Assembly: GCA_020848545.1 (NCBI GenBank)
Contig: JADLHZ010000090.1
Span: forward strand, 1 to 64,000
Direction: 5' to 3'
DNA: 64,000 bases
Source: Deltaproteobacteria bacterium
GTDB lineage: Bacteria > Myxococcota > JADLHZ01
Of the stretch, positions 1 through 64,000 are shown piece by piece; position 1 is the stretch's first letter, and the number at the start of each line of letters is the position of its first letter. Under the pieces are notes generated by a model that saw only the letters and a list, made by a program, of their open reading frames with translations, searched no databases and was not told the origin of the DNA. The position numbers were made by a program, and so were the translations under genes.

Positions 1-61
1 AGTTCGCCTCGAGCAATGAGCTCGAAACGGTTTTCGTCTCGCCTCGAACATCGCCTTGTTC

Positions 62-91
62 GGCGACGGCGACGGCGACGTCAACGGCGAC
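62..91. repeat. GGCGAC hexanucleotide repeat
   Basis: Three perfect tandem GGCGAC units (62-79), one diverged unit and one further perfect unit (86-91) lie just downstream of the glycerophosphodiesterase gene. The rest of bases 1-106 shows no gene that I can support. Confidence 0.6.
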
Positions 92-106
92 GACTACGGG
101 CAATCT

Positions 107-895
107 TTACGCGGTCGCGGCACTAGGTGCAGCGAGCGCGGCGCGGATCGCACCCGGCCGATCACTGATGATCCCGTCGACGCCCATCGCGTCGAGCCTC
201 TGCGCTGCGCCGGCGTCATTCACCGTCCACGCGTTCACGATGCGATCGCGGCTCAGCTTCATCTCTTCGTCGCTCACCATCACGTGCTCGGGGTGCGCCG
301 CTTGCCAGGGGCCATGGCGAGCGTAGCGCCACGGTTTGTATGCCGCCTGGCCAGCGTGAAAGAGAAGACCACGCGGGATCCGCGGCAACAACGGCGCGAG
401 GCCCGCGAGCATCACCGGATCAAAGGACGAGACGAGGAGCCGCTCGCGCATGCCGGTGTGCGCGCGTAGGATCTTCGCGACGGCGATGACCAGGCCGGTG
501 CGGCTCGGCAGGTCGCGCTTCATCTCGACGTTGAGCAGGAGACCCGTCGGCTCAATCCAATCGAGCACGTCGTGGAGCGTGGGGATCGGCTCGCCGGAGA
601 GGTCGATGCGGCGGAGCTCGTCGAGCGGGAGCGCCGAAAGCGCGCGCGAGTCGAAGCCGCTCGTCATGCGGCGCAGCGTCGGATCGTGAAAGACGACGAC
701 CTCGCCGCTCGCCGCCTGGCGCACGTCGAGCTCGATGCCGTCGGCGCCCTCGTCCTTCGCGCGGATGAACGCCGCCATCGTGTTCTCGGGCGGCAGCCCT
801 TCGCCCCGCACGCCGCGGTGACCATAGATCAAGGCGTGCTGGCCACGACGAAAACGGCTCACGGCGCTTCGCGTCGCCGATTCATGGCGCCTCAC
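107..895 (-). CDS. glycerophosphodiester phosphodiesterase family protein
   Basis: The protein belongs to the GDPD family of TIM-barrel enzymes, which hydrolyse glycerophosphodiesters to glycerol-3-phosphate and an alcohol. Family hallmarks are visible: HRG near residue 26, PPENT near 35-39, ELDV near 55 and the FHD motif near 70, then the late NAWTVND and GIISDRPG motifs of the barrel end. Its 262 aa match the usual length, and no signal peptide is seen, so it is probably cytoplasmic. The start used is GTG and overlaps the stop of the upstream gene by 14 bp; a GTG at 862 is an equally possible start. It is the last gene of a three-gene minus-strand run. The substrate cannot be told from sequence. 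Confidence 0.9.
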   Translation of the reverse strand: MRRHESATRSAVSRFRRGQHALIYGHRGVRGEGLPPENTMAAFIRAKDEGADGIELDVRQAASGEVVVFHDPTLRRMTSGFDSRALSALPLDELRRIDLSGEPIPTLHDVLDWIEPTGLLLNVEMKRDLPSRTGLVIAVAKILRAHTGMRERLLVSSFDPVMLAGLAPLLPRIPRGLLFHAGQAAYKPWRYARHGPWQAAHPEHVMVSDEEMKLSRDRIVNAWTVNDAGAAQRLDAMGVDGIISDRPGAIRAALAAPSAATA

Positions 896-1877
896 ATCGG
901 GCTTTGATGACGCGAAGGATGCTCGTCTGAATGTCGCGCATCAGGAAGTCGCCCCAGAAGCCCGCGTAGCGATTGAACGCGGTGCTCAAGCGGAACTCGC
1001 TCTCCAAGTGCAGGACCTGCTCGTTCTGCCCGCGCGCTTCGATCCAATAAGTGCCGCGCATGACGTCGAAGTAGGTTCCGCCCACGGTCACGTGTGGATC
1101 GAGCGTGGTCAGCGGCGTCGCGCTCGGATCGACGTCGATCGCGAACGACAGCCGCTCTTTGTCCACCCACTCGTCGACGGTCTCGATGAACACGAGATCC
1201 TTCTCGAAGCGCGCGTGGCGCACGCCGCCCACGCCTTCTTGCGAGAGCGAGGCCTCGATCGGCTTCGGAAAGCCGATGTGATAGAAGAAGCCCGTCGTCT
1301 CTTCCACGATCGGCTCGACGCGGATGATCTTCTCCCACACTTTGTCGCGCGACGCGTGTACGGCGATCTCGGTGTGCACCTTGTGCAGCGCGAGCGGCAG
1401 CGTCTGTCCGCTCTCGTAGAACGCGGTGAGCGGCGGCGCCACGATGACGAGCGCGCTCATCAGCACCGGCAGGCGCGTCTCCGCTTCGCGCGCGGCGAGG
1501 ACGCGGTGAAACACCCACGCGAAGAAGCCGCCGACCGCGCCCATGAAGAGGTAGACGGGCGTGGCCAGCACCAAGCAGATGAGCCCTTCCCAACCGATGG
1601 CGATCGCACAGATCATCGACGCCATCGCGGTGAGGCTCGGCGCGAAGAGGTAGTAGCTGAACGAACGGTTCTGCTTGTATCCGCCCCAGTGCGTGGTCAG
1701 AAAGCCGAGCGCGAAGGGCAGCACGAAAACGAAGCCGAGCGACATGACGCCGATGACTTCTTTCAGGTGGCCCGTTCGCGCCGCCGCTTGCACGATCAGC
1801 CCGTAAGCGACGCCGGCGAGCACGCCGAGAGTCATCGGGTTCTTGTACCAAGGCGCCTTCGCTGAGGTCTCGCTCAC
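882..1877 (-). CDS. membrane protein with C-terminal SRPBCC/START-like domain
   Basis: About 331 aa. The N-terminal ~150 residues hold four or five hydrophobic helices (GVLAGVAYGLIVQAAA, GFVFVLPFALGF, SMICAIAIGW, VLATPVYLFMGAVGGF, LPVLMSALVIVAPP). The rest reads like a SRPBCC/START-type ligand-binding fold, beginning with the HTEIAVHASRDKVWEKI strand-helix element typical of that family. The GTG start at 1877 overlaps the upstream stop as GTGA, so the two are probably translationally coupled. A longer reading frame to 2333 exists, but its first part is a shadow of the upstream gene. Function is unknown; the domain might bind a hydrophobic ligand at the inner membrane. Confidence 0.75.
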   Translation of the reverse strand: MSETSAKAPWYKNPMTLGVLAGVAYGLIVQAAARTGHLKEVIGVMSLGFVFVLPFALGFLTTHWGGYKQNRSFSYYLFAPSLTAMASMICAIAIGWEGLICLVLATPVYLFMGAVGGFFAWVFHRVLAAREAETRLPVLMSALVIVAPPLTAFYESGQTLPLALHKVHTEIAVHASRDKVWEKIIRVEPIVEETTGFFYHIGFPKPIEASLSQEGVGGVRHARFEKDLVFIETVDEWVDKERLSFAIDVDPSATPLTTLDPHVTVGGTYFDVMRGTYWIEARGQNEQVLHLESEFRLSTAFNRYAGFWGDFLMRDIQTSILRVIKARCEAP

Positions 1878-2368
1878 GCCTTCTCCGATTTCTTCGCCGC
1901 TTGCTTCTGCGCCGCCGACAGGTCGCTCGTGTCGAGCGCGTCCGTCGCCTTCGTCGTCGCGTCTTCGAACTCGGCGAAGTAGTACACTTGCGTGCCCTTC
2001 TCGCTGACGATGAGCTGGCACGCGCCGGCGTAGGCGAGCTCGTCGAGCGTGCGCTTCACCTCTTCGAGATCGAGCGTCGTCTCGGCGAGCACCTCGGCGG
2101 CGGTGATGCGCCCTTTGTGCTCCTTGGCGATGCGCAGGATCATATTGACGGTCGGCAGGCCTTCCAAGCGCTGCGGCTCCGGCTGCCCCTTCTTCGCTTT
2201 GCTGCGGCTGAAGATGCCGTAGCCGACGGCGACCGCGAGCGCGATCAACGCCGCGGGGTGGCGCAGGTAGCGCAGTGGCGCGCCACCGGTCTCGATCGAC
2301 AAGACGGTGATCACCGTGAGCAGCGCGCCCCAAGCCCCGTAGCGTAAAAAGCGATCGCGTTTTTCCAT
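1874..2368 (-). CDS. small membrane-anchored protein, winged-helix-like C-terminal part
   Basis: 164 aa with two N-terminal hydrophobic segments (YGAWGALLTVITVLSI and AALIALAVAVGYGIF), followed by a soluble region containing RITAAEVLAETTLDLEEVKRTLDEL, which resembles a helix-turn-helix of the winged-helix type. The tail is Ala/Lys rich. I cannot name a family. It is the first gene of a run with the SRPBCC membrane protein and the phosphodiesterase and overlaps the next gene by 4 bp. A role as a membrane-bound regulator or assembly factor for its neighbour is only a guess. Confidence 0.7.
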   Translation of the reverse strand: MEKRDRFLRYGAWGALLTVITVLSIETGGAPLRYLRHPAALIALAVAVGYGIFSRSKAKKGQPEPQRLEGLPTVNMILRIAKEHKGRITAAEVLAETTLDLEEVKRTLDELAYAGACQLIVSEKGTQVYYFAEFEDATTKATDALDTSDLSAAQKQAAKKSEKA

Positions 2369-2403
2369 GCCGCGGCGAACGCTGCCCTAAATGGATCGCG
2401 CGC

Positions 2404-3819
2404 TCAAGGATGGAGGCGCAGCTCGGTCGCCGCCTTCGTCTTCGGGTCCCAGACGACGATGCGCGAGTTGTTGGTGTCGGCGACGTAGAGCTTGCCCGCC
2501 GCTTCGGCGACCCCGCCCGGCTCGAAGAGCGCTCCGGGCTTGCCGGTGCCGTAGACGCTGGTGATCGTCTTTTGCGCGAGGTCGATGCGCTTCAGCTTGT
2601 GGTTGAAGGTGTCGGCGACGAAGAGCGCACCACCGACGAACGCGAGGCCGAGGCAGTGCTGCAGCCGCGCTGTCTTCAGCGCGCCGTCCTTGTCCCCGAA
2701 CTCGAAGAGATCCTCGCCGACGATCGTCGTCACCTGCTTCGTCTTCGGATCGTACCTGCGCACGCTCGACACTTCGCTGTCGGCGAAGAAGAGCGACCTG
2801 CCGTCCGTGGCCAGCCCCGACGGTTGCGCCAACGCCGCGGCCGCGGCATCGCCGTCGATGCGCCCTTCGCGTCCGCTGCCGGCTGCGATCGTCATTTGCT
2901 TCGTCTTCGGATCGTACGCCAAGAGCTGATGCGTGCCGGCGTTCGCGATGTAGAGCGTGCCGCCGAGCATCAAGACGTCCCACGGCGACGCGAGGCTCAC
3001 GTGCAGCGCATCGCCAACCGCGCCGCGGCCCTTCATGCCGTTGCCTGCGATGGTGCGGATCGCTTGCGTCTTCAGATCGATCGCGCGGACCAGGTGATTC
3101 TCGGTGTCGGCGACGTAGAGCGTGCCGTCCGAGTAGTGGACGCCTTGCGGATGGAGAAAGCCGCCGTAAGCGTGCACCACCTCGCCGCTCGCGAGGGCGT
3201 CGATGATCCGGTTGTGGTTCGTGTCGGCGATGAACAGGTGATCCTTGCCGTCGATCTTCGCCGCGGCGATCTTGCCGGGGAACGCGAGCGGCTTCTCTTT
3301 CGCCTGCGCGAGCTGCAGGGGCATCGGCGCGTCGTTCAGGTCGCCGCGCTTCTTGCCGTCTTTGAGCGCCTGGTCGATCGCCTGCTCGATCTCGGCTTTG
3401 TGCCCTTCGCCGCGCACATTCAGAACGACGCCGCCGTCGCTGCCGAGCACGATCAACGTGGGCCACGCCTTCACGTCGTAAGCGTCCCAAATCTTGTACT
3501 CGGAGTCGTCGACGACGGGATGCCGTATTTCGTGGCGCAGGATGGCGGCGCGGATGTTCTCGGGGTCCTTCTCGTTGTCGAACTTTCCGGAGTGCACGCC
3601 GATGACGACGACGCCGCGCTGCGCGTACTTGCTCTCGATCGCCTTGAGATCCGGGATCACCTGCAGGCAGTTGACGCAGCAATACGTCCAGAAATCGAGC
3701 AGGACGACGCGGCCCTTCAGCGCCTGCAGCGAGAGCGGCTGGTCGACGTTGATCCAGGTGAGGCCCGGGGGAAATTGAGGGGCGGCGGCGAAAAGGAACG
3801 AAAGCAACGCGGCGTGCAT
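2404..3819 (-). CDS. thioredoxin-like domain plus NHL-repeat protein
   Basis: About 471 aa with an N-terminal signal-like segment (MHAALLSFLFAAAP). Residues ~20-150 form a TlpA/thioredoxin-like domain with a CVNC redox motif (C48, C51) preceded by an extra Cys, then the cis-Pro region AWPTLIVL. The remainder contains repeated NHL propeller blades of the form L-Y-V-A-D-T-x-N-H/S (for example DTNHNRI, DTENHLV, NAGTHQL, DTFNHKL, DTNNSRI). The architecture is that of NHLRC2-type proteins. It is probably exported and acts in the periplasm as a thiol-disulfide protein; the partner is unknown. ATG 3819 was chosen over an upstream GTG because it begins the signal-like segment. Confidence 0.85.
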   Translation of the reverse strand: MHAALLSFLFAAAPQFPPGLTWINVDQPLSLQALKGRVVLLDFWTYCCVNCLQVIPDLKAIESKYAQRGVVVIGVHSGKFDNEKDPENIRAAILRHEIRHPVVDDSEYKIWDAYDVKAWPTLIVLGSDGGVVLNVRGEGHKAEIEQAIDQALKDGKKRGDLNDAPMPLQLAQAKEKPLAFPGKIAAAKIDGKDHLFIADTNHNRIIDALASGEVVHAYGGFLHPQGVHYSDGTLYVADTENHLVRAIDLKTQAIRTIAGNGMKGRGAVGDALHVSLASPWDVLMLGGTLYIANAGTHQLLAYDPKTKQMTIAAGSGREGRIDGDAAAAALAQPSGLATDGRSLFFADSEVSSVRRYDPKTKQVTTIVGEDLFEFGDKDGALKTARLQHCLGLAFVGGALFVADTFNHKLKRIDLAQKTITSVYGTGKPGALFEPGGVAEAAGKLYVADTNNSRIVVWDPKTKAATELRLHP

Positions 3820-3852
3820 ACCGATGGATACGGTACGCACGCCGAACGGTCA

Positions 3853-4437
3853 CTACGACACTTTCTTCATGAGCTTCGCGCCGAAGGCGTCGCCGTTGCC
3901 GAGCAATTCGAGCACGCGCCGCTCGCGATCTTCGACCAGGTGGTCGAGCACGATGTCGATGATCACGTCGTCGACGAGCGCCGTGTCGAGCTCGTTTTGA
4001 TCGAGGAAGCGCAGGCACACGACGACCGCGTGCGGGTGGTGGACGACCGCGACGACGAGCGCGCTGCCCTTGAGCCCGAGGCCGCAGGCGAAGCGCAGCT
4101 CGAACTCGACGATGTCCGTGTCCGGTGCGCTCGGCAGCACGACCGCGCAACCGCCGCTCGAGATGTTCACCGTCCGCGCCGCGATCTCGTGGCCCGAGTA
4201 GCGCACGGTGAGCGGCACCTCGTGGCGGATGCGCAGCGAGCGGCGCAGGCTCTGATCCGGCCGGCGCATCAGCTCTTGGGCCGCCATCATGCCGCGCTGC
4301 ACCTCGCCGCGGGCCTCTTCGTAGACCTCGCGTTCCCAGGGCAAGAGCGGCGTGAGCTTGGATTTTTCGTGGAGAAAGAAAACCTCGTCGTTGCAAATGG
4401 TGTCGTCTGTCATCTCTGGTCTGTTGTGAACCTCCAT
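3853..4437 (-). CDS. PilZ domain protein
   Basis: 194 aa. The central region carries the PilZ signature: an Arg-rich RRSLRIRHEVPLTV box (RxxxR) and NISSGG further on, which matches the D/NxSxxG motif. These bind cyclic di-GMP in the family, so the protein is probably a c-di-GMP receptor. About 65 residues precede the domain and about 60 acidic/helical residues follow it. An alternative start lies 24 bp downstream (ATG 4413). It is divergent from the methyltransferase gene, with a ~98 bp gap between. The output it controls cannot be inferred from the neighbours. Confidence 0.82.
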   Translation of the reverse strand: MEVHNRPEMTDDTICNDEVFFLHEKSKLTPLLPWEREVYEEARGEVQRGMMAAQELMRRPDQSLRRSLRIRHEVPLTVRYSGHEIAARTVNISSGGCAVVLPSAPDTDIVEFELRFACGLGLKGSALVVAVVHHPHAVVVCLRFLDQNELDTALVDDVIIDIVLDHLVEDRERRVLELLGNGDAFGAKLMKKVS

Positions 4438-4535
4438 GGGGTCCCAAACACTGCAAACGACATTCCGTCAGAGAGGCCGCTAGAGCGCCTCGCGGCGCGC
4501 ACCTACATGCAAAACTTGCGGCCGCTCCGCAGAGA

Positions 4536-5279
4536 ATGTCCACTCTGCGCATGACCACGCAAACGACCGTCGACGCCTTGTACGACGGCAAGCTGAAGCT
4601 GAAACAGAGCAAGAGCGGCTACCGCTACAGCATCGACTCTATCGTCCTCGCTGCCTTCGCCGAGAGCGCGAGGGAGCGCACGCTCGATCTCGGCTGCGGC
4701 GTGGGCGTCGTGGCGTTACAGCTCTGGCTCGAGCAGAAGTCCGAGCGCCTCGTCGGCCTGGAAGTGCAAGCGTCGCTCGCGCGCCTCGCCCACGCGAACG
4801 TCGTGCTGAACGACGCTGAAGAGAACATCCTCATCGTCACCGGCGATCTGCGCGACTCGGACGTCGTCAAGAAGCTCGGCGAGTTCGATCGCGTGGTGAT
4901 GAACCCGCCGTACTGGCCGGCCAAAGCGGGGCGCCTGCCGCCGAACGAGGAGAAGGCGATCGCCAAGCACAAGCTGCTCGGCGGGCTCGAAGAGTGGGTG
5001 AAGGCCGCGGCGACCGCGCTCGGCCCGACCGGCATTCTCGAGTGCGTCTATCCGAGCGAGCGCCTCGCCGATCTCATGTGGCGCTGCACGAACCACCGCT
5101 TGAATCCCGTCGAGCTGACGATCGTGCACACGCGGCCGCGGCTGCCGGCGACCCTCGCGCTCCTGCGCTGCGAAAAGGACGGGCGCAGCGGCTTGAAGGT
5201 GACGAACCCCTGGGTGGTCTACGGCAAAGACGGCAAACCGAACGCGCGCTACCCGGCGCTCGAAGGGTTCAAGAAGTGA
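4536..5279 (+). CDS. TrmN6-like SAM-dependent N6-adenine methyltransferase
   Basis: 247 aa, in the family of YfiC/TrmN6, which methylates A37 of tRNA1(Val). The N-terminal motif GYRYSIDSIVLAAF is typical. The SAM-binding loop LDLGCGVGVVALQL follows, and the catalytic NPPYW motif of N6-amino methyltransferases lies in the middle. The length agrees with the family. A second in-frame ATG lies at 4551. Assignment to tRNA rather than another amino substrate rests on family resemblance. Confidence 0.8.
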   Translation: MSTLRMTTQTTVDALYDGKLKLKQSKSGYRYSIDSIVLAAFAESARERTLDLGCGVGVVALQLWLEQKSERLVGLEVQASLARLAHANVVLNDAEENILIVTGDLRDSDVVKKLGEFDRVVMNPPYWPAKAGRLPPNEEKAIAKHKLLGGLEEWVKAAATALGPTGILECVYPSERLADLMWRCTNHRLNPVELTIVHTRPRLPATLALLRCEKDGRSGLKVTNPWVVYGKDGKPNARYPALEGFKK

Positions 5280-5314
5280 ACGCGCGCCGTCGCCTGAGCG
5301 CCTGACGAAATCTT

Positions 5315-5329
5315 CCCCGGTCCCTTTTC
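5315..5329 (+). repeat. dispersed 15-mer family A, copy 1
   Basis: CCCCGGTCCCTTTTC lies in the gap upstream of tolQ, in the sense direction and about 46 bp before the chosen start. Identical copies are at 15839, 15862, 15907 (reverse), 30509, 30534, 30558 and 40093 (reverse). Confidence 0.9.
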
Positions 5330-5375
5330 AGACTGTTTCCTAGTGCGCCGCGTTGTGTCAGAGAGGAGGCCGCTT

Positions 5376-6116
5376 ATGGAACCGTCGTTCTTCGTCTCGC
5401 TCGGTCAGGCTCAAGCGGCTCCGTCCCCAGGACCCACCGACATCTCGTGGTTCGATCTCATCACGCACTCCGGGCCGATCGGCTTCGGCACGCTGCTCTT
5501 GCTCGCGGCGTTCTCGATCGTCAGTTGGGCGATCATCTTCAGCAAGTGGCGCTCGCTGCGGCGCGCGCAGTCGCAGTCCGTGAGCTTCCTAGAAACGTTC
5601 TGGCAGTCGAAGCGCTTGGACGCGATCTTCCAAGTCGCCGACAAGCTGCCGATGAGCCCGCTCGCGCAGATCTTCCGCAGCGGCTACATCGAGCTCGCCA
5701 AGCTGAAGAAGCAGCAAGAGTCTGGCACCGGCGAGAAGTCGATGAGCGAGCTCGGCGGCCTCGAGAACATCGAGCGCTCGATGCGCAGAGCGTCGCTCGC
5801 CGAGCTCACGCAGCTCGAGGCGCTCGTGCCGTTCTTGGCGACCACCGGCTCGACGGCGCCGTTCATCGGCCTCTTCGGCACAGTGTGGGGAATCATGAAG
5901 GCGTTTCGCGACATCGGGCGCATGGGCTCGGCGAACTTGGCGACCGTGGCGCCCGGCATCTCGGAAGCCTTGGTGGCGACCGCCGCCGGGCTCCTGGCGG
6001 CGATTCCGGCCGTCATGGCGTACAATTACTTCACGGCGAAGATTCGCGTGCTCGGCTCGGAGATGGAGAATTTCCAGGCCGACTTTCTGAATATCGTCAA
6101 ACGGCACTTTTTCTAA
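5376..6116 (+). CDS. tolQ: TolQ/ExbB-type proton channel subunit
   Basis: 246 aa from ATG 5376, chosen because GAGAGGAGG sits just upstream; the frame extends to 5343 without such a site. The MotA/TolQ/ExbB layout is clear: TM1 (GFGTLLLLAAFSIVSWAIIF), a cytoplasmic loop, TM2 (PFLATTGSTAPFIGLFGTVW) and TM3 (ALVATAAGLLAAIPAVMAYN) with the conserved Thr/Ala pattern lining the pore. With TolR it forms the proton-motive-force motor of the Tol envelope system. tolR follows after 3 bp. ExbB is the main alternative; the tolB gene at 13 kb favours TolQ. Confidence 0.92.
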   Translation: MEPSFFVSLGQAQAAPSPGPTDISWFDLITHSGPIGFGTLLLLAAFSIVSWAIIFSKWRSLRRAQSQSVSFLETFWQSKRLDAIFQVADKLPMSPLAQIFRSGYIELAKLKKQQESGTGEKSMSELGGLENIERSMRRASLAELTQLEALVPFLATTGSTAPFIGLFGTVWGIMKAFRDIGRMGSANLATVAPGISEALVATAAGLLAAIPAVMAYNYFTAKIRVLGSEMENFQADFLNIVKRHFF

Positions 6117-6119
6117 ACG

Positions 6120-6539
6120 ATGGCATTTTCAGGCGGAAACCAGCGCGGTCCGGTGTCGGACATCAACGTGACGCCGCTGGTCGACGTCATGCTGGTCTTG
6201 CTCGTCATCTTCATGGTGACGGCGCCGCTCATCGAGCAAGGCGTCAAGGTCGACTTGCCGAAGACCAAGGCCCCAAGCCTCGACAAGGACGCGACCAAGC
6301 TGATCCTCGCCGTGACGAAGGATCGCAAAGTGTTCATCGGCGAGACCGAGGTGCCGTACGCTTCATTGAAAGAGAAGCTCGCGGCGAACGAGCGGATCAA
6401 GCGTGAAAAGGAGATCTACCTCCACGCCGATCGCACCCTACCTTACGGGTACGTCGTCGACATCATGGCGATCATCAAAGAGGCCGGGGTCGAGAACTTG
6501 GGGATGGTGACGGATCCGACGGGGCCAAATGCCAATTGA
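6120..6539 (+). CDS. tolR: TolR/ExbD-type motor subunit
   Basis: 139 aa with the family's short N-terminus, a single transmembrane helix containing the essential proton-relay Asp (near residue 22, in NVTPLVDVMLVLLVIFMV), and a periplasmic domain ending in ADRTLPYGYVVDIMAIIKEAG, the typical ExbD/TolR element. It works with the adjacent TolQ. The last 11 bp overlap the start of the TonB/TolA gene, indicating coupled translation. Confidence 0.93.
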   Translation: MAFSGGNQRGPVSDINVTPLVDVMLVLLVIFMVTAPLIEQGVKVDLPKTKAPSLDKDATKLILAVTKDRKVFIGETEVPYASLKEKLAANERIKREKEIYLHADRTLPYGYVVDIMAIIKEAGVENLGMVTDPTGPNAN

Positions 6540-7284
6540 CCAGCAGTCGAGCGAGAAGCCAAAACGCTCAGGCACCGGCGGCTCGCTACACACGCCGCGC
6601 GAGCTCAAAGCCTTTCGCCTCATGGTCATCATCAGCGTCGTGTTTCACGCCTGCCTGCTCGTCGTCGCGCTGATCGTCACGCGCCCGATGCAGCGGCCGA
6701 TCGTCGTCCAAGAAGCGATCCAGACGAAGCTCGTGCGCCTCGGTCAGGACAGGAAGGACTGGCTGCCGCGCAAAGAGACGCCGCCGCCGCCGCCGAAGGA
6801 AGAGCCCGCCGTCGCCGCGCCGACCGCGAAGTCGCTCGACACGCCAAAAGCGAAGGAAGACAACAAGAGCAAGTTCGACGACGCCATGAAGCGCCTGGAC
6901 AAGCTCGAGCAGCAAGACGACTTCAAGGGCAAAGGCGACCCGACCGGCAGTAAGAAAGGCACGGTGAGCGAGTTCACGCAGCAGATGATCGGCATGCAGT
7001 GGGTGAGCGACGTGCAGGATCGCATCCAGCCGCACTTCATCGCGCCGAGCGTCATCGCCGAAGGCGATCGCAACCGCTTGGCCACGGTCGTGCTCGTGAT
7101 GGTCGACGCGAAGGGCAAGATCCTGAAGCGTTCGATCGAGAAGAGCTCCGGCAACGCGCTCTTCGACGCCGCCGTCCTACGCGCGTTCGATCAGTCGAAT
7201 CCGCTGCCGCCGCCGCCCGCCGAGATCCGGGAGCAGCTGATGCGGGACGGCTGCGAGATCACGTTTCTCGGGAAGAAGAGCTGA
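6529..7284 (+). CDS. TolA/TonB-like energy transducer
   Basis: 251 aa. One transmembrane helix lies near residues 32-48 (VIISVVFHACLLVVALIV), followed by a Pro-rich stretch (PPPPPKEEP), a Lys/Asp-rich probable helix, and a C-terminal TonB_C-like domain (~155-251) with NRLATVVLVMVDAKGKI and DAAVLRAFDQSNPLPPPP. By position it serves as TolA, spanning the periplasm to transmit TolQR energy to TolB and the outer membrane. The helical spacer is short compared with enterobacterial TolA. It overlaps tolR by 11 bp. Confidence 0.88.
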   Translation: MPIDQQSSEKPKRSGTGGSLHTPRELKAFRLMVIISVVFHACLLVVALIVTRPMQRPIVVQEAIQTKLVRLGQDRKDWLPRKETPPPPPKEEPAVAAPTAKSLDTPKAKEDNKSKFDDAMKRLDKLEQQDDFKGKGDPTGSKKGTVSEFTQQMIGMQWVSDVQDRIQPHFIAPSVIAEGDRNRLATVVLVMVDAKGKILKRSIEKSSGNALFDAAVLRAFDQSNPLPPPPAEIREQLMRDGCEITFLGKKS

Positions 7285-7345
7285 CGCGCTCGTGAACGAC
7301 GGCTGACTCTCGATTCCCTGGAAACACGGAAGAAACGAGCGCGTC
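7283..7345. terminator. possible bidirectional transcription end: 11-bp inverted repeat
   Basis: GACGCGCTCGT (7283-7293) and its exact complement (7335-7345) flank a 41-nt loop between the convergent TonB/TolA gene and the reductase remnant. No T-run follows, so this is a structural suggestion only. Confidence 0.35.
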
Positions 7346-7360
7346 GTGAGTCGACAATTG

Positions 7361-7753
7361 TTACGCGAATGCTTCGATCGCCCGCACGGTCGCGCCATTG
7401 ACCACGTTCGGGTTCGCCGTCAGCAGCGAGAAGCCCTGATACGCGATGCAGTGCTGCGTACAGAACGCGCGCACGTCACGATCCCAGCCGCGTGATGCGT
7501 GGCAGCGGTTCTGCACGATCGCCGGCCGCACCTTCGCCATGCCGCACAGGAGCTCGAGTTGTTCCAGGCTCACGTTCGACTCACGCTTCACGCCGCTCGC
7601 CGAGAGGAAGCTCTGCACCGCTTTGCCCACCGCGGCTTCGAAGTAGTGCTTGCGCTGGTTCGCGGTGTCGATGCCGCGAAAGCCATTGTCGAGCGCGAGC
7701 CGCGTCAAGCGCTCGGTCGCGTCTTCCTTCCACGCCGTTCCGTAGACGATCAT
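7361..7753 (-). pseudogene. aldo/keto reductase remnant with internal deletion
   Basis: The 130 aa product begins like an aldo/keto reductase (MIVYGTAWKEDATERLTRLA, then GFRGIDTANQRKHY with the catalytic-Asp region, and EAAVGKAV). At about residue 58 it jumps directly to the late barrel strands SNVSLEQLELLC and RPAIVQNRCHA. The central barrel of roughly 90 residues, including the catalytic Lys and His strands, is missing, as is most of the cofactor-binding C-terminus. Full-length members are about 280 aa. The frame is intact, so it may still be expressed, but enzyme activity is very unlikely. It starts 4 bp after the nuclease-like gene stop. Confidence 0.75.
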
Positions 7754-7757
7754 CGCG

Positions 7758-8699
7758 TCACTCCGACCGGCACTGCTCGTCTTTGCAGACGGCCTTCGTC
7801 CCACCCCACATCGTCGCGCACGCGGGACAGCCAACACCGCCACACGCCGCGCGCGCGAAGTTCTTCTTCATGCGTTGCACGACGTCCGCCCGCGCCGCTT
7901 CCCGCCACGCGTGACCGCAGGGCGGACAAGTGCACGGCGTCATCGGCGCGACGGCACAGTCCTTGTCGACCTTGCACGCGCGCCGCGGACTTCGTGGAAG
8001 CAGGCGGCGGTTGTCGTCGTCACGCTCCACGCCTTCAGGCTCACCGGAGCTCTCGGCGATGCGGATCTCCGCCTCCTTCATGCACACGTCGTGCGGCGCA
8101 AAGCCGGCGGCGCGCGCTTCTTCCAGGCTGTAGAAGCGAACCCCGCCGCAGTCCTTGCACTTCGTCGCTTGCACGAACGGACACTCCCACCCGGAGTGGA
8201 CGTGCTTGTTCGGCTTGTCGCCGAGCATCGTGAGCTCATGCCACAGCCACGGCTCCAACGGATTCCTTTCGGCCCACAGCCCACGTTTCGCTGCGCGCGC
8301 TTCGGCTTCGAGCGCCGTCAGCTTCTGGTTCGTCCGCGCTTCCGGCTTCACCCACGCGTGGCCGGCCCGCACGAGCGCCTCGGTGACGTCCGTAGCGCCG
8401 AGCTTCACGCGCGCGACGAGGAACGGACCGTCATCGTCTTCCGCGCGCCCCGTCGGGGTGACGGTGATCTCTTCGCCGAGCAAGAGATCGATCGCGAAGT
8501 ACTCCGCCGCCGACGAGCCGCGCTGCATGACCCACGGCGAGATCACATCGGTGAGCGCCACGTTTTCGGCCTGGCTCGTGAAGGTCGCCTTTCCCGTGCG
8601 GGCGACGTAGAGCGTGCTGCCGCGGCCGTTTACGCCGAGGACGATCGCGGTGAACGGCTTCGGCAGCGCGGCGATGGCGACGAGCGCGATGAGCCACAT
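7758..8699 (-). CDS. staphylococcal-nuclease-like secreted protein, apparently catalytically degenerate
   Basis: About 313 aa with a signal-like N-terminus (MWLIALVAIAALP). Residues ~15-145 resemble an SNase/OB fold, best seen in the late element GHAWVKPEARTNQKLTAL plus EAEARAAKRGLWAE. The catalytic positions look lost: the usual D-x-P-E element reads TDVISPWV, and the D-x-x-G-R motif reads DDDGPFLVAR. The C-terminal ~160 residues are Cys-rich (CKDCGG, CTCPPCGHAW, CGGVGCPAC). ATG 8699 with GAGGAG upstream is preferred over a TTG further out. It is coupled to the reductase remnant downstream. Its role is unknown; it may be a structural or binding derivative of the nuclease fold. Confidence 0.7.
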   Translation of the reverse strand: MWLIALVAIAALPKPFTAIVLGVNGRGSTLYVARTGKATFTSQAENVALTDVISPWVMQRGSSAAEYFAIDLLLGEEITVTPTGRAEDDDGPFLVARVKLGATDVTEALVRAGHAWVKPEARTNQKLTALEAEARAAKRGLWAERNPLEPWLWHELTMLGDKPNKHVHSGWECPFVQATKCKDCGGVRFYSLEEARAAGFAPHDVCMKEAEIRIAESSGEPEGVERDDDNRRLLPRSPRRACKVDKDCAVAPMTPCTCPPCGHAWREAARADVVQRMKKNFARAACGGVGCPACATMWGGTKAVCKDEQCRSE

Positions 8700-8771
8700 C
8701 CGCGACTCCTCGCGCAACCGCCGCAGGCGTTCAATAGCGGAGAACTGAAACCACGCGTGCTACATTCGCGC

Positions 8772-11090
8772 ATGGGCTTGGCTCGCCTTGCGGTCGTCTT
8801 TGGGTGCCTCGCAGGTGCTTGCATCCCGAACCTAAAGCTCCCGGACGGCTCGCGCATCAGCTGCGCCAGCGCCGCTGACTGCCGATCGCCGCTCGTGTGC
8901 GGGCCGACGTTCTTGTGCATGAGCGAAGCGGAGGCCGCGCGGGTGCCGCTCGTGCCCGGGTTCGCCGTCTCGACCAGCGACGCGCTCACGGTGTCCGAGC
9001 TCGGCGCCAGCGCGACCTTCTCAATCGTGCTGACGGCGCCGCCGACCGCGAACGTCGCGCTCGGGATCGCGAGTGACGACCCCAGCGAAGCAACGATCGC
9101 GCCGGATCGCATCGTCTTCACGGCGGACGACTGGAACATCCCGAAGACGGTCACGGTCACCGGCAAGACGGACTGCGAAGATGACGGGGACGTCGCCTTT
9201 GCCGTCGCGTGGGGTACCGTCGAAACGATCGACGCGGTCTACGCGAGCCTTGCGCCGCCGCCGATCGTCGGTATCAATCGCGGGACGCAGACCCCGGCCA
9301 GTGTCTTGCTCTCGGAGACCACGCTCTTGGTGTCCGAGAACGGCAGCACCTCGACCTTCTCGGTGACGCTCGCCTGCCGGCCGTCGGCACCAGTGACGGT
9401 TCGCTTGTCGAGCGCGGATCCGAGCGAGGCGACAGTGCTTCCAGCGGCGCTGACGTTCACCGCGGACAGCTTCGCCACCGCCCAAACCGCGACGGTCACC
9501 GGCGTCGCCGACTGCGAGAACGACGGCGACGTCCAGAGCGCGATCGTGACGAGCCGGGCCGTGAGCGACGACCCGAGCTACTTCGATCTCGACGTCGCCG
9601 ACGTCGGTGTGACGAACGTCGATACGCAAGGCGCAGGCATCCTCGTCGCGCCGACCGGCGGCGTGATGAGCGACGAAAGCGGCGGCGCCGCGACGTTCTC
9701 GTTGTCGCTCACCTGCCGGCCAATCGCGCCCGTCGGAATCAGCTTCGTCATCGACGCGCCAGACGAGGGCGACGTGAGCCCTAACGCGGTCGTCTTCGGA
9801 ACGGACGACTGGTCGATCCCACGCGTCGTCAGCGTCCTCGGCGTCGATGACGACGACGCTGACGACGCGCAGCCCTACACCATCACCGTGGCGCCCGCCG
9901 CAAGCGCGGATCCAAGCTACGACGGGCTCGATCCGCCCGACGTGAGCGGGATCAATCAAGACGACGACGTGCCGGGGATCCTCGTCATCCCTGGGGTCGA
10001 CTCGCAGACGGCCGAGGACGCACCGGGCAATACGGCGACGTTCTCGCTGCGGCTGGCGACACGCCCGACGCAGACGGTGACCCTACCGCTCACCGGGGGC
10101 AGCGAAGGTGTGCCAACGGTCGCCAGCGTGAGCTTCGACGCGAGCGATTGGAGCGCGCCGAAGGGTGTCACGGTGGTCGGCGTCAACGACGCCATAGACG
10201 ACGACACGCAAGCGTACACAATCGCGATCGGCCCCGCGCAGAGCACCGACCCGAAGTATCAAGGGCGCGTCGCCGTGAGCCCGACGTTGACGAACCTGGA
10301 CGAGGACCTCGCGGGCTACACCGCCGTCGTCCCACCGCGCTTCGTCACCCGCATCGACGGTTACTCGATGGGATTCAGCATGCGCCTGCGCAGCCAGCCG
10401 CTCGCCGACGTCAGCTTCACGGTGTCGACGAGCAACGCCAGCGAGGGGGTCGTCAGCCCGACCGGATTTCTGTTCACGCCGAGCAATTGGATGACGCCGC
10501 AGCCGGCGACGCTCACCGGCGTCAGCGGGCCCACCGGCAGCGACGTCGCCTACGATGTCATCTTCGGCGCGGCGACGAGCACCGACCCTAGATACCAAGG
10601 CGTGCCGGCGCCCATCCCGACGAAGAACCTGCACACCGATCGCAAGAAGCTCGTGCTGCAGCCGCCGCCGGGATCGTTTCCGTTCAGCCCGACCGTCGCC
10701 GATACGCAATGCCCCGTCGGCTACAAGGCGATGTTGTCGGCGAATCCATTTCGGCGGGCGTGCAGCTCGGCAAACTGCGTCACGAATGGGATCCATGAAG
10801 GCATCGATTGGGTCCTCTACCCGGATCTCCTGTACGTCCGCTCCGACGGCACGACGGTGATAAGCACGACGACCGCGGCCGCGATCTTCACATTTCCGCT
10901 CTCCGGCAAGCTCGTCGACACGCCGAACACCTACTGGAGCGGCCTGACGGCGACGTGGACGCCAAGCCCGGCCTGCGGGGGCAGCCCCAACGGGACCAAC
11001 GGCGACGCGTCGTCGCTGACGTCGAGCTTCATCCAATTGGGCTCACCGGCGTGCGCGTCGCTGAACTTCTTGGTGTGCGCAGAGCAGTGA
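8772..11090 (+). CDS. large lipoprotein with about five Calx-beta-like repeats
   Basis: 772 aa with a short lipoprotein-type signal (LAGAC near residue 17) and a small Cys-rich stretch, CASAADCRSPLVCGP, common in myxobacterial surface proteins. It then shows about five repeats of ~100-110 aa with the pattern S-E-A-T-I-x-P-x-x-I-V-F-T-x-x-D-W followed by V-T-V-T-G-x-x-D-x-x-D-D. This resembles Calx-beta or cadherin-like Ca-binding modules. The final ~160 residues are different and carry several Cys. ATG 8772 is chosen over the far upstream in-frame start because it begins the signal peptide. It is probably a surface or adhesion protein. Confidence 0.75.
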   Translation: MGLARLAVVFGCLAGACIPNLKLPDGSRISCASAADCRSPLVCGPTFLCMSEAEAARVPLVPGFAVSTSDALTVSELGASATFSIVLTAPPTANVALGIASDDPSEATIAPDRIVFTADDWNIPKTVTVTGKTDCEDDGDVAFAVAWGTVETIDAVYASLAPPPIVGINRGTQTPASVLLSETTLLVSENGSTSTFSVTLACRPSAPVTVRLSSADPSEATVLPAALTFTADSFATAQTATVTGVADCENDGDVQSAIVTSRAVSDDPSYFDLDVADVGVTNVDTQGAGILVAPTGGVMSDESGGAATFSLSLTCRPIAPVGISFVIDAPDEGDVSPNAVVFGTDDWSIPRVVSVLGVDDDDADDAQPYTITVAPAASADPSYDGLDPPDVSGINQDDDVPGILVIPGVDSQTAEDAPGNTATFSLRLATRPTQTVTLPLTGGSEGVPTVASVSFDASDWSAPKGVTVVGVNDAIDDDTQAYTIAIGPAQSTDPKYQGRVAVSPTLTNLDEDLAGYTAVVPPRFVTRIDGYSMGFSMRLRSQPLADVSFTVSTSNASEGVVSPTGFLFTPSNWMTPQPATLTGVSGPTGSDVAYDVIFGAATSTDPRYQGVPAPIPTKNLHTDRKKLVLQPPPGSFPFSPTVADTQCPVGYKAMLSANPFRRACSSANCVTNGIHEGIDWVLYPDLLYVRSDGTTVISTTTAAAIFTFPLSGKLVDTPNTYWSGLTATWTPSPACGGSPNGTNGDASSLTSSFIQLGSPACASLNFLVCAEQ

Positions 11091-11180
11091 CCTTTCTATA
11101 GATCGACCTTGACGACGCGAGCGCTCAAACGTCAGGCGCCAGGGTTGAATCCTCGTCGGCTCTCACTTAGGAAAGCGCCC

Positions 11181-12017
11181 ATGCTGGTTCAGGGTGCGCG
11201 CGTGCTGGTGGCGGGTGGTAGCAGTGGCGTGGGGCTAGGGACCGCCAAGGCCTGCGCGCGACAAGGGTGCAAGCACGTGGTGCTCGTGGCGAGAGGCAGC
11301 GAGCGACTCGACAAAGCGCGTGCGCAAGTCGCGGCCCTCGGCGTGCGTTGCGACGTGCTTGCGACCGACCTCACCCAGGCTGGCGCCATCGAGGCCCTCG
11401 AGGAATTCACAGACAAGATCATGGGCGGCGTCGACCTGCTCGTATGCAACGTCGCCAACGGCGAGTTTCGCGACTTCAACGCGACGTCGGATGACGACCT
11501 ACAAGCCGCGTGGACCTGCACCGCCCTCGTTGCCTACCGCTTGGCCAAGACCTTCGTGCCGCCGATGCGCGAGCGGGGGCGTGGCCACGTCGCGATCGTC
11601 AATTCGCCGGTACGGGCGACACCCTACTTTGCGGTCGGCTACAAGGTGTCGCGCACGGCGCTGTTCGGCGTGGCCGAGGCGCTCCGTAGCAACCTCGAAG
11701 GCAGCGGCGTGGGCCTCACCTACGCCGAGCCGCCACGCATCTCGGACAGCGGCTACTTCGACACGAACGCTGGGGTGCTCGATCAACTCCCGCCCATGTT
11801 CAGATCGCCGCGCTTCGCCTTCCTGTGGCAAACCAGCGACGAAGCAGGGCGGATGGTCGCGCGCGCGATCGCAAACAACCGCTACTGGGCGACGACCTTC
11901 CTCGTCGGGTTGCTCGTCTTGCTTGCGCCCTTTCTCCCGATGCCCTTGCTGCGCTTCATGCTGGGTGACCCCGTGAGGAAGATCGCCACACCGGCGAGCG
12001 CCGGCGGCTCCTCGTAG
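11181..12017 (+). CDS. short-chain dehydrogenase family protein with altered catalytic motif
   Basis: 278 aa from ATG 11181, which has AGGA upstream. The N-terminal Rossmann motif is good (VLVAGGSSGVGLGTA, TGxxxGxG-like), and DLLVCNVANG occupies the NNAG position. The active-site YxxxK becomes YKVSR (Y154, R158), so the proton-relay Lys is replaced by Arg. The C-terminus has a hydrophobic segment (TTFLVGLLVLLAPFLPMPLL), suggesting membrane attachment. The overall shape recalls 3-ketodihydrosphingosine reductase-like SDRs, but the substrate is not inferable. Confidence 0.8.
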   Translation: MLVQGARVLVAGGSSGVGLGTAKACARQGCKHVVLVARGSERLDKARAQVAALGVRCDVLATDLTQAGAIEALEEFTDKIMGGVDLLVCNVANGEFRDFNATSDDDLQAAWTCTALVAYRLAKTFVPPMRERGRGHVAIVNSPVRATPYFAVGYKVSRTALFGVAEALRSNLEGSGVGLTYAEPPRISDSGYFDTNAGVLDQLPPMFRSPRFAFLWQTSDEAGRMVARAIANNRYWATTFLVGLLVLLAPFLPMPLLRFMLGDPVRKIATPASAGGSS

Positions 12018-12086
12018 CAACCACGAGACGAAACCCGGGCGAGAATCATCTGAGCGAGTCGGATCTGGCCCCTGGTTTCGGGCGGC

Positions 12087-12395
12087 TCAGATGCACCAGG
12101 GCAGCGCTTTGTCCTCGGCGCTGACAGGCCGCACCGGTTGCTCCGGCATGAGGCTCGCCTTGTCGCGCGATCCGCAGCTCGTGACGTTGGCGGCGGTCGG
12201 GCACGAGGACGTTCCGCCGCGCACGCAGCCGAGCTTCTTGCACGCTTTGTCGCCGTCAGACTCGGAGCCCTCGTAGCAGCAGTACGATCGGCCCTTACAG
12301 GCTCCGGTGCTCGACGACGTACAGATGAGGGCGCCGCCGGCGAAGGCTGAAGCGCTGTACAACATGCTCGCAAGAAACAGGGCTGCGAATTTCAT
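12087..12395 (-). CDS. small Cys-rich secreted protein
   Basis: 102 aa with a clear signal peptide (MKFAALFLASMLYSASAFA) and ten cysteines, many clustered around GACKGRSYCCYEG and CKKLGCVRGG. AAGGAGAC lies just before the ATG at 12395, supporting this start over the longer frame. No family is recognised. It is probably a disulfide-stabilised periplasmic or secreted protein. The neighbours give no clue to its function. Confidence 0.65.
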   Translation of the reverse strand: MKFAALFLASMLYSASAFAGGALICTSSSTGACKGRSYCCYEGSESDGDKACKKLGCVRGGTSSCPTAANVTSCGSRDKASLMPEQPVRPVSAEDKALPWCI

Positions 12396-12511
12396 GGGGG
12401 GGTCTCCTTGGCGCAAAACATGCCCCGGGCGGGGACGCGCCGCATCTTTTGCGACATCACCGTGACGAGCAGCCCGTTCTCCCGCGGCACGTCGCGCGGC
12501 GCCAAGCCGGG

Positions 12512-12985
12512 TCATCCAAGGGGCGAGTTGTTGAGCAGTTGATTGGCGGCCAGCAGGTTCGCCAACGCGCGGCCCTCGTCGAAACGCCCCCCGCACGCCT
12601 TCAACCAGCCGAACGCGCGTTGGTGGTCGCGGCTCGCAAATGCCTTCAGCTCGTAGCGGAAAGGCGCAAACCACGAGATCGCGGTCATCGCGCCTCGGAC
12701 CATCGCCGAGTTACTCAATGCAGCCACTGCCTTCAGGGTCTTCGGGATGCGAGCCTCATACGCGCGGATGATGGCGCGCTGCTTGCTCGTCGGCGTGAAC
12801 GTCGTCGAGCACGTGAGCGCTGCGTCGAGCGACTCGCCCTGCTCATACCAGCCGCAGAGCTCGGAGAGATGGCGCTCGAAGGCTTCGTCACTCACCGTTG
12901 GCTGCGTCGTCCAGGTGACGATTTGCAGCCCGTCTTCCAGGTACAAGTGGAACGCATGATCGCTGTGAACATAGGTACGTGGCAT
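12512..12985 (-). CDS. hypothetical cytoplasmic protein (~157 aa)
   Basis: From ATG 12985 the product starts MPRTYVHSDHAFHLYLEDGL, then IVTWTTQPTVSDEAFERH, and ends in a helical part. The early alternating strand-helix pattern (residues ~5-60) recalls small STAS/SpoIIAA-like proteins of unknown function in myxobacteria, but I do not recognise a firm family. There is no signal peptide or membrane segment. It is divergent from tolB, so it could share a promoter region with it. Confidence 0.6.
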   Translation of the reverse strand: MPRTYVHSDHAFHLYLEDGLQIVTWTTQPTVSDEAFERHLSELCGWYEQGESLDAALTCSTTFTPTSKQRAIIRAYEARIPKTLKAVAALSNSAMVRGAMTAISWFAPFRYELKAFASRDHQRAFGWLKACGGRFDEGRALANLLAANQLLNNSPLG

Positions 12986-13049
12986 TGGGAAGTAGTCTAC
13001 ACCACGTGCCCTGGACAACGCCTCGATCGAACGCTACGCCGAAGCTCTC

Positions 13050-14354
13050 ATGCAGCGACTCGCCTTCGTTCTTTTGCTCCTCGTGTGCGGCACCGCCTCG
13101 GCGCAGCGCTTGAAGTTCACCATCGACGATCCGAACTTCAAGCCGATCCCGATCGCCGTCACCGAGGCCGTCGAGCTGTCGCCCGGCGCGCGCGAAGCCG
13201 GCCTGGCCGTCATCGCCACGCTGCGCAGCGATCTCGACTTCAGCCTCGTCTTCACCAGCTTGAACCCGAAGGCGTTCCTGCAAACGGCGGACAAAGAGCC
13301 GTGGACGGCGCCCAAGTTCGCCGACTGGACCAACGTCGGCGCGAGCGGCCTCGTGCGCACCGGCGTCGTCGTGAAGGGCGACAACATCCAAGCGACCTTT
13401 CGCTACTACGACGTCGCCACGCAGAAAGAGATGCTGACGAAGACCTACGAGAAGCCGAAGAACGACGTGCGGCTCATGGCGCACGAGTTCGCCGACGAGC
13501 TCATCGCGCTCTTCACCGGCGACTACGGCGTGTTCTCGACGAAGATCGCGTTCGCGGCGCGCTCGGAGAACAACGCGAGCTCCATCTACGTGATGGACTT
13601 CGACGGCCAAAACCTGCAGAAGCTGCCGCTGCCGTCGAAGCTCAACTTGCTGCCGGCGTGGAGCAAGAGCGGCAGCGACATCTTCTTCACGTCCTACGGC
13701 AACGACAATCCGGATCTCTTCGCGATGGACCTCGCCTCGAAGAAGATTCGCAGCGTCTCGGCGCAGCGGGGGATCAACAGCGGCGCCACGTCGTCGCCCG
13801 ACGGCGCGAAGATCGCGCTCACGCTCTCGCGCGACGGCAACAGCGAGATCTACTTGACGAGCGCGCAAGGCGGCACGCCGACGCGGCTCACCGACAACTG
13901 GTGGATCGACACCTCGCCGAGCTTCAGCCCGGACGGAAAGCAGATCGCCTACGTCAGCGCCAAGACCGGCAACCCGCACATCTACGTGATGGGCATCGAC
14001 GGCTCGAACCAGCGCCGCATCACCTTCCAAGGCAACTACAATCAGACGCCGGATTGGTCGCCGCGCGGCAACGCCGTCGCCTTCACCGCCCGCGACGAGC
14101 GCTTCCGCTTCGACATCTTCACGGTTGATCCGGCGAGCAACGAGATCAAGCGCCTGACGCAGGACCAGGGCAATAACGAGGAGCCGAGCTACTCGCCGGA
14201 TGGCCGTTTGATCGCGTTCGTTTCGGATCGCACCGGCCACCGCCGCGTGTGGGTGATGAACGCCGACGGCACGAAGCAGCGCCAGATTTACGGCGGCTCG
14301 CTCGAGTGCGACACGCCGTCGTGGGGGCCGCGGCGCAAAGAGAAGCCGCAGTGA
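13050..14354 (+). CDS. tolB: TolB periplasmic beta-propeller protein
   Basis: 434 aa with a signal peptide (MQRLAFVLLLLVCGTASA). An N-terminal alpha/beta domain is followed by a six-bladed propeller with the repeated TolB/WD40-like motif P-S-F-S-P-D-G-K-Q-I-A-Y-V-S and its variants (PSYSPDGRLIAFVSD, PDWSPRGNAVAFTA). TolB links TolQRA to the Pal lipoprotein at the outer membrane. It lies about 5.8 kb downstream of tolQRA rather than next to it, and no pal gene follows in this window. The stop overlaps the next start as GTGA. Confidence 0.93.
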   Translation: MQRLAFVLLLLVCGTASAQRLKFTIDDPNFKPIPIAVTEAVELSPGAREAGLAVIATLRSDLDFSLVFTSLNPKAFLQTADKEPWTAPKFADWTNVGASGLVRTGVVVKGDNIQATFRYYDVATQKEMLTKTYEKPKNDVRLMAHEFADELIALFTGDYGVFSTKIAFAARSENNASSIYVMDFDGQNLQKLPLPSKLNLLPAWSKSGSDIFFTSYGNDNPDLFAMDLASKKIRSVSAQRGINSGATSSPDGAKIALTLSRDGNSEIYLTSAQGGTPTRLTDNWWIDTSPSFSPDGKQIAYVSAKTGNPHIYVMGIDGSNQRRITFQGNYNQTPDWSPRGNAVAFTARDERFRFDIFTVDPASNEIKRLTQDQGNNEEPSYSPDGRLIAFVSDRTGHRRVWVMNADGTKQRQIYGGSLECDTPSWGPRRKEKPQ

Positions 14355-14902
14355 GCCTGTCCCCGGCGACGAAGCAAGCGCTGCTCGCCTACGCACGCGC
14401 GACGTTGGCAGCGCACCTGCAAGGAAGCGCGGCGCCGGCGCTCGATCCGAAAGCCGCCGCCGAGGCCGCGCAGAAAGCCGGCGCGTTCGTGTCGCTGCAC
14501 ACGAAGGGCGATCACGATCTGCGCGGCTGCATCGGCACCTTCTCGTTCGACGTGCCGCTCGCCGAGAACGTACGGCGGATGGCGATCGCCGCCGGCACCG
14601 ACGATCCACGCTTCCCGCCGATGACGGCCGCCGAGCTCGCGAAGGTCGTGTTCGAGATATCGGCGCTGACACCACCGGTCGCGATCCAAGCCGCGGACGT
14701 CGTCGTTGGAACGCACGGCCTCTTGGTTTCGCGCGGCATGTATCGCGGCGTCTTGCTGCCCCAGGTCGCGGTCGACTGGACGTGGTCGCGCGAGGAGTTC
14801 CTCACGCAGACCTGCCGAAAAGCTGGGCTCGACGGTGACGCATGGAAAGAGGCCGGCACGAAGATCGAGGCGTTCACGGCCGAAGTGTTCGCGGAGTCGT
14901 GA
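14351..14902 (+). CDS. AMMECR1-domain protein
   Basis: 183 aa from a GTG that overlaps the tolB stop by 4 bp. The AMMECR1 hallmarks are visible: GAFVSLHTKGDHDLRGCIG (the invariant LRGCIG motif), then DPRFPPMTAAEL, and LLPQVAVDWTWSREEFLTQTC near the end. The family is associated with the AmmeMemoRadiSam system, whose partners (MEMO1-like and a radical SAM enzyme) are not seen here. Biochemical function is not settled for the family. The overlaps with tolB and the App1-like gene imply one transcript. Confidence 0.88.
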   Translation: MSLSPATKQALLAYARATLAAHLQGSAAPALDPKAAAEAAQKAGAFVSLHTKGDHDLRGCIGTFSFDVPLAENVRRMAIAAGTDDPRFPPMTAAELAKVVFEISALTPPVAIQAADVVVGTHGLLVSRGMYRGVLLPQVAVDWTWSREEFLTQTCRKAGLDGDAWKEAGTKIEAFTAEVFAES

Positions 14903-15822
14903 TCGCACGGGCCTGCTTCGTGTGCGTGCTCGGCTTCGCGTCGCGCGCGTTCGCAGTCGATCTCGTGGTCGCCCCCGCGGTCGGCACGCCGAGGGAGCTC
15001 GTCATCGAAGGCCGCCTCTTCTCGCACCGCCCGTCGAGCGACGATCCCTTGTGGAACAACCTCGGCACGCTCGCCGGCTGGACGCGCAACGGCGCCACGA
15101 TCACCGCGAGCTTCGCCGGCACGAGCGCGACCGCGGTCACTGACGACGACGGCGACTTCACCGTCACGCTGACGCCGGCGCAACCGTTCATCGGCGGGCG
15201 CGGCACGGCGCTGGTCTCGGCGCGCGATGTGTCGGCGCGCGCGCCGGTGCAGATCGTCGGCGGCACGCCCGACTTCTTCATCGTCTCCGACTTCGACGAC
15301 ACCGTCGCAATCTCGAAGATCGCCGAGCCCGGCGGCATCCTCCGCACCGGGCTCCTCGTCGACGGCAAGACGCACCCGCCGGTGCCGATGATGGCGACCT
15401 TCTATCGCTGCCTGCTCGCGCGCCCGACGCGGCCGCCGCTCGTCTTCGTCAGCGGCTCGCCGATCCAGTTCGCGCCGCGGCTCGTCGACTTCTTGGCGAC
15501 GAACGGTTTCCCCTTCGGCGGGCTGCACCTGCGCCGGCTGTCGCCGAGCACGATGAAGGACTACAAGCAGCCGGTGATCCGCCGGCTGCTCGCGCGCTTC
15601 ACGAGCCCGGTGATCTTGATCGGCGACTCCGGCGAACGCGATCCGGAGGTGTACAAGGAGATCCGCGCAGAGGCCGGCGCGCGCGTGCTGCGGACCTATA
15701 TTCGCGACGCCGGGCACACGGACGATGCGAGCCGCTTCGCCGATGCGCTCTTGTTCAAGGACGCCCTCGATGCGATCGCCGACGCGAAGGCGCGAGGCTT
15801 CATCGTCGCGACATGCCCATAG
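14899..15822 (+). CDS. App1-type phosphatidate phosphatase domain protein (DUF2183)
   Basis: 307 aa starting at a GTG that overlaps the AMMECR1 stop as GTGA. A signal peptide is likely (ARACFVCVLGFASRAFA). After ~115 residues comes the HAD-like catalytic domain of yeast App1: DFFIVSDFDDTVA (DxDxT), then PLVFVSGSPIQF and a late VILIGDSGERDPEVY acid motif. The family dephosphorylates phosphatidate; here the enzyme is probably periplasmic. Its place behind tolB suggests envelope lipid maintenance, which is an inference. Confidence 0.85.
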   Translation: MIARACFVCVLGFASRAFAVDLVVAPAVGTPRELVIEGRLFSHRPSSDDPLWNNLGTLAGWTRNGATITASFAGTSATAVTDDDGDFTVTLTPAQPFIGGRGTALVSARDVSARAPVQIVGGTPDFFIVSDFDDTVAISKIAEPGGILRTGLLVDGKTHPPVPMMATFYRCLLARPTRPPLVFVSGSPIQFAPRLVDFLATNGFPFGGLHLRRLSPSTMKDYKQPVIRRLLARFTSPVILIGDSGERDPEVYKEIRAEAGARVLRTYIRDAGHTDDASRFADALLFKDALDAIADAKARGFIVATCP

Positions 15823-15838
15823 CGCTCCCCGAGCTGCT

Positions 15839-15924
15839 CCCCGGTCCCTTTTCGGCTTGCTCCCCGGTCCCTTTTCGCGATCGTTGGTTCCGGCGCCCCG
15901 GTGCGCGAAAAGGGACCGGGGAGC
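15839..15924. repeat. three family A 15-mers forming a 21-bp perfect hairpin
   Basis: Copies of CCCCGGTCCCTTTTC lie at 15839-15853, 15862-15876 and, inverted, 15907-15921. The second and third are extended so that 15859-15879 and 15904-15924 are perfect 21-bp inverted arms with a 24-nt loop. The hairpin sits between convergent genes and could end transcription from both sides. Confidence 0.85.
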
Positions 15925-15931
15925 AGCGCGG

Positions 15932-16738
15932 CTAGTCGTACTGCTTGACCTTCTTATTGGTCTTCATCCGCTGCTCGACTTCCAGGTACAGCTTCTTCGC
16001 CCGCGGGTTCTTGCCGACGAGCTCACGCGCGCGTTGTAACGCCCGCTGCGCGTCCTGCACGCGGCTTTGATCGAGCATCACGTCGGCCAAGTGCACGAAC
16101 GCCTCGGCCCGGCGCGGCGCGCGATCGGCGGCGTCTTGCAAGAGCTTCATGCCGCGATCCGGATCGCCCGGGCCGTGCGGCCACGGCGGCGCCTTCGAGA
16201 GCACCATGCCGAGCAAGCGCAGCGGCGCGGCGTCGTCGTAGCCTGGCGCGAGCTTCACCGCGGCTTCGCCGTGCTCGGCCACCTCCGGGATGATCACGAT
16301 CGCGCCGGTGCCCTTCGTCCGCGCGCGTAAGGCCAGCGCTTCGGCGACGAGGTAGCTGACGGCGCCGGAGTGCGCCGGTGCGCTGGCCGCATCACCTGGC
16401 TTCGTCCGAAACGGTGCCAAGGCGTCGAGCGAGCGTTGCACGAACTCTTCGGTCTCGTCGTCGTCTTTGCCGAGATCGGCGACCGCATTCGCCGCTGTCG
16501 CCAGCGCGATGGCGGCCTCGGCCGACTGCGGCTCGCTGCGCGACCATGACGTGGCGACGTCGAGCGCGCGCCGATAGTCGTACGCCGCCATCGCCTTCTT
16601 GAAGCCGTCGTCGCCCTGGATCGGACCCTTGGCGTCGAGCTTTCCCTGCTGCACCTCGGCACTCGACGCGGTCGTGAACACGGCCGGTGAGCAGGAGCAG
16701 GCAACGGCGAGCACGAGGACCGCGAACGCGCGAATCAC
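15932..16738 (-). CDS. TPR-like lipoprotein
   Basis: 268 aa from a GTG start overlapping the upstream stop as GTGA. The N-terminus is a lipoprotein signal (AFAVLVLAVACSCS, Cys near 14-16). The remainder is helical with weak tetratricopeptide repeats (for example AEAFVHLADVMLDQSRVQDA and AQRALQRARELVGKNPRAKK). It shares an operon with the PhnD-like binding protein upstream, so it may be a scaffold or accessory to it. The specific role is unknown. Confidence 0.72.
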   Translation of the reverse strand: MIRAFAVLVLAVACSCSPAVFTTASSAEVQQGKLDAKGPIQGDDGFKKAMAAYDYRRALDVATSWSRSEPQSAEAAIALATAANAVADLGKDDDETEEFVQRSLDALAPFRTKPGDAASAPAHSGAVSYLVAEALALRARTKGTGAIVIIPEVAEHGEAAVKLAPGYDDAAPLRLLGMVLSKAPPWPHGPGDPDRGMKLLQDAADRAPRRAEAFVHLADVMLDQSRVQDAQRALQRARELVGKNPRAKKLYLEVEQRMKTNKKVKQYD

Positions 16739-17553
16739 TTCTTCGCACCGAAACGCTTGCGGCTCTCGGCGAGCAGTGCCTCGTCGGCCGCGACGATGCC
16801 GTCGACGCTGAACTGCTGCAGCGTCGGCTGCGCGTCCGGCGAGCTGCCGAGCTTCAGGAGCCCGTCCTTCAGCTTCGCCGCTGTCGCTTTGTCGACACCC
16901 TTGCCGACCGCGACGACCGGCCGTGGCACCGGCTTCGTCTTCGCGAGCAGCGTGAGCTCGGCAGCGAACGGCAGCTTCTCGAGCCCTGCCCACTGCGCTT
17001 CGTCGAGCAGCACTCCCGCGGCGGCGCCTTCGCGCACTTTCTTGAGCGCCGCGAGCGGAGAGCGATCGTATTCGAGCTTCGCCACCTTGGCGAGCGGCCG
17101 TCCGTCTTCGAGCACGACGAGATCGGCGAACTTGGCCTCGGCGAGAAGGTTCGTGGTCACGGTCTTACCTTTGAGCGCGGCGAGGTCGGCGACCGTACCT
17201 TTTTTCACGACGACGTAGAGCGTCTCCGCGGGGGAGCCTTTGACCGCCACCTGCGCGATCGGTTGCAGACCCCACGCCTTCTCGTTCTCGAAGTAGGTGA
17301 CCGCCGGCAGCATGAAGAGCCCGGGCGACTCGCTCTTGGCGTACTCGAGCGTCGCGTCTTTTTGCGGGAAGTACTTGCCGTCGAGCGTGCCGGCAGGGAC
17401 CGCCGCCGCCGTCTCCCATTGCGACAAGAAGCTCTTCAGCGGCTTCTCTGCCGCGCGCGTGTCGCCGGGGCCGCCAGCCAAGTATACGAGCGTCTTAATC
17501 GGCTTGGAGTCGACCGAGACGAAGAGCGTCAAGAACGCGAGCGCGAGCCTCAT
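16735..17553 (-). CDS. PhnD-like periplasmic binding protein
   Basis: 272 aa with a signal-like start (MRLALAFLTLFVSVDS). The fold signs are those of the phosphate/phosphonate-binding PhnD group: LDGKYFPQKDATLEYAK, LYVVVKKGTVADLAALKGK, a hinge, then VLLDEAQWAGLEKLPF. No transporter genes lie nearby, so it may not feed an ABC importer. It is translationally coupled to the TPR lipoprotein and divergent from the large TPR gene. The ligand is not deducible. Confidence 0.75.
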   Translation of the reverse strand: MRLALAFLTLFVSVDSKPIKTLVYLAGGPGDTRAAEKPLKSFLSQWETAAAVPAGTLDGKYFPQKDATLEYAKSESPGLFMLPAVTYFENEKAWGLQPIAQVAVKGSPAETLYVVVKKGTVADLAALKGKTVTTNLLAEAKFADLVVLEDGRPLAKVAKLEYDRSPLAALKKVREGAAAGVLLDEAQWAGLEKLPFAAELTLLAKTKPVPRPVVAVGKGVDKATAAKLKDGLLKLGSSPDAQPTLQQFSVDGIVAADEALLAESRKRFGAKK

Positions 17554-17704
17554 CGTTCTAAGGTAACAAATAACGGGGGGCGTGTCAGGGTTCGGCCTAC
17601 ATCGTTTGCTTGCGCTTTCCCTACCCCTTTGTTAACGCCCACCGCCCATGCTTTCGTCGTTCATGCGACGGAAATGAGGCTGTATGGCGCGAGGAGCGGT
17701 TGCA

Positions 17705-19726
17705 ATGGCTGACAAAGGCGCTGCGAAAAAAGGCGCGAGTTCCCCTCCGACTTCGGGCGCGCCTCAGCGCAGCTTCGAAGAGATAGAAAAAGCGTACAAG
17801 CAAGATCCTGTGAAGAACGCCGCCGCGTACGGCTTCGCGCTGTGCACCGCTGGCCGCGCCAAAGACGCGCTGGCGATCTTGACGAAGCTGCACGAGAAGA
17901 CCCCGCTGAAGGGCGACGCCCGCGTGGCGCTCGCGCAAGCGCTGTTCGACACCTTTCAAATCGCCGAAGCCGAGACGACACTGAAGGAAGTTCCGAGCGA
18001 GCTCGCAGGTAGCGCGCCGGCGCAGCGCCTGCTCGGCGAGATCGCGCTCGAGAAGGACAAGAAGGAAGACGCCAAAGCCGCCGTGCGCCGCGCCTACGAG
18101 ATCGACTCGAACGATCGCCGCACGAAAGAGCTGATGATCTTCCTCGGCGAGCTCGAGGCGGAGTCGACAGCCGTCGAAGACACCACGCCCGGCACCGAGA
18201 TCGAAGAGCCGAAGCTCGCCAAGCCGCAGACCATGAAGAGCATCAACGACACCTTCCGCCGCGCCGGCATCACGGCGGCGGTGATGCTCGTGGTGCTCGT
18301 CGTCTATGCGTGGCGCATGCGCGTCAACGAGAAGGTCGCGACGCTCGTCGCCGCGGCGAAGCTCGAGCGGCAAAAGAGCGACTACGCGTCGCTGCAAAAG
18401 GCCGACAAGCTGTACAAAGAGGCGGTCGAGCTCGACGGCGGCAATCCGAATGCGCTCGGCGCTCTCGCCGAAGTGCACGCCTTCCTCTATGGCGAGCATG
18501 GCGTCGAGGCGTCGAAGCAAGAGCTCGACACCTGGGTCGAGCGCGCGCGCGACAAGGACTCACCGACCGGCGAGCGTTTCTTGGGCGAAGCGCTGCGCCA
18601 TGTCTATGCGGGCGAGCCGGCGAAGGCCGAAGAGCTCTTGAACAAGACCATAGAAAAGGGCGGCCTCGATCCGCGCGTGTTCTTCGCGCTCGGCGTCGCA
18701 GAGAAGGCGCTCGGCAAGTACCAAGCCGCGCGCGATGCCTTGCGCCGCGCGAACGAGCTCGATCCCTTCCAGCCCACCTTCGCGGTCGAGCTCGGCGACA
18801 CGTTCTTGCTCGACTCGGACGTCAAGAACGCCGACTTCTATTGGCGCAAAGGCGCGGACGCAAATCCGGATCAGGCGCGCGCGGCGACGCGGGCGTTGAT
18901 CGGCCGCTTGCTGCTCGGCGAAGACCCGGCCACGTTGAAGACCAAGGTCGACGATTGGGTGGCGAAGGCGAACGCCGTCGCGCCGGCCCATCGGGCGTCG
19001 GTGCTCGCGTTGCAGGCGCAGTACGCGCTTGCCACCGGCAACAACGCGGCCGCGCTCAAAGCGATCAAAGAAGCCCGCGGCCTCCGCAAGAACGACGAAG
19101 CCATCCAGTGGTTCACCGGCAACATCCTGCTCGGCGCCGGCATCAAGGAAGGCGTCGCGGCATACGAAGGCCTGCAGAAGAAGTTCGGCCCGCTGCCGCG
19201 CCTGACGCAAGACATCGCCCTCTCAGCCGCGCGCTTCGGCAAGCCCGAAGACGGCGAGGCGAAGATCAAGGCGGCCAAGGAGTTCTACGAGTCGCCGAAG
19301 GGTCAAGCGTTCGTCGCCGATCTCTATCTGCGCGCGGGCGATCCGGCCAAGGCGTTCCCCTTCGTGCAGAAGGCGTTGAAGGCCGAGCCGGCGCTGCCCG
19401 AAGGCCTCTACGCCATGGCGCGCGTGCATCACCTGAAGAAGGAGACGCCGAAGGCCCTAGAGATGTACACGAAGGCGCTCGAGGCGAAGCAGATGTACCC
19501 TGAGGTCTATCACCAGGTCGCGAACATCTACGTCGACAACAAAGAGTTCGATCAGGCGCTCGCCAACTACGCGCAGGCGGAGAAGCAGTACCGGCAAACA
19601 TCCGCGCCGTTCGCGAAGCTCGCGCGGCTCTACGAAGACGTCGCGGTCGCCGTCGAGAAGAAGGGCGGCAAGGACGCCAAGGTGAACGCCGACAAGTGGC
19701 GCGCGAAGGCGAAGCGGAAGGCATGA
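17705..19726 (+). CDS. large TPR protein with one transmembrane segment
   Basis: 673 aa from ATG 17705, supported by GAGGAG upstream. A cytoplasmic N-terminal TPR-like part (~25-150) is followed by an acidic linker, one transmembrane helix near 188-206 (AGITAAVMLVVLVVYAWRM) and a long C-terminal array of TPRs (ARDALRRANELDPFQPTFAVELGDT, then ALEMYTKALEAKQMYPEVYHQ and similar). The bulk is thus likely periplasmic. It ends in a Lys-rich tail. It is probably a scaffold for an envelope complex; the partners are unknown. Confidence 0.8.
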   Translation: MADKGAAKKGASSPPTSGAPQRSFEEIEKAYKQDPVKNAAAYGFALCTAGRAKDALAILTKLHEKTPLKGDARVALAQALFDTFQIAEAETTLKEVPSELAGSAPAQRLLGEIALEKDKKEDAKAAVRRAYEIDSNDRRTKELMIFLGELEAESTAVEDTTPGTEIEEPKLAKPQTMKSINDTFRRAGITAAVMLVVLVVYAWRMRVNEKVATLVAAAKLERQKSDYASLQKADKLYKEAVELDGGNPNALGALAEVHAFLYGEHGVEASKQELDTWVERARDKDSPTGERFLGEALRHVYAGEPAKAEELLNKTIEKGGLDPRVFFALGVAEKALGKYQAARDALRRANELDPFQPTFAVELGDTFLLDSDVKNADFYWRKGADANPDQARAATRALIGRLLLGEDPATLKTKVDDWVAKANAVAPAHRASVLALQAQYALATGNNAAALKAIKEARGLRKNDEAIQWFTGNILLGAGIKEGVAAYEGLQKKFGPLPRLTQDIALSAARFGKPEDGEAKIKAAKEFYESPKGQAFVADLYLRAGDPAKAFPFVQKALKAEPALPEGLYAMARVHHLKKETPKALEMYTKALEAKQMYPEVYHQVANIYVDNKEFDQALANYAQAEKQYRQTSAPFAKLARLYEDVAVAVEKKGGKDAKVNADKWRAKAKRKA

Positions 19727-19773
19727 TTTCGGGAACGTCGAGCTTGGCCTAGCCGCTAGCCGCGAGATCGGCG

Positions 19774-21246
19774 TTACCAGGGCCCTCGGTTGTACAAGAC
19801 GTTGATCACGCCGCGTTCCTCGCGCGTGAACGGATAAAACATCACGATATCGTCCTTGCCTTTGCGATCGAGATCGACCGGCACCACGCGGCCTTTGCCG
19901 TTCACCTTGATCGTCTCGAGCGCATCTTCGGCGACCAGCTTGTCCTTGCCGAGGCCAGGATAGATCTCGAGCTCACTGCCGGTGCCGCCGAGCACCAGAT
20001 CCTTCAAGCGATCGCCGTTGTAGTCACCGGAGAGATCGATCGCCTGCAAGTCGCTCTTTCCCGACAGCGACACCTTGAAGGTCAGAGTGCGCTCGGCGAT
20101 CGCCTTGCCGAACTTTCTGTCCTGGAAAGGGAAGGTCTCGACGTTCACCTTCACCGTGCTCGAGGTGAGGACGCGGATGATGGCGAGGATGCCCATCTTC
20201 ACCGACGGAAGGAGCAGCTCCGGCTTGCCGTCGCCCGTCAGATCGATGAGCTGGCTCACGGTGCCGCCGATGCCGTCCCGCTTGATGGTCTGCGTCGCCT
20301 GCGCCTCGTAACCACCACCCGGCTTGCCGATGAACACGTAGGTGGTCGACTCGCCGGAGGTGATCCCCTGGTTCACTTGCTTCGTGACCAAGATGTCGAC
20401 GACGCCGTCGTTGTCGAGATCGCGCACCTGCGTGGTCGTCTGAGTGAAGCCTTCGTCCATCTCCTTGTCGGTCGTCACCGCGAACTCGCGCTGGAACGTG
20501 GGCTCGCGCGCGAAGTTGAGCCCGGGCGCTTGCTGGAAGATCGCCACGCGGTCGGTGTCGTTGAAGATGAGATCGAGCAGGCCGTCGCCGTTGCTGTCGG
20601 CCACATGAACGTCCGGAAAATCGATGTCGAGGCCGAACGCCCCGAGGTGCGGCGTTGGCAGATCACCGCGCCACTCCCTGTGCAAGTCCACCTTCGCGAA
20701 AGCCGTGTCGATCTTGCCCGCGCTGAACCAACCGTCGGCGCCGCGGCGATAGATCGCGAGCGCGTCCGGCATCGGCACGAGCAGCTCGGTACCTTGCCCG
20801 CTGATCTTCTGGGCCATCATCACCCGCGGCAACGCATTGTTGTCGGCGTTGACGAAGAGCGTCGCGTCCTTGGTGAGCGCCGTCGTCACGCGGTTGTCGC
20901 GATCGCGAAATGACAGCGCGCTGACGCCGCCGTGACCGGCGAGCAAGACTTCGCTGCCCTTGCGCTCGTCGACATCGGCGACGTCGTAGACGCAAGCGCC
21001 GTCGGGAACGGAGAAGCTCAGATCTGGTTTCGTCGCGAACGCGCCTTTCTGGCTCCAGAACATCGACAAGGCCCGCTGCGGCTTGCGCGGCTTGCCCTTG
21101 TTGTGGACGACGAGCAGATCCGGAAAGCCGTCACCGTCGAAGTCTGCCGGTGTGACCGTCGCGATCTCACCGTCCACCGCGAGCTTCTTCGCCTCGAAGC
21201 GCGCGGGCTTGTCGGCGGCGAGGAGCAGGAGCACAAGAACGATCAT
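19774..21246 (-). CDS. exported FG-GAP/VCBS repeat protein
   Basis: 490 aa with a short signal peptide (MIVLVLLLLAADKPA). Beta-propeller blades each carry a Ca-binding-type loop: DFDGDGFPDLLV, DSNGDGLLDLIF, DLDNDGVVDILV, DLTGDGKPELLL and DYNGDRLKDLVL. Such VCBS/FG-GAP proteins are often surface or periplasmic binding proteins. It is convergent with the large TPR gene. Nothing in the neighbours assigns a ligand. Confidence 0.82.
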   Translation of the reverse strand: MIVLVLLLLAADKPARFEAKKLAVDGEIATVTPADFDGDGFPDLLVVHNKGKPRKPQRALSMFWSQKGAFATKPDLSFSVPDGACVYDVADVDERKGSEVLLAGHGGVSALSFRDRDNRVTTALTKDATLFVNADNNALPRVMMAQKISGQGTELLVPMPDALAIYRRGADGWFSAGKIDTAFAKVDLHREWRGDLPTPHLGAFGLDIDFPDVHVADSNGDGLLDLIFNDTDRVAIFQQAPGLNFAREPTFQREFAVTTDKEMDEGFTQTTTQVRDLDNDGVVDILVTKQVNQGITSGESTTYVFIGKPGGGYEAQATQTIKRDGIGGTVSQLIDLTGDGKPELLLPSVKMGILAIIRVLTSSTVKVNVETFPFQDRKFGKAIAERTLTFKVSLSGKSDLQAIDLSGDYNGDRLKDLVLGGTGSELEIYPGLGKDKLVAEDALETIKVNGKGRVVPVDLDRKGKDDIVMFYPFTREERGVINVLYNRGPW

Positions 21247-21378
21247 GCCCGCGTCCTAACACGAACGCGCACTCGCCGCCCGCGGCTTCGCAGGAACCCG
21301 ATCGCTCGCGTTCGTTTGGGCGATCGTCACGCAGCCTGCGCGCATTCTCGGTTGGCGGCCGCGACAGGCGTCGTGAGA

Positions 21379-21909
21379 CTACTTGCAGCTGTTTGCCAGC
21401 GGGAACTGGTCCGGCTGCCACGCGCAGCCGAGGTCGAGATCGAAGGTTCCGCGCGCCGTGCCGAACTCGCCGAAGTCGAGCTCGAAGCGACCCTTCGTGC
21501 GCTTCAGCCCCGATTTTTCGAAGCTGATGAACCCCGAGAGCGCTGGGAACACTTCGCACGCCGTGCCGCTGTTCTTCGCGAAGAACGCGTCGACGAAGGG
21601 CTGGCCGATCGCCCCCTGCGGCGCGAGCTCGAAGCGGCCCGCGTCATCGGCCATGTTGAGGATGCGGATCGTCAGCGCCGTGCCGGCGATGACGCCGCTC
21701 TCTCGCGATCCGAAGGTCGCCTCGAGCTCGCACGCCGTCGCTGCTTTGTCGTGCGCGATGAAGAAGCCGATCCAACGCCCGTCGGGAATCTGCCGCATGC
21801 GGGCGCTCACCGTCGCTGTCGGCACGCGCGTGCCGTTGACCGTACCGTCGATGCGGACGGCGGTGCCGCAGGCGGCGAGGAGGAGCGCGCTCAGCACGAA
21901 GATTCGCAT
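21379..21909 (-). CDS. lipoprotein of unknown function
   Basis: 176 aa starting at ATG 21909, with a clear lipobox (MRIFVLSALLLAACG). The mature part looks all-beta with several Cys (TACELEATFG, TACEVFPALSG, LGCAWQPD). A longer frame upstream is shadow sequence. I do not recognise the family. It is divergent from the glycine-zipper protein gene. Confidence 0.65.
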   Translation of the reverse strand: MRIFVLSALLLAACGTAVRIDGTVNGTRVPTATVSARMRQIPDGRWIGFFIAHDKAATACELEATFGSRESGVIAGTALTIRILNMADDAGRFELAPQGAIGQPFVDAFFAKNSGTACEVFPALSGFISFEKSGLKRTKGRFELDFGEFGTARGTFDLDLGCAWQPDQFPLANSCK

Positions 21910-22015
21910 GCGGCGCTTCTGGCACGAGCCCGGCGGCGACTCAACGTGTGCGTTTACACGATTCATATGCAAAGTCGGCCCGTTCGCGGCGTCGATCGAA
22001 CAGGAGAATCGACCA

Positions 22016-22492
22016 ATGGGAGATGGAGTCAAAGGCCTCGAGTTGGCAGTGAGATCAGTGAACTGGGACGGCGTCATCGACAGCGCCGACATGTCGCGCA
22101 TCTTGAGCCGCGATCCGAAAAATGACGGCATCGGCAAGGTCTACGACGCCCCCGAGGAAGTCTACTTGAGCACGCTCGACGCGACCTTCAAGAGCTCGAA
22201 GCGCTACAATCAATATGATCCGGACTTCGCTGCCCAGTACTTGACGCAAAGCCAACTGATCGTGCTGCGCGCGAACCCGACCGCGCGCCTCGTGCCGACG
22301 GAAGAAGGCGGCGCGATCGTCGTCCTCGGAGAGGCCGAGCGGAAGCTCGAAACCTTTCTGCTGAGCACCAACGTCGGTGACGGCAAGGACGCGGAAAAGG
22401 ATCGTCACCCGATCGCCGGCGCGATCATCGGCGGCCTCGCTTTCGGCCCGCCGGGCGCGATCGCGGGCGCCATCATCGGCTGGTTCTGGTAG
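22016..22492 (+). CDS. hypothetical protein with C-terminal glycine zipper
   Basis: 158 aa from ATG 22016, with CAGGAG ten bases upstream. The first ~130 residues are soluble and mixed; the last ~25 hold a small-residue hydrophobic stretch (AGAIIGGLAFGPPGAIAGAIIGW) of glycine-zipper type that could insert into a membrane or form oligomers. No known domain is recognised. Confidence 0.6.
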   Translation: MGDGVKGLELAVRSVNWDGVIDSADMSRILSRDPKNDGIGKVYDAPEEVYLSTLDATFKSSKRYNQYDPDFAAQYLTQSQLIVLRANPTARLVPTEEGGAIVVLGEAERKLETFLLSTNVGDGKDAEKDRHPIAGAIIGGLAFGPPGAIAGAIIGWFW

Positions 22493-22610
22493 TCAGCTCC
22501 GTCATTGAGACCGCCGCCAGCTTCGCAGGGCGCGTGCTTCGAATCCACACGCGCGTACCTTCGGCGCGGATGTGCGCTTGATCTTCGCCGGCAGCAACCG
22601 ACACGCAGAC

Positions 22611-22991
22611 ATGGTCACCCGCGTCCTCGTCGTCGACGATGATCTCGAGATCGGCCTCATGATGCGGCGAATTTTCGAATCGCGCGGCGTCAGCGTGAGC
22701 ACGGCGCCGAATGGCCGCGAGGCGCTGCGCATCGCCGAGCGCGATCGGCCGGACGTCATCTTCCTCGACATCATGATGCCCGGCATGGACGGTGTCGGGG
22801 TGCTCGCCGAGCTGCGCCGCCGTCCCGAGCTCGACGCCACCCGCGTGATCATGCTGACCGCGCGCGGCGAGCCGAAGGATGGCAAGGAGGCCGACCGCAT
22901 CGGCGCCGACGGCTACATCACGAAGCCGTTCGCGATGGCGCAGCTCCTCGCGAGCGTGGGGCTCGGTGTGAAGTCAGAGGTGAGGCCGTAG
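22611..22991 (+). CDS. single-domain response regulator (CheY-like receiver)
   Basis: 126 aa from ATG 22611. All receiver residues are present: the acidic pair in LVVDDD, the phospho-acceptor D53 in VIFLDIMMPGMDG, the Thr in VIMLTARG and the Lys in YITKPF. No output domain follows, so it probably works by protein-protein contact, as CheY or phosphorelay carriers do. No histidine kinase is encoded within this window. Confidence 0.9.
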   Translation: MVTRVLVVDDDLEIGLMMRRIFESRGVSVSTAPNGREALRIAERDRPDVIFLDIMMPGMDGVGVLAELRRRPELDATRVIMLTARGEPKDGKEADRIGADGYITKPFAMAQLLASVGLGVKSEVRP

Positions 22992-23031
22992 GCACTGCGG
23001 ACGCCAGTGCTGGTTCTGGTCGTCAGCTCGT

Positions 23032-23487
23032 TCAGAACTTGAACGTGAACGGCTGCATGTAGAGCGCACGCACGGCTTTGCCGTCGAGGCGCGCGGGCTC
23101 GAAGCGCCAAGTTCTCACGTGCGCGACGATCACCGCGTCGAGCTCGGGCAGCGTGCTCCTCACGATCTCGACCTGCGCCACCGCGCCGTCTTCGGCGAGG
23201 ACGATGCGCACGAAGACGACGCCGGTTTTGCCGCGCAGATTCGCGATCATCGACGAGGGGATCTTCGGCTGCAACTCGCCGGCGATCCGCTTCGGCGCGC
23301 GCGCGATCCGCACGATGTCGCCGTCGACCGCGATGACTTGCTGTGACGCGGGCAGGGTCGAAGCGTCCTCACTCTCGCGAGCGACCGGCGCCGACGCAGG
23401 GCTCACGAGCACCGCGGCTCCACGCCGTGCGGGCGCAGCGCACGCCGCCATCGCGACGAGTGGGATCACGAAGAGCGGGCGCCTCAT
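23032..23487 (-). CDS. lipoprotein with TonB C-terminal domain
   Basis: 151 aa with a lipobox-like signal (LVAMAAC near residue 16). From ~60 on it matches the TonB_C fold: IPSSMIANLRGKTGVVFVRIVLAEDGAV and AVIVAHVRTWRFEPARLDGKAV. Here the domain is tethered by lipid rather than by a transmembrane helix, as in other myxobacterial TonB-domain proteins. The ATG overlaps the rbfA stop, making it the last gene of the translation operon. Its role is not clear. Confidence 0.75.
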   Translation of the reverse strand: MRRPLFVIPLVAMAACAAPARRGAAVLVSPASAPVARESEDASTLPASQQVIAVDGDIVRIARAPKRIAGELQPKIPSSMIANLRGKTGVVFVRIVLAEDGAVAQVEIVRSTLPELDAVIVAHVRTWRFEPARLDGKAVRALYMQPFTFKF

Positions 23488-23978
23488 CGCCGTTTGCGAA
23501 AGCGCCCTTTCTTCTTCGGCGGCTTCTTCACCGGCGGCGGCGGCGGCGCGACGACCGGATCGTGCTCGCGGCCGGTGCTCACCGGCAGCGCCCCGGGCAT
23601 CGTCGCCGAGACCGCCTCGTCGCTCGTCTCGCCCTTCTCGATGCGCTTCAACAGGCCCTCGATGCGCGCGCCGCGCTCGAGCGAGGTGTCTTGCACGAAC
23701 TCGAGCTCCGGCGTGAAGCGCAGGCGCAGGCGCGGCCCGAGCTCGCGGCGCAGAAACGCCGCCGCCCGCTGCAGCGCTGCCATCGTTTTTGCCTGCACCG
23801 CCGGCTCGCCGTAGATGCTGACGAACACGCGGGCGTGCCGCAGATCATCGGTGGCGACGGCGTCGGTGATCGTCACGTAGCCAACGTCCGGATCGCGCAG
23901 CGCGCCTTCTTGGATGATCGCCGCGAGCTCGATGCGGATGCCTTCGCTCACGCGCGATGATCGTTTGAACTCACCCAT
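23484..23978 (-). CDS. rbfA: 30S ribosome-binding factor RbfA with C-terminal extension
   Basis: 164 aa from ATG 23978. The KH-like RbfA core is plain (FKRSSRVSEGIRIELAAIIQ, then DDLRHARVFVSIYG, then ELGPRLRLRFTPELEFVQDTS). RbfA assists late 30S maturation. About 45 extra residues follow the core, Pro- and Lys-rich and ending RFRKRR, which is longer than usual. It lies in the rimP-nusA-infB operon, but a lipoprotein gene separates it from infB. Confidence 0.93.
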   Translation of the reverse strand: MGEFKRSSRVSEGIRIELAAIIQEGALRDPDVGYVTITDAVATDDLRHARVFVSIYGEPAVQAKTMAALQRAAAFLRRELGPRLRLRFTPELEFVQDTSLERGARIEGLLKRIEKGETSDEAVSATMPGALPVSTGREHDPVVAPPPPPVKKPPKKKGRFRKRR

Positions 23979-23987
23979 GGCAGGCAC

Positions 23988-24419
23988 CTACTCCTTGCAG
24001 CTGTCTTTCTTGTCGAGACGCACGCGGTATTCCTTCGCTAGAATCGGCCGCGGCAGGCGTAAGGTGTAGCGGGCTTCGGTCGAGCCATTCGCTTGCACCC
24101 GCAGCGCCACCTGCACCGTCGGATCGTCACCGTCGAGGCGTGCGACCATGCCCTCGGCCGCATCTGGATTGCGCACCGTCACATTGAACTTGCCGCTCGA
24201 GTCCGTTCGCGTTTCGTCGAGAAGCGCTCCGTTCATGTCGAAGAGCGCCACCGACACGTCGGCCATCGGCGTCGCGCAGTTCGATTGATCGCTGGTCACG
24301 CGACCGGTCACTTCGTAAGCCATGACGATGCCGCCTGCCGGTCCGACGGCGACGCCGCGCGAGCCCATGACACAAGCATTGGCGATGAAGGCTCCGAAGA
24401 GGAGCAAGCAAAGACGCAT
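23988..24419 (-). CDS. lipoprotein inside the translation operon
   Basis: 143 aa from ATG 24419 with a lipoprotein signal (MRLCLLLFGAFIANAC). The mature part is a single all-beta domain reminiscent of carboxypeptidase-regulatory-like/TTR folds (YEVTGRVTSDQSNC, SVALFDMNGALLDETRTDSS, KFNVTVRN). It lies 17 bp after infB and 9 bp before rbfA, so it is almost certainly cotranscribed with them. An envelope lipoprotein here is unexpected; no functional link is evident. Confidence 0.75.
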   Translation of the reverse strand: MRLCLLLFGAFIANACVMGSRGVAVGPAGGIVMAYEVTGRVTSDQSNCATPMADVSVALFDMNGALLDETRTDSSGKFNVTVRNPDAAEGMVARLDGDDPTVQVALRVQANGSTEARYTLRLPRPILAKEYRVRLDKKDSCKE

Positions 24420-24436
24420 GGAGCCTCGAAACGAAA

Positions 24437-27394
24437 TCAGGTCGGCGACGGTTGGTTCGACGACGTGCCGCGACCGGCCGGGCGCGTGGACGCCGGCGCC
24501 GGAGTGTCGAGCGTGCGCGCGATGGTTTGCACTTCGTACGCCTCGATGATGTCGCCGACTTGCACGTCGGTGAAGCCGTCGACGCTGATACCGCACTCGA
24601 ACCCGCTCACGACCTCGCGCACGTCGTCCTTGAAGCGCTTGAGGCCGCCCACCTTGCCGTCGAAGACTTGCTTGCCGCCGCGGCTGACGCGCACCCGCGC
24701 CGAACGCGCGATCTTGCCGTCCGTGACCGAGGAGCCGGCGATGACGCCGAGCTTCGGCGTGTTGAACACCTGCCGCACTTCCGCGCGACCGATGACCTGC
24801 TCTTTGGTCGTCGGCGTGAGCAAGCCACCCATCGCGAGCTTCACGTCGTCGAGCGCGTTGTAGATGATGTCGTAGCTCTTGATCTCGACGCCTTCGGCCT
24901 CGGCCGCCTGCTTCGCTTTGCTGTCGGCCTTGACGTTGAACGCGATGATCACCGCCTCCGACGTCGATGCGAGCATCACGTCGCTCTCGGTGACCGCGCC
25001 AACCGCCGCGTGCACGATGGTCAAAGTCACTTCGCTCGTCGACAGCTTCCGGAACGCCTGGCTGAGCGCCTCGACCGAGCCCTGAACGTCGGCTTTGACG
25101 ACGATCTTGAACTCCTTGGCTTTGTCGCCGCCCTTGAGCTTGGCGTAGAGATCTTCGAGCGACGCTTTTGGCGCCTTCTTCGCTTGCTCGGCTTGCTTGT
25201 TCAGCTCGCCGCGGTGCGCAGCGACTTCTTTGGCCGCGTCGATGTCCTCGACCGCGTTCAGTTGATCGCCCGAGCCGGGCACTTCGTTCAGGCCGATGAG
25301 CTCGACCGGCGTCGACGGCGGCGCTTCTTCGATCTGCTCGCCGTTCGAATTCATCAGCGCGCGAACCTTGCCGTAGCTGTCGCCGACGACGACCGCGTCG
25401 CCGACACGCAGCGTGCCTTCTTGCACGATGATCGTCGTGCGCGGGCCGAAGCCCTTGTCGAGGCGCGCTTCGATCACGGTGCCGATGGCGCGCTTGTCCG
25501 GGTTCGCGCTGAGCTCGAGCACCTCGGCTTGCAAGAGGACGTTCTCGAGCAGCTCGTCGATGCCGGTCTTCTTCACCGCGCTCGTCTTCACATAGATCGT
25601 GTCACCGCCCCACTCTTCGGGGACGAGCTGGTACTCGGTGAGCGACTGCATGATCTGATCAGGCTTGGCGCCCGGCTTGTCGATCTTGTTGATCGCGACG
25701 ATGATCGGCACCTTCGCGGCTTGCGCGTGCTTGATCGCTTCGACGGTCTGCGGCATCGGGCCGTCGTCGGCCGCCACCACCAAGATCACGAGGTCCGTCA
25801 CTTCGGCGCCGCGGGCGCGCATCGAGGTGAACGCTTCGTGGCCCGGCGTATCGAGGAAGGTGATCTTCCCCTTCGCCGTTTCGACCTGGTACGCGCCGAT
25901 GTGCTGCGTGATGCCGCCGGCTTCGCCGGAAGCCACGTCGGCCTTGCGGATGGCGTCGAGCAACGAGGTCTTGCCGTGATCGACGTGGCCCATGACGGTC
26001 ACGACCGGCGGCCGCGCTTGCAGGAGCTCCGAATCCTCGGCCTCTTCTTCTTCGAAGAACTCGTCCTCGTCGAAGCTCTGATCGTTGACGGTGAACTCGT
26101 ACTGCTGCGCGATGAGCGTGACCGTGTCGAGATCGAGCGACTGGTTCACGGTCGCCATCGTCCCGAGCTCCATCAGCTTCCTGATGATGTCGGTCGCCTT
26201 CACGCTGAGCTGCGCGGCGAGCTCCGCCACGGTCATCGTGTCTTTCTCCATGCGCACGACGCGCTTGGACGCCTTCATCGTCGAGGCGGTGGTCGAGACC
26301 GTGTGGCGCTTGATGCCACGGCGACGGCGCAGGCGGCTGTTGGTCGCCGAGCGCTCGTGCATCGCCATCAAGGAGCGCTTGTCCAAGCGTTCGCGCTTGC
26401 CGTCGCCCGGCTTGGCGGCGCCGCCCGGGCCCTTCTTGCCCGCCTTCTCCTTGTTGACGTCGACCATCTCCTTGCCTTTTCCGTACATATCGGAAACGAC
26501 GCGGAGCTCTTTGACCGGCCCGAAGCGATTCGGGTGCGGCATTTGCGGTTCGAGCATGCCAGGTCCAGGACGCGGGCCGCCGGGACGGAAGCCGCCAGGG
26601 CCGCTCGGACGCGAGCCTGGAGGACCGCTCGGACGGAAGCCGCCGGGACCGCCGGGGCTCGGACGGAAGCCGCCGGGCGCGCCCATCGGACGGCGCTGCG
26701 GAATGCGACTGACGAGCTTGTCACGATCGATCATGCGCACGACGCGGGCGCCTGTGGTCACGGCCGTCGGCATCGCCGGATCGCCGGGCTTCGCCTGCGA
26801 GCCGGTCGCGCCCGAGCCGGGCAAGGTTCCGCGCGGCTGCGGCGGAGGCGTGCCTTCCGGCGCATTTTGCGTCGCGTCGCTCTGCGTCTGCTGCTCGGCG
26901 ACAGCTTGCGTCTCTTGCTGCGGCGCTTGTGTCGCCTGCGTCACGCGCGGCGCTTCGAGGCGCTCGCCGACCTGAGGATGATGTTCGACGAGGCGCGCGG
27001 TCGCTTCGACGCGATGCTCGGGCTCGTCGTGGGTCGTCTGTGCGTCGGATGCGTCCGCGTCGCGATGCGCGGGCTCTGACGTCGCGGGGCCGCGAAGGCT
27101 CGCCGTCGCGTCGTGAAACGCCTGCGCGTCGTCGGCCGCGGCCTGCGCGTCTTGCGCGGCCTGATCCGGCTCGGGCTGCACGATGTCGGCCTTCTTGCGA
27201 ACGATCATGCCGGGACCGCGGCGGGTCTCGGGCTTCTTCGGCGCGGGACCGGCGAGCGCGCGCTTGATGTCGTCTTCGTCCACGGTGGACGAGTGGCTCT
27301 TCACATCGACGCCGATGTCCTGCAGCTTCTTGAGCAAGTCCTTGCTCTCGATGCCGAGGTCTTTGGCCACTTCATAAATTCGCCGCTTACCCAT
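24437..27394 (-). CDS. infB: translation initiation factor IF-2
   Basis: 985 aa. The N-terminal IF2_N domain ([15 protein letters not shown]) is followed by a long low-complexity region rich in Gln/Ala and then Pro/Gly (repeats of the GGFRPSGP type, ~230-280). A second IF2_N-like element ([20 protein letters not shown]) precedes the GTPase core with [12 protein letters not shown] (G1), DTPGHEAF (G3) and NKID (G4), then domains II-IV. IF-2 delivers initiator tRNA to the ribosome. It overlaps the YlxR/L7Ae gene by 8 bp. Confidence 0.98.
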
Positions 27395-28166
27395 TCTCTG
27401 ACTCTCCCATACGGTCGCCGAGCGCCTTGCTCAACATCGCCCTAGCGACGAGCGCTTGCATCGCTCGTTCGCCCTTTTTCCCTCGCGCGAAGGCTGCTTC
27501 GCCGAAGGCCACCACCCCTACGACATCCCTGCCCAACGCTCGCCCGAGCCTCTGCACTTTGGTGGGCAAAAAGACAAGCAAAGGATTCCTGACGTTGCTG
27601 TTTCGTTGCCAGGCGTGGGTGCCTTCGAGCTTGTCGGTTTTGGCCCACGCCGCCTGATCGAGCACGGTGTGGATCGCATCTTTGACGTCGCGCTGCGTCC
27701 GCTCTGCGACGTCGCTCGCCACCATCACGATGTGCGCCCGAAACGCCTTCAACGCGTCGATCGCCGGATCGGCGCCGACGACGAGCGCGTTCGCCCGGCG
27801 CAACAGGCCGAGTTGATCGAGCACGTCGTTCTCGAGCGTCGCCGACAGCTCGTCCAAGAACTCCGCGTTGATCGGCAGCACCTTCCCGAGCGCTTGGATG
27901 CCTGGGAGCCCGGGACGAAGCTTCTTCACACAGGCGAGCTTCGGGCAGACGTTGACGCCGCGCGCGTTCATCTTGCGCCGCACGTCGAACGCTAGCCTAG
28001 CGGCGCCTGAGCGGTCAGCGCGTCCGTCGGGCGCGCGCACGAAGTGCAAGGCCACTTCGCGCTCACTCTCCGTCCGGCACACGGCACACGCCCGCGTCGT
28101 TCCCTCTTTCGGGGCCTTCGGCGCGCGTGCCGTCGCGTTCTGTCCTGTCTCTGCCGTCACTTGCAT
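27387..28166 (-). CDS. YlxR (DUF448) - L7Ae-like fusion protein
   Basis: 259 aa. Residues ~20-95 are the YlxR RNA-binding domain (TRACAVCRTESER, then MNARGVNVCP). Residues ~110-230 read as an L7Ae-type RNA-binding domain (LLRRANALVVGADPAIDALK, then AHIVMVASDVAERTQRDVK). In Gram-positives these are two separate genes, ylxR and ylxQ, between nusA and infB; here they form one polypeptide in the same place. Both are thought to act in RNA or ribosome-related functions. It sits 6 bp after nusA. Confidence 0.85.
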   Translation of the reverse strand: MQVTAETGQNATARAPKAPKEGTTRACAVCRTESEREVALHFVRAPDGRADRSGAARLAFDVRRKMNARGVNVCPKLACVKKLRPGLPGIQALGKVLPINAEFLDELSATLENDVLDQLGLLRRANALVVGADPAIDALKAFRAHIVMVASDVAERTQRDVKDAIHTVLDQAAWAKTDKLEGTHAWQRNSNVRNPLLVFLPTKVQRLGRALGRDVVGVVAFGEAAFARGKKGERAMQALVARAMLSKALGDRMGESENG

Positions 28167-28172
28167 ACCTCT

Positions 28173-29893
<1,721 letters not shown>

Positions 29894-29897
<4 letters not shown>

Positions 29898-30373
29898 GCT
29901 CTCCTTAGTTCGGCGGCGACGTCATACACTACGTTTGCTGCAAACACGTCGGCGATGTTCACCGAGTGCTTGCTGCCCATCTGATCCAATATCTCGATGG
30001 ACGCTTCATCGGCTGCGACGAGCGCGCCGCGAAGCTTCGTCAGCTTATCACCCGGCGGGCCATATTTCAGCTGCACTTGCTGGCCGACGGCCTTTTTGAA
30101 GTGCGCCGGCTTGCGCAGCGGTCGATCCAGCCCCGGCGAGCTTACTTCCAAGGTATAGCGGGCCTTGATCGGGTCTTCGACGTCGAGCAGGTCCGAGAAC
30201 AGGCGTGAAAATTCGGCACACTTGTCGATCGTGATGCCGGAAGGGCCATCGATGAACACCCGCACGATGACGTTGCGAGAGCCGTGCACTTCGACCTCGA
30301 CGATCTCATAGCCCTGGTGCGCGACGACGGGGTCGAGCATTTCCCAGAGTTTTTGCGCGAGTGTGCGATCCAT
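29894..30373 (-). CDS. rimP: ribosome maturation factor RimP
   Basis: 159 aa from ATG 30373. The two RimP domains are seen: GYEIVEVEVHGSRNVIVRVF with IDKCAEFSRLFSDLLD, and YTLEVSSPGLDRPLRKPAHF (the SSPGLDRPL signature). RimP acts in 30S assembly and classically opens the nusA-infB operon, as here. A terminator-like hairpin on the same strand lies about 20-45 bp before its start. Confidence 0.95.
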
Positions 30374-30394
30374 CGACGGTGCGAAGCCCCAAAT

Positions 30395-30419
30395 AAAAAA
30401 AAAGGGCCCCGGTGGGCCC
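30395..30419 (-). terminator. Rho-independent-type hairpin in the rimP leader
   Basis: Read on the minus strand, GGGCCC, a 4-nt loop and GGGCCC (30404-30419) are followed by nine T (30395-30403), ending about 20 bp before the rimP start codon. It could be an attenuator within the operon leader, or the terminator of an upstream transcript. Confidence 0.7.
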
Positions 30420-30508
30420 ACGCGCTGAATGAACTGCCTCAGCGGAAACCGCGGCTCGGCTAGCGCACTGGATGGCGACTGGTCAAGTGAATGCCCAGCG
30501 TGCTCCCT

Positions 30509-30572
30509 CCCCGGTCCCTTTTCGATGCTCGCTCCCCGGTCCCTTTTCGCGGGGCTTCCCCGGTCCCTTTTC
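30509..30572 (+). repeat. three family A 15-mers in tandem
   Basis: CCCCGGTCCCTTTTC occurs at 30509-30523, 30534-30548 and 30558-30572, spaced 25 and 24 bp, all in the sense direction just upstream of the nitrilase-family gene. Confidence 0.9.
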
Positions 30573-30590
30573 GGCTGGTACGGGACCGGC

Positions 30591-31412
30591 ATGCGCGCGG
30601 CGTGCGTCCAATTGTGCTCGAAGCAAGACGTTCAGGCGAACCTCGAGACAGCGGCGGCGCTGGTCGAACGCGCGCGCGAGCTCGGTGCGGAGCTCGTCGC
30701 GCTGCCCGAGAACTTCGCGTACCTCGGGAGCTCCGACGATCGCCTCGCGGTCGCCGAAGCGCTGCCCGCGCTAGGCCAAGGCGACGGCAGCGGACCCATC
30801 ACGCGCTGGCTCTCGGCGCTCAGCAAGCTGCACGGCATCCATGTCGTCGCCTCCGGGCTGCCGGAAAACGGCCCCGACGCGAAGCACACCTATAATACGT
30901 CAGCGTACTACGGCCCCGACGGCACGCTGCGCGCCGCGTATCGGAAGATCCACCTCTTCGACGTCGACCTCGCCGACGGCAGCTCGTTTAAAGAATCGGC
31001 CACCGTCGCCGCCGGCACGACGCCCGTCGTCGCCGAGACACCCTTCGGCGCGATGGGCCTGGCGATCTGCTATGACTTGCGCTTCCCGGAGCTCTTCCGA
31101 TCGATGAGCGCGCGCGGCATGGACTTCCTCGTGCTCGGCGCCGCCTTTACCCTGCACACCGGACGCGATCATTGGATCGCCCTGTTGAAGGCGCGCGCGA
31201 TCGAGAACCAATGTTACGTGATCGCGCCGGCCCAACACGGCCGCCACAGCGATCGCCGCGTCACCTTCGGCCGCAGCGCGATCATCGATCCGTGGGGCAC
31301 CGAGCTCGCGATCGCGCCGGATCGCGACGGCGTCATCGTCGCCGACCTCGACTTCAACGCCATGAAGAAGATTCGCCAGGAGCTACCGGCGCTCGATCAC
31401 CGCCGGCTGTAG
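30591..31412 (+). CDS. carbon-nitrogen hydrolase (nitrilase superfamily, Nit-like)
   Basis: 273 aa from ATG 30591. The catalytic triad is in place: Glu in LVALPENF, Lys in YRKIHLFD and Cys in LAICYDLRFPEL. The sequence resembles the Nit1/Nit2 omega-amidase branch (GLPENGPDAKHTYNTS and RSAIIDPWGTEL). Such enzymes hydrolyse small amides, in some cases damaged metabolites such as deaminated glutathione. The frame extends upstream to 30429, but that part contains the repeat copies. It converges with the protease gene, overlapping its end by 16 bp. Confidence 0.88.
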   Translation: MRAACVQLCSKQDVQANLETAAALVERARELGAELVALPENFAYLGSSDDRLAVAEALPALGQGDGSGPITRWLSALSKLHGIHVVASGLPENGPDAKHTYNTSAYYGPDGTLRAAYRKIHLFDVDLADGSSFKESATVAAGTTPVVAETPFGAMGLAICYDLRFPELFRSMSARGMDFLVLGAAFTLHTGRDHWIALLKARAIENQCYVIAPAQHGRHSDRRVTFGRSAIIDPWGTELAIAPDRDGVIVADLDFNAMKKIRQELPALDHRRL

Positions 31413-33889
31413 CTCGCCCGTCGCCTTCGTAGGATCAGCAACGCCGCGAGCACGAGGATCGCCTCGGCCACGTTCGTCCCGCTGAGCTCGCCGCACTGAC
31501 AATTATTCGACGCGCCACCGCACTGGGTCGGCAACGGCGCGCCAGTCGGCTTGCACGCGGCCTTGCCGCCGCCGGCATCGACGCACGTCGTACCGGACGG
31601 GCACAAGCTCGGGTTCGCGATCTCGCAGTAGTTCGTGCAAACCTGCGTCCCGCTGAGCGTGAGGCACTGGCCGGTCTCGCACTCGGCGGCGTCCGTGCAG
31701 GCCTCGCCGGTCTTCTTCAAACACCGGTTGCCGCCGACCGGCGTGCAGTAACCCGCGGGCTGACCGTTGATCTGAACGTTCGGCAACGGATCGCATGTCT
31801 GGCTCGTGCTCGGACACGCCGTCGGCGGCGTGCCGGTCGTGCAGAGCGCGTAGCACTGCGAGAACTGCGGCCCGCGGTTGTCGTAGTAGCAGCCGTACTT
31901 GGCCGTCGGTGAGCACTTCTCGGCGGTGCCGGTGCCGGTGCAAGTCACGCCGCAGAGCGATGACGATCCGGCCGCGCAGTTGTCGCCTTCCTTCATGTCC
32001 TTCTTGAAGCACGCGCCAGTGTCGAGCTCGGTCACCTTCCCCATCGCGTCTTGCGAGAGCTGAAACACGCAGCCATAGCCTGGCGTTCGGCACGCTTGCG
32101 TCTTCGTGCACCTCTCGAGGCACACGCTCGTGTTGTTCAGCGCAAAACACTCGAGGCCGGCGGCGCACTGGCGGTTGCCGCCACACTCTTGGTTCAGCAA
32201 CGCGCGCGCGCTCTGAGCGTTGGCGATGCACTCGTCGGGCTTGTTCGGCACGCACAGCTTCAGCGCGCCGACCTGCTGGCACGAAAAGCCGCTGGCGCAG
32301 CCCGACGCCGCTTCGCACTTCACCGTGCACATGCGCGCCGGCGGCGAACCGCTCTTCAGCGTGATGTTCAGGCCGTCGGCGCCGGTCGACGCGCAAACGC
32401 CGTTACACAGGGTGCCGTCGTCGCAGGCGATGCAAAAGTCGCCGACGTTGCCGAGCGTGCGCGGGCGATCGGTCGAGCCGACCATGCAGTAACGCTCGTT
32501 CGCCGTCTCGCTCACGGTTTGGCAGACTTGACCGTGCGTCTTGTCGCAGTCGTCGTCGGTCGAGCACGGCGCCGTCTTCACGCAGACGCCGCGGTGCGGG
32601 ATCTTCGAAGCGAGGGTGGGCGCCGACGCGAGCGCCGTCGCATCGGAGTAAAACGAGAGCTTCGAGAACAAGCACTTCATGCCGGGTTCGGCGTTACAGT
32701 GCGCGTCGGTGAAGCAGCCTTCGCCGGCGCGGCTCTTCGTCGGATAGCGACCCTCGCTCGACGGGCGGTAGATGCTACAGACGCCGGCGAGCTCATGCTT
32801 GGTGAGATCGTATTTTTCGTCAGTCGACTGCGCGCTCGCGACCATCACCGACTCGGTGCACGCCACGTGACCGAGGCCGAGCCAGTGTCCCGCTTCATGC
32901 GTGGCCACCGTCTCCATGTAGAAGCAATTCGCCGTCGCCGGCGTCGACGAAGTGTCCTTCGCGTTCGGATCACATCCGGCCGACGGCGCCGCCGGCGCTT
33001 CCGGATCGTGGAACTGAAAGTCGATGTTCTCGTTGTTGAAGAGCATGTCGGCGGTGACGATGACGCCGTTGTCCGGCCAGAACGTCACCTCGGTCGACGC
33101 GAGCACGCTCTTTGGCTGCTGTGTCGTCGACGCCCACTTGCCGGCGCCTTTGACCCACAGAACGTTGTGGCGCACGCTCGTGTAGCGAAAACGATTCTGC
33201 GCCGGGTCGGTGAGCCCGTTCATACATTTATAGAGCGTGGTGCCGTTCGGGCCGGGCGCCGACATCAGCGCCGAACAGTTGCCGCCGGCGACGCACGCCG
33301 AATAGCACTCGCTCTCGTCGCCGCGGTTGGCCGCGTTGTTCACCGTCGCCGGCACATCCAAGCCGCGAAAGAAGTTCAACGTCACCTTGCCGGTGTTGCC
33401 GGTGCCAAAATCGTACGAGGCAGAGGTGACGAAGGAGCTCGGCGGCGTCGTCACCGGCTGCGACTGCGTCGGGCACGACCACTCGGGGTTGCCGACGGTC
33501 GCTTTGCCAAACTTGTAGCCCGCCCACTTCAACATCGCCGAGAAGACGACCTTGCGTGCGCGCTCGGCGTGGGCGGTGTTGTCGGTGACGCCGAGCTTCG
33601 GCGTCGGGCCTTGATTGTCGAAGTTGACCCACATGCAATGGCCTTCGATGTCTTGCTTGCCCGCAGGGTCGGCGGCCGCGAGCCCGGTGCTCGGCGCGGA
33701 GGGATCCACACCCTTACACGCGTTGCCCGGCAGAAAGGCCCAGGTGTCGCCGTAGGGGAAGAATGTCTCGACGCCGCCCGCCTTACACGGCACCGGCTTG
33801 TTCACGTCGCCGCCGATCGGATCGATCGCGTGCGCGGTCGTCGCGTACGAGCATGCGAAGGCAGCGAACGCTGCGAGCGCGCGCCTCAC
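31397..33889 (-). CDS. secreted matrixin-like metalloprotease with MYXO-CTERM-like anchor
   Basis: 830 aa with a signal peptide (ALAAFAAFACSYATTAHA). A zinc protease domain holds HEAGHWLGLGH near residue 330, followed by the Met-turn CTESVMVAS. A long Cys-rich region (~390-790) with many CxxxxxC modules follows. The C-terminus is CQCGEL, a hydrophobic helix (AEAILVLAALLIL) and RRRR, a tripartite sorting signal of MYXO-CTERM type. It is probably exported and surface-anchored. The GTG start overlaps the companion gene by 4 bp. The substrate is unknown. Confidence 0.85.
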   Translation of the reverse strand: MRRALAAFAAFACSYATTAHAIDPIGGDVNKPVPCKAGGVETFFPYGDTWAFLPGNACKGVDPSAPSTGLAAADPAGKQDIEGHCMWVNFDNQGPTPKLGVTDNTAHAERARKVVFSAMLKWAGYKFGKATVGNPEWSCPTQSQPVTTPPSSFVTSASYDFGTGNTGKVTLNFFRGLDVPATVNNAANRGDESECYSACVAGGNCSALMSAPGPNGTTLYKCMNGLTDPAQNRFRYTSVRHNVLWVKGAGKWASTTQQPKSVLASTEVTFWPDNGVIVTADMLFNNENIDFQFHDPEAPAAPSAGCDPNAKDTSSTPATANCFYMETVATHEAGHWLGLGHVACTESVMVASAQSTDEKYDLTKHELAGVCSIYRPSSEGRYPTKSRAGEGCFTDAHCNAEPGMKCLFSKLSFYSDATALASAPTLASKIPHRGVCVKTAPCSTDDDCDKTHGQVCQTVSETANERYCMVGSTDRPRTLGNVGDFCIACDDGTLCNGVCASTGADGLNITLKSGSPPARMCTVKCEAASGCASGFSCQQVGALKLCVPNKPDECIANAQSARALLNQECGGNRQCAAGLECFALNNTSVCLERCTKTQACRTPGYGCVFQLSQDAMGKVTELDTGACFKKDMKEGDNCAAGSSSLCGVTCTGTGTAEKCSPTAKYGCYYDNRGPQFSQCYALCTTGTPPTACPSTSQTCDPLPNVQINGQPAGYCTPVGGNRCLKKTGEACTDAAECETGQCLTLSGTQVCTNYCEIANPSLCPSGTTCVDAGGGKAACKPTGAPLPTQCGGASNNCQCGELSGTNVAEAILVLAALLILRRRRASYSRR

Positions 33890-34494
33890 TGGCCGCCTCC
33901 GATCACGTAGTCTTTCGGAAAGCGCCGCGCGACCTCGAGATCCTTGCGAATGTCATCGAGCACTGTCGTCAGCGGCGCCCGAAGCGCGCGCGGCTCGGCG
34001 ACCACGGTTTGCGTCACACCGCGGATCTTCGCGTGGCGCACGAGGGTGATGCCGGAGGTGTCGCGCGCGGCGATGCGCACGCCGTCGTAATCGCGGCGCG
34101 TGATCGCGAAGTACCCGAGCGACATCGCCGCTGGCAGGTACGAGTCGCCCTCGTTCTTCTGCAGATAGAGCACGACCTCCGTGTTCTCGTTGAGCGCGAT
34201 CTGCCCGCTGACGAGCATGCCCAAGTGGCGCGCGACGCCGCCGGGATAAATGACGCGCACGCGCCGCCCAGTATCGACGCCCTTCAGTCCTTCGATCACT
34301 TCGAGCACCGCTGTCGTGATCACGCGCCCTTCGTTCGACGCGATCGCCTCCACGCTGATGACCCGCGCGTGGACGATCGCGTCGGCGACCGCGGCGAGCT
34401 CCGGGCCGTCGAGATCGAGGACGACGGTGGCCGCCGCGCTTCGCACGAGCGCAAAGAGAGACAGGAGCAACACGAACGCGGACGTTCTCTTCAT
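33886..34494 (-). CDS. secreted companion protein, paralogue 1
   Basis: 202 aa with a signal peptide (AFVLLLSLFALVRSAAA). It is beta-rich with TVVLDLDGPELAAVADAIVHARV, then VLEVIEGLKG and NTEVVLYLQKN. Two similar proteins are encoded at 36678-37265 and 45577-46041, each about 150-200 aa. This one overlaps the start of the 830-aa protease and the second precedes the 721-aa protease, so I infer they may act together in secretion, inhibition or activation. No named family is recognised. Confidence 0.68.
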   Translation of the reverse strand: MKRTSAFVLLLSLFALVRSAAATVVLDLDGPELAAVADAIVHARVISVEAIASNEGRVITTAVLEVIEGLKGVDTGRRVRVIYPGGVARHLGMLVSGQIALNENTEVVLYLQKNEGDSYLPAAMSLGYFAITRRDYDGVRIAARDTSGITLVRHAKIRGVTQTVVAEPRALRAPLTTVLDDIRKDLEVARRFPKDYVIGGGQ

Positions 34495-34515
34495 AGATGT
34501 TCCTCGACTGCGGAG

Positions 34516-36681
34516 TTAGACGCGGCGGCGGCGGCGCACGAGCACGAGCGACGCGAAGGCAAGCAGCACGAGCGCGATGTCGCCGTTGTTCGCCTCACAG
34601 CCTTGGCCGCTCGCTGCTGGCGGACAGCCGCCAGGGCCGCTCTTGCATATGGGCGCTGCGGTCACCGTGTTGCTCGTGGGCCAGCAATAACCGTTGGCGC
34701 CGCCGCTGCTCCGGCACGTGAAGTTGTTCGGGCACCCGGAGTTCAAGTTGGCGTCACAGCTGCGCGAGCACGCGCTGTCGCTGCCACTGTTGGCGCAGTA
34801 GCCGGTGGTGCAATCGTCGGCCTTCGAGCACTTCTGGCCGAAGTCGGCGAGCGGACAGGTCGGCTCGACGAGCGGCGTGCACACGCCCACGGTGGCGCCT
34901 TGGTTCGTCACGCAGTTCTGGCCGGTGGCGCACGAGCTTCCGTACTTGCCGCCGCAGAGCTTGTAGCAGGCAGCGTCTTGGTACTGCTTCGCCGGCGTGC
35001 CGAAGCACTGGAGGCCATCCGCGAAGCCGCAGAGCGAGGTGTCGGGCAAGAGGCAGCTCTCGCCTTCACGCGCCGTCGCCTTGAAGCAGACGCCGTACTT
35101 TCGTTCCTTGTCGAGCTCGAAGCAGGAATAGCCGCTCGTCGTGCAGCTCTTTCCTCCGCTGTCCGTGTCGCAATACTCGAGGCACACGGGTTGGTTGGCG
35201 AGCTGCACGCAGAGCAGGCCAGGGCCGCACGGCAAGTCCGTGCTGCAGCTTTCGTTGAGCTGGCCGCGGCGGGCGACGGCCTTCTGAATGCACGACACGT
35301 CCTTCGGCACGCAAACGCCAATGCCGGCGGTGCCGGTCGAGGTGCAGGTGGCGAGCGGGCCGCAATCGTCGGCGCCTTCGCAGGTCGCGCTGCAAAACGG
35401 CGTCGTGTCCGTGCCCATGCGAACGCAAAGCGAGTTCAAGCAATCGTCACGCTTGCCGCACGGCGCGCAGAAGTCTTGCGTCGGGATGGCGTCGGCCGGC
35501 TCTTGCGGGCCGGTGCCACCGGTGGCGCCGGTGCTCGTGCCGCTGCCCGCCCCGCCTGCGGAGGCCGATGGAGTCTTGCAGTAACCGCTCACGCACGCTT
35601 GGCCCTGCGGGCAGGTATCAGCGACCGCGCACGGCCAGTCGCACGCCTTCTGGCCGTTCGGCCACGTGCGGCAGGTGAGCCCCGTGAGGCAATCGGCCGT
35701 CACCGAGCACTGGCCATAGCGCCCTTGCTGCGTCATCACGTTGCCGCCGGTCGCGCCGGACATGCCGTTGTTCAACGTGACGTCCTCCTGATCGCTCGTG
35801 TTGTCCGCGGCCGTCGGACACGCGGTCGCATGGCCGTAGCCTTGTTGGTACGTGGGGCTCGCGCACACGCTGTAGCGATCGGTCGCGTGCAGATCGAGCT
35901 TCGGCGGGTTCTTGTAGCTCTTGTACATCACGCTCTCGACGCACTCGCTGTGGTCGTAGCCGATGAAGTGGCCGAGCTCGTGGATGGCGACGGCCTTCAG
36001 GCTAAACGCGCCGTTGATGCTGGTGGTGCCTGTGTACCAACGGATCAGATTGGCCCGCGTGTCCGGTTGTTCGAAGGAGGCCTGCGGCCCCCCGGGTCCG
36101 TCGGGATCGCAAGTGCCGCCGTCCTGGATGTCGTGGCCCCAGCCACCGAAGACCATCATCGCCGTGCTGATGATGTGCGCGCCGTTGCGGCTCGGCACGG
36201 TGATCGCCAGCGTGCCCGGAAAGCACGGGTTGTTGAAGTCGAGCGGATTGCCGAAGTCGCTGCCTTTGTTCACCCAGATCGGGTGCTTGCCTTTGGCGCC
36301 GGTGGTCGCGATCGACGGCGGGTTCGCCTCCGAGGCGCTGAAGTCCGCATCGCGCGTCAGCTCGAGGTTCGGGTGCGCGGTGCCGCTCGTGCAGCAGTTC
36401 GCTTGATTCCACACGGTGCCGGCCTCCTGGATCGTCGCGCGCACGATATCGTCGCCGACCATCGATGTGCCGGGGCCGGGCAGCTGCATACCAGTCCCTG
36501 CTTGGAGCGAGTAGAAGAGCTGATGGTCCGGGCCGAGCGACCAGTGGCCGTAGACCGGCAGTGCCGCGTTGCCGATGGTCGTGCCGTTGCCGTTGTGACA
36601 CGTCGACGCGAGCGCGACCTCGCCGGCGTGGGCCATCGTGGTGGCGCCGAGCAACGGGAGGAGCAAGAGGAGTCGCTTCAT
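34516..36681 (-). CDS. second matrixin-like metalloprotease with MYXO-CTERM-like anchor
   Basis: 721 aa with a signal peptide (LLLLLPLLGATTMAHA). The zinc site is HELGHFIGYDH near residue 240, with a Met-turn ECVESVMYKS. A Gly/Ser/Thr-rich linker and a long Cys-rich region follow, ending in CPPAASGQGCEANNGD, a hydrophobic helix and RRRRR. It resembles the 830-aa protein in domain order and is a likely paralogue. Its ATG overlaps the stop of the second companion gene by 4 bp. Confidence 0.85.
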   Translation of the reverse strand: MKRLLLLLPLLGATTMAHAGEVALASTCHNGNGTTIGNAALPVYGHWSLGPDHQLFYSLQAGTGMQLPGPGTSMVGDDIVRATIQEAGTVWNQANCCTSGTAHPNLELTRDADFSASEANPPSIATTGAKGKHPIWVNKGSDFGNPLDFNNPCFPGTLAITVPSRNGAHIISTAMMVFGGWGHDIQDGGTCDPDGPGGPQASFEQPDTRANLIRWYTGTTSINGAFSLKAVAIHELGHFIGYDHSECVESVMYKSYKNPPKLDLHATDRYSVCASPTYQQGYGHATACPTAADNTSDQEDVTLNNGMSGATGGNVMTQQGRYGQCSVTADCLTGLTCRTWPNGQKACDWPCAVADTCPQGQACVSGYCKTPSASAGGAGSGTSTGATGGTGPQEPADAIPTQDFCAPCGKRDDCLNSLCVRMGTDTTPFCSATCEGADDCGPLATCTSTGTAGIGVCVPKDVSCIQKAVARRGQLNESCSTDLPCGPGLLCVQLANQPVCLEYCDTDSGGKSCTTSGYSCFELDKERKYGVCFKATAREGESCLLPDTSLCGFADGLQCFGTPAKQYQDAACYKLCGGKYGSSCATGQNCVTNQGATVGVCTPLVEPTCPLADFGQKCSKADDCTTGYCANSGSDSACSRSCDANLNSGCPNNFTCRSSGGANGYCWPTSNTVTAAPICKSGPGGCPPAASGQGCEANNGDIALVLLAFASLVLVRRRRRV

Positions 36682-37265
36682 CGCCGGCCTCGCTTCGTCG
36701 CTTGCGCGCGCAGCGTCTCAGTGAGCTCACCGGCGAAGCGATCGCGGGTCACCGCGACTTCGCCGTTCTCGTCACGGGTCGGCGCGTCGTTGTTGATGAC
36801 CGTCAGGTTATCGACTTGCCGCCGCGCGATGAAGCGCTTGAGCACCGGGTGGTAGTGCAGCTTGTAGATGCTGAGGCCGAGCGAGAGCGGCACGTACGCT
36901 CCACCTTGCGCGCGCGACAGATACGCGATCACGCGATCACCTGGCTCGAGCACGGGCGAGCCGACGACGGGCGCCGATTCGCCGTCCTCGGTCTCGAAGT
37001 TGATCCCGGGCGCGTGCGCGACGATCCACTGGCCCTTCTTGCAGCCCTTGAAGCACTCGACCGCTTCGATCTCGTACTCGGTGCGCGGCATCCCGTTCGC
37101 GGCAAAGAGCGCTGTTCGCCGCCAGACGACGCCCTGGACGATGATCGACGACTCGTCGAAGAGCTCCTCGTCCGATCGAAAGATCACCATCGTAGCGTCG
37201 GCGCGCTGCGTCGCCGCCGCGACGAGCGCAACGAGGAAGAAGGCAAATGTGGCAGATCGCAGCAT
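36678..37265 (-). CDS. secreted companion protein, paralogue 2
   Basis: 195 aa with a signal peptide (FAFFLVALVAAATQRADA). The shared pattern with the 33886-34494 product includes an early D-E-x-x-x-x-S-x-I-x-V-Q-G-V-V segment, a central V-E-x-x-K-G and a late DRVIAYLSRAQGGAYVPLS strand. It is the first gene of the protease pair and is coupled to it by a 4-bp overlap. No enzymatic motif is visible. Confidence 0.68.
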   Translation of the reverse strand: MLRSATFAFFLVALVAAATQRADATMVIFRSDEELFDESSIIVQGVVWRRTALFAANGMPRTEYEIEAVECFKGCKKGQWIVAHAPGINFETEDGESAPVVGSPVLEPGDRVIAYLSRAQGGAYVPLSLGLSIYKLHYHPVLKRFIARRQVDNLTVINNDAPTRDENGEVAVTRDRFAGELTETLRAQATKRGRR

Positions 37266-37349
37266 AGGTTAAAATTTTCCCCGCAAGTTCAAGACGTGGC
37301 AAGCATTTCATGCACTCGGGCGACGTTACTCCTACACGAGATACACTGC

Positions 37350-37949
37350 ATGCGACTCATTGGGCTCACCGGCGGGATCAGCAGCGGCAAGTCGACCGTT
37401 TCTCAGATCTTCACTTCGCTCGGCGCCCACGTCATCGACGCCGATGTGCTCGCCCGCGAAGTCGTGGCCAAGGGCACGCCCGGGCTCGATCAGATCGTCG
37501 GCACCTTCGGCCGCGCCGTGCTCGCGCCGGACGGCACGCTCGATCGGAAGAAGCTCGGCGACATCATCTATCACGACGAGACGAAGCGCAAAGAGCTCGA
37601 GGCGATCACCCATCCGCTGATCTTCCAACGCTTCGGCGAGCTGACCCAGGCGGCTGAAGCGCGCGGCGAGCCGGTCGTCATCTACGACGCCCCCCTGCTC
37701 ATCGAGCGCGGCCTCCACCGCATGATGCACACCGTGATCGTCGTGTGGGTGCCGCGCGACATTCAGATCGAGCGCTTGATGGCGCGCGACGGGATCGATC
37801 GCAAGGCGGCCGAGCTGCGCCTCGCCTCGCAGATGCCGCTCGACGACAAGCGCGCCGTCGCCGACTTCGTCATCGACAACTCGAAGACGCGCGAGCACGC
37901 CAAGGCCCAGGTCGAGTACGTGTGGCGCGAGATCCTACGCGGTCAGTAG
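37350..37949 (+). CDS. coaE: dephospho-CoA kinase
   Basis: 199 aa from ATG 37350. The P-loop GLTGGISSGKST, the substrate motif HVIDADVLAREV, YDAPLLIE and the late ASQMPLDDKRAVADFVIDNS are the family's. It performs the last step of coenzyme A synthesis. Its partner step, CoaD, is encoded 20 kb away at 57.7 kb. The end overlaps the convergent peptidase gene by 15 bp. Confidence 0.95.
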   Translation: MRLIGLTGGISSGKSTVSQIFTSLGAHVIDADVLAREVVAKGTPGLDQIVGTFGRAVLAPDGTLDRKKLGDIIYHDETKRKELEAITHPLIFQRFGELTQAAEARGEPVVIYDAPLLIERGLHRMMHTVIVVWVPRDIQIERLMARDGIDRKAAELRLASQMPLDDKRAVADFVIDNSKTREHAKAQVEYVWREILRGQ

Positions 37950-40028
37950 CGGATCGAAGTGCCGCGCGATCGCTTGCCACACGCGCGCGAGCATCTCGGG
38001 CTCGGGCACCATGTGCGTGAAGCCCGCGAGCGGCAGCACGTCGTGCGCGACGCCGTGGCGAGTGAGCGCGTCCGAGAGCTTCAGCGTGTGAAAGAAGTAG
38101 ACGTTGTCGTCGGCGGTGCCGTGGATCAAGAGCAGCGGAGCCTTCAGGTCCTTCGCGTAGGTGAGCAGCGAGCTGCGATCGTAGCCCGCGGCGTTCTCGC
38201 TCGGCATCCCAAGGTAACGCTCCGTGTAGTGCGTGTCGTAGTCGCGCCAATCGACGACCGGCGCCCCGGCGACCGCGCGCTTGAACACGTCTGGCCGGCG
38301 CAAGACCGAGAGCGCCGCCATATAGCCGCCGAAGCTCCAGCCGTAGACGCCGACGCGATCGAGATCCATCTGCGGCACTTGCTTCGCCAAAGCGCTCAGC
38401 GCGGCGATCTGATCGTCGAGCGCGACTTGCGAGAAGTCGCCGGCGATCGCCCGCTCGTAGGCGCGGCCCTTCCTCGGCGTGCCGCGGTTGTCGGCGGCAA
38501 CGACGATGTAGCCGAGGTCGGCGAGCCACTGTTCGCGCAGGTACATCTCGCGCATCGGCACCACGTGGTTGTGGTGCGGGCCGCCGTACACCGCGAGGAT
38601 CACGGGGTAGCGCTTCTTCTCGTCGAAGGTGCGCGGGCGGATGACGAGGGTCTCCATGCCGGCCGCGGTCTGCCACTCGAGACGCGGCGGTTCCGGCGGC
38701 TCTAGGTTCTTCCGCGGCAGCTCACAGACTTCGCGGCCGTCTTTGGCGCTGCGCACGATCACGCGCCGGTAGCGCTCGCGCGTGGCGATCGTCTCGGCGA
38801 AGAGCGCGTGTTGGCGGCAGAAGCTCACGGTGCGCTCGCCGGCCTCGTCGCAGAGGAGGCGCGGCGCCGAGCCGTCGAGCGGCAGCGCCTGTACTTGCAA
38901 CGCCGCGCGCGCGTCGGCCGAGAGCACGTAGGCGGCTTCGTGATCGGCGCGCAGCAGCTCGTGCAGGCCCGGTAAGCTCAGCGTGCGTTCGAGCTGGCCG
39001 TCGGCGGCGCGGACTTCGATCGTGTAGGCGCCGATCTTCTCGCTCACCCACAAGAAGCGCGCGCCGTCCGCGAGCCAGAGCGGCGAGCTGCGATCCAGGT
39101 TGATCCACGCGTCGTCCTTCTCTTCGAGCAAGGTGCGCGTCGCGCCGGCGGCGTCGGCCGCGAGCAGCACCTCGTGCCGCTGCGCGCGCGTCTGCACGAG
39201 CAGGCACAGCGGCGCCGCCTTCGCCCACGTCACGCGCGCGAGGTACGGAAACTGCGCGCGATCCCAAAGAACCTCGTGGCGCGCGCTCCGGTCGATGCTG
39301 GTGACGAACAAGCGCACCTCTGCGTTCGCACGGCCTGCGCGCGGATAGCGAAAGCGCACCGGCTCCTTCTCGGGGTGCGTCGGATCGGCGATCGCGAAGC
39401 GCTCGAGCGCGCTCGTATCGACCTTCGCGTAGGCGATGCGCGACGCGTCCGGGCTCCACCAGAAGCCGCGCATGCGCTGCATCTCTTCCTGGGCGACGAA
39501 CTCGGCGAGGCCGTGCGTCAGGTGCTCGCTCGCGCCCTCGGTGAGCCGTGTCTCTCTTTCGTCCGCGAGCGACCACACGTAGAGATCGCCGTCTTTGACG
39601 TACGCGAGGTGACGATCGTCGGGAGAAAGATGCGGATCGATGGCACCCTGAACCGGCGGCGCCATCACGCGGCCATCGGCGAGGCGATAGAGGAACACGC
39701 GCCCGGCGAGCGGGATGACGAGCCACGCGTTCGAGTCGGACACCGCGAAGCTCGTGACGCCCGAGACCGTCAAGCGCAGCCGCTCGCGCCGCGCCTTCTC
39801 CTCCACGCTGAGCTCGCCCTCTTTGCCGCCGAGCAAGGTCTCCGGCGTGACGAGCACGCGCTCCGTCTTCGTCTCGAGATCGTAGGCGAAGAGCGCGAGC
39901 GACGGCTGCTTCGGCTCGGCGCGCAAGAAGAGCACGCGCTTACCGTCAGCGAGGATCGTCGGCTGCTGCGGAAGGCCGAGCGAGAAGCCGCGGGTCTCGC
40001 CGTAGAGCCGGAGGAAGTCGAGGTTCAT
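37935..40028 (-). CDS. dipeptidyl peptidase IV-type serine peptidase (S9)
   Basis: 697 aa from ATG 40028. An N-terminal beta-propeller (DPP4_N) with GASEHLTHGLAEFVAQEEM, the double-Glu helix region of dipeptidyl peptidases, is followed by an alpha/beta hydrolase domain. The catalytic Ser is in YGWSFGGYM, the Asp in HGTADDNVYF and the His in GFTHMV. No signal peptide is evident, so it is probably cytoplasmic. A family A repeat lies 65 bp upstream in the sense direction. It likely removes N-terminal X-Pro-type dipeptides. Confidence 0.9.
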   Translation of the reverse strand: MNLDFLRLYGETRGFSLGLPQQPTILADGKRVLFLRAEPKQPSLALFAYDLETKTERVLVTPETLLGGKEGELSVEEKARRERLRLTVSGVTSFAVSDSNAWLVIPLAGRVFLYRLADGRVMAPPVQGAIDPHLSPDDRHLAYVKDGDLYVWSLADERETRLTEGASEHLTHGLAEFVAQEEMQRMRGFWWSPDASRIAYAKVDTSALERFAIADPTHPEKEPVRFRYPRAGRANAEVRLFVTSIDRSARHEVLWDRAQFPYLARVTWAKAAPLCLLVQTRAQRHEVLLAADAAGATRTLLEEKDDAWINLDRSSPLWLADGARFLWVSEKIGAYTIEVRAADGQLERTLSLPGLHELLRADHEAAYVLSADARAALQVQALPLDGSAPRLLCDEAGERTVSFCRQHALFAETIATRERYRRVIVRSAKDGREVCELPRKNLEPPEPPRLEWQTAAGMETLVIRPRTFDEKKRYPVILAVYGGPHHNHVVPMREMYLREQWLADLGYIVVAADNRGTPRKGRAYERAIAGDFSQVALDDQIAALSALAKQVPQMDLDRVGVYGWSFGGYMAALSVLRRPDVFKRAVAGAPVVDWRDYDTHYTERYLGMPSENAAGYDRSSLLTYAKDLKAPLLLIHGTADDNVYFFHTLKLSDALTRHGVAHDVLPLAGFTHMVPEPEMLARVWQAIARHFDPLLTA

Positions 40029-40092
40029 CGTGCGGGCGGAGTAGCACGGGGCGCAGTGCACCACGAGCGCACACGCAATCGCCCGCGCCGGT

Positions 40093-40107
40093 GAAAAGGG
40101 ACCGGGG
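40093..40107 (-). repeat. dispersed 15-mer family A, reverse copy
   Basis: The complement of CCCCGGTCCCTTTTC lies about 64 bp upstream of the peptidase start, reading in the sense direction of that gene. Confidence 0.9.
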
Positions 40108-40210
40108 ACGTTTTCGCACGTTTTCGCAACATCGGCGCGGGGCTGGCGTCGGCGGGTCGGCGTGGTGTCACACTTCGTTGCGCAAAACGAGACACCGTCA
40201 CGTTGATTTT

Positions 40211-40224
40211 CTTGTAGATACAAG
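40211..40224. promoter_or_regulatory. candidate operator palindrome CTTGTA-GA-TACAAG
   Basis: Perfect 6-bp arms with a 2-bp spacer lie in an AT-richer patch about 27 bp before the small lipoprotein ORF and upstream of the IS-interrupted encapsulin locus. The binding protein is not known; the XRE-type regulator at 44467 is one candidate. Confidence 0.35.
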
Positions 40225-40250
40225 CACTTAGCGCGTGTATCTTGGCGTCG

Positions 40251-40475
40251 ATGCAGACCCGGTGGTGGCTCGTACTGCTCGTGTCGTTGACGGCCTGTGA
40301 AGGCTCGTTCGGCGCGCCGCGGGCAAGCGTGGATCAGAAGGCGCTCCCGGGCCGGCCGCCTTTGGAAGCGCTCGAAGGTCCGCCGCTCAGGAGCTCGGTC
40401 GCGCGCCGTTCGAGCCGCCAAGAGCTCGCGCGCACGGTGCCGTCATCGTGTTCTGCATGGAGATTCTATGAATAG
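40251..40475 (+). CDS. small lipoprotein ORF, probably truncated by the IS element
   Basis: 74 aa from ATG 40251 with a short lipoprotein signal (MQTRWWLVLLVSLTACEG). The last codons run into the left end of the IS, and the TAG stop at 40473-40475 lies inside its inverted repeat, so the natural C-terminus is probably lost. No family is recognised. The gene, if real, was the upstream neighbour of the encapsulin operon before insertion. Confidence 0.4.
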   Translation: MQTRWWLVLLVSLTACEGSFGAPRASVDQKALPGRPPLEALEGPPLRSSVARRSSRQELARTVPSSCSAWRFYE

Positions 40476-40566
40476 GCCCCCGCCCGCGGACTTTTGACCG
40501 CCAAGCCTGATTGCCCAACTGTCGGTGCTGGATGAATTTCGGCACTGCCGAAGGAAGGGGCTTTCA

Positions 40567-41655
40567 GTGATCTACGTAGGAATGGACGTCAGCAGCAAGA
40601 GCTTTGTGGTGCACGCGATCGACGAGAGGAAGAAAGTGGTATTCGAGGGTGAAATCGCGCCGACGAGAGAGGGAATTCGAGAGCTGATCTCGAAGCTCGG
40701 CGCGCAGCCCAAGCTCGTCGTATTTGAGGCGGGTAACCAGATGAAATGGATCGCCGAGACGTTGAAGAAGCAGCCGAAGGTCGAGGTGCATGTGGTGCAT
40801 CCGAACGAGGTAAAGTGGATCGCGGAGAGCGGCGGCAAGAAGACGGATAAGGTTGACGCGAAGAAGCTGGCGCACTTGGCGCGTGGCGACATGTTGCCGC
40901 GCAAAGTGCACATCGTCGAAGGCCGCACGCGTGAGATGCGCGAGTTGGTGAGCGCGCGCGTGCAGCTCATGAACAAACGCGTGAGCATGATCAACACGCT
41001 GCGCGGCTACATCAAGCAAGAAGGCATCAGGCTCGGCGAGAAGTTCTTCGGACAAGAGGACTGGCAAGAGCAACTCGAGAAGAAGAAGGTCAGCGCACCG
41101 CTCAAGGCGATCATCAAGGCGTTTCGCTCGAGCATCGAAGCACTGTGCGACTCCGAGCACGAGATTGCCGAGCGGCTGACGAAGATCAAAGACGAGCGCA
41201 CCGAGCTACTCGAGACGATTCCTGCGATCGGCAAGCTGAGCTCACGCACGCTCGTATCGGCGATCGACGACGCCAAGCGCTTCGACAATCGCAAGGCCGT
41301 CGCCAACTACGGTGCGCTGACGCCCACGGTCTATCAGAGCGGTGATTCGGTGCAGATGGGTCGTATCAACCGCGACGGCCGCCACGAGGTGCGCCGCGTC
41401 ATGCTGCAGTGTGCGCACACCGTGGCCCGGATGAGCAGCCCTGCATCGAAGCCGCTGCGCACGTTCTTTGAGCGCATAGAGAAGAAGCGCGGGAAGAAGA
41501 AAGCCATCGTGGCGGTCGCCAGGAAGCTGCTGACCATCGCGTATGGTGTGTTGAAATCAGGCGAGCCGTTCGATCCGAAGAAGCTCGAGCCCTCGCCGGA
41601 ACCATCCAAGAAGACGACGCCAGCGGCACGCAAGTACGTGCTCAAGGCGGCGTAG
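40567..41655 (+). CDS. IS110-family DEDD transposase/recombinase
   Basis: 362 aa from GTG 40567, which has AAGGAAGGGG upstream. The N-terminal DEDD (RuvC-like) part shows GMDVSSKSF, VVFEAGNQMKW and KTDKVDAKKLAHLARGD. The C-terminal Transposase_20 region shows LLETIPAIGKLSSRTLVSAI and LTPTVYQSGDSVQMGRI with the conserved Ser. Length is near the family's usual ~340-400 aa and the frame is intact, so the element may be active. In this family recombination is directed by the element's own noncoding RNA. Confidence 0.95.
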   Translation: MIYVGMDVSSKSFVVHAIDERKKVVFEGEIAPTREGIRELISKLGAQPKLVVFEAGNQMKWIAETLKKQPKVEVHVVHPNEVKWIAESGGKKTDKVDAKKLAHLARGDMLPRKVHIVEGRTREMRELVSARVQLMNKRVSMINTLRGYIKQEGIRLGEKFFGQEDWQEQLEKKKVSAPLKAIIKAFRSSIEALCDSEHEIAERLTKIKDERTELLETIPAIGKLSSRTLVSAIDDAKRFDNRKAVANYGALTPTVYQSGDSVQMGRINRDGRHEVRRVMLQCAHTVARMSSPASKPLRTFFERIEKKRGKKKAIVAVARKLLTIAYGVLKSGEPFDPKKLEPSPEPSKKTTPAARKYVLKAA

Positions 41656-41873
41656 ACTTGGCGAAAAAGGAGACTCTCAGACGACGTTTTGACGCACCGA
41701 TGGCCGACGATATCAGCGAAGCCCGCATTGTCCTTGGTCGGTAGACCGCTCAGGAGATTGGGACAGCTGATTGGACCGGAATGATGGGCGTCAGAGCTCG
41801 AATGGGAGGTTAACGAGTCCATCCTTCGCATGGTGCGGAGGGGGAGAAATCGAATCGGCACTCGGTGCTTGAC
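41656..41873 (+). ncRNA. candidate bridge/seeker RNA region of the IS element
   Basis: 218 bp of noncoding DNA lie between the transposase stop and the right subterminal repeat. In IS1111-type elements this end encodes the guide RNA. I infer the RNA here from position only; exact ends and guide loops cannot be read by eye. Confidence 0.45.
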
Positions 41874-41898
41874 CGGGAGCCTATTCATGGGAGGTTTC

Positions 41899-42813
41899 AT
41901 GGCCGACAGTACTCCGCTGCCGCCGAGCATCGGCGAACGCGCCGCACGCCAGCTCTCGAACACCACGAAGACGCCGCCGCAATGGCGTGGCGCGACGCCG
42001 CGCTGGCTCGTGCAGATGCTGCCGTGGACCCCGGTCGAGGCGGGCGTCTACCGCGTGAACCAGGCGCTCGACGCGGAGTTTGGCGTCAAGTGCAGCCCGG
42101 AGCCGGGCGAAGAGCTGCCGATCGCGCTCAACGACTACGACGCGCAGCCGCGCGAGTACGTGCTGACCAACGTGACGACGACGATCGCCGTCGACACGCG
42201 CATCTCGGATCTCTTTCGCAGCCCGATGGACCAGGTGAAGGAGCAGCTCTCGCTGACCATCGAGAAGCTGAAGGAGAAGCAAGAGAACGAGATGCTCAAC
42301 AACCGCTCCTACGGCTTGTTGAACAACGTCGACCCCGACATGCGCATCAAGCCGAGGAAAGGCCCGCCGACGCCGGACGATCTCGACGAGCTCATCGCCA
42401 CGGTGTGGAAGGAGCCGTCGTTCTTCTTGGCCCATCCGCGCGCGATCGCCGCGTTCGGTCGCGAATGCACGCGCCGCGGGGTGCCGCCGCCGACGGTCAA
42501 CATGTTCGGCTCGCAGTTCCTCACCTGGCGCGGGCTGCCGCTCGTGCCGTCCGACAAGATGCCGTTGAAGGGCAACAAGACCGACCTCTTGCTGATGCGC
42601 ACCGGCGAACGGCGCCGCGGCGTCACAGGGCTGTTTCAGCCAGGCGTCCAGGGCGAAGTGTCGCCGAGCTTGTCGGTGCGCCCGATGGGCATCGCCCAGA
42701 CCGGCGCGGCGCAGTACCTGTTGTCGCTTTATTGCTCGGTCGCGGTGCTGACGCACGACGCGCTCGGCGTGCTCGACGGCGTGACGGTCGACCACTACCA
42801 TGACTACGCCTGA
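41899..42813 (+). CDS. family 2A-type encapsulin shell protein (SrpI-like)
   Basis: 304 aa from ATG 41899, with GGGAGG four bases upstream. The N-terminal family 2 signature is strong: ERAARQLSNTTKTPPQ, then PRWLVQMLPWTPVEAGVYRVN. The C-terminal half has VTGLFQPGVQGEVSPSLSV and VAVLTHDALGVLDGV, matching the HK97-fold shell protein. No cyclic-nucleotide-binding insert is present, which points to subtype 2A rather than 2B. It should self-assemble into a nanocompartment. The next gene, the cysteine desulfurase cargo, starts inside its last codons (14-bp overlap). Expression may depend on the IS element inserted just upstream. Confidence 0.9.
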   Translation: MADSTPLPPSIGERAARQLSNTTKTPPQWRGATPRWLVQMLPWTPVEAGVYRVNQALDAEFGVKCSPEPGEELPIALNDYDAQPREYVLTNVTTTIAVDTRISDLFRSPMDQVKEQLSLTIEKLKEKQENEMLNNRSYGLLNNVDPDMRIKPRKGPPTPDDLDELIATVWKEPSFFLAHPRAIAAFGRECTRRGVPPPTVNMFGSQFLTWRGLPLVPSDKMPLKGNKTDLLLMRTGERRRGVTGLFQPGVQGEVSPSLSVRPMGIAQTGAAQYLLSLYCSVAVLTHDALGVLDGVTVDHYHDYA

Positions 42814-44467
42814 GTGGACTTCGAACGGCGCGCCCTCGTCGCCGCCGACGCCGGGCCTCTCGCCGAGCGTCGTGAAGCACCCAGCCGCGCCGACGATGCC
42901 GGATCCTGAGCCGACCACGATCGCGCAGCAGATCATGCAGCTCGCGTCTGGGAACGGCACTCCTTCACCACCGCTCGTCCCGCAGCCGCCGATCTCCACG
43001 TTGCCGTCGTCCTCGCTGGCGTCGCCGTCACTGGCAGTCGCACCCGCGGCCGCGTCGCCGTTCTTCATGCCGCTGCAATTCTCCGTGCTCCCCGATCTCT
43101 CGGCGATCTTCGGCACGATGAGCTTCCCGCTCGTCGACGCACCCCAGGCGCAAGCGCAGCCACAAACGCCGAACGCGCCGGACATCCGCACCGACTCCCT
43201 CACCCTCGATCCCGCGCTGCCGAAAAGCTCCCAACCCCGCGGCGCCTTCGATCCGCACTTCGTCCGCGCCGAATTCCCGATCCTCAAAGAACGCGTGAAC
43301 GGCCGCGAGATCGTCTGGCTCGACAACGCCGCCACCACGCAAAAACCGCAGACCGTCCTCGATCGTCTGTCGCATTTCTACGCCCACGAAAACTCGAACG
43401 TGCACCGCGCCGCGCACACCCTCGCCGCGCGCGCGACGACGGCCTACGAAAACGCCCGCGCGATCGTCGCCGGCTTCTTGAACGCGCGATCGTCGCGCGA
43501 CATCGTCTTCGTCCGCGGCGCCACCGAGGGCATCAACCTCGTCGCCAAGAGCTGGGGCGCGCGTCACGTTGGAGAAGGCGACGAGATCGTCATCACGCAC
43601 CTCGAGCACCACGCGAACATCGTGCCGTGGCAGATGCTCTGCAACGACAAGAAGGCGAAGCTGCGCGTCGCGCCGGTCGACGATCGCGGACAGATCATCC
43701 TCGACGAATACGAAAAGCTCCTCGGCCCGAGGACGAAGCTCGTCTCGTTCTCGCAGGTGTCGAACGCGCTCGGCACGATCACGCCGGCCAAAGCCATGGT
43801 CGACATGGCGCACCGTCACGGCGCCAAGGTGCTCGTCGACGGCGCGCAAGCGGTCTCGCACATGCCTGTAGACGTGCAGGGGCTCGACTGCGACTTCTAC
43901 GCGTTCTCGGGCCACAAGGTCTTCGCGCCGACGGGCATCGGCGTCGTGTTCGGCAAGAGCGAGCTCTTGGACGGGACGCCGCCGTGGCAGGGCGGCGGCA
44001 ACATGATCCAAGACGTGACCTTCGAACGGACGACGTATCAGCCGGCGCCGGCGCGCTTCGAAGCCGGCACTGGCAACATCGCCGACGCGGTCGGGCTGGG
44101 CGCCGCCCTCGAATGGCTGAGCGCGCTCGGGTTGCAGAACGTCGAGCGCTACGAGCACGAGCTGCTCGAGTACGCGACGGGCAAGCTGCTCTCCGTCCCC
44201 GGCCTGCACATCATCGGCACCGCCGCGGAGAAGGCCGGCGTCATCTCGTTCATCCTCGACGGCCAGAAAACCGAGGAGCTCTCGGGCTTGCTCGATCGCG
44301 AAGGCATCGCCGTCCGCTCGGGGCACCACTGCGCACAGCCGATCTTGCGGCGCTTCGGCGTCGAAGCGACCGTGCGCGCGTCGCTCGCGCCGTACAACAC
44401 GGTCGACGACGTCGACGCTCTGTGCGCGGCGCTGCATCGGCTTCAAGCCGGCCGTCCGGTGCGCTGA
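42800..44467 (+). CDS. cysteine desulfurase with N-terminal encapsulation extension
   Basis: 555 aa. From ~150 onward it is a class II SufS-type PLP cysteine desulfurase: VWLDNAATTQKP, ENSNVHRAAHTLA, the PLP Lys K373 in YAFSGHKVFAPTG and the catalytic C511 in RSGHHCAQPILRRFG. Residues 1-~145 are a disordered, Pro/Ser/Ala-rich extension absent from SufS; it holds hydrophobic patches (IAQQIMQLASGNG, PLQFSVLPDLSAIFGTM) likely to bind the shell interior. This is the known cargo type of family 2A encapsulins. The enzyme releases persulfide sulfur from cysteine. The stop overlaps the next start. Confidence 0.93.
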   Translation: MTTPEWTSNGAPSSPPTPGLSPSVVKHPAAPTMPDPEPTTIAQQIMQLASGNGTPSPPLVPQPPISTLPSSSLASPSLAVAPAAASPFFMPLQFSVLPDLSAIFGTMSFPLVDAPQAQAQPQTPNAPDIRTDSLTLDPALPKSSQPRGAFDPHFVRAEFPILKERVNGREIVWLDNAATTQKPQTVLDRLSHFYAHENSNVHRAAHTLAARATTAYENARAIVAGFLNARSSRDIVFVRGATEGINLVAKSWGARHVGEGDEIVITHLEHHANIVPWQMLCNDKKAKLRVAPVDDRGQIILDEYEKLLGPRTKLVSFSQVSNALGTITPAKAMVDMAHRHGAKVLVDGAQAVSHMPVDVQGLDCDFYAFSGHKVFAPTGIGVVFGKSELLDGTPPWQGGGNMIQDVTFERTTYQPAPARFEAGTGNIADAVGLGAALEWLSALGLQNVERYEHELLEYATGKLLSVPGLHIIGTAAEKAGVISFILDGQKTEELSGLLDREGIAVRSGHHCAQPILRRFGVEATVRASLAPYNTVDDVDALCAALHRLQAGRPVR

Positions 44468-45393
44468 TGGTCCGCACGCTGTCGCCGAAGGAAGCGCAGG
44501 CGTTGCTCAGCAAAGGCGGCGTGGATCTCGTCGACGTGCGCGATCCGAACGAATGGGCGACGGGACACCTGCCAGGCGCGCGCTTGGTGCCGCTCGCCCA
44601 GCTGAAAGCGGACGCGAAGCCGCACCTGCCGAGCCCGCGCGTCGTCTTCGTTTGCGCGAAGGGCGGCCGCTCGATGACCGCGGCCAAGATCGCCGACGAG
44701 CTCGGGCTCGAAGAAGTCTACAGCCTCGACGGCGGCACCATCGGCTGGGCGAACGCCGGCTTGCCGCTCGACGGGCTGCCGGTGAAGACCGCGACGGTCG
44801 CGACGCCGCCGCCTGCGAGTGACCCGAGCGAGCCGGAGATCGGCCTCGACGGCATCGTCGGCACGAACGTGCGCGAGCTCCGCGCGAAGAAGGGCTACAC
44901 GCTCGACGTGCTGGCGAAGATGACCGGGCTTTCGCGCCAGCTCCTCGGCCAGATCGAGCTCGGCAGAACGGCGCCGAGCGTGAGCGTCGTGTGGAAGGTC
45001 GCGCGCGCGTTCGAGGTGCCGTTCTCGGCGCTGCTCGCGACGCCGGGAAAAGTCGAGACCAAGGTCTTGCCGAGCGCGACGGCGAAGCGCTTGGTAAGCG
45101 CCGACGGCCGCTACAGCTCGCGCGCGCTCTTTCCCTTCGGCGAGCAGCAGCGCGTCGAGTTCTACGAGCTGCGCCTCGCCGGCCACTCACGCGAAGACGC
45201 CGAGCCGCACGCCCCGGGCACCCGGGAGAACCTGGTCGTCGTCAGCGGCCGCCTCGACGTCGAGCTCTCCGGCGAGCGGCACTCGCTCAACAAAGGCGAC
45301 GCCATCGTCTTTGGCGCCGACGTCGCGCACAGCTACGTCAATCCGGGCAGCGAAGAGTGCTTCATGCACCTCGTGATGACCTACGCGACCTGA
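44467..45393 (+). CDS. rhodanese - XRE HTH - cupin fusion
   Basis: 308 aa. Residues ~1-105 form a rhodanese domain with the catalytic Cys C63 in VVFVCAKGGRSM, which could carry persulfide. Residues ~130-190 form an XRE/Cro-type helix-turn-helix (IVGTNVRELRAKKGYTLDVL, with MTGLSRQLLGQIELGRTAPS). The last ~85 residues are a cupin (RENLVVVSGRLDVELSGE, DAIVFGADVAHSYVN). HTH-cupin proteins are transcription factors; the joined rhodanese suggests sulfur-state sensing or sulfur delivery. Start TGATG overlaps the desulfurase stop by one base. I infer control of the encapsulin operon. Confidence 0.88.
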   Translation: MVRTLSPKEAQALLSKGGVDLVDVRDPNEWATGHLPGARLVPLAQLKADAKPHLPSPRVVFVCAKGGRSMTAAKIADELGLEEVYSLDGGTIGWANAGLPLDGLPVKTATVATPPPASDPSEPEIGLDGIVGTNVRELRAKKGYTLDVLAKMTGLSRQLLGQIELGRTAPSVSVVWKVARAFEVPFSALLATPGKVETKVLPSATAKRLVSADGRYSSRALFPFGEQQRVEFYELRLAGHSREDAEPHAPGTRENLVVVSGRLDVELSGERHSLNKGDAIVFGADVAHSYVNPGSEECFMHLVMTYAT

Positions 45394-45576
45394 GTTGACC
45401 TGAGTCGAGGGCACCCGGCGAGCGCTTCGGACCCAGCGCCCCAGACCCCATCCGACGTGCACCTTTGCGCCCCTCTCGTCCGCTTGTCGTACATGTCCAA
45501 GCTCGTGATTTCGCGCACTTAGCGTTTTTTGGCGCGGCCGGATCGCGGTGGCACGCGTCGTGAAGAACAGCTCCCC

Positions 45577-46041
45577 ATGCTGCGCTTCACCACCTTTTTC
45601 GTCGCCGCCCTCCTCGCGCAAACGACCGTCGCTTACGCCTGCTCGCACGAGGTCTCGAAAAACGCATCACCCGCGCGCGATGAGGAGTCACCGGTGTTCG
45701 TGGCGAAGACGCTGAGCGCGCACAGCTACGTCGATCCGACTCTCGGCGTCGTGATGACCGAGTACAATGTGGCGACCGTCGAGTGCTTGAGCGGCGCGTG
45801 CGAGCCGACCGCCACCGTGGTCATGCTCGGCGGCGAAGTCGGCGACCTCGTCACGCGCGTCGCGGGCGACAGCGAGAAGTCACCGAGCAAAGGCGCGCTG
45901 ATCGTCGTCAAATCCTCCCGCCGCGCGGGTGGTGAGACGATCTCTCGCCGGGTCGCTGCGCGCCAGTTCACCGCCGATATCCGCGAGCGATTGATGGCGA
46001 GCACGTACGGCGTCGAGATCGCGTCGGGCTTCGACCGGTAG
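45577..46041 (+). CDS. secreted protein, paralogue 3 of the protease companions
   Basis: 154 aa with a signal peptide (FTTFFVAALLAQTTVAYA). The central element EYNVATVECLSGACEPTATV parallels EYEIEAVECFKGCKKGQWIV of the 36678-37265 product, and a late strand IVVKSSRRAGG is similar. It has no protease partner beside it; it lies between the encapsulin operon and metH, 8 bp from the convergent metH end. Function is unknown. Confidence 0.62.
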   Translation: MLRFTTFFVAALLAQTTVAYACSHEVSKNASPARDEESPVFVAKTLSAHSYVDPTLGVVMTEYNVATVECLSGACEPTATVVMLGGEVGDLVTRVAGDSEKSPSKGALIVVKSSRRAGGETISRRVAARQFTADIRERLMASTYGVEIASGFDR

Positions 46042-46049
46042 GCTCGGCA

Positions 46050-49687
<3,638 letters not shown>

Positions 49688-49691
<4 letters not shown>

Positions 49692-50626
49692 TTTCGGGCT
49701 CTCGCTTTTTCGGCAAAGGCGGTGAGGACGTGAAAGTGCGGCTCGCGCTTCTCGCGCATGACGACGCCGACGTGATCGACTTCGAGGCCGGCGCCCTTCA
49801 GGAGCTTCGTGAGCGCCGCCTCGGTGAAGCCGAGGTTCACGTGCTGGTATGAGGCGACGAGCTCGCTGTGGTCATGCGCAGCGAGCGTGACGGCGACGAG
49901 CTTGCCGCCGGGCTTCATCACTCGCGCGGCCTCGCTCACGGCGCGCGCCGGCTTGTGCGCATAGGAGAGGACGTTGAAGAGCAGCACTTGGTCGAAGGTG
50001 TGCTCTTCGAAGGGCAGCTCGTGCGCGTCGCCTTGCTGGAAACGGACGTTCTTCTGCCCTTCGAGGCGTGCCTTCGCCGCGACGAGCATCTTCTCGCTGC
50101 GATCGATGCAGGTGACGGACTTGCTGCGCGGCGCGAGCATCTGCGCGATCGCCCCGTCGCCCGAACCCACGTCCAGCACGTCGCCGAGCGAGAGCAAGCC
50201 GAGCAGGCCGCGGGCGTACGCTTCCCACGTGCGGCCCGGCGAGTAGTGACGCTCCATTTCGCCGGCGAACGCCTCCGGCCATGCGGCACCAGCACGCGAA
50301 CGGATCAGCGCATCGCGGCGGCCGCGATCGCTCGCGAAGTGGCCGTCGTCGAGGGCGCCGCGGGCAGCGTGCCAGAGCTTCTTCGCATCGTCCGCGAGCG
50401 TCGCTTCGGTGAAGGAATAATAGGTCGCGGTCCCGGCCTTGCGATCCCGCAGCACGCCGGCGTCACGCAAGCGGCCGAGGTGCGTCGAGACCCGCGATTG
50501 GGCGAGCTCGGTCACCGTCGTGATCTCGGCGACGGTGAGCTCGTTGGCTTCGAGGAGCACCAGCAGGCGCAGGCGCGTTGGCTCACCGAAGAGCTGCATG
50601 AGGTCTGCGATCTGCGCGACGGACAC
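49688..50626 (-). CDS. ArsR-type regulator fused to SAM methyltransferase
   Basis: 312 aa from GTG 50626. Residues ~1-90 are an ArsR/SmtB winged helix ([39 protein letters not shown]). Residues ~130-310 form a class I methyltransferase with [33 protein letters not shown] and [11 protein letters not shown]. Such fusions stand beside metH in several bacteria and, with SahR-type regulators, may sense SAM or SAH to control the methyl cycle. The longer frame starts at a TTG upstream of an AT-rich promoter-like patch, so GTG is preferred. It is coupled to metH. Confidence 0.88.
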
Positions 50627-50640
50627 CCGTGAATCACTCC

Positions 50641-50662
50641 ATCTTGATTTATTGATACTAGC
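50641..50662 (-). promoter_or_regulatory. AT-rich promoter/operator patch before the ArsR-methyltransferase gene
   Basis: In otherwise GC-rich DNA this stretch carries TTGAT twice (50644-50648 and 50652-50656) about 15-35 bp from the GTG start. It is a candidate promoter with an ArsR-type binding site; the exact elements are uncertain. Confidence 0.4.
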
Positions 50663-50773
50663 CGCTAAGTGCGGGTTTTTCAAGGGTTCGCAGCGAAAGC
50701 GGAGATACAGAACCTAAGCGGCGGCGCACGATTCATTGGCGCGTTCGACACCGCGGCTGGCAGACTCCACCGA

Positions 50774-50877
50774 CCGACAGTGACCCGCCTGGCATGAGTG
50801 ACCGCCAGCCTCGGGACCATCGGCCGCCGACAGTGACCTGCCTGGCCAATCACGGCCAGCCTCGGGACCATCGGCGA
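50774..50877. repeat. 53-bp tandem repeat, two copies
   Basis: Unit 1 is 50774-50826 and unit 2 begins at 50827. Both share CCGACAGTGACC, GCCTGGC and GCCAGCCTCGGGACCATCGG. Each carries GCCTGGC and GCCAGCC as inverted arms. No gene overlaps it; the rest of 50627-50906 shows nothing else I can name. Confidence 0.75.
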
Positions 50878-50906
50878 TGTTCAACGCTCTGTTGAAGGGA
50901 ATCGTT

Positions 50907-51389
50907 ATGCGTTCGGTTGTCATCTCGCTCGTGGTCTTCTCTAGTGCGGCGTTTGGCGCGACGGCAGAGGCGAAGGAACGGTGCTGGCCGGTGAATGCCC
51001 GGCTACAAACCACCTTCGGCGCCTGCCCTGCCGACTTTTCGAGCCCCATCGGACTGTGCTCATCGGGAGCGTTGAAGAGCTGGTTCGAGCGCGCGACGAC
51101 ACGCTTTCGCGCGACGAACGCGGCGTACTCGGCGGGCCTGCCGGACACCGAAGCCGCGACGACGCTCAGCTACACCGGCGACCTCGAGATCAGCGACCGG
51201 CACGGCACGATCTTGCTCGCGGACGTTGGCTTGAGCGACATGGCAAACGGGATCTTCACCGAGCTGTCGCGGGTGAAGAGCGCGACCGGCCGCTACGCTG
51301 GCGTCACCGGCAAGCTGTTCATCACGGGCTACGCGAGCGCCGACGGCAGCGGCTTCACGGGCGAAGTGAGCGGCAAGATCTGCCGCTGA
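50907..51389 (+). CDS. secreted small beta-barrel-like protein
   Basis: 160 aa from ATG 50907 with AAGGGAA upstream and a signal peptide (VVISLVVFSSAAFGATAEA). The C-terminal part reads as alternating strands (TLSYTGDLEISDRHG, FTELSRVKSATGRYAGVTGKL, ITGYASADGSGFTGEVSGK), recalling allene-oxide-cyclase-like or lipocalin-like barrels. Three Cys precede it. Function is unknown. It converges with a small lipoprotein gene. Confidence 0.65.
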   Translation: MRSVVISLVVFSSAAFGATAEAKERCWPVNARLQTTFGACPADFSSPIGLCSSGALKSWFERATTRFRATNAAYSAGLPDTEAATTLSYTGDLEISDRHGTILLADVGLSDMANGIFTELSRVKSATGRYAGVTGKLFITGYASADGSGFTGEVSGKICR

Positions 51390-51393
51390 ACCC

Positions 51394-51834
51394 TCACTGG
51401 TAGTTCGTCAGCGGCTGCGAGGTCACCGTGCCCGTGCAGCGCGCGCTTCCCGTCGAAACACTCCCGCTGATCACCACGTCGATCGCCTGCTTGCTGGCGA
51501 CCACGTCCGACCATGTGGCCGCCAAACGAAACGGGACCGTGATGCTCGCCGTCGGCGGGAGCACGTACGTCAACGTGTCGCTGCCCTTGTCCGTGCCGAG
51601 CGCGAGGGTGAGCGTGAGGAGTTGGTTCGCGGTGCCGGCGCCGGTGAGGATGCAAGTGCCGCGCGCGATGACAGTGCGATCCGGCTCCTTCGGGCTGCGC
51701 GCGAGCGACCCGGTGCCCATCGTCTCGGTCTGCGCTTCCACCTCGCTGTCGAAGGCGAGGTTCAGGCTCTCGATCCCTTCGCTCGCACCGCAAGCGGCGA
51801 GCCCGAGCGCGGCGACGGCGACGTAACGGTGCAT
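51394..51834 (-). CDS. small lipoprotein
   Basis: 146 aa from ATG 51834 with a lipobox (VAALGLAACGAS). The mature part is predicted mostly beta (TANQLLTLTLALGTD, TASITVPFRLAATW, AIDVVISGSV). Two Cys (in RGTCILTG and SARCTGTV) may form a disulfide. No family is recognised. It is divergent from the GH1 gene. Confidence 0.65.
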   Translation of the reverse strand: MHRYVAVAALGLAACGASEGIESLNLAFDSEVEAQTETMGTGSLARSPKEPDRTVIARGTCILTGAGTANQLLTLTLALGTDKGSDTLTYVLPPTASITVPFRLAATWSDVVASKQAIDVVISGSVSTGSARCTGTVTSQPLTNYQ

Positions 51835-51934
51835 GGAGACCTCCTCGGCGCGCACTCGTAGCGGAAATCCTCCGAGCGTCAAGCCCGTCCGCGCTTGACT
51901 CGACGCGCGCGCGAAGCTGCGTTAGCGCCCGAGC

Positions 51935-53422
51935 GTGCTGCCACTTCCGCGCCGAGCGCCGGTGCTCGTCCCAGATGACGGCGACGGTCCTTTCCCTTTC
52001 CCGCCCGACTTCCTCTGGGGCGTCGCCACGGCGGATCACCAAATCGAGCACGCACAGGACGACGACTGGAGCGCGTTCGAGCAGCGGGTGTCCGAGCAGC
52101 GGGTGTCTGGCACCACAGAGCGGGTGTCTGGCACCGCGCCGCCGGTGTCTGGCACCATCCGCGGCATCGGCGACGTGCCGGCGGAGTGGATCGCGAAGAA
52201 GACCGATCACGATCGCTTATTCGCCGACGACTTCGCAGAAGCGGCGGCGCTCGGGGTCCGCTTGTATCGCTTCTCGATCTCGTGGGCGCGCCTGTTTCCG
52301 CGGGCGGATATGCTCGAGCCGGATCCGGCGGGCGTCGCGTTCTACGATCGTCTCTTCGACGCGCTCGTGGCGAACGGCCTCACGCCCTTCGTCACACTCT
52401 TTCATTTCGCGCTGCCGCGGTGGCTCGCGGAGCCTGACGCGTCCGGACGGCGCGGCGTCGAGCGCCCCGACGCGCCGCTCGCCTTCGAACGCTTCGCTGC
52501 CGCCGTGGCCGAGCGCTACGGCGATCGCGTGGCGCACTGGTGCACGATCAACGAGCCGATGGTGTACGCCTACGCCGGGTACATGGAGGGCATCTTCCCG
52601 CCGCACGAACGCCGCCCGACGCCGGCCGCGATCGTCCCCGTGCTCCGCGGCCTGCTCGCCATGCACGCGCGCGCGTATCAGGCGCTGCACGGTGTCAGAC
52701 ACTTCACCTCGGGCACCTCGGGTGTCAGACACTGTCACGTGGGCATCGCGCAGCACGTCCGGCGCTTCTTGCCATGGCGGAACAGCGCGCTCGATCGGAT
52801 CACGGCGGCGCTGATCGACGCGCAGTTCGTGCGCTTCTTCCTCGACGCGATCCGCGACGGCGAAGCGCGCCTGCCACCCTTTGGTCCGACCCTTCGCGTC
52901 GAAGGGCTGCGCGGCACGCAAGACTACGTTGGGGTGAACTACTATGGCCGCTTCTACGTCGAGACCACCTGGCGGCGGCCGGGCAAGTTCACGCTGCACA
53001 CCTTTGACCCGAGCGAGGCCGCGGACGAGCGCAGCGATCTCGGCTGGACTGCCGACGAAGAGGGCTTGCGGCTCACGCTCGCGCGCTTTCATCGCGACTA
53101 CGCGCTGCCGCTGCACATCTTGGAGTGCGGCATCGCGGACGACGCGCCCAACGACGTTCGCCGGCAGCGCTTCCTCGTGCGCCACGCCCAAGCGACCTGG
53201 CGCGCGATCCACCACGACGCTGTGCCGGTGAAGAGTTTTTGCTACTGGTCGTTGCTCGACAACTTCGAGTGGGCGGAGGGCTTCGACCCACGCTTCGGGC
53301 TGCTCGCGGTCGACTACGGCGGCGAGTTCGCGCGGCGGCGGCGTCCGAGCGCGGAGGTCTATCGGGACATCGCCTCGGCGAACGCCGTGAGCGCAGGCCT
53401 GTGGCGACGTTATCGGCGCTAG
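51935..53422 (+). CDS. GH1 family beta-glycosidase
   Basis: 495 aa starting at GTG 51935. The GH1 barrel is clear: FPPDFLWGVATADHQIE at the start, acid/base E207 in WCTINEPMVYAY, nucleophile E397 in HILECGIADD (usually ITENG), then FCYWSLLDNFEWAEGFDPRFGL. It cleaves beta-linked sugars; the exact substrate is unknown. A block at ~residues 50-75 has the repeated RVSGT pattern created by short DNA motif copies, and another pair lies at ~253-266. The TAG stop lies in the end of the adjacent MITE-like element. No signal peptide is seen. Confidence 0.9.
   Translation: MLPLPRRAPVLVPDDGDGPFPFPPDFLWGVATADHQIEHAQDDDWSAFEQRVSEQRVSGTTERVSGTAPPVSGTIRGIGDVPAEWIAKKTDHDRLFADDFAEAAALGVRLYRFSISWARLFPRADMLEPDPAGVAFYDRLFDALVANGLTPFVTLFHFALPRWLAEPDASGRRGVERPDAPLAFERFAAAVAERYGDRVAHWCTINEPMVYAYAGYMEGIFPPHERRPTPAAIVPVLRGLLAMHARAYQALHGVRHFTSGTSGVRHCHVGIAQHVRRFLPWRNSALDRITAALIDAQFVRFFLDAIRDGEARLPPFGPTLRVEGLRGTQDYVGVNYYGRFYVETTWRRPGKFTLHTFDPSEAADERSDLGWTADEEGLRLTLARFHRDYALPLHILECGIADDAPNDVRRQRFLVRHAQATWRAIHHDAVPVKSFCYWSLLDNFEWAEGFDPRFGLLAVDYGGEFARRRRPSAEVYRDIASANAVSAGLWRRYRR
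52102..52156 (+). repeat. GGTGTCTGGCACC motif, three in-frame copies (family B)
   Basis: Copies lie at 52102-52114, 52123-52135 and 52144-52156, spaced exactly 21 bp, so the GH1 frame reads VSGT each time. A partial copy precedes them at about 52087. Confidence 0.9.
52691..52732 (-). repeat. GGTGTCAGACAC motif pair (family B, reverse sense)
   Basis: Copies at 52691-52702 and 52721-52732, 30 bp apart, lie inside the GH1 gene and are read there as GVRH. Confidence 0.85.
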
Positions 53423-53603
53423 AGCGCATCTCACAACCTCGTTTTCGGCTGCAAACGCCGCTTTCGGCCTGATCCATCCGTCCTCTCTCCTCGCTTGCGC
53501 GACGTGGCTGGCGCCACGCCTCCGCGCTCGTCGCTACGGGCGGGCGCCTCAGGCTCGAAATCGACGTTTTCGCTTCGAAAAGAGGTCATGAGATGCGCTC
53601 TAG
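53419..53603. mobile_element. 185-bp MITE-like element
   Basis: The ends are perfect 15-bp inverted repeats, CTAGAGCGCATCTCA (53419-53433) and its complement (53589-53603), extended by a further ~14 bp that match with a 1-nt gap. No ORF is inside. The element fills the whole gap between the convergent GH1 and calpain-like genes, and its CTAG ends supply the TAG stops of both. The folded arms could also act as a bidirectional terminator. Confidence 0.75.
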
Positions 53604-54898
53604 ACGTTCGCGGCGCAGGAGTACGCGAAGAACTTGCGATAGTCCGCGAGCGAGAGCTCGAAGATGCCGTCATCCTCGCCGTCGCCGGCGGGCTCGAATT
53701 CGCCCCACGGATTGCCGAGCGTGACGAAGCGCTCGCCGTTCTTCTCGCGGCCGCCAAGCACCGCGTACGCGTGATCTTCGACGAGGCGGGCGGCCTTGAA
53801 CGGCTGGGTCTTCGGCGGTCGCGTCACGGCGAGCGTCGCGCGCTTCTTCGAAGCGAGAATGCTCAACCAGATCGCCTCGTCGTCGACCGCATCGAAGGGC
53901 GTGTGCGAGCCTTTGACGCCGAGCGTCGCTTCGAAGGCGGCATACGGGTAGCCGACCGCGATCGCGTCGTAGCTTCCTTTTTCTTGGGCGTAGGCGCGCT
54001 CGATGATCGCGGGCCACAGCTCCTTTGGCGTGCGCGAAGATCCGTAGGTCAACGCACCGTTCGCGGCGTAAAGGAGCGGCGGCACGATCTGCGCGGCCGA
54101 CTCGAACGCCTTCTTCGCCGGGCTCCAGCGCTGGAGCTTCACGAGGTACGAGCCGTCTGCACGCTCGATGATCATGTCCTTCAACGCCTGCGGCCGCGTG
54201 AACGCGATCGCCTTCAGCGTCGCGATGATCCAACAATCTCCAACGTCGCCCTGTCGCGCATCGCGCACGTCGACCCCATCGACGAACAACGCTCCGATCG
54301 CCGGCAGCAGCGCGGCCTTCTTCGAATCACGCTCAGGGCTCGGCGCGCCAACACCACCGCCCACCGTCAACGTCGCCCACCGCTTCTTGGCTCGCTTCCC
54401 GGCCACATCGACAAACACGTCCACGTCGTCGCCCGGCTTCGCCGCGATCGGCAGCGCATCGGGAGCAAGGCCAGTGTCTGACACCACGTACCGGACCTCG
54501 GCGGTGCCAGACACAAACCGGAGAACGGTGCCCGGCGCGGCGATCTTTGGATTCGAGAGCACATTCCTGACGGTGAGGCGGCCGCGCTCGGCGGTGAGGC
54601 GGAGGCCTTGGACTTCGACCTCCGGCCGGCGTGCGCTGCCCGTGGCGTCGGCGATGACGTCGAGCGTGCGTTGCCCCGCTGCCCCGCTGGCCGAGACTCG
54701 GAGCACGTCACCGGCGCGCACTGCGGCCGCAGGAAGCCGGAATTTCCCGAGTGAATCGGCCTTCGTTCGGGTCACCAGGGCGGTGGTGGTCGGGGCGTAA
54801 GGCGCGACGCTCAGATTCTCTACCTCGACCGTCGCGTTCGGCGCCGTGACGCCTTCGATCGTCGAGCCGTGGCGAAGAATTTGGAGCGCGAGGGTCAT
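53600..54898 (-). CDS. calpain-like cysteine protease
   Basis: 432 aa. The C-terminal ~210 residues form a C2-type (calpain) protease core with catalytic C222 in QGDVGDCWIIA, H376 in VEDHAYAVLGG and N396 in VTLGNPWGEF. The N-terminal ~180 residues are beta-rich and may be two Ig-like or regulatory domains. No signal peptide is visible. Two family B motifs lie inside (read VSGT and VSDT). Its stop TAG lies in the MITE end. The target and calcium dependence cannot be judged from sequence. Confidence 0.85.
   Translation of the reverse strand: MTLALQILRHGSTIEGVTAPNATVEVENLSVAPYAPTTTALVTRTKADSLGKFRLPAAAVRAGDVLRVSASGAAGQRTLDVIADATGSARRPEVEVQGLRLTAERGRLTVRNVLSNPKIAAPGTVLRFVSGTAEVRYVVSDTGLAPDALPIAAKPGDDVDVFVDVAGKRAKKRWATLTVGGGVGAPSPERDSKKAALLPAIGALFVDGVDVRDARQGDVGDCWIIATLKAIAFTRPQALKDMIIERADGSYLVKLQRWSPAKKAFESAAQIVPPLLYAANGALTYGSSRTPKELWPAIIERAYAQEKGSYDAIAVGYPYAAFEATLGVKGSHTPFDAVDDEAIWLSILASKKRATLAVTRPPKTQPFKAARLVEDHAYAVLGGREKNGERFVTLGNPWGEFEPAGDGEDDGIFELSLADYRKFFAYSCAANV
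54474..54514 (-). repeat. family B motif pair inside the calpain-like gene
   Basis: GTGTCTGACACC (54474-54485) and GGTGCCAGACAC (54503-54514) lie 29 bp apart in opposite or near-palindromic orientation. Confidence 0.85.
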
Positions 54899-54965
54899 GC
54901 GGGCGCGGATTATCGGGCGCCAGCGCGGCCGCGTTGCGCGAAAACGCTCTGCGCCGCCAAGAGTA

Positions 54966-55027
54966 AATCACATTTACAAAAGTCAATCTCATTGACATCT
55001 TCGTCAATCACATTTACTAAAGTCAAT
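54966..55027 (+). promoter_or_regulatory. TetR promoter with paired direct repeats
   Basis: A 22-bp direct repeat (54966-54987 and 55006-55027) differs at one base; it begins AATCACATTTAC and ends AAAGTCAAT. Within it, TTGACA (54992-54997) and TACTAA (55015-55020) are 17 bp apart, a good sigma-70-type promoter. The second repeat ends directly at the GTG start at 55028, fitting autorepression and a leaderless or nearly leaderless mRNA. Confidence 0.65.
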
Positions 55028-55699
55028 GTGATTCACATTCGCGCCAAGAAACGCGAGGAAACGACCCAAGCGATCCTCGACGAAGCCGAGCGCCTCATAG
55101 AAGGCGCCGAGCCCGCAGCGCTCACCCTGCTCGCCCTCACCGAAGCGCTCGGCGTCACGCCGGCCGCGATCTATCGCTACTATCCGTCGAAGGAAGCGAT
55201 CATCGTCGCGCTGCAGCGGCGGACTGTCGCGCAACTAGGAGAAGACGTGATCGCCGCGCTGAATCGCATCGCGGGTGAGTCGCCGCTCGTGAAGATCTGC
55301 GCGTTCGTCCGCACCTACGCCACACTCCCAGAGCGCCGGCCCACCGCCTTTCGCTTGATCGCTCTCTCGCTCGCCGACCCGATGACGATGCTCGACGACA
55401 AGACCGCCGGACCCGTCGGCGCCGACACGGCCGCGCTGCTCGTCGCGCTCAACGGGCTCTTCGCCGACTGCGCAAAGTACGGGTATCTGGCACCGCCCCG
55501 CGGAGTGCCGGCGGCCGTCTTGTGGGGGCAGATCCATGGCTTGCTCGTGGTCCGCAAGCTCGGCCGCCTGCCCGGGCTCGAAGTGCTGCACGAGGAAGCG
55601 CTCGTAGACGAAGCCGTCCGCACACTGCTCCTCGGCATGGGCGGCGACAAAGCGCAGATCAACCGCGCCATCGCGCGCGTCAAGAAGGTGTTTCCATGA
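55028..55699 (+). CDS. TetR-family transcriptional regulator
   Basis: 223 aa from GTG 55028. The N-terminal helix-turn-helix is typical (REETTQAILDEAERLIEGA, LTLLALTEALGVTPAAIYRYYPSKEAIIVAL). The ligand-binding C-terminal domain (WHG-type) has ERRPTAFRLIALSLADP. The promoter region carries a 22-bp direct repeat, its likely own operator. It overlaps the fatty acid hydroxylase gene by 4 bp (ATGA), so it may regulate that gene, possibly in response to a lipid signal. Confidence 0.9.
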   Translation: MIHIRAKKREETTQAILDEAERLIEGAEPAALTLLALTEALGVTPAAIYRYYPSKEAIIVALQRRTVAQLGEDVIAALNRIAGESPLVKICAFVRTYATLPERRPTAFRLIALSLADPMTMLDDKTAGPVGADTAALLVALNGLFADCAKYGYLAPPRGVPAAVLWGQIHGLLVVRKLGRLPGLEVLHEEALVDEAVRTLLLGMGGDKAQINRAIARVKKVFP

Positions 55700-56235
55700 T
55701 CCACGTCGTCGCGTTCGCCCTCGGCCTCTTCGCGTGGACCTTCTTGGAGTACATCCTGCATCGCTGGTTTCACACGGCGCGCGGGCGGAACCTCGCGAGC
55801 CGCGAGCACCTGCGCCATCACGGCCGGCCGGATTGGTTTACGCCCCTGCTGCCGAAAGCCCTCGTCCTCGCCGCGATCATCGCGACCGCCGCCGCGCTCT
55901 CGACCGTCCTTGCCGGCGCTGCCATCGCCGCGACCTTCGCCAGCGGGATCGCACTCGCCTTCTTCGGCTACGACGCCTTGCACCGCCGCGCGCACCTGAA
56001 AGCGCCGAGGAATCGTTACGGCGCCCGGGTGCGTGCCAGACACTTTCATCACCACTTCAGCGCGCCAGACATGAACCATGGCGTCACCACGTCGCTCTGG
56101 GATCGTGTGTTCGGCACCTACCAAGAGCCGGGGCTCGTGCCGGTGCCCAAGAAGCACGCGCATGCGCTCGCGTGGGTGCTCGATCAAAACGGCGCCATCG
56201 CCGCGCGCTTCGCCGATCGCTACCGCTTGGTCTGA
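55696..56235 (+). CDS. fatty acid hydroxylase / sterol desaturase superfamily protein
   Basis: 179 aa from ATG 55696, coupled to the TetR gene. Di-iron His motifs are present: EYILHRWFH (HxxxH), REHLRHHG (HxxHH), DALHRRAH and RHFHHHFSAPDMNHG. Two hydrophobic regions flank (VVAFALGLFAWTFLEY and LAAIIATAAALSTVLAGAAI). It is short but complete and membrane-bound. A family B motif copy (56033-56043) lies in the last His box, in frame. The substrate is probably a lipid; the exact one is unknown. Confidence 0.85.
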   Translation: MIHVVAFALGLFAWTFLEYILHRWFHTARGRNLASREHLRHHGRPDWFTPLLPKALVLAAIIATAAALSTVLAGAAIAATFASGIALAFFGYDALHRRAHLKAPRNRYGARVRARHFHHHFSAPDMNHGVTTSLWDRVFGTYQEPGLVPVPKKHAHALAWVLDQNGAIAARFADRYRLV

Positions 56236-57131
56236 CGGCGCGCGAGCAGCTGCAGCGTATCGCCGAGCCCGGTGAGCGCTAGGAGCCCGTTCGCCACGCG
56301 CTTCACCACCCGCCCTCGCCTTCCAGCCAGCTGCGCTCGCAGTTGCCGGCGTGCCGGCGCGTCGGTCCGCGCCTCACCGTCACGCCAGCGCGCCCGGATC
56401 GCCGACACATCGACGTTCTGCGCCCGCAGCGACACGAGCTCGAGCCCGGTGCCAGACACCCGCATGCCAGTGCCAGACACCCGCTCCGCGAGGGTCGCCG
56501 GCTCGAAGTAGGCCAAGTGCTCCGGGTGAATCGCTTGCCACCGATCGCCGACGATCCGGTGCGTGAGTGCGGCCCAATTCGGCGTCGTCATATAGAGGAG
56601 GCCGCCCGGCACGAGCAGCTCGGCGGCGCGGGCGATCCACCGTGACGGCCGCGGAACGTGCTCGATGACCTCGACGAGCGTGACGACGTCGAAGCTCGCC
56701 GGCAAAAGTGTCTCTGAGAAGATATCGATCGCCTCGCACGGCAGCCCAAAGCGCCCGCATATCGCAATCGCATGCGGCGACAGATCGATCCCGCGCGCGT
56801 TCCACCCGAGTGAGCGCGCGACGCTGACGAGCTGGCCCTCGCCGCAGCCGACGTCCAAGAGCGCGCGCCCCGGGGCGGCAAACAAGCGCTCCGTCAACAA
56901 CGCCCGCAGGCTCAGCGACGTCAGCGGATCATAGAGCGCCTCCATCGGCAGCCCGACGCGGTCTGCGTAGTAAGCGTAGAGCCGCCCGTCGAACGCGGCC
57001 GGCGCGCCGCGCCGCTGGACGAGCGCGCAAGCGGCGCAACGCACGATCTCCACTTGGCCGAGCGCGTGCGCGACCGAGGCCAACGCCATCGCCGCGCCGA
57101 GCGGTCCTTCGCAATCGATGCAGCGCTCCAC
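56220..57131 (-). CDS. class I SAM methyltransferase with N-terminal Cys motif
   Basis: About 303 aa from GTG 57131, with AAAGGGA upstream (a TTG at 57164 is possible). An N-terminal zinc-like pair CIDC / VRCAACALVQR resembles methyltransferases of the nucleotide-sugar C-methylation type. The SAM site is LLDVGCGEGQLVSVA, followed by GIDLSPHAI and VVTLVEVIEHVP. Two family B motif copies lie in the loop read as RVSGTGMRVSGTG near residues 235-247. The end overlaps the hydroxylase gene by 16 bp. The substrate is not known. Confidence 0.85.
   Translation of the reverse strand: MERCIDCEGPLGAAMALASVAHALGQVEIVRCAACALVQRRGAPAAFDGRLYAYYADRVGLPMEALYDPLTSLSLRALLTERLFAAPGRALLDVGCGEGQLVSVARSLGWNARGIDLSPHAIAICGRFGLPCEAIDIFSETLLPASFDVVTLVEVIEHVPRPSRWIARAAELLVPGGLLYMTTPNWAALTHRIVGDRWQAIHPEHLAYFEPATLAERVSGTGMRVSGTGLELVSLRAQNVDVSAIRARWRDGEARTDAPARRQLRAQLAGRRGRVVKRVANGLLALTGLGDTLQLLARRQTKR
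56448..56481. repeat. family B motif pair inside the methyltransferase gene
   Basis: GGTGCCAGACACC (56448-56460) and GTGCCAGACACC (56470-56481) form a 21-bp-spaced repeat that codes for VSGTG twice on the minus strand. Confidence 0.85.
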
Positions 57132-57173
57132 GCTTCCCTTTACGCCGGGAGAAAGCCCTGTCAAAAGCCTCCG

Positions 57174-57713
57174 GTGCCGCGGATCATCGCCGGTGAATTC
57201 AAAGGGCGCGTCTTGCGCTCGCCGAAGGGCAACCAGATCCGCCCGACCCTCGATCGCGTCAAGGAGTCACTGTTCTCGATCCTGGGCCACGATCTGAGCG
57301 GCAAGTACGTCATCGATCTCTACGCCGGCACCGGTTCGCTCGGCTTGGAAGCGCTCTCCCGCGGCGCCGCCCACGCCGTCTTCGTCGAGAAGGAGCACGG
57401 CCCGCTCGACGCGATCAAAGCGAACATCGAGGCGCTCGGGCTGCGCGAGCGGGTCACCGTGATCCCGCTCGCGGTCCTGCGCGTCATCCCTTCGCTCCCG
57501 GCGGCCGATCTCATCTTCTGCGATCCGCCCTACGCGCTCGCCGATCTCGACGAGGTCATCGCCGCGCTCTTCCTCTCGGGCAAGGTGAAGCCCGCCGGCA
57601 CCTTGGTCTTGGAGACGCGTGCCAAACGCGCCGTCCAAACGCCTCCGAACGCCACGCTCTTCGACGAGCGCGTCTACGGCGACACGAAGCTCTTGTTCTA
57701 CAAAGGACCGTGA
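57174..57713 (+). CDS. rsmD: 16S rRNA (guanine-966-N2)-methyltransferase
   Basis: 179 aa from GTG 57174. The RsmD start RIIAGEFKGRVLRSPKG, the SAM motif VIDLYAGTGSLGLEALSRGA and the catalytic FCDPPYAL are all family-specific. It methylates G966 of 16S rRNA. coaD overlaps its stop by 4 bp (GTGA), the common rsmD-coaD pairing. The longer frame upstream overlaps the divergent methyltransferase gene. Confidence 0.95.
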   Translation: MPRIIAGEFKGRVLRSPKGNQIRPTLDRVKESLFSILGHDLSGKYVIDLYAGTGSLGLEALSRGAAHAVFVEKEHGPLDAIKANIEALGLRERVTVIPLAVLRVIPSLPAADLIFCDPPYALADLDEVIAALFLSGKVKPAGTLVLETRAKRAVQTPPNATLFDERVYGDTKLLFYKGP

Positions 57714-58237
57714 GGCACAACGTGAGCGTGAAAGACAACCGCATCGCCATCTACGCCGGCTCCTTCGACCCGATCACGAACGGCCACATCGATCTCATCT
57801 TACGCACCTTGCAGATCTTCGACCGCGTGATCATCGCGCTCGCGGTGAACCCCCGCAAGACGCCGTTGTTTTCGGTGCCGGAGCGGCAAGCGTTGATCGC
57901 CGCGTCGCTCGACAAGAAGAGCCTGGAGCGCGTGACCATCGACAGCTTCGAAGGCCTGCTCGTCCAATACGCCAACCGCGTCGGCGCCAAGGTGCTCATC
58001 CGTGGCCTGCGCGCGATCAGCGACTTCGAGTTCGAGTTCCAGATGGCCAACATGAACCGCCACTTGGACGACTCGATCGAGACGATGTTCATGATGACCG
58101 GCGAAGAGGCCTTCTACATCAGCTCGAGCTTCGTTCGCGAAGTGGCGATGTTCGGAGGCTCGGTCGAAGGCATGGTGCCGATGGCCGTCAACCAGAAGCT
58201 CAAAGAGCGCTTCCCACCGAAAGAGGTACAGCCGTGA
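57710..58237 (+). CDS. coaD: phosphopantetheine adenylyltransferase
   Basis: 175 aa from GTG 57710 (GTG 57722 is also possible). The core motifs RIAIYAGSFDPITNGHIDL, KVLIRGLRAISDFEFEFQMA and YISSSFVREVAMFGG identify CoaD, the penultimate enzyme of coenzyme A synthesis. It is slightly extended at the C-terminus relative to E. coli CoaD. The next gene starts within its stop. Confidence 0.96.
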   Translation: MRHNVSVKDNRIAIYAGSFDPITNGHIDLILRTLQIFDRVIIALAVNPRKTPLFSVPERQALIAASLDKKSLERVTIDSFEGLLVQYANRVGAKVLIRGLRAISDFEFEFQMANMNRHLDDSIETMFMMTGEEAFYISSSFVREVAMFGGSVEGMVPMAVNQKLKERFPPKEVQP

Positions 58238-59424
58238 AGACCCTCCTCGCCAAGCGCAACCAGCTCATCAAGCCGAGCCCTACGCTCGCGATCAACGCCA
58301 AGGCCAAGGCGCTCAAAGAAGCCGGCAACGACGTCGTCTCGTTCGGCGCCGGCGAGCCCGACTTCGACACGCCCGCGCACATCAAGCAGGCCGCGGTGAA
58401 GGCGCTCGAGAGCGGCGACACGAAGTACACCGCGGTCAGCGGCACGCCGGCGATGAAGCAGGCGATCATCCACAAGTTCGAGCGCGACCAAAAGACGAAG
58501 TTTCAGCCGAACGAAGTGATGGTGAGCTGCGGCGGCAAGCACACGCTCTTCAACACCATCTTCGCGCTCTGCGATCCCGGCGACGAAGTGATCATCCCCG
58601 TTCCCTATTGGGTCAGCTACCCGGACATGGTGCGCCTCGCCGGCGGCACGCCCGTCTTCGTGCAGCCCGTCGACAAAGAGAGCTGGGCGATCACCGCGAG
58701 CGACGTGGAGAAGGCGATCACGCCGAAGACCAAAGCGATCATCATCAACAGCCCGAACAACCCGACCGGCGGCGCCTACGATCGGCAAACCCTCGAAGCG
58801 ATCGTGAAGATCGCGCTCGAGAAGAACCTGTTCATCATCTCCGACGAAATCTACGAGAAGCTCGTCTTCAGCAACTTCCGTTTCACCTCGCTGCTCGACT
58901 TCGTGCCGGCGTATCCGAAGCTGAAGGACCAGCTGCTCATCGCGCACGGCGTCGCCAAGACGTACAGCATGACCGGATGGCGCATCGGCTACTGCGCCGG
59001 GCCGAGCTGGCTCGTCGACGCGATGGCCGCGCTGCAAGGCGCATCCACTTCGAACCCGACGAGCTTCGCGCAGGCAGGCGCCATCGCCGCGCTCACCGGC
59101 GCGCAGGACTCCGTCGAGACGATGCGCCAGGCGTTCGAGAAGCGCGCGCGCCTCATCGTCGATCTCCTGCGCGACATCCCCGGCGTCACCTGCGCCGAAG
59201 CCCGCGGCGCGTTCTACGCCTTCCCGAACTTCCAAAAGCTCTTGGACGGCGGCCGCTTCGGCAAGAACGACGCGGAGCTCACCGACTACCTCCTGACCAA
59301 GCACAACCTCGCGGTCGTCCCCGGCGCAGAGTTCGGCGCGCCCGGCCACCTGCGCTTGAGCTTCGCGATCAGCGACGAGCAGATCAAGAAGGGCGTCCTG
59401 CGCATGAAAGCCGCCCTCGCTTAG
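58234..59424 (+). CDS. pyridoxal-phosphate aspartate aminotransferase (class I)
   Basis: 396 aa from GTG 58234 with AAAGAGGT upstream. The I-gamma-type aminotransferase motifs are visible: SFGAGEPDFDTP, SPNNPTGGAY, ISDEIYEKLVF, the PLP Lys in GVAKTYSMTGWRIGY and RLSFAISDEQI at the end. It probably transaminates aspartate, perhaps also other acidic or aromatic residues or prephenate. It overlaps coaD by 4 bp, so rsmD, coaD and this gene form one transcript. Confidence 0.93.
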   Translation: MKTLLAKRNQLIKPSPTLAINAKAKALKEAGNDVVSFGAGEPDFDTPAHIKQAAVKALESGDTKYTAVSGTPAMKQAIIHKFERDQKTKFQPNEVMVSCGGKHTLFNTIFALCDPGDEVIIPVPYWVSYPDMVRLAGGTPVFVQPVDKESWAITASDVEKAITPKTKAIIINSPNNPTGGAYDRQTLEAIVKIALEKNLFIISDEIYEKLVFSNFRFTSLLDFVPAYPKLKDQLLIAHGVAKTYSMTGWRIGYCAGPSWLVDAMAALQGASTSNPTSFAQAGAIAALTGAQDSVETMRQAFEKRARLIVDLLRDIPGVTCAEARGAFYAFPNFQKLLDGGRFGKNDAELTDYLLTKHNLAVVPGAEFGAPGHLRLSFAISDEQIKKGVLRMKAALA

Positions 59425-59435
59425 TCAATCCGTAG

Positions 59436-59449
59436 TGGCGCCGGCGCCA
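59436..59449. terminator. palindrome after the aminotransferase gene
   Basis: The perfect 14-bp palindrome TGGCGCCGGCGCCA lies 11 bp after the stop codon. There is no T-run, so its role as a terminator is only possible. Confidence 0.3.
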
Positions 59450-59493
59450 ATTGCGTGCCGCGCGACGGCTCAGCCGCTAAGCTATTGTGAGTC

Positions 59494-59904
59494 ATGCGAG
59501 GCGCGCGCACCGTTGTGCTCCCCCTCTTCGCGACGTGCGTTACGCTCGCGACCCTGGCCTCGTGTCAAAAGACGCTCGTCAACCCGTTCCCGAAAAACTA
59601 CGCCGGCGTGGGCGTCGAGCTGACGATGCGCGAAGAAGCGCCGATCGTCGTGCGCACGATCGCTGGCGGTCCCGCCGCGGTCGCCGGCTTGCTGCCCGAC
59701 GATCAGCTCCTCGCGATCGACAACGCGTCGATCGCGGGCATGGGCCTCGCCGACATCGTCGTGCGCCTGCGCGGCGAAGAGGGATCCACCGTCCTCGTCA
59801 CGCTGCGCCGCCAAGGCCAAGAGCTCGCCGCGAACATCACGCGCCGCTCGATGCAAAAAGACGGCGACGACTACAGCGCCAAGTTACGCGCCGCCGCGAA
59901 GTAG
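59494..59904 (+). CDS. PDZ-domain lipoprotein
   Basis: 136 aa with a lipoprotein signal (LFATCVTLATLASC). The mature part is a single PDZ domain: GVGVELTMREEAPIVVRTIAGGPAAVAGLLPDDQLLAIDN, then VRLRGEEGSTVLVTLRRQG. It lacks a protease domain, so it is probably a binding or scaffold protein at the envelope. It is followed by the ChaN-domain gene on the same strand after 63 bp. Confidence 0.8.
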   Translation: MRGARTVVLPLFATCVTLATLASCQKTLVNPFPKNYAGVGVELTMREEAPIVVRTIAGGPAAVAGLLPDDQLLAIDNASIAGMGLADIVVRLRGEEGSTVLVTLRRQGQELAANITRRSMQKDGDDYSAKLRAAAK

Positions 59905-59967
59905 TCGGCGCGAAGTCACCGTCAGGTTCTTTGACTCCGCCCCCTCCGCGCCCGACGATAGTCGCGC

Positions 59968-61602
59968 GTGCAAGCCAGGCGTCCATCGGAAGACTTTCGC
60001 CAGCAGATGATCGCGCTGCAACGGGAAGTCTACTTGCGCAATCAGAAGCGCATCAACGAGGGCGTCTACGGCTACACGAGCGCCTACCGCCGTTACGAAC
60101 GCGAGTACCACGCGAGCGTCGCCCGCTATCAGGCGACCTCCACCTTCGACGAGCTGCTCGCGGCGGTCGCCGGCGCCGAGATCATCTACGTCGGCGACTA
60201 CCACACCCTCGCCCAGGCCCAGCGCACGGTCGTCCGCATCCTGCGCCGGCTGCCGCTCGATCTACAGCCGACCCTGGCGCTCGAGCTCGTGCAAGGCCGC
60301 CACCAAGCGGTGCTAGACGCGTTTCTCGCGGGCCGCATCGGCGAGCAGACCTTCCTCGAGCGCATCGAGCATGATCCGAGCGGCGTCTTCGGCGCCTGGG
60401 CGCACTTCAAGCCGATCTTCGACTTCGCGGGCGACCATCGGCTGCCGATGATCGGGATCGACCTCATCCACGAGCACTCGAGCACGAGCCTGCAGAAGCG
60501 CGACGTCTACGCTGCCAGACAGATCGCCGCCGCGATCGCCGATCGGCCCGACAAGCCGATCATCGTGCACATCGGCGAGCTGCACGTGGCGCCAGGACAC
60601 CTGCCGAAGATGGTCGACAAAGAGCTGAAGCGCCGCGGGCTCGGGCCTAAGAAGACCGTCATCGTCTACCAGAACTGCGAAGCGCTCTACTGGAAGCTCG
60701 AGGCGCAGGGGCTCGAGCACACCGTGGACGTGTTGCGCGTGCGCGCTGGCGAATACTGCGTGATCGCCACCCCGCCGATCGTCGCTCAGCAGAGCTACTT
60801 GAACTGGCTCGACAACGACGACGACTTCATGGACGAGGGCGCGCCCGAGAAGATCTTCAAGGAGTTCGTCGAGATCATCGCCCGCGCGCTCGCGATCCGC
60901 GTCGGCGACGCGCTCGACAACGTGGTCGTCAGCTCGGTCATCGACGTGCAGTTCTTGGACACCCTGCGCCGCCGCGGCAAGTTCTCCGGCAAGGAGCTCG
61001 AGGAGATCCGCCGGCAGATCCTGCGCAGCGAGAGCTACTTCATCCCGAAGGCGAACATGGTCTTCCTCGGGCACCTGTCGATCAACCACGCCGCCGAAGA
61101 GGCCTCGCACTTCCTCCGGCACATCTGCGGCGGTGACGAAGAGCCGCGCTACCTGGTCGACGCCTTCTACTGCCGCGTGCTGAACGAAGCGATCGGCTTC
61201 CTCGGCAGCAAGCTCATCAACCACAAGCGCAAGTGCCCGCACGCGCCGGACTTCGAGCGGATGCTGCGCGAGCACAAGAAGGGCAACGACAAACGCTCGC
61301 CGCTCGATCTCGCGGTCGCCGACGCGGTGGTGAAGCACCGGCGCATGGAGCACGGCCTCGGCACGCGCGGGCTGAAAGAGATCTACATGGCCGACGCCGA
61401 CACCTTCAACGCGGTGACGCACGCGCTCGGCTACATGCTCGGCGACAAGCTGTACTACGCGATGCTCGAGGGCACGGTGAGCAAGGACGACGCGCGCGAG
61501 CTCTTCTACGACAAGTTCGAGGAAGACGGCGCCGCGCTCACCACCTACCTCGCGCTCACGACGCGCGTCGAAAAGGTGAAGCTGCCGTCGCGCAGCATGT
61601 AG
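59968..61602 (+). CDS. ChaN-domain protein with large C-terminal region
   Basis: 544 aa from GTG 59968. Residues ~60-270 match the ChaN/haem-binding-uptake (Tiki-like) fold: AEIIYVGDYHTLAQAQRTVV, TLALELVQGRHQAVLDAFLAG and IIVHIGELHVAPGHL. The ~270 following residues are unrelated to ChaN and are charged, with DNVVVSSVIDVQFLDTLRRRG and SESYFIPKANMVFLGHLSINHAAEEASHF. Unlike the ChaN lipoproteins, no signal peptide is seen, so it is probably cytoplasmic. The second half is a domain I cannot name. Confidence 0.75.
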   Translation: MQARRPSEDFRQQMIALQREVYLRNQKRINEGVYGYTSAYRRYEREYHASVARYQATSTFDELLAAVAGAEIIYVGDYHTLAQAQRTVVRILRRLPLDLQPTLALELVQGRHQAVLDAFLAGRIGEQTFLERIEHDPSGVFGAWAHFKPIFDFAGDHRLPMIGIDLIHEHSSTSLQKRDVYAARQIAAAIADRPDKPIIVHIGELHVAPGHLPKMVDKELKRRGLGPKKTVIVYQNCEALYWKLEAQGLEHTVDVLRVRAGEYCVIATPPIVAQQSYLNWLDNDDDFMDEGAPEKIFKEFVEIIARALAIRVGDALDNVVVSSVIDVQFLDTLRRRGKFSGKELEEIRRQILRSESYFIPKANMVFLGHLSINHAAEEASHFLRHICGGDEEPRYLVDAFYCRVLNEAIGFLGSKLINHKRKCPHAPDFERMLREHKKGNDKRSPLDLAVADAVVKHRRMEHGLGTRGLKEIYMADADTFNAVTHALGYMLGDKLYYAMLEGTVSKDDARELFYDKFEEDGAALTTYLALTTRVEKVKLPSRSM

Positions 61603-61739
61603 TCAGCGCGACATCGTCAGCGCGACATCAGAACCTGCGTGGCGCATCAACATAGGTCGTTTGTCGTGGTCAACCCGCAAACGATTTGCTAGCGCGCCGT
61701 CCACGCTCGACACGACCCGGTCGACGAAAGGGTGGATCC

Positions 61740-63479
61740 ATGGCCGCATTCTCGCTTCCGCTGCAGTCCGACTCGCAACAAACCTTCGGCGCCGAGTCCG
61801 TCCACGGCCTCTTCCCCGGCGACGACAAGGCACTTTCGAAGAAGGAAGCCGTGCGCCTGCAGCAAGTGGTCGCCGCTGTCACGCCGATCTTCGAACGCCT
61901 GAAGAAGCCCGGCGAGCACATCGTTTGCGTCACGCCGGTCGTGCGCAAGCCAACGTTCATGGAGTCGCTCGCGCTCGGAAGCTGGACCAGCGTTTACCTG
62001 CGCTCGGCGCTCGTCTTCACGAACAAGCGCTTGATCGACGTGGCGCTCGAGCCGGTCTTGTTTTCGAGCAGCAGCGCGGTCGCCTCTGGGCCGGTCCGCA
62101 CCCTCGCCCTCGAAGCCATCAAGACGAGCAAGCGCAGCTGGCTCTACGCGATGTTCAAGCTGCACAACAAAGAGGCGATCTATTATTCGCTCTTGCTCCC
62201 GCGCAAAGCGAAGAAGCTCCTGTGGCCAGCGATCCAAGCGGCGCTGCCGTCCGGCCCCGTCGGCCTCGACGACTCGAAGGCGGGCTTCGTCGACCACTGC
62301 CCGAGCTGCCTCGGCGAGCTGCCGAAGGCGAAGCTGACGGCGTGCTCGCATTGCCAAGCCGAGCTGCGCACGCAGGCGAAGGGCGCCCTCCTCGCGCTCG
62401 CGTTCCCAGGTGCCGGCGCCTGGTACGCCGGCCGCAACAAGCTCGCCGCGACCCAGTTCTTCATCGAGCTCGCGCTCGTCGGCGTCGTCGCCACGCTGAT
62501 CTTCGCGCTGCACGCGCCCCTCGCCGAGGTGGCGATGTTGGCCGCCGTCATCGTGTTCTTTGCCAAGCGCCAAGCCGCCCACGTGGCGTATCAGCTGTTG
62601 AAGCGTCCGCTCGTCGCCGAAGGCCCGCGGAGAAATCCGCAGGGCACGCTGCTCATCGGCGGGGCCGCGAGCGCGCTCGTCGCCGCCGGGCTCGGCTTCT
62701 TCGCGTACACGCAGTCGATCGAGCAGGACGGCTTCGCCAAGGATCTCGCCGCGGCGCAGACCGCCTATGACAACGAAAAGTACGACGAAGCGCTCGAGCC
62801 CTTGAACAAGGCGCACGCCCGCCTCGGCAACGTCGAAGACAAGAAGCGCCTCGAGCTCTTCCTGCTCGAAGCGAAGAACGCGCGCGCGAAGCAGGACTTT
62901 CAGGTCGCCAACCAGGCGTACACCGACGCCGTCGCGGTGCAGAAGGAGATCCTCGACAGCGCCGAGCCGCAGGACAAGAAGGCGCAGAAGCTCGCGCTCG
63001 CGAACCTCCACTACGATCAAGCTGATCTCCTTCGCCGCAACGATCAGAAGCTCGTCAGCAAGCAGAGCTACCAAGCGGCGCTCACGACCGTGGAAAAAGA
63101 CACCACCGTCGAAGCGATCGAGCTGAAGGGCAACTCGCACTACTTCCTCGGCGACATCGCGCTCGGCCAAAAGGACTTCAAGGTCGCGCTCAGCGAGTAC
63201 GAGCAAGCGTTCGCCGATCTGACGGCCGCCGAGAAACCGGACGGCGCGCTCGAGTCGCACCGGCAAGCGGCGCTCACCTTGGCCGACCTCGGCGAGATGA
63301 AGCGGGCGCTCAGCGAGTTCAACGGCGTCATGAAGGCCGCGGCGACGCTGGAGCTCGAAGCCGAGTACAAAGAGACGCTCGCCGGCGAGCTCAAGTGGCT
63401 GCAGAAAGAGAACGCGAAGGCCGCGCCAGCGAAGCAAGCGAAGCAGAGCAAGGGCAAGAAGAAGCAGGCGAAGCGCTAA
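61740..63479 (+). CDS. zinc-ribbon membrane protein with C-terminal TPRs
   Basis: 579 aa from ATG 61740. A PH-like N-terminal region with TSVYLRSALVFTNKRLIDV is followed by a zinc ribbon (CPSCLGELPKAKLTACSHC, ~195-213) and several hydrophobic helices (ALLALAFPGAGAWYAG, FFIELALVGVVATLIFAL, AEVAMLAAVIVFFA, ASALVAAGLGFFAYTQS). The last ~240 residues are TPR-like helices (YDEALEPLNKAHARLG, LHYDQADLLRRNDQK) ending in a Lys-rich tail. It is probably inner-membrane anchored. Function is not known. The end overlaps the convergent HEAT-like gene by 4 bp. Confidence 0.75.
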   Translation: MAAFSLPLQSDSQQTFGAESVHGLFPGDDKALSKKEAVRLQQVVAAVTPIFERLKKPGEHIVCVTPVVRKPTFMESLALGSWTSVYLRSALVFTNKRLIDVALEPVLFSSSSAVASGPVRTLALEAIKTSKRSWLYAMFKLHNKEAIYYSLLLPRKAKKLLWPAIQAALPSGPVGLDDSKAGFVDHCPSCLGELPKAKLTACSHCQAELRTQAKGALLALAFPGAGAWYAGRNKLAATQFFIELALVGVVATLIFALHAPLAEVAMLAAVIVFFAKRQAAHVAYQLLKRPLVAEGPRRNPQGTLLIGGAASALVAAGLGFFAYTQSIEQDGFAKDLAAAQTAYDNEKYDEALEPLNKAHARLGNVEDKKRLELFLLEAKNARAKQDFQVANQAYTDAVAVQKEILDSAEPQDKKAQKLALANLHYDQADLLRRNDQKLVSKQSYQAALTTVEKDTTVEAIELKGNSHYFLGDIALGQKDFKVALSEYEQAFADLTAAEKPDGALESHRQAALTLADLGEMKRALSEFNGVMKAAATLELEAEYKETLAGELKWLQKENAKAAPAKQAKQSKGKKKQAKR

Positions 63480-63997
63480 GGACCAGCGCCGAGCACGATG
63501 AGGCCGGTCTTCAGCTGCTTGATGACGGCCGGATCCTTCTCTTCCTTCAACCGGGTCCGCAGCAGATCGATCGCGACCTCTTTCTTCCGCGCCGTCTTCA
63601 CCACCGCCCCGACCGCCGCCACGCGCACGTTCGCGTCGACGTCCGACAAGGTCATCTGCACGCCGCCGACGTCGATGCCGGCCGGCTGCTCCTGGGCGTA
63701 GAGCATCACTTGCCGGCGCACATCGGGCGACGCGTCCATCAGCAAGAAGCGCAGGTCTTCCCACGCGCGTTTGATCGGCAACAGGCGATGGCCGAGCACG
63801 CAATGGGCCCGGCGCACGGGATCCTTGCTGCGCATCAGGTTCACGAGCTGCTTCTTCGGCTTCATCGCGATGAGCTTTTGCACCTCTTGGCCGAAGAGCG
63901 CTTCGTTTTGCTCGAGCCCGGCCTTCTCGATCGCCAGCATCTGCTTGGCGACCGCGAGATCTTCCGGGCTCTCCTCGTACGGCTTCATGTACTTCAT
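63476..63997 (-). CDS. HEAT-repeat-like protein, possibly incomplete at the window edge
   Basis: 173 aa from ATG 63997, three bases from the window end; ATG 63988 is also possible. HEAT-like helices are visible (SPDVRRQVMLYAQEQ, DANVRVAAVGAVVKTARKKEVAIDLLRTRLK, DPAVIKQLKTGLIVL). Such repeats bind proteins or act as scaffolds. Whether the gene begins further upstream cannot be judged. Confidence 0.65.
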   Translation of the reverse strand: MKYMKPYEESPEDLAVAKQMLAIEKAGLEQNEALFGQEVQKLIAMKPKKQLVNLMRSKDPVRRAHCVLGHRLLPIKRAWEDLRFLLMDASPDVRRQVMLYAQEQPAGIDVGGVQMTLSDVDANVRVAAVGAVVKTARKKEVAIDLLRTRLKEEKDPAVIKQLKTGLIVLGAGP

Positions 63998-64000
63998 GTA

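Follow-up and report, generated by a model that had tools for sequence, protein, structure and literature searches.

How sulfur leaves family 2A encapsulin compartments, and how a full or an empty store is sensed, is to our knowledge not settled. Storage of elemental sulfur by these encapsulins is reportedly the topic of a study, which is not used as evidence here. Family 2A operons with a cysteine desulfurase cargo number >1000, and serine O-acetyltransferase and rhodanese genes are their most enriched accessory genes (PMC8346489). In the SrpI/CyD system of Synechococcus elongatus, sulfate starvation induces the shell protein SrpI, and a disordered N terminus mediates loading of the desulfurase; the docking motifs of the cargo are LARLANEFFS and AASPYYFLDG, and F262 and Y273 of SrpI lie near the cargo (PMC8049743; 6x8m, 6x8t). 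Many Pseudomonadota 2A operons contain genes for shell, desulfurase, rhodanese, and a helix-turn-helix (HTH) protein, commonly in the order rhodanese, serine acetyltransferase, (HTH protein of ~90 aa), shell, and desulfurase, with no fusion seen. Sulfane sulfur is sensed by the regulator SqrR via a polysulfide link between two cysteines (PMC10044876).

The window, i.e., the whole stretch of 64,000 nucleotides analyzed here, comes from a Myxococcota genome. As in SrpI/CyD, it encodes a desulfurase with an N-terminal cargo-loading region adjoining the shell gene, but its operon has no serine acetyltransferase or cysK gene and its rhodanese is fused to a regulator rather than encoded separately. 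In Pseudomonadota, by contrast, rhodanese and HTH proteins are encoded by separate genes upstream of the shell gene, and the HTH protein lacks a cupin domain. The shell-desulfurase core of the locus is already known; the new part is a lineage-specific rhodanese-XRE-cupin fusion. The features are as follows.

40459 to 41894, + strand: IS110-family insertion element (copies elsewhere in the same genome; NF033542; inverted repeats)
41899 to 42813, + strand: family 2A encapsulin shell, 304 aa, ATG at 41899 (NF041162, PF19307, and solved-shell matches)
42800 to 44467, + strand: SufS-type cysteine desulfurase cargo, 555 aa (NF041166; active-site residues)
42800 to 43219, + strand: low-complexity N-terminal region of the desulfurase, predicted to load cargo, 140 aa (outside the NF041166 match)
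44467 to 45393, + strand: rhodanese-XRE-cupin regulator, 308 aa (Pfam; 13-row and 45-row alignments; structure model)

The operon and its shell-cargo interface

The initial annotation described three overlapping genes in one unit, and all are present in the order shell, desulfurase, regulator on the + strand. The desulfurase start overlaps the shell end by 14 nt, and the regulator start shares 1 nt with the desulfurase stop (TGATG). None of the three frames is interrupted, and the catalytic residues are retained. A search for the same three-gene set, proposed in that annotation, found it contiguous in 11 other Myxococcota genomes, and the arrangement is therefore not due to chance. The chromosomal setting had also been called unusual, which was not borne out, as 2A operons of the surveyed Pseudomonadota genomes are on chromosome-size contigs. 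The genes that follow closely (46050 to 50683), metH and an ArsR-methyltransferase fusion, point the other way and form a sulfur-related neighborhood; a link of the operon to these genes was rejected, as such neighbors are not conserved at other operons.

Assignment of the core to family 2A with desulfurase cargo is secure, since shell and cargo both exceed the NCBI equivalog cut-offs. The shell scores 466 bits against NF041162 (cut-off, 380) and 396 bits against the 2B model, under its cut-off of 400. Its sole domain match is PF19307 (E = 7e-93), and it has no cNMP-binding domain, the feature that divides 2A from 2B. Alignment with known 2A shells gave 61% identity to SrpI over 303 aa, and the protein aligns almost end to end with the solved structures 8t6r and 6x8m (E about 1e-120); by homology to these, it is an HK97-fold protein. 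Against NF041166, which models the family 2A cargo, the desulfurase reaches 811 bits (cut-off, 800), and its PLP lysine (Lys373) and catalytic cysteine (Cys511) are in place. The match begins at residue 141 and leaves the first 140 residues, which are rich in Pro, Ala, and Ser, outside the model. In the shell tree, Myxococcota-type shells form one clade (100/100), joined at 99/97 to a sister group that takes in Azospirillum, Methylosinus, and one further genome (G046). Branch lengths of the window proteins are not raised in either the shell or the regulator tree.

The shell-cargo interface differs from that of SrpI/CyD. The pore residues G194 and P196 and also Y273 are retained in the window shell, whereas F262 is replaced by P, a residue found in no other shell compared. 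The other 17 members of the Myxococcota shell clade have L or M at position 262, and the remaining 2A shells compared have F; the few matches with Y are 2B-like shells. The position belongs to the interface and is not diagnostic of the family. Among the N termini of 42 desulfurases (window included), most of those from the lineage carry TPG....PTLPe.DP before a LANELF-like motif, with SPF..PL.F.. replacing SPYYFLDG. The first docking motif of S. elongatus is not recognizable in the window cargo, where it is degenerate (IAQQIMQLASG, with IMQLASG at the LANELF position), and the second, AASPFFMPLQF, resembles AASPYYFLDG. Judging from these alignments, shell position 262 and the cargo motifs look as though they have changed together, and they may mark a second mode of docking that could serve orthogonal cargo loading. 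A candidate duplicated docking motif in one related locus (L085) was dropped, as the sequence has one motif copy only. The 2A desulfurase of another genome (G306; L146, 9722 to 10901) matches as two segments joined out of frame and is frameshifted or misassembled.

The fused regulator and its distribution

Rhodanese, HTH_3, and Cupin_2 domains of the regulator each exceed the Pfam cut-offs. The rhodanese loop, Cys63-A-K-G-G-R-S, fits the CxxGxRS active-site pattern, and Cys63, G66, R68, and S69 are invariant across all alignment rows. The HTH is of the XRE type and not of the ArsR fold that characterizes SqrR/BigR. Fold and profile searches gave the XRE-cupin protein 1y9q as the best match of the XRE-cupin part, and YgaP-like rhodaneses are also among the best matches. 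The predicted structure consists of rhodanese, helical HTH, and beta-barrel domains, with good local confidence (mean pLDDT, 80) and a pTM of 0.37; at that pTM the placement of the domains is uncertain, and the distance between Cys63 and Cys298 was rejected as unreadable. A search of the accessible literature for a rhodanese-XRE-cupin regulator found no paper.

The window regulator has only two cysteines, Cys63 and Cys298 (in the cupin), and these are the sole cysteines in 12 of the 13 full-length fused proteins. In the 45-row alignment, Cys298 occurs in 17/17 fused proteins and in 0/28 stand-alone relatives. Invariance in fused proteins combined with rarity (at most 2/10) in stand-alone ones is seen in just five columns of the XRE-cupin part, Cys298 and four others, so the Cys298 signal is specific. 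The likely metal ligands H248, E254, and H288 are retained in all fused rows. In the tree of all 45 XRE-cupin domains, the 17 fused ones group in a single clade (100/99). Because Cys298 arose once, on one branch, its signal rests on a single evolutionary event, and inheritance could account for its invariance.

A genome-wide search with the regulator as query, which detects close relatives only and could miss distant fusions, found 15 fused loci, all in Myxococcota or unclassified deltaproteobacterial MAGs. With the window and one further genome (G069), this gives 17 genomes, every one of which also has a 2A shell. Shell, desulfurase, and regulator are contiguous and on the same strand in 12 of them (window included). 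Pieces of the operon lie at or near contig ends in three (G196, G198, and G069), the regulator lies ~11 kb past the desulfurase on the same contig in one (G195), and it is on a different contig from the shell genes in one (G184). Across the phylum, a shell above the 2A cut-off was found in 12/195 genomes; the remaining matches are below it, leave the first part of the 2A model unmatched in their main piece, and look like 2B shells. The fused regulator is not indispensable, as one genome (G146) keeps shell and desulfurase, with no fused regulator found. In two MAGs (L093 and L095), the regulator appears to be broken between rhodanese and XRE-cupin, and assembly errors or early decay are likely. 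The three-gene composition, initially described as unusual, is the standard form in one Myxococcota lineage and not unique to the window genome; three features do set the locus apart, namely its fused regulator, its altered shell-cargo interface, and an insertion element at the ribosome-binding site.

Possible forerunners of the fusion are found in the sister group. The Azospirillum plasmid 2A operon has a divergent XRE-cupin gene beside the shell gene, 37% identical to the C-terminal part of the window regulator over 188 aa, but without a rhodanese domain or Cys298 and with the likely metal ligands lost. Methylosinus has a cupin piece at 44% identity, and G046 has a divergent stand-alone rhodanese by the shell gene, 60% identical to the fused domain. 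As XRE-cupin or rhodanese genes lie beside sister-clade shells, the two parts of the fusion were most likely associated with 2A operons before they were joined.

The IS110 element upstream of the shell gene

The IS110 element was missing from the initial annotation. It matches NF033542 (234 bits), has subterminal inverted repeats (40468 to 40482 and 41874 to 41888), and carries a transposase gene that points toward the operon. Its ends, 40459 and 41894, were mapped against four other contigs of the same genome (C27, C63, C91, and C35). The right end of the element, which reads GGGAGG, stops 4 bp short of the shell ATG and appears to provide the ribosome-binding site of this gene, a site that thus derives from the element or from its target core. 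With the element end so close to the start codon, the native promoter has probably been displaced from the operon in this genome; either it lies 1.4 kb upstream or a rearrangement has removed it. With a repeated element in an assembly of 163 contigs, the join at the left end is less secure than that at the right. A short lipoprotein-like open reading frame (MQTRWWLVLLVSLTACEG..., 40251 to 40475) runs into the left end and may be what remains of a gene cut short by the insertion or by rearrangement.

All three copies of the element compared (in the window and on contigs C27 and C63) end in GGGAGG 4 to 5 nt before an ATG in the same direction, and the open reading frames that follow were open in both copies checked. 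It is as if the element targeted Shine-Dalgarno sequences and rebuilt them, a pattern for which a literature search found nothing.

Proposed sulfur sensing and alternative explanations

We consider it moderately likely that the locus is a Myxococcota-specific variant of the 2A sulfur nanocompartment, in which a fused sulfur acceptor and regulator reads compartment sulfur and tunes the operon. From homology to SrpI/CyD, we infer that the shell assembles into a small icosahedral compartment for sulfur storage, that the disordered N terminus carries the desulfurase inside, and that the desulfurase strips sulfur from cysteine. The third protein would unite in one chain a sulfur-accepting rhodanese and an XRE-cupin DNA-binding regulator, which are separate in other 2A operons. 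Most likely, Cys63 of the rhodanese would accept sulfane sulfur that the compartment produces or lets go and hand it to Cys298 of the cupin, or a polysulfide bridge would form between the two; sulfur on Cys298, or the bridge, would alter DNA binding. The relay, its DNA target, and the direction of regulation are likewise predictions. If they are correct, the regulator could read the sulfur state of the cell and control the shell accordingly.

As Cys63 and Cys298 are usually the sole cysteines of the protein, they suggest a persulfide relay sensor. The initial proposal that the regulator may carry persulfide is plausible in this respect and is backed by the invariant Cys63 loop and by the equally invariant Cys298; regulation and persulfide transfer themselves are putative. 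SqrR/BigR regulators sense sulfane sulfur through a cysteine pair, as proposed here (PMC10044876), but they have the ArsR fold, no rhodanese-XRE-cupin fusion, and no nanocompartment; by analogy, SqrR offers a precedent for the mechanism and is not kin. Counting against the main reading are the single origin of Cys298, the shell-desulfurase pair of G146, the failure to find a common operator (below), and the probable separation of the window operon from its promoter by IS110. A natural fusion of sulfur acceptor and DNA-binding sensor points to a direct link between the exit of sulfur from the store and the sensing of its state. A stronger version is possible, if doubtful: an undescribed class of one-protein sulfane-sulfur sensors in which the relay from Cys63 to Cys298 reads the output of the encapsulin store and controls the store operon, in Myxococcota with a changed docking site.

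Ordinary XRE-cupin regulators are thought to sense a small molecule or a metal, and the cupin studied here might do the same with cysteine, O-acetylserine, or iron, with the rhodanese a sulfur acceptor fused to it for equal amounts and Cys298 a structural residue. H248, E254, and H288 are indeed kept in nearly all XRE-cupins, fused or not, and rhodanese is, with serine O-acetyltransferase, among the commonest 2A accessory genes (PMC8346489). We regard this explanation as somewhat unlikely, as it leaves the arrival of Cys298 with the fusion, and its retention in 17/17 proteins, unexplained. The regulator might also act on other sulfur genes and not on the shell operon, traveling with the latter because it uses compartment-delivered sulfur. 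Detachment of the regulator from the shell genes in G184 and G195 fits such a role, as does the lack of a common operator: in the regions preceding 17 related shell genes, no common operator or palindrome stood out above shuffles. Contiguity on one strand in 12 genomes argues against it, and we judge it unlikely. In one relative (L094), two copies of the inverted repeat AGCCGT-GCCA-ACGGCT precede the shell start, absent from relatives.

The locus might also be switched off or decaying in this genome, with its promoter cut off by the IS110 end 4 bp before the ATG, its first cargo motif degenerate (IAQQIMQLASG), and a proline at position 262 that no other shell compared has. This is distinctly unlikely: no frame of the three is broken, the catalytic residues remain, the window proteins do not sit on lengthened branches, and the IS110 end itself supplies GGAGG, with the transposase gene directed at the operon.
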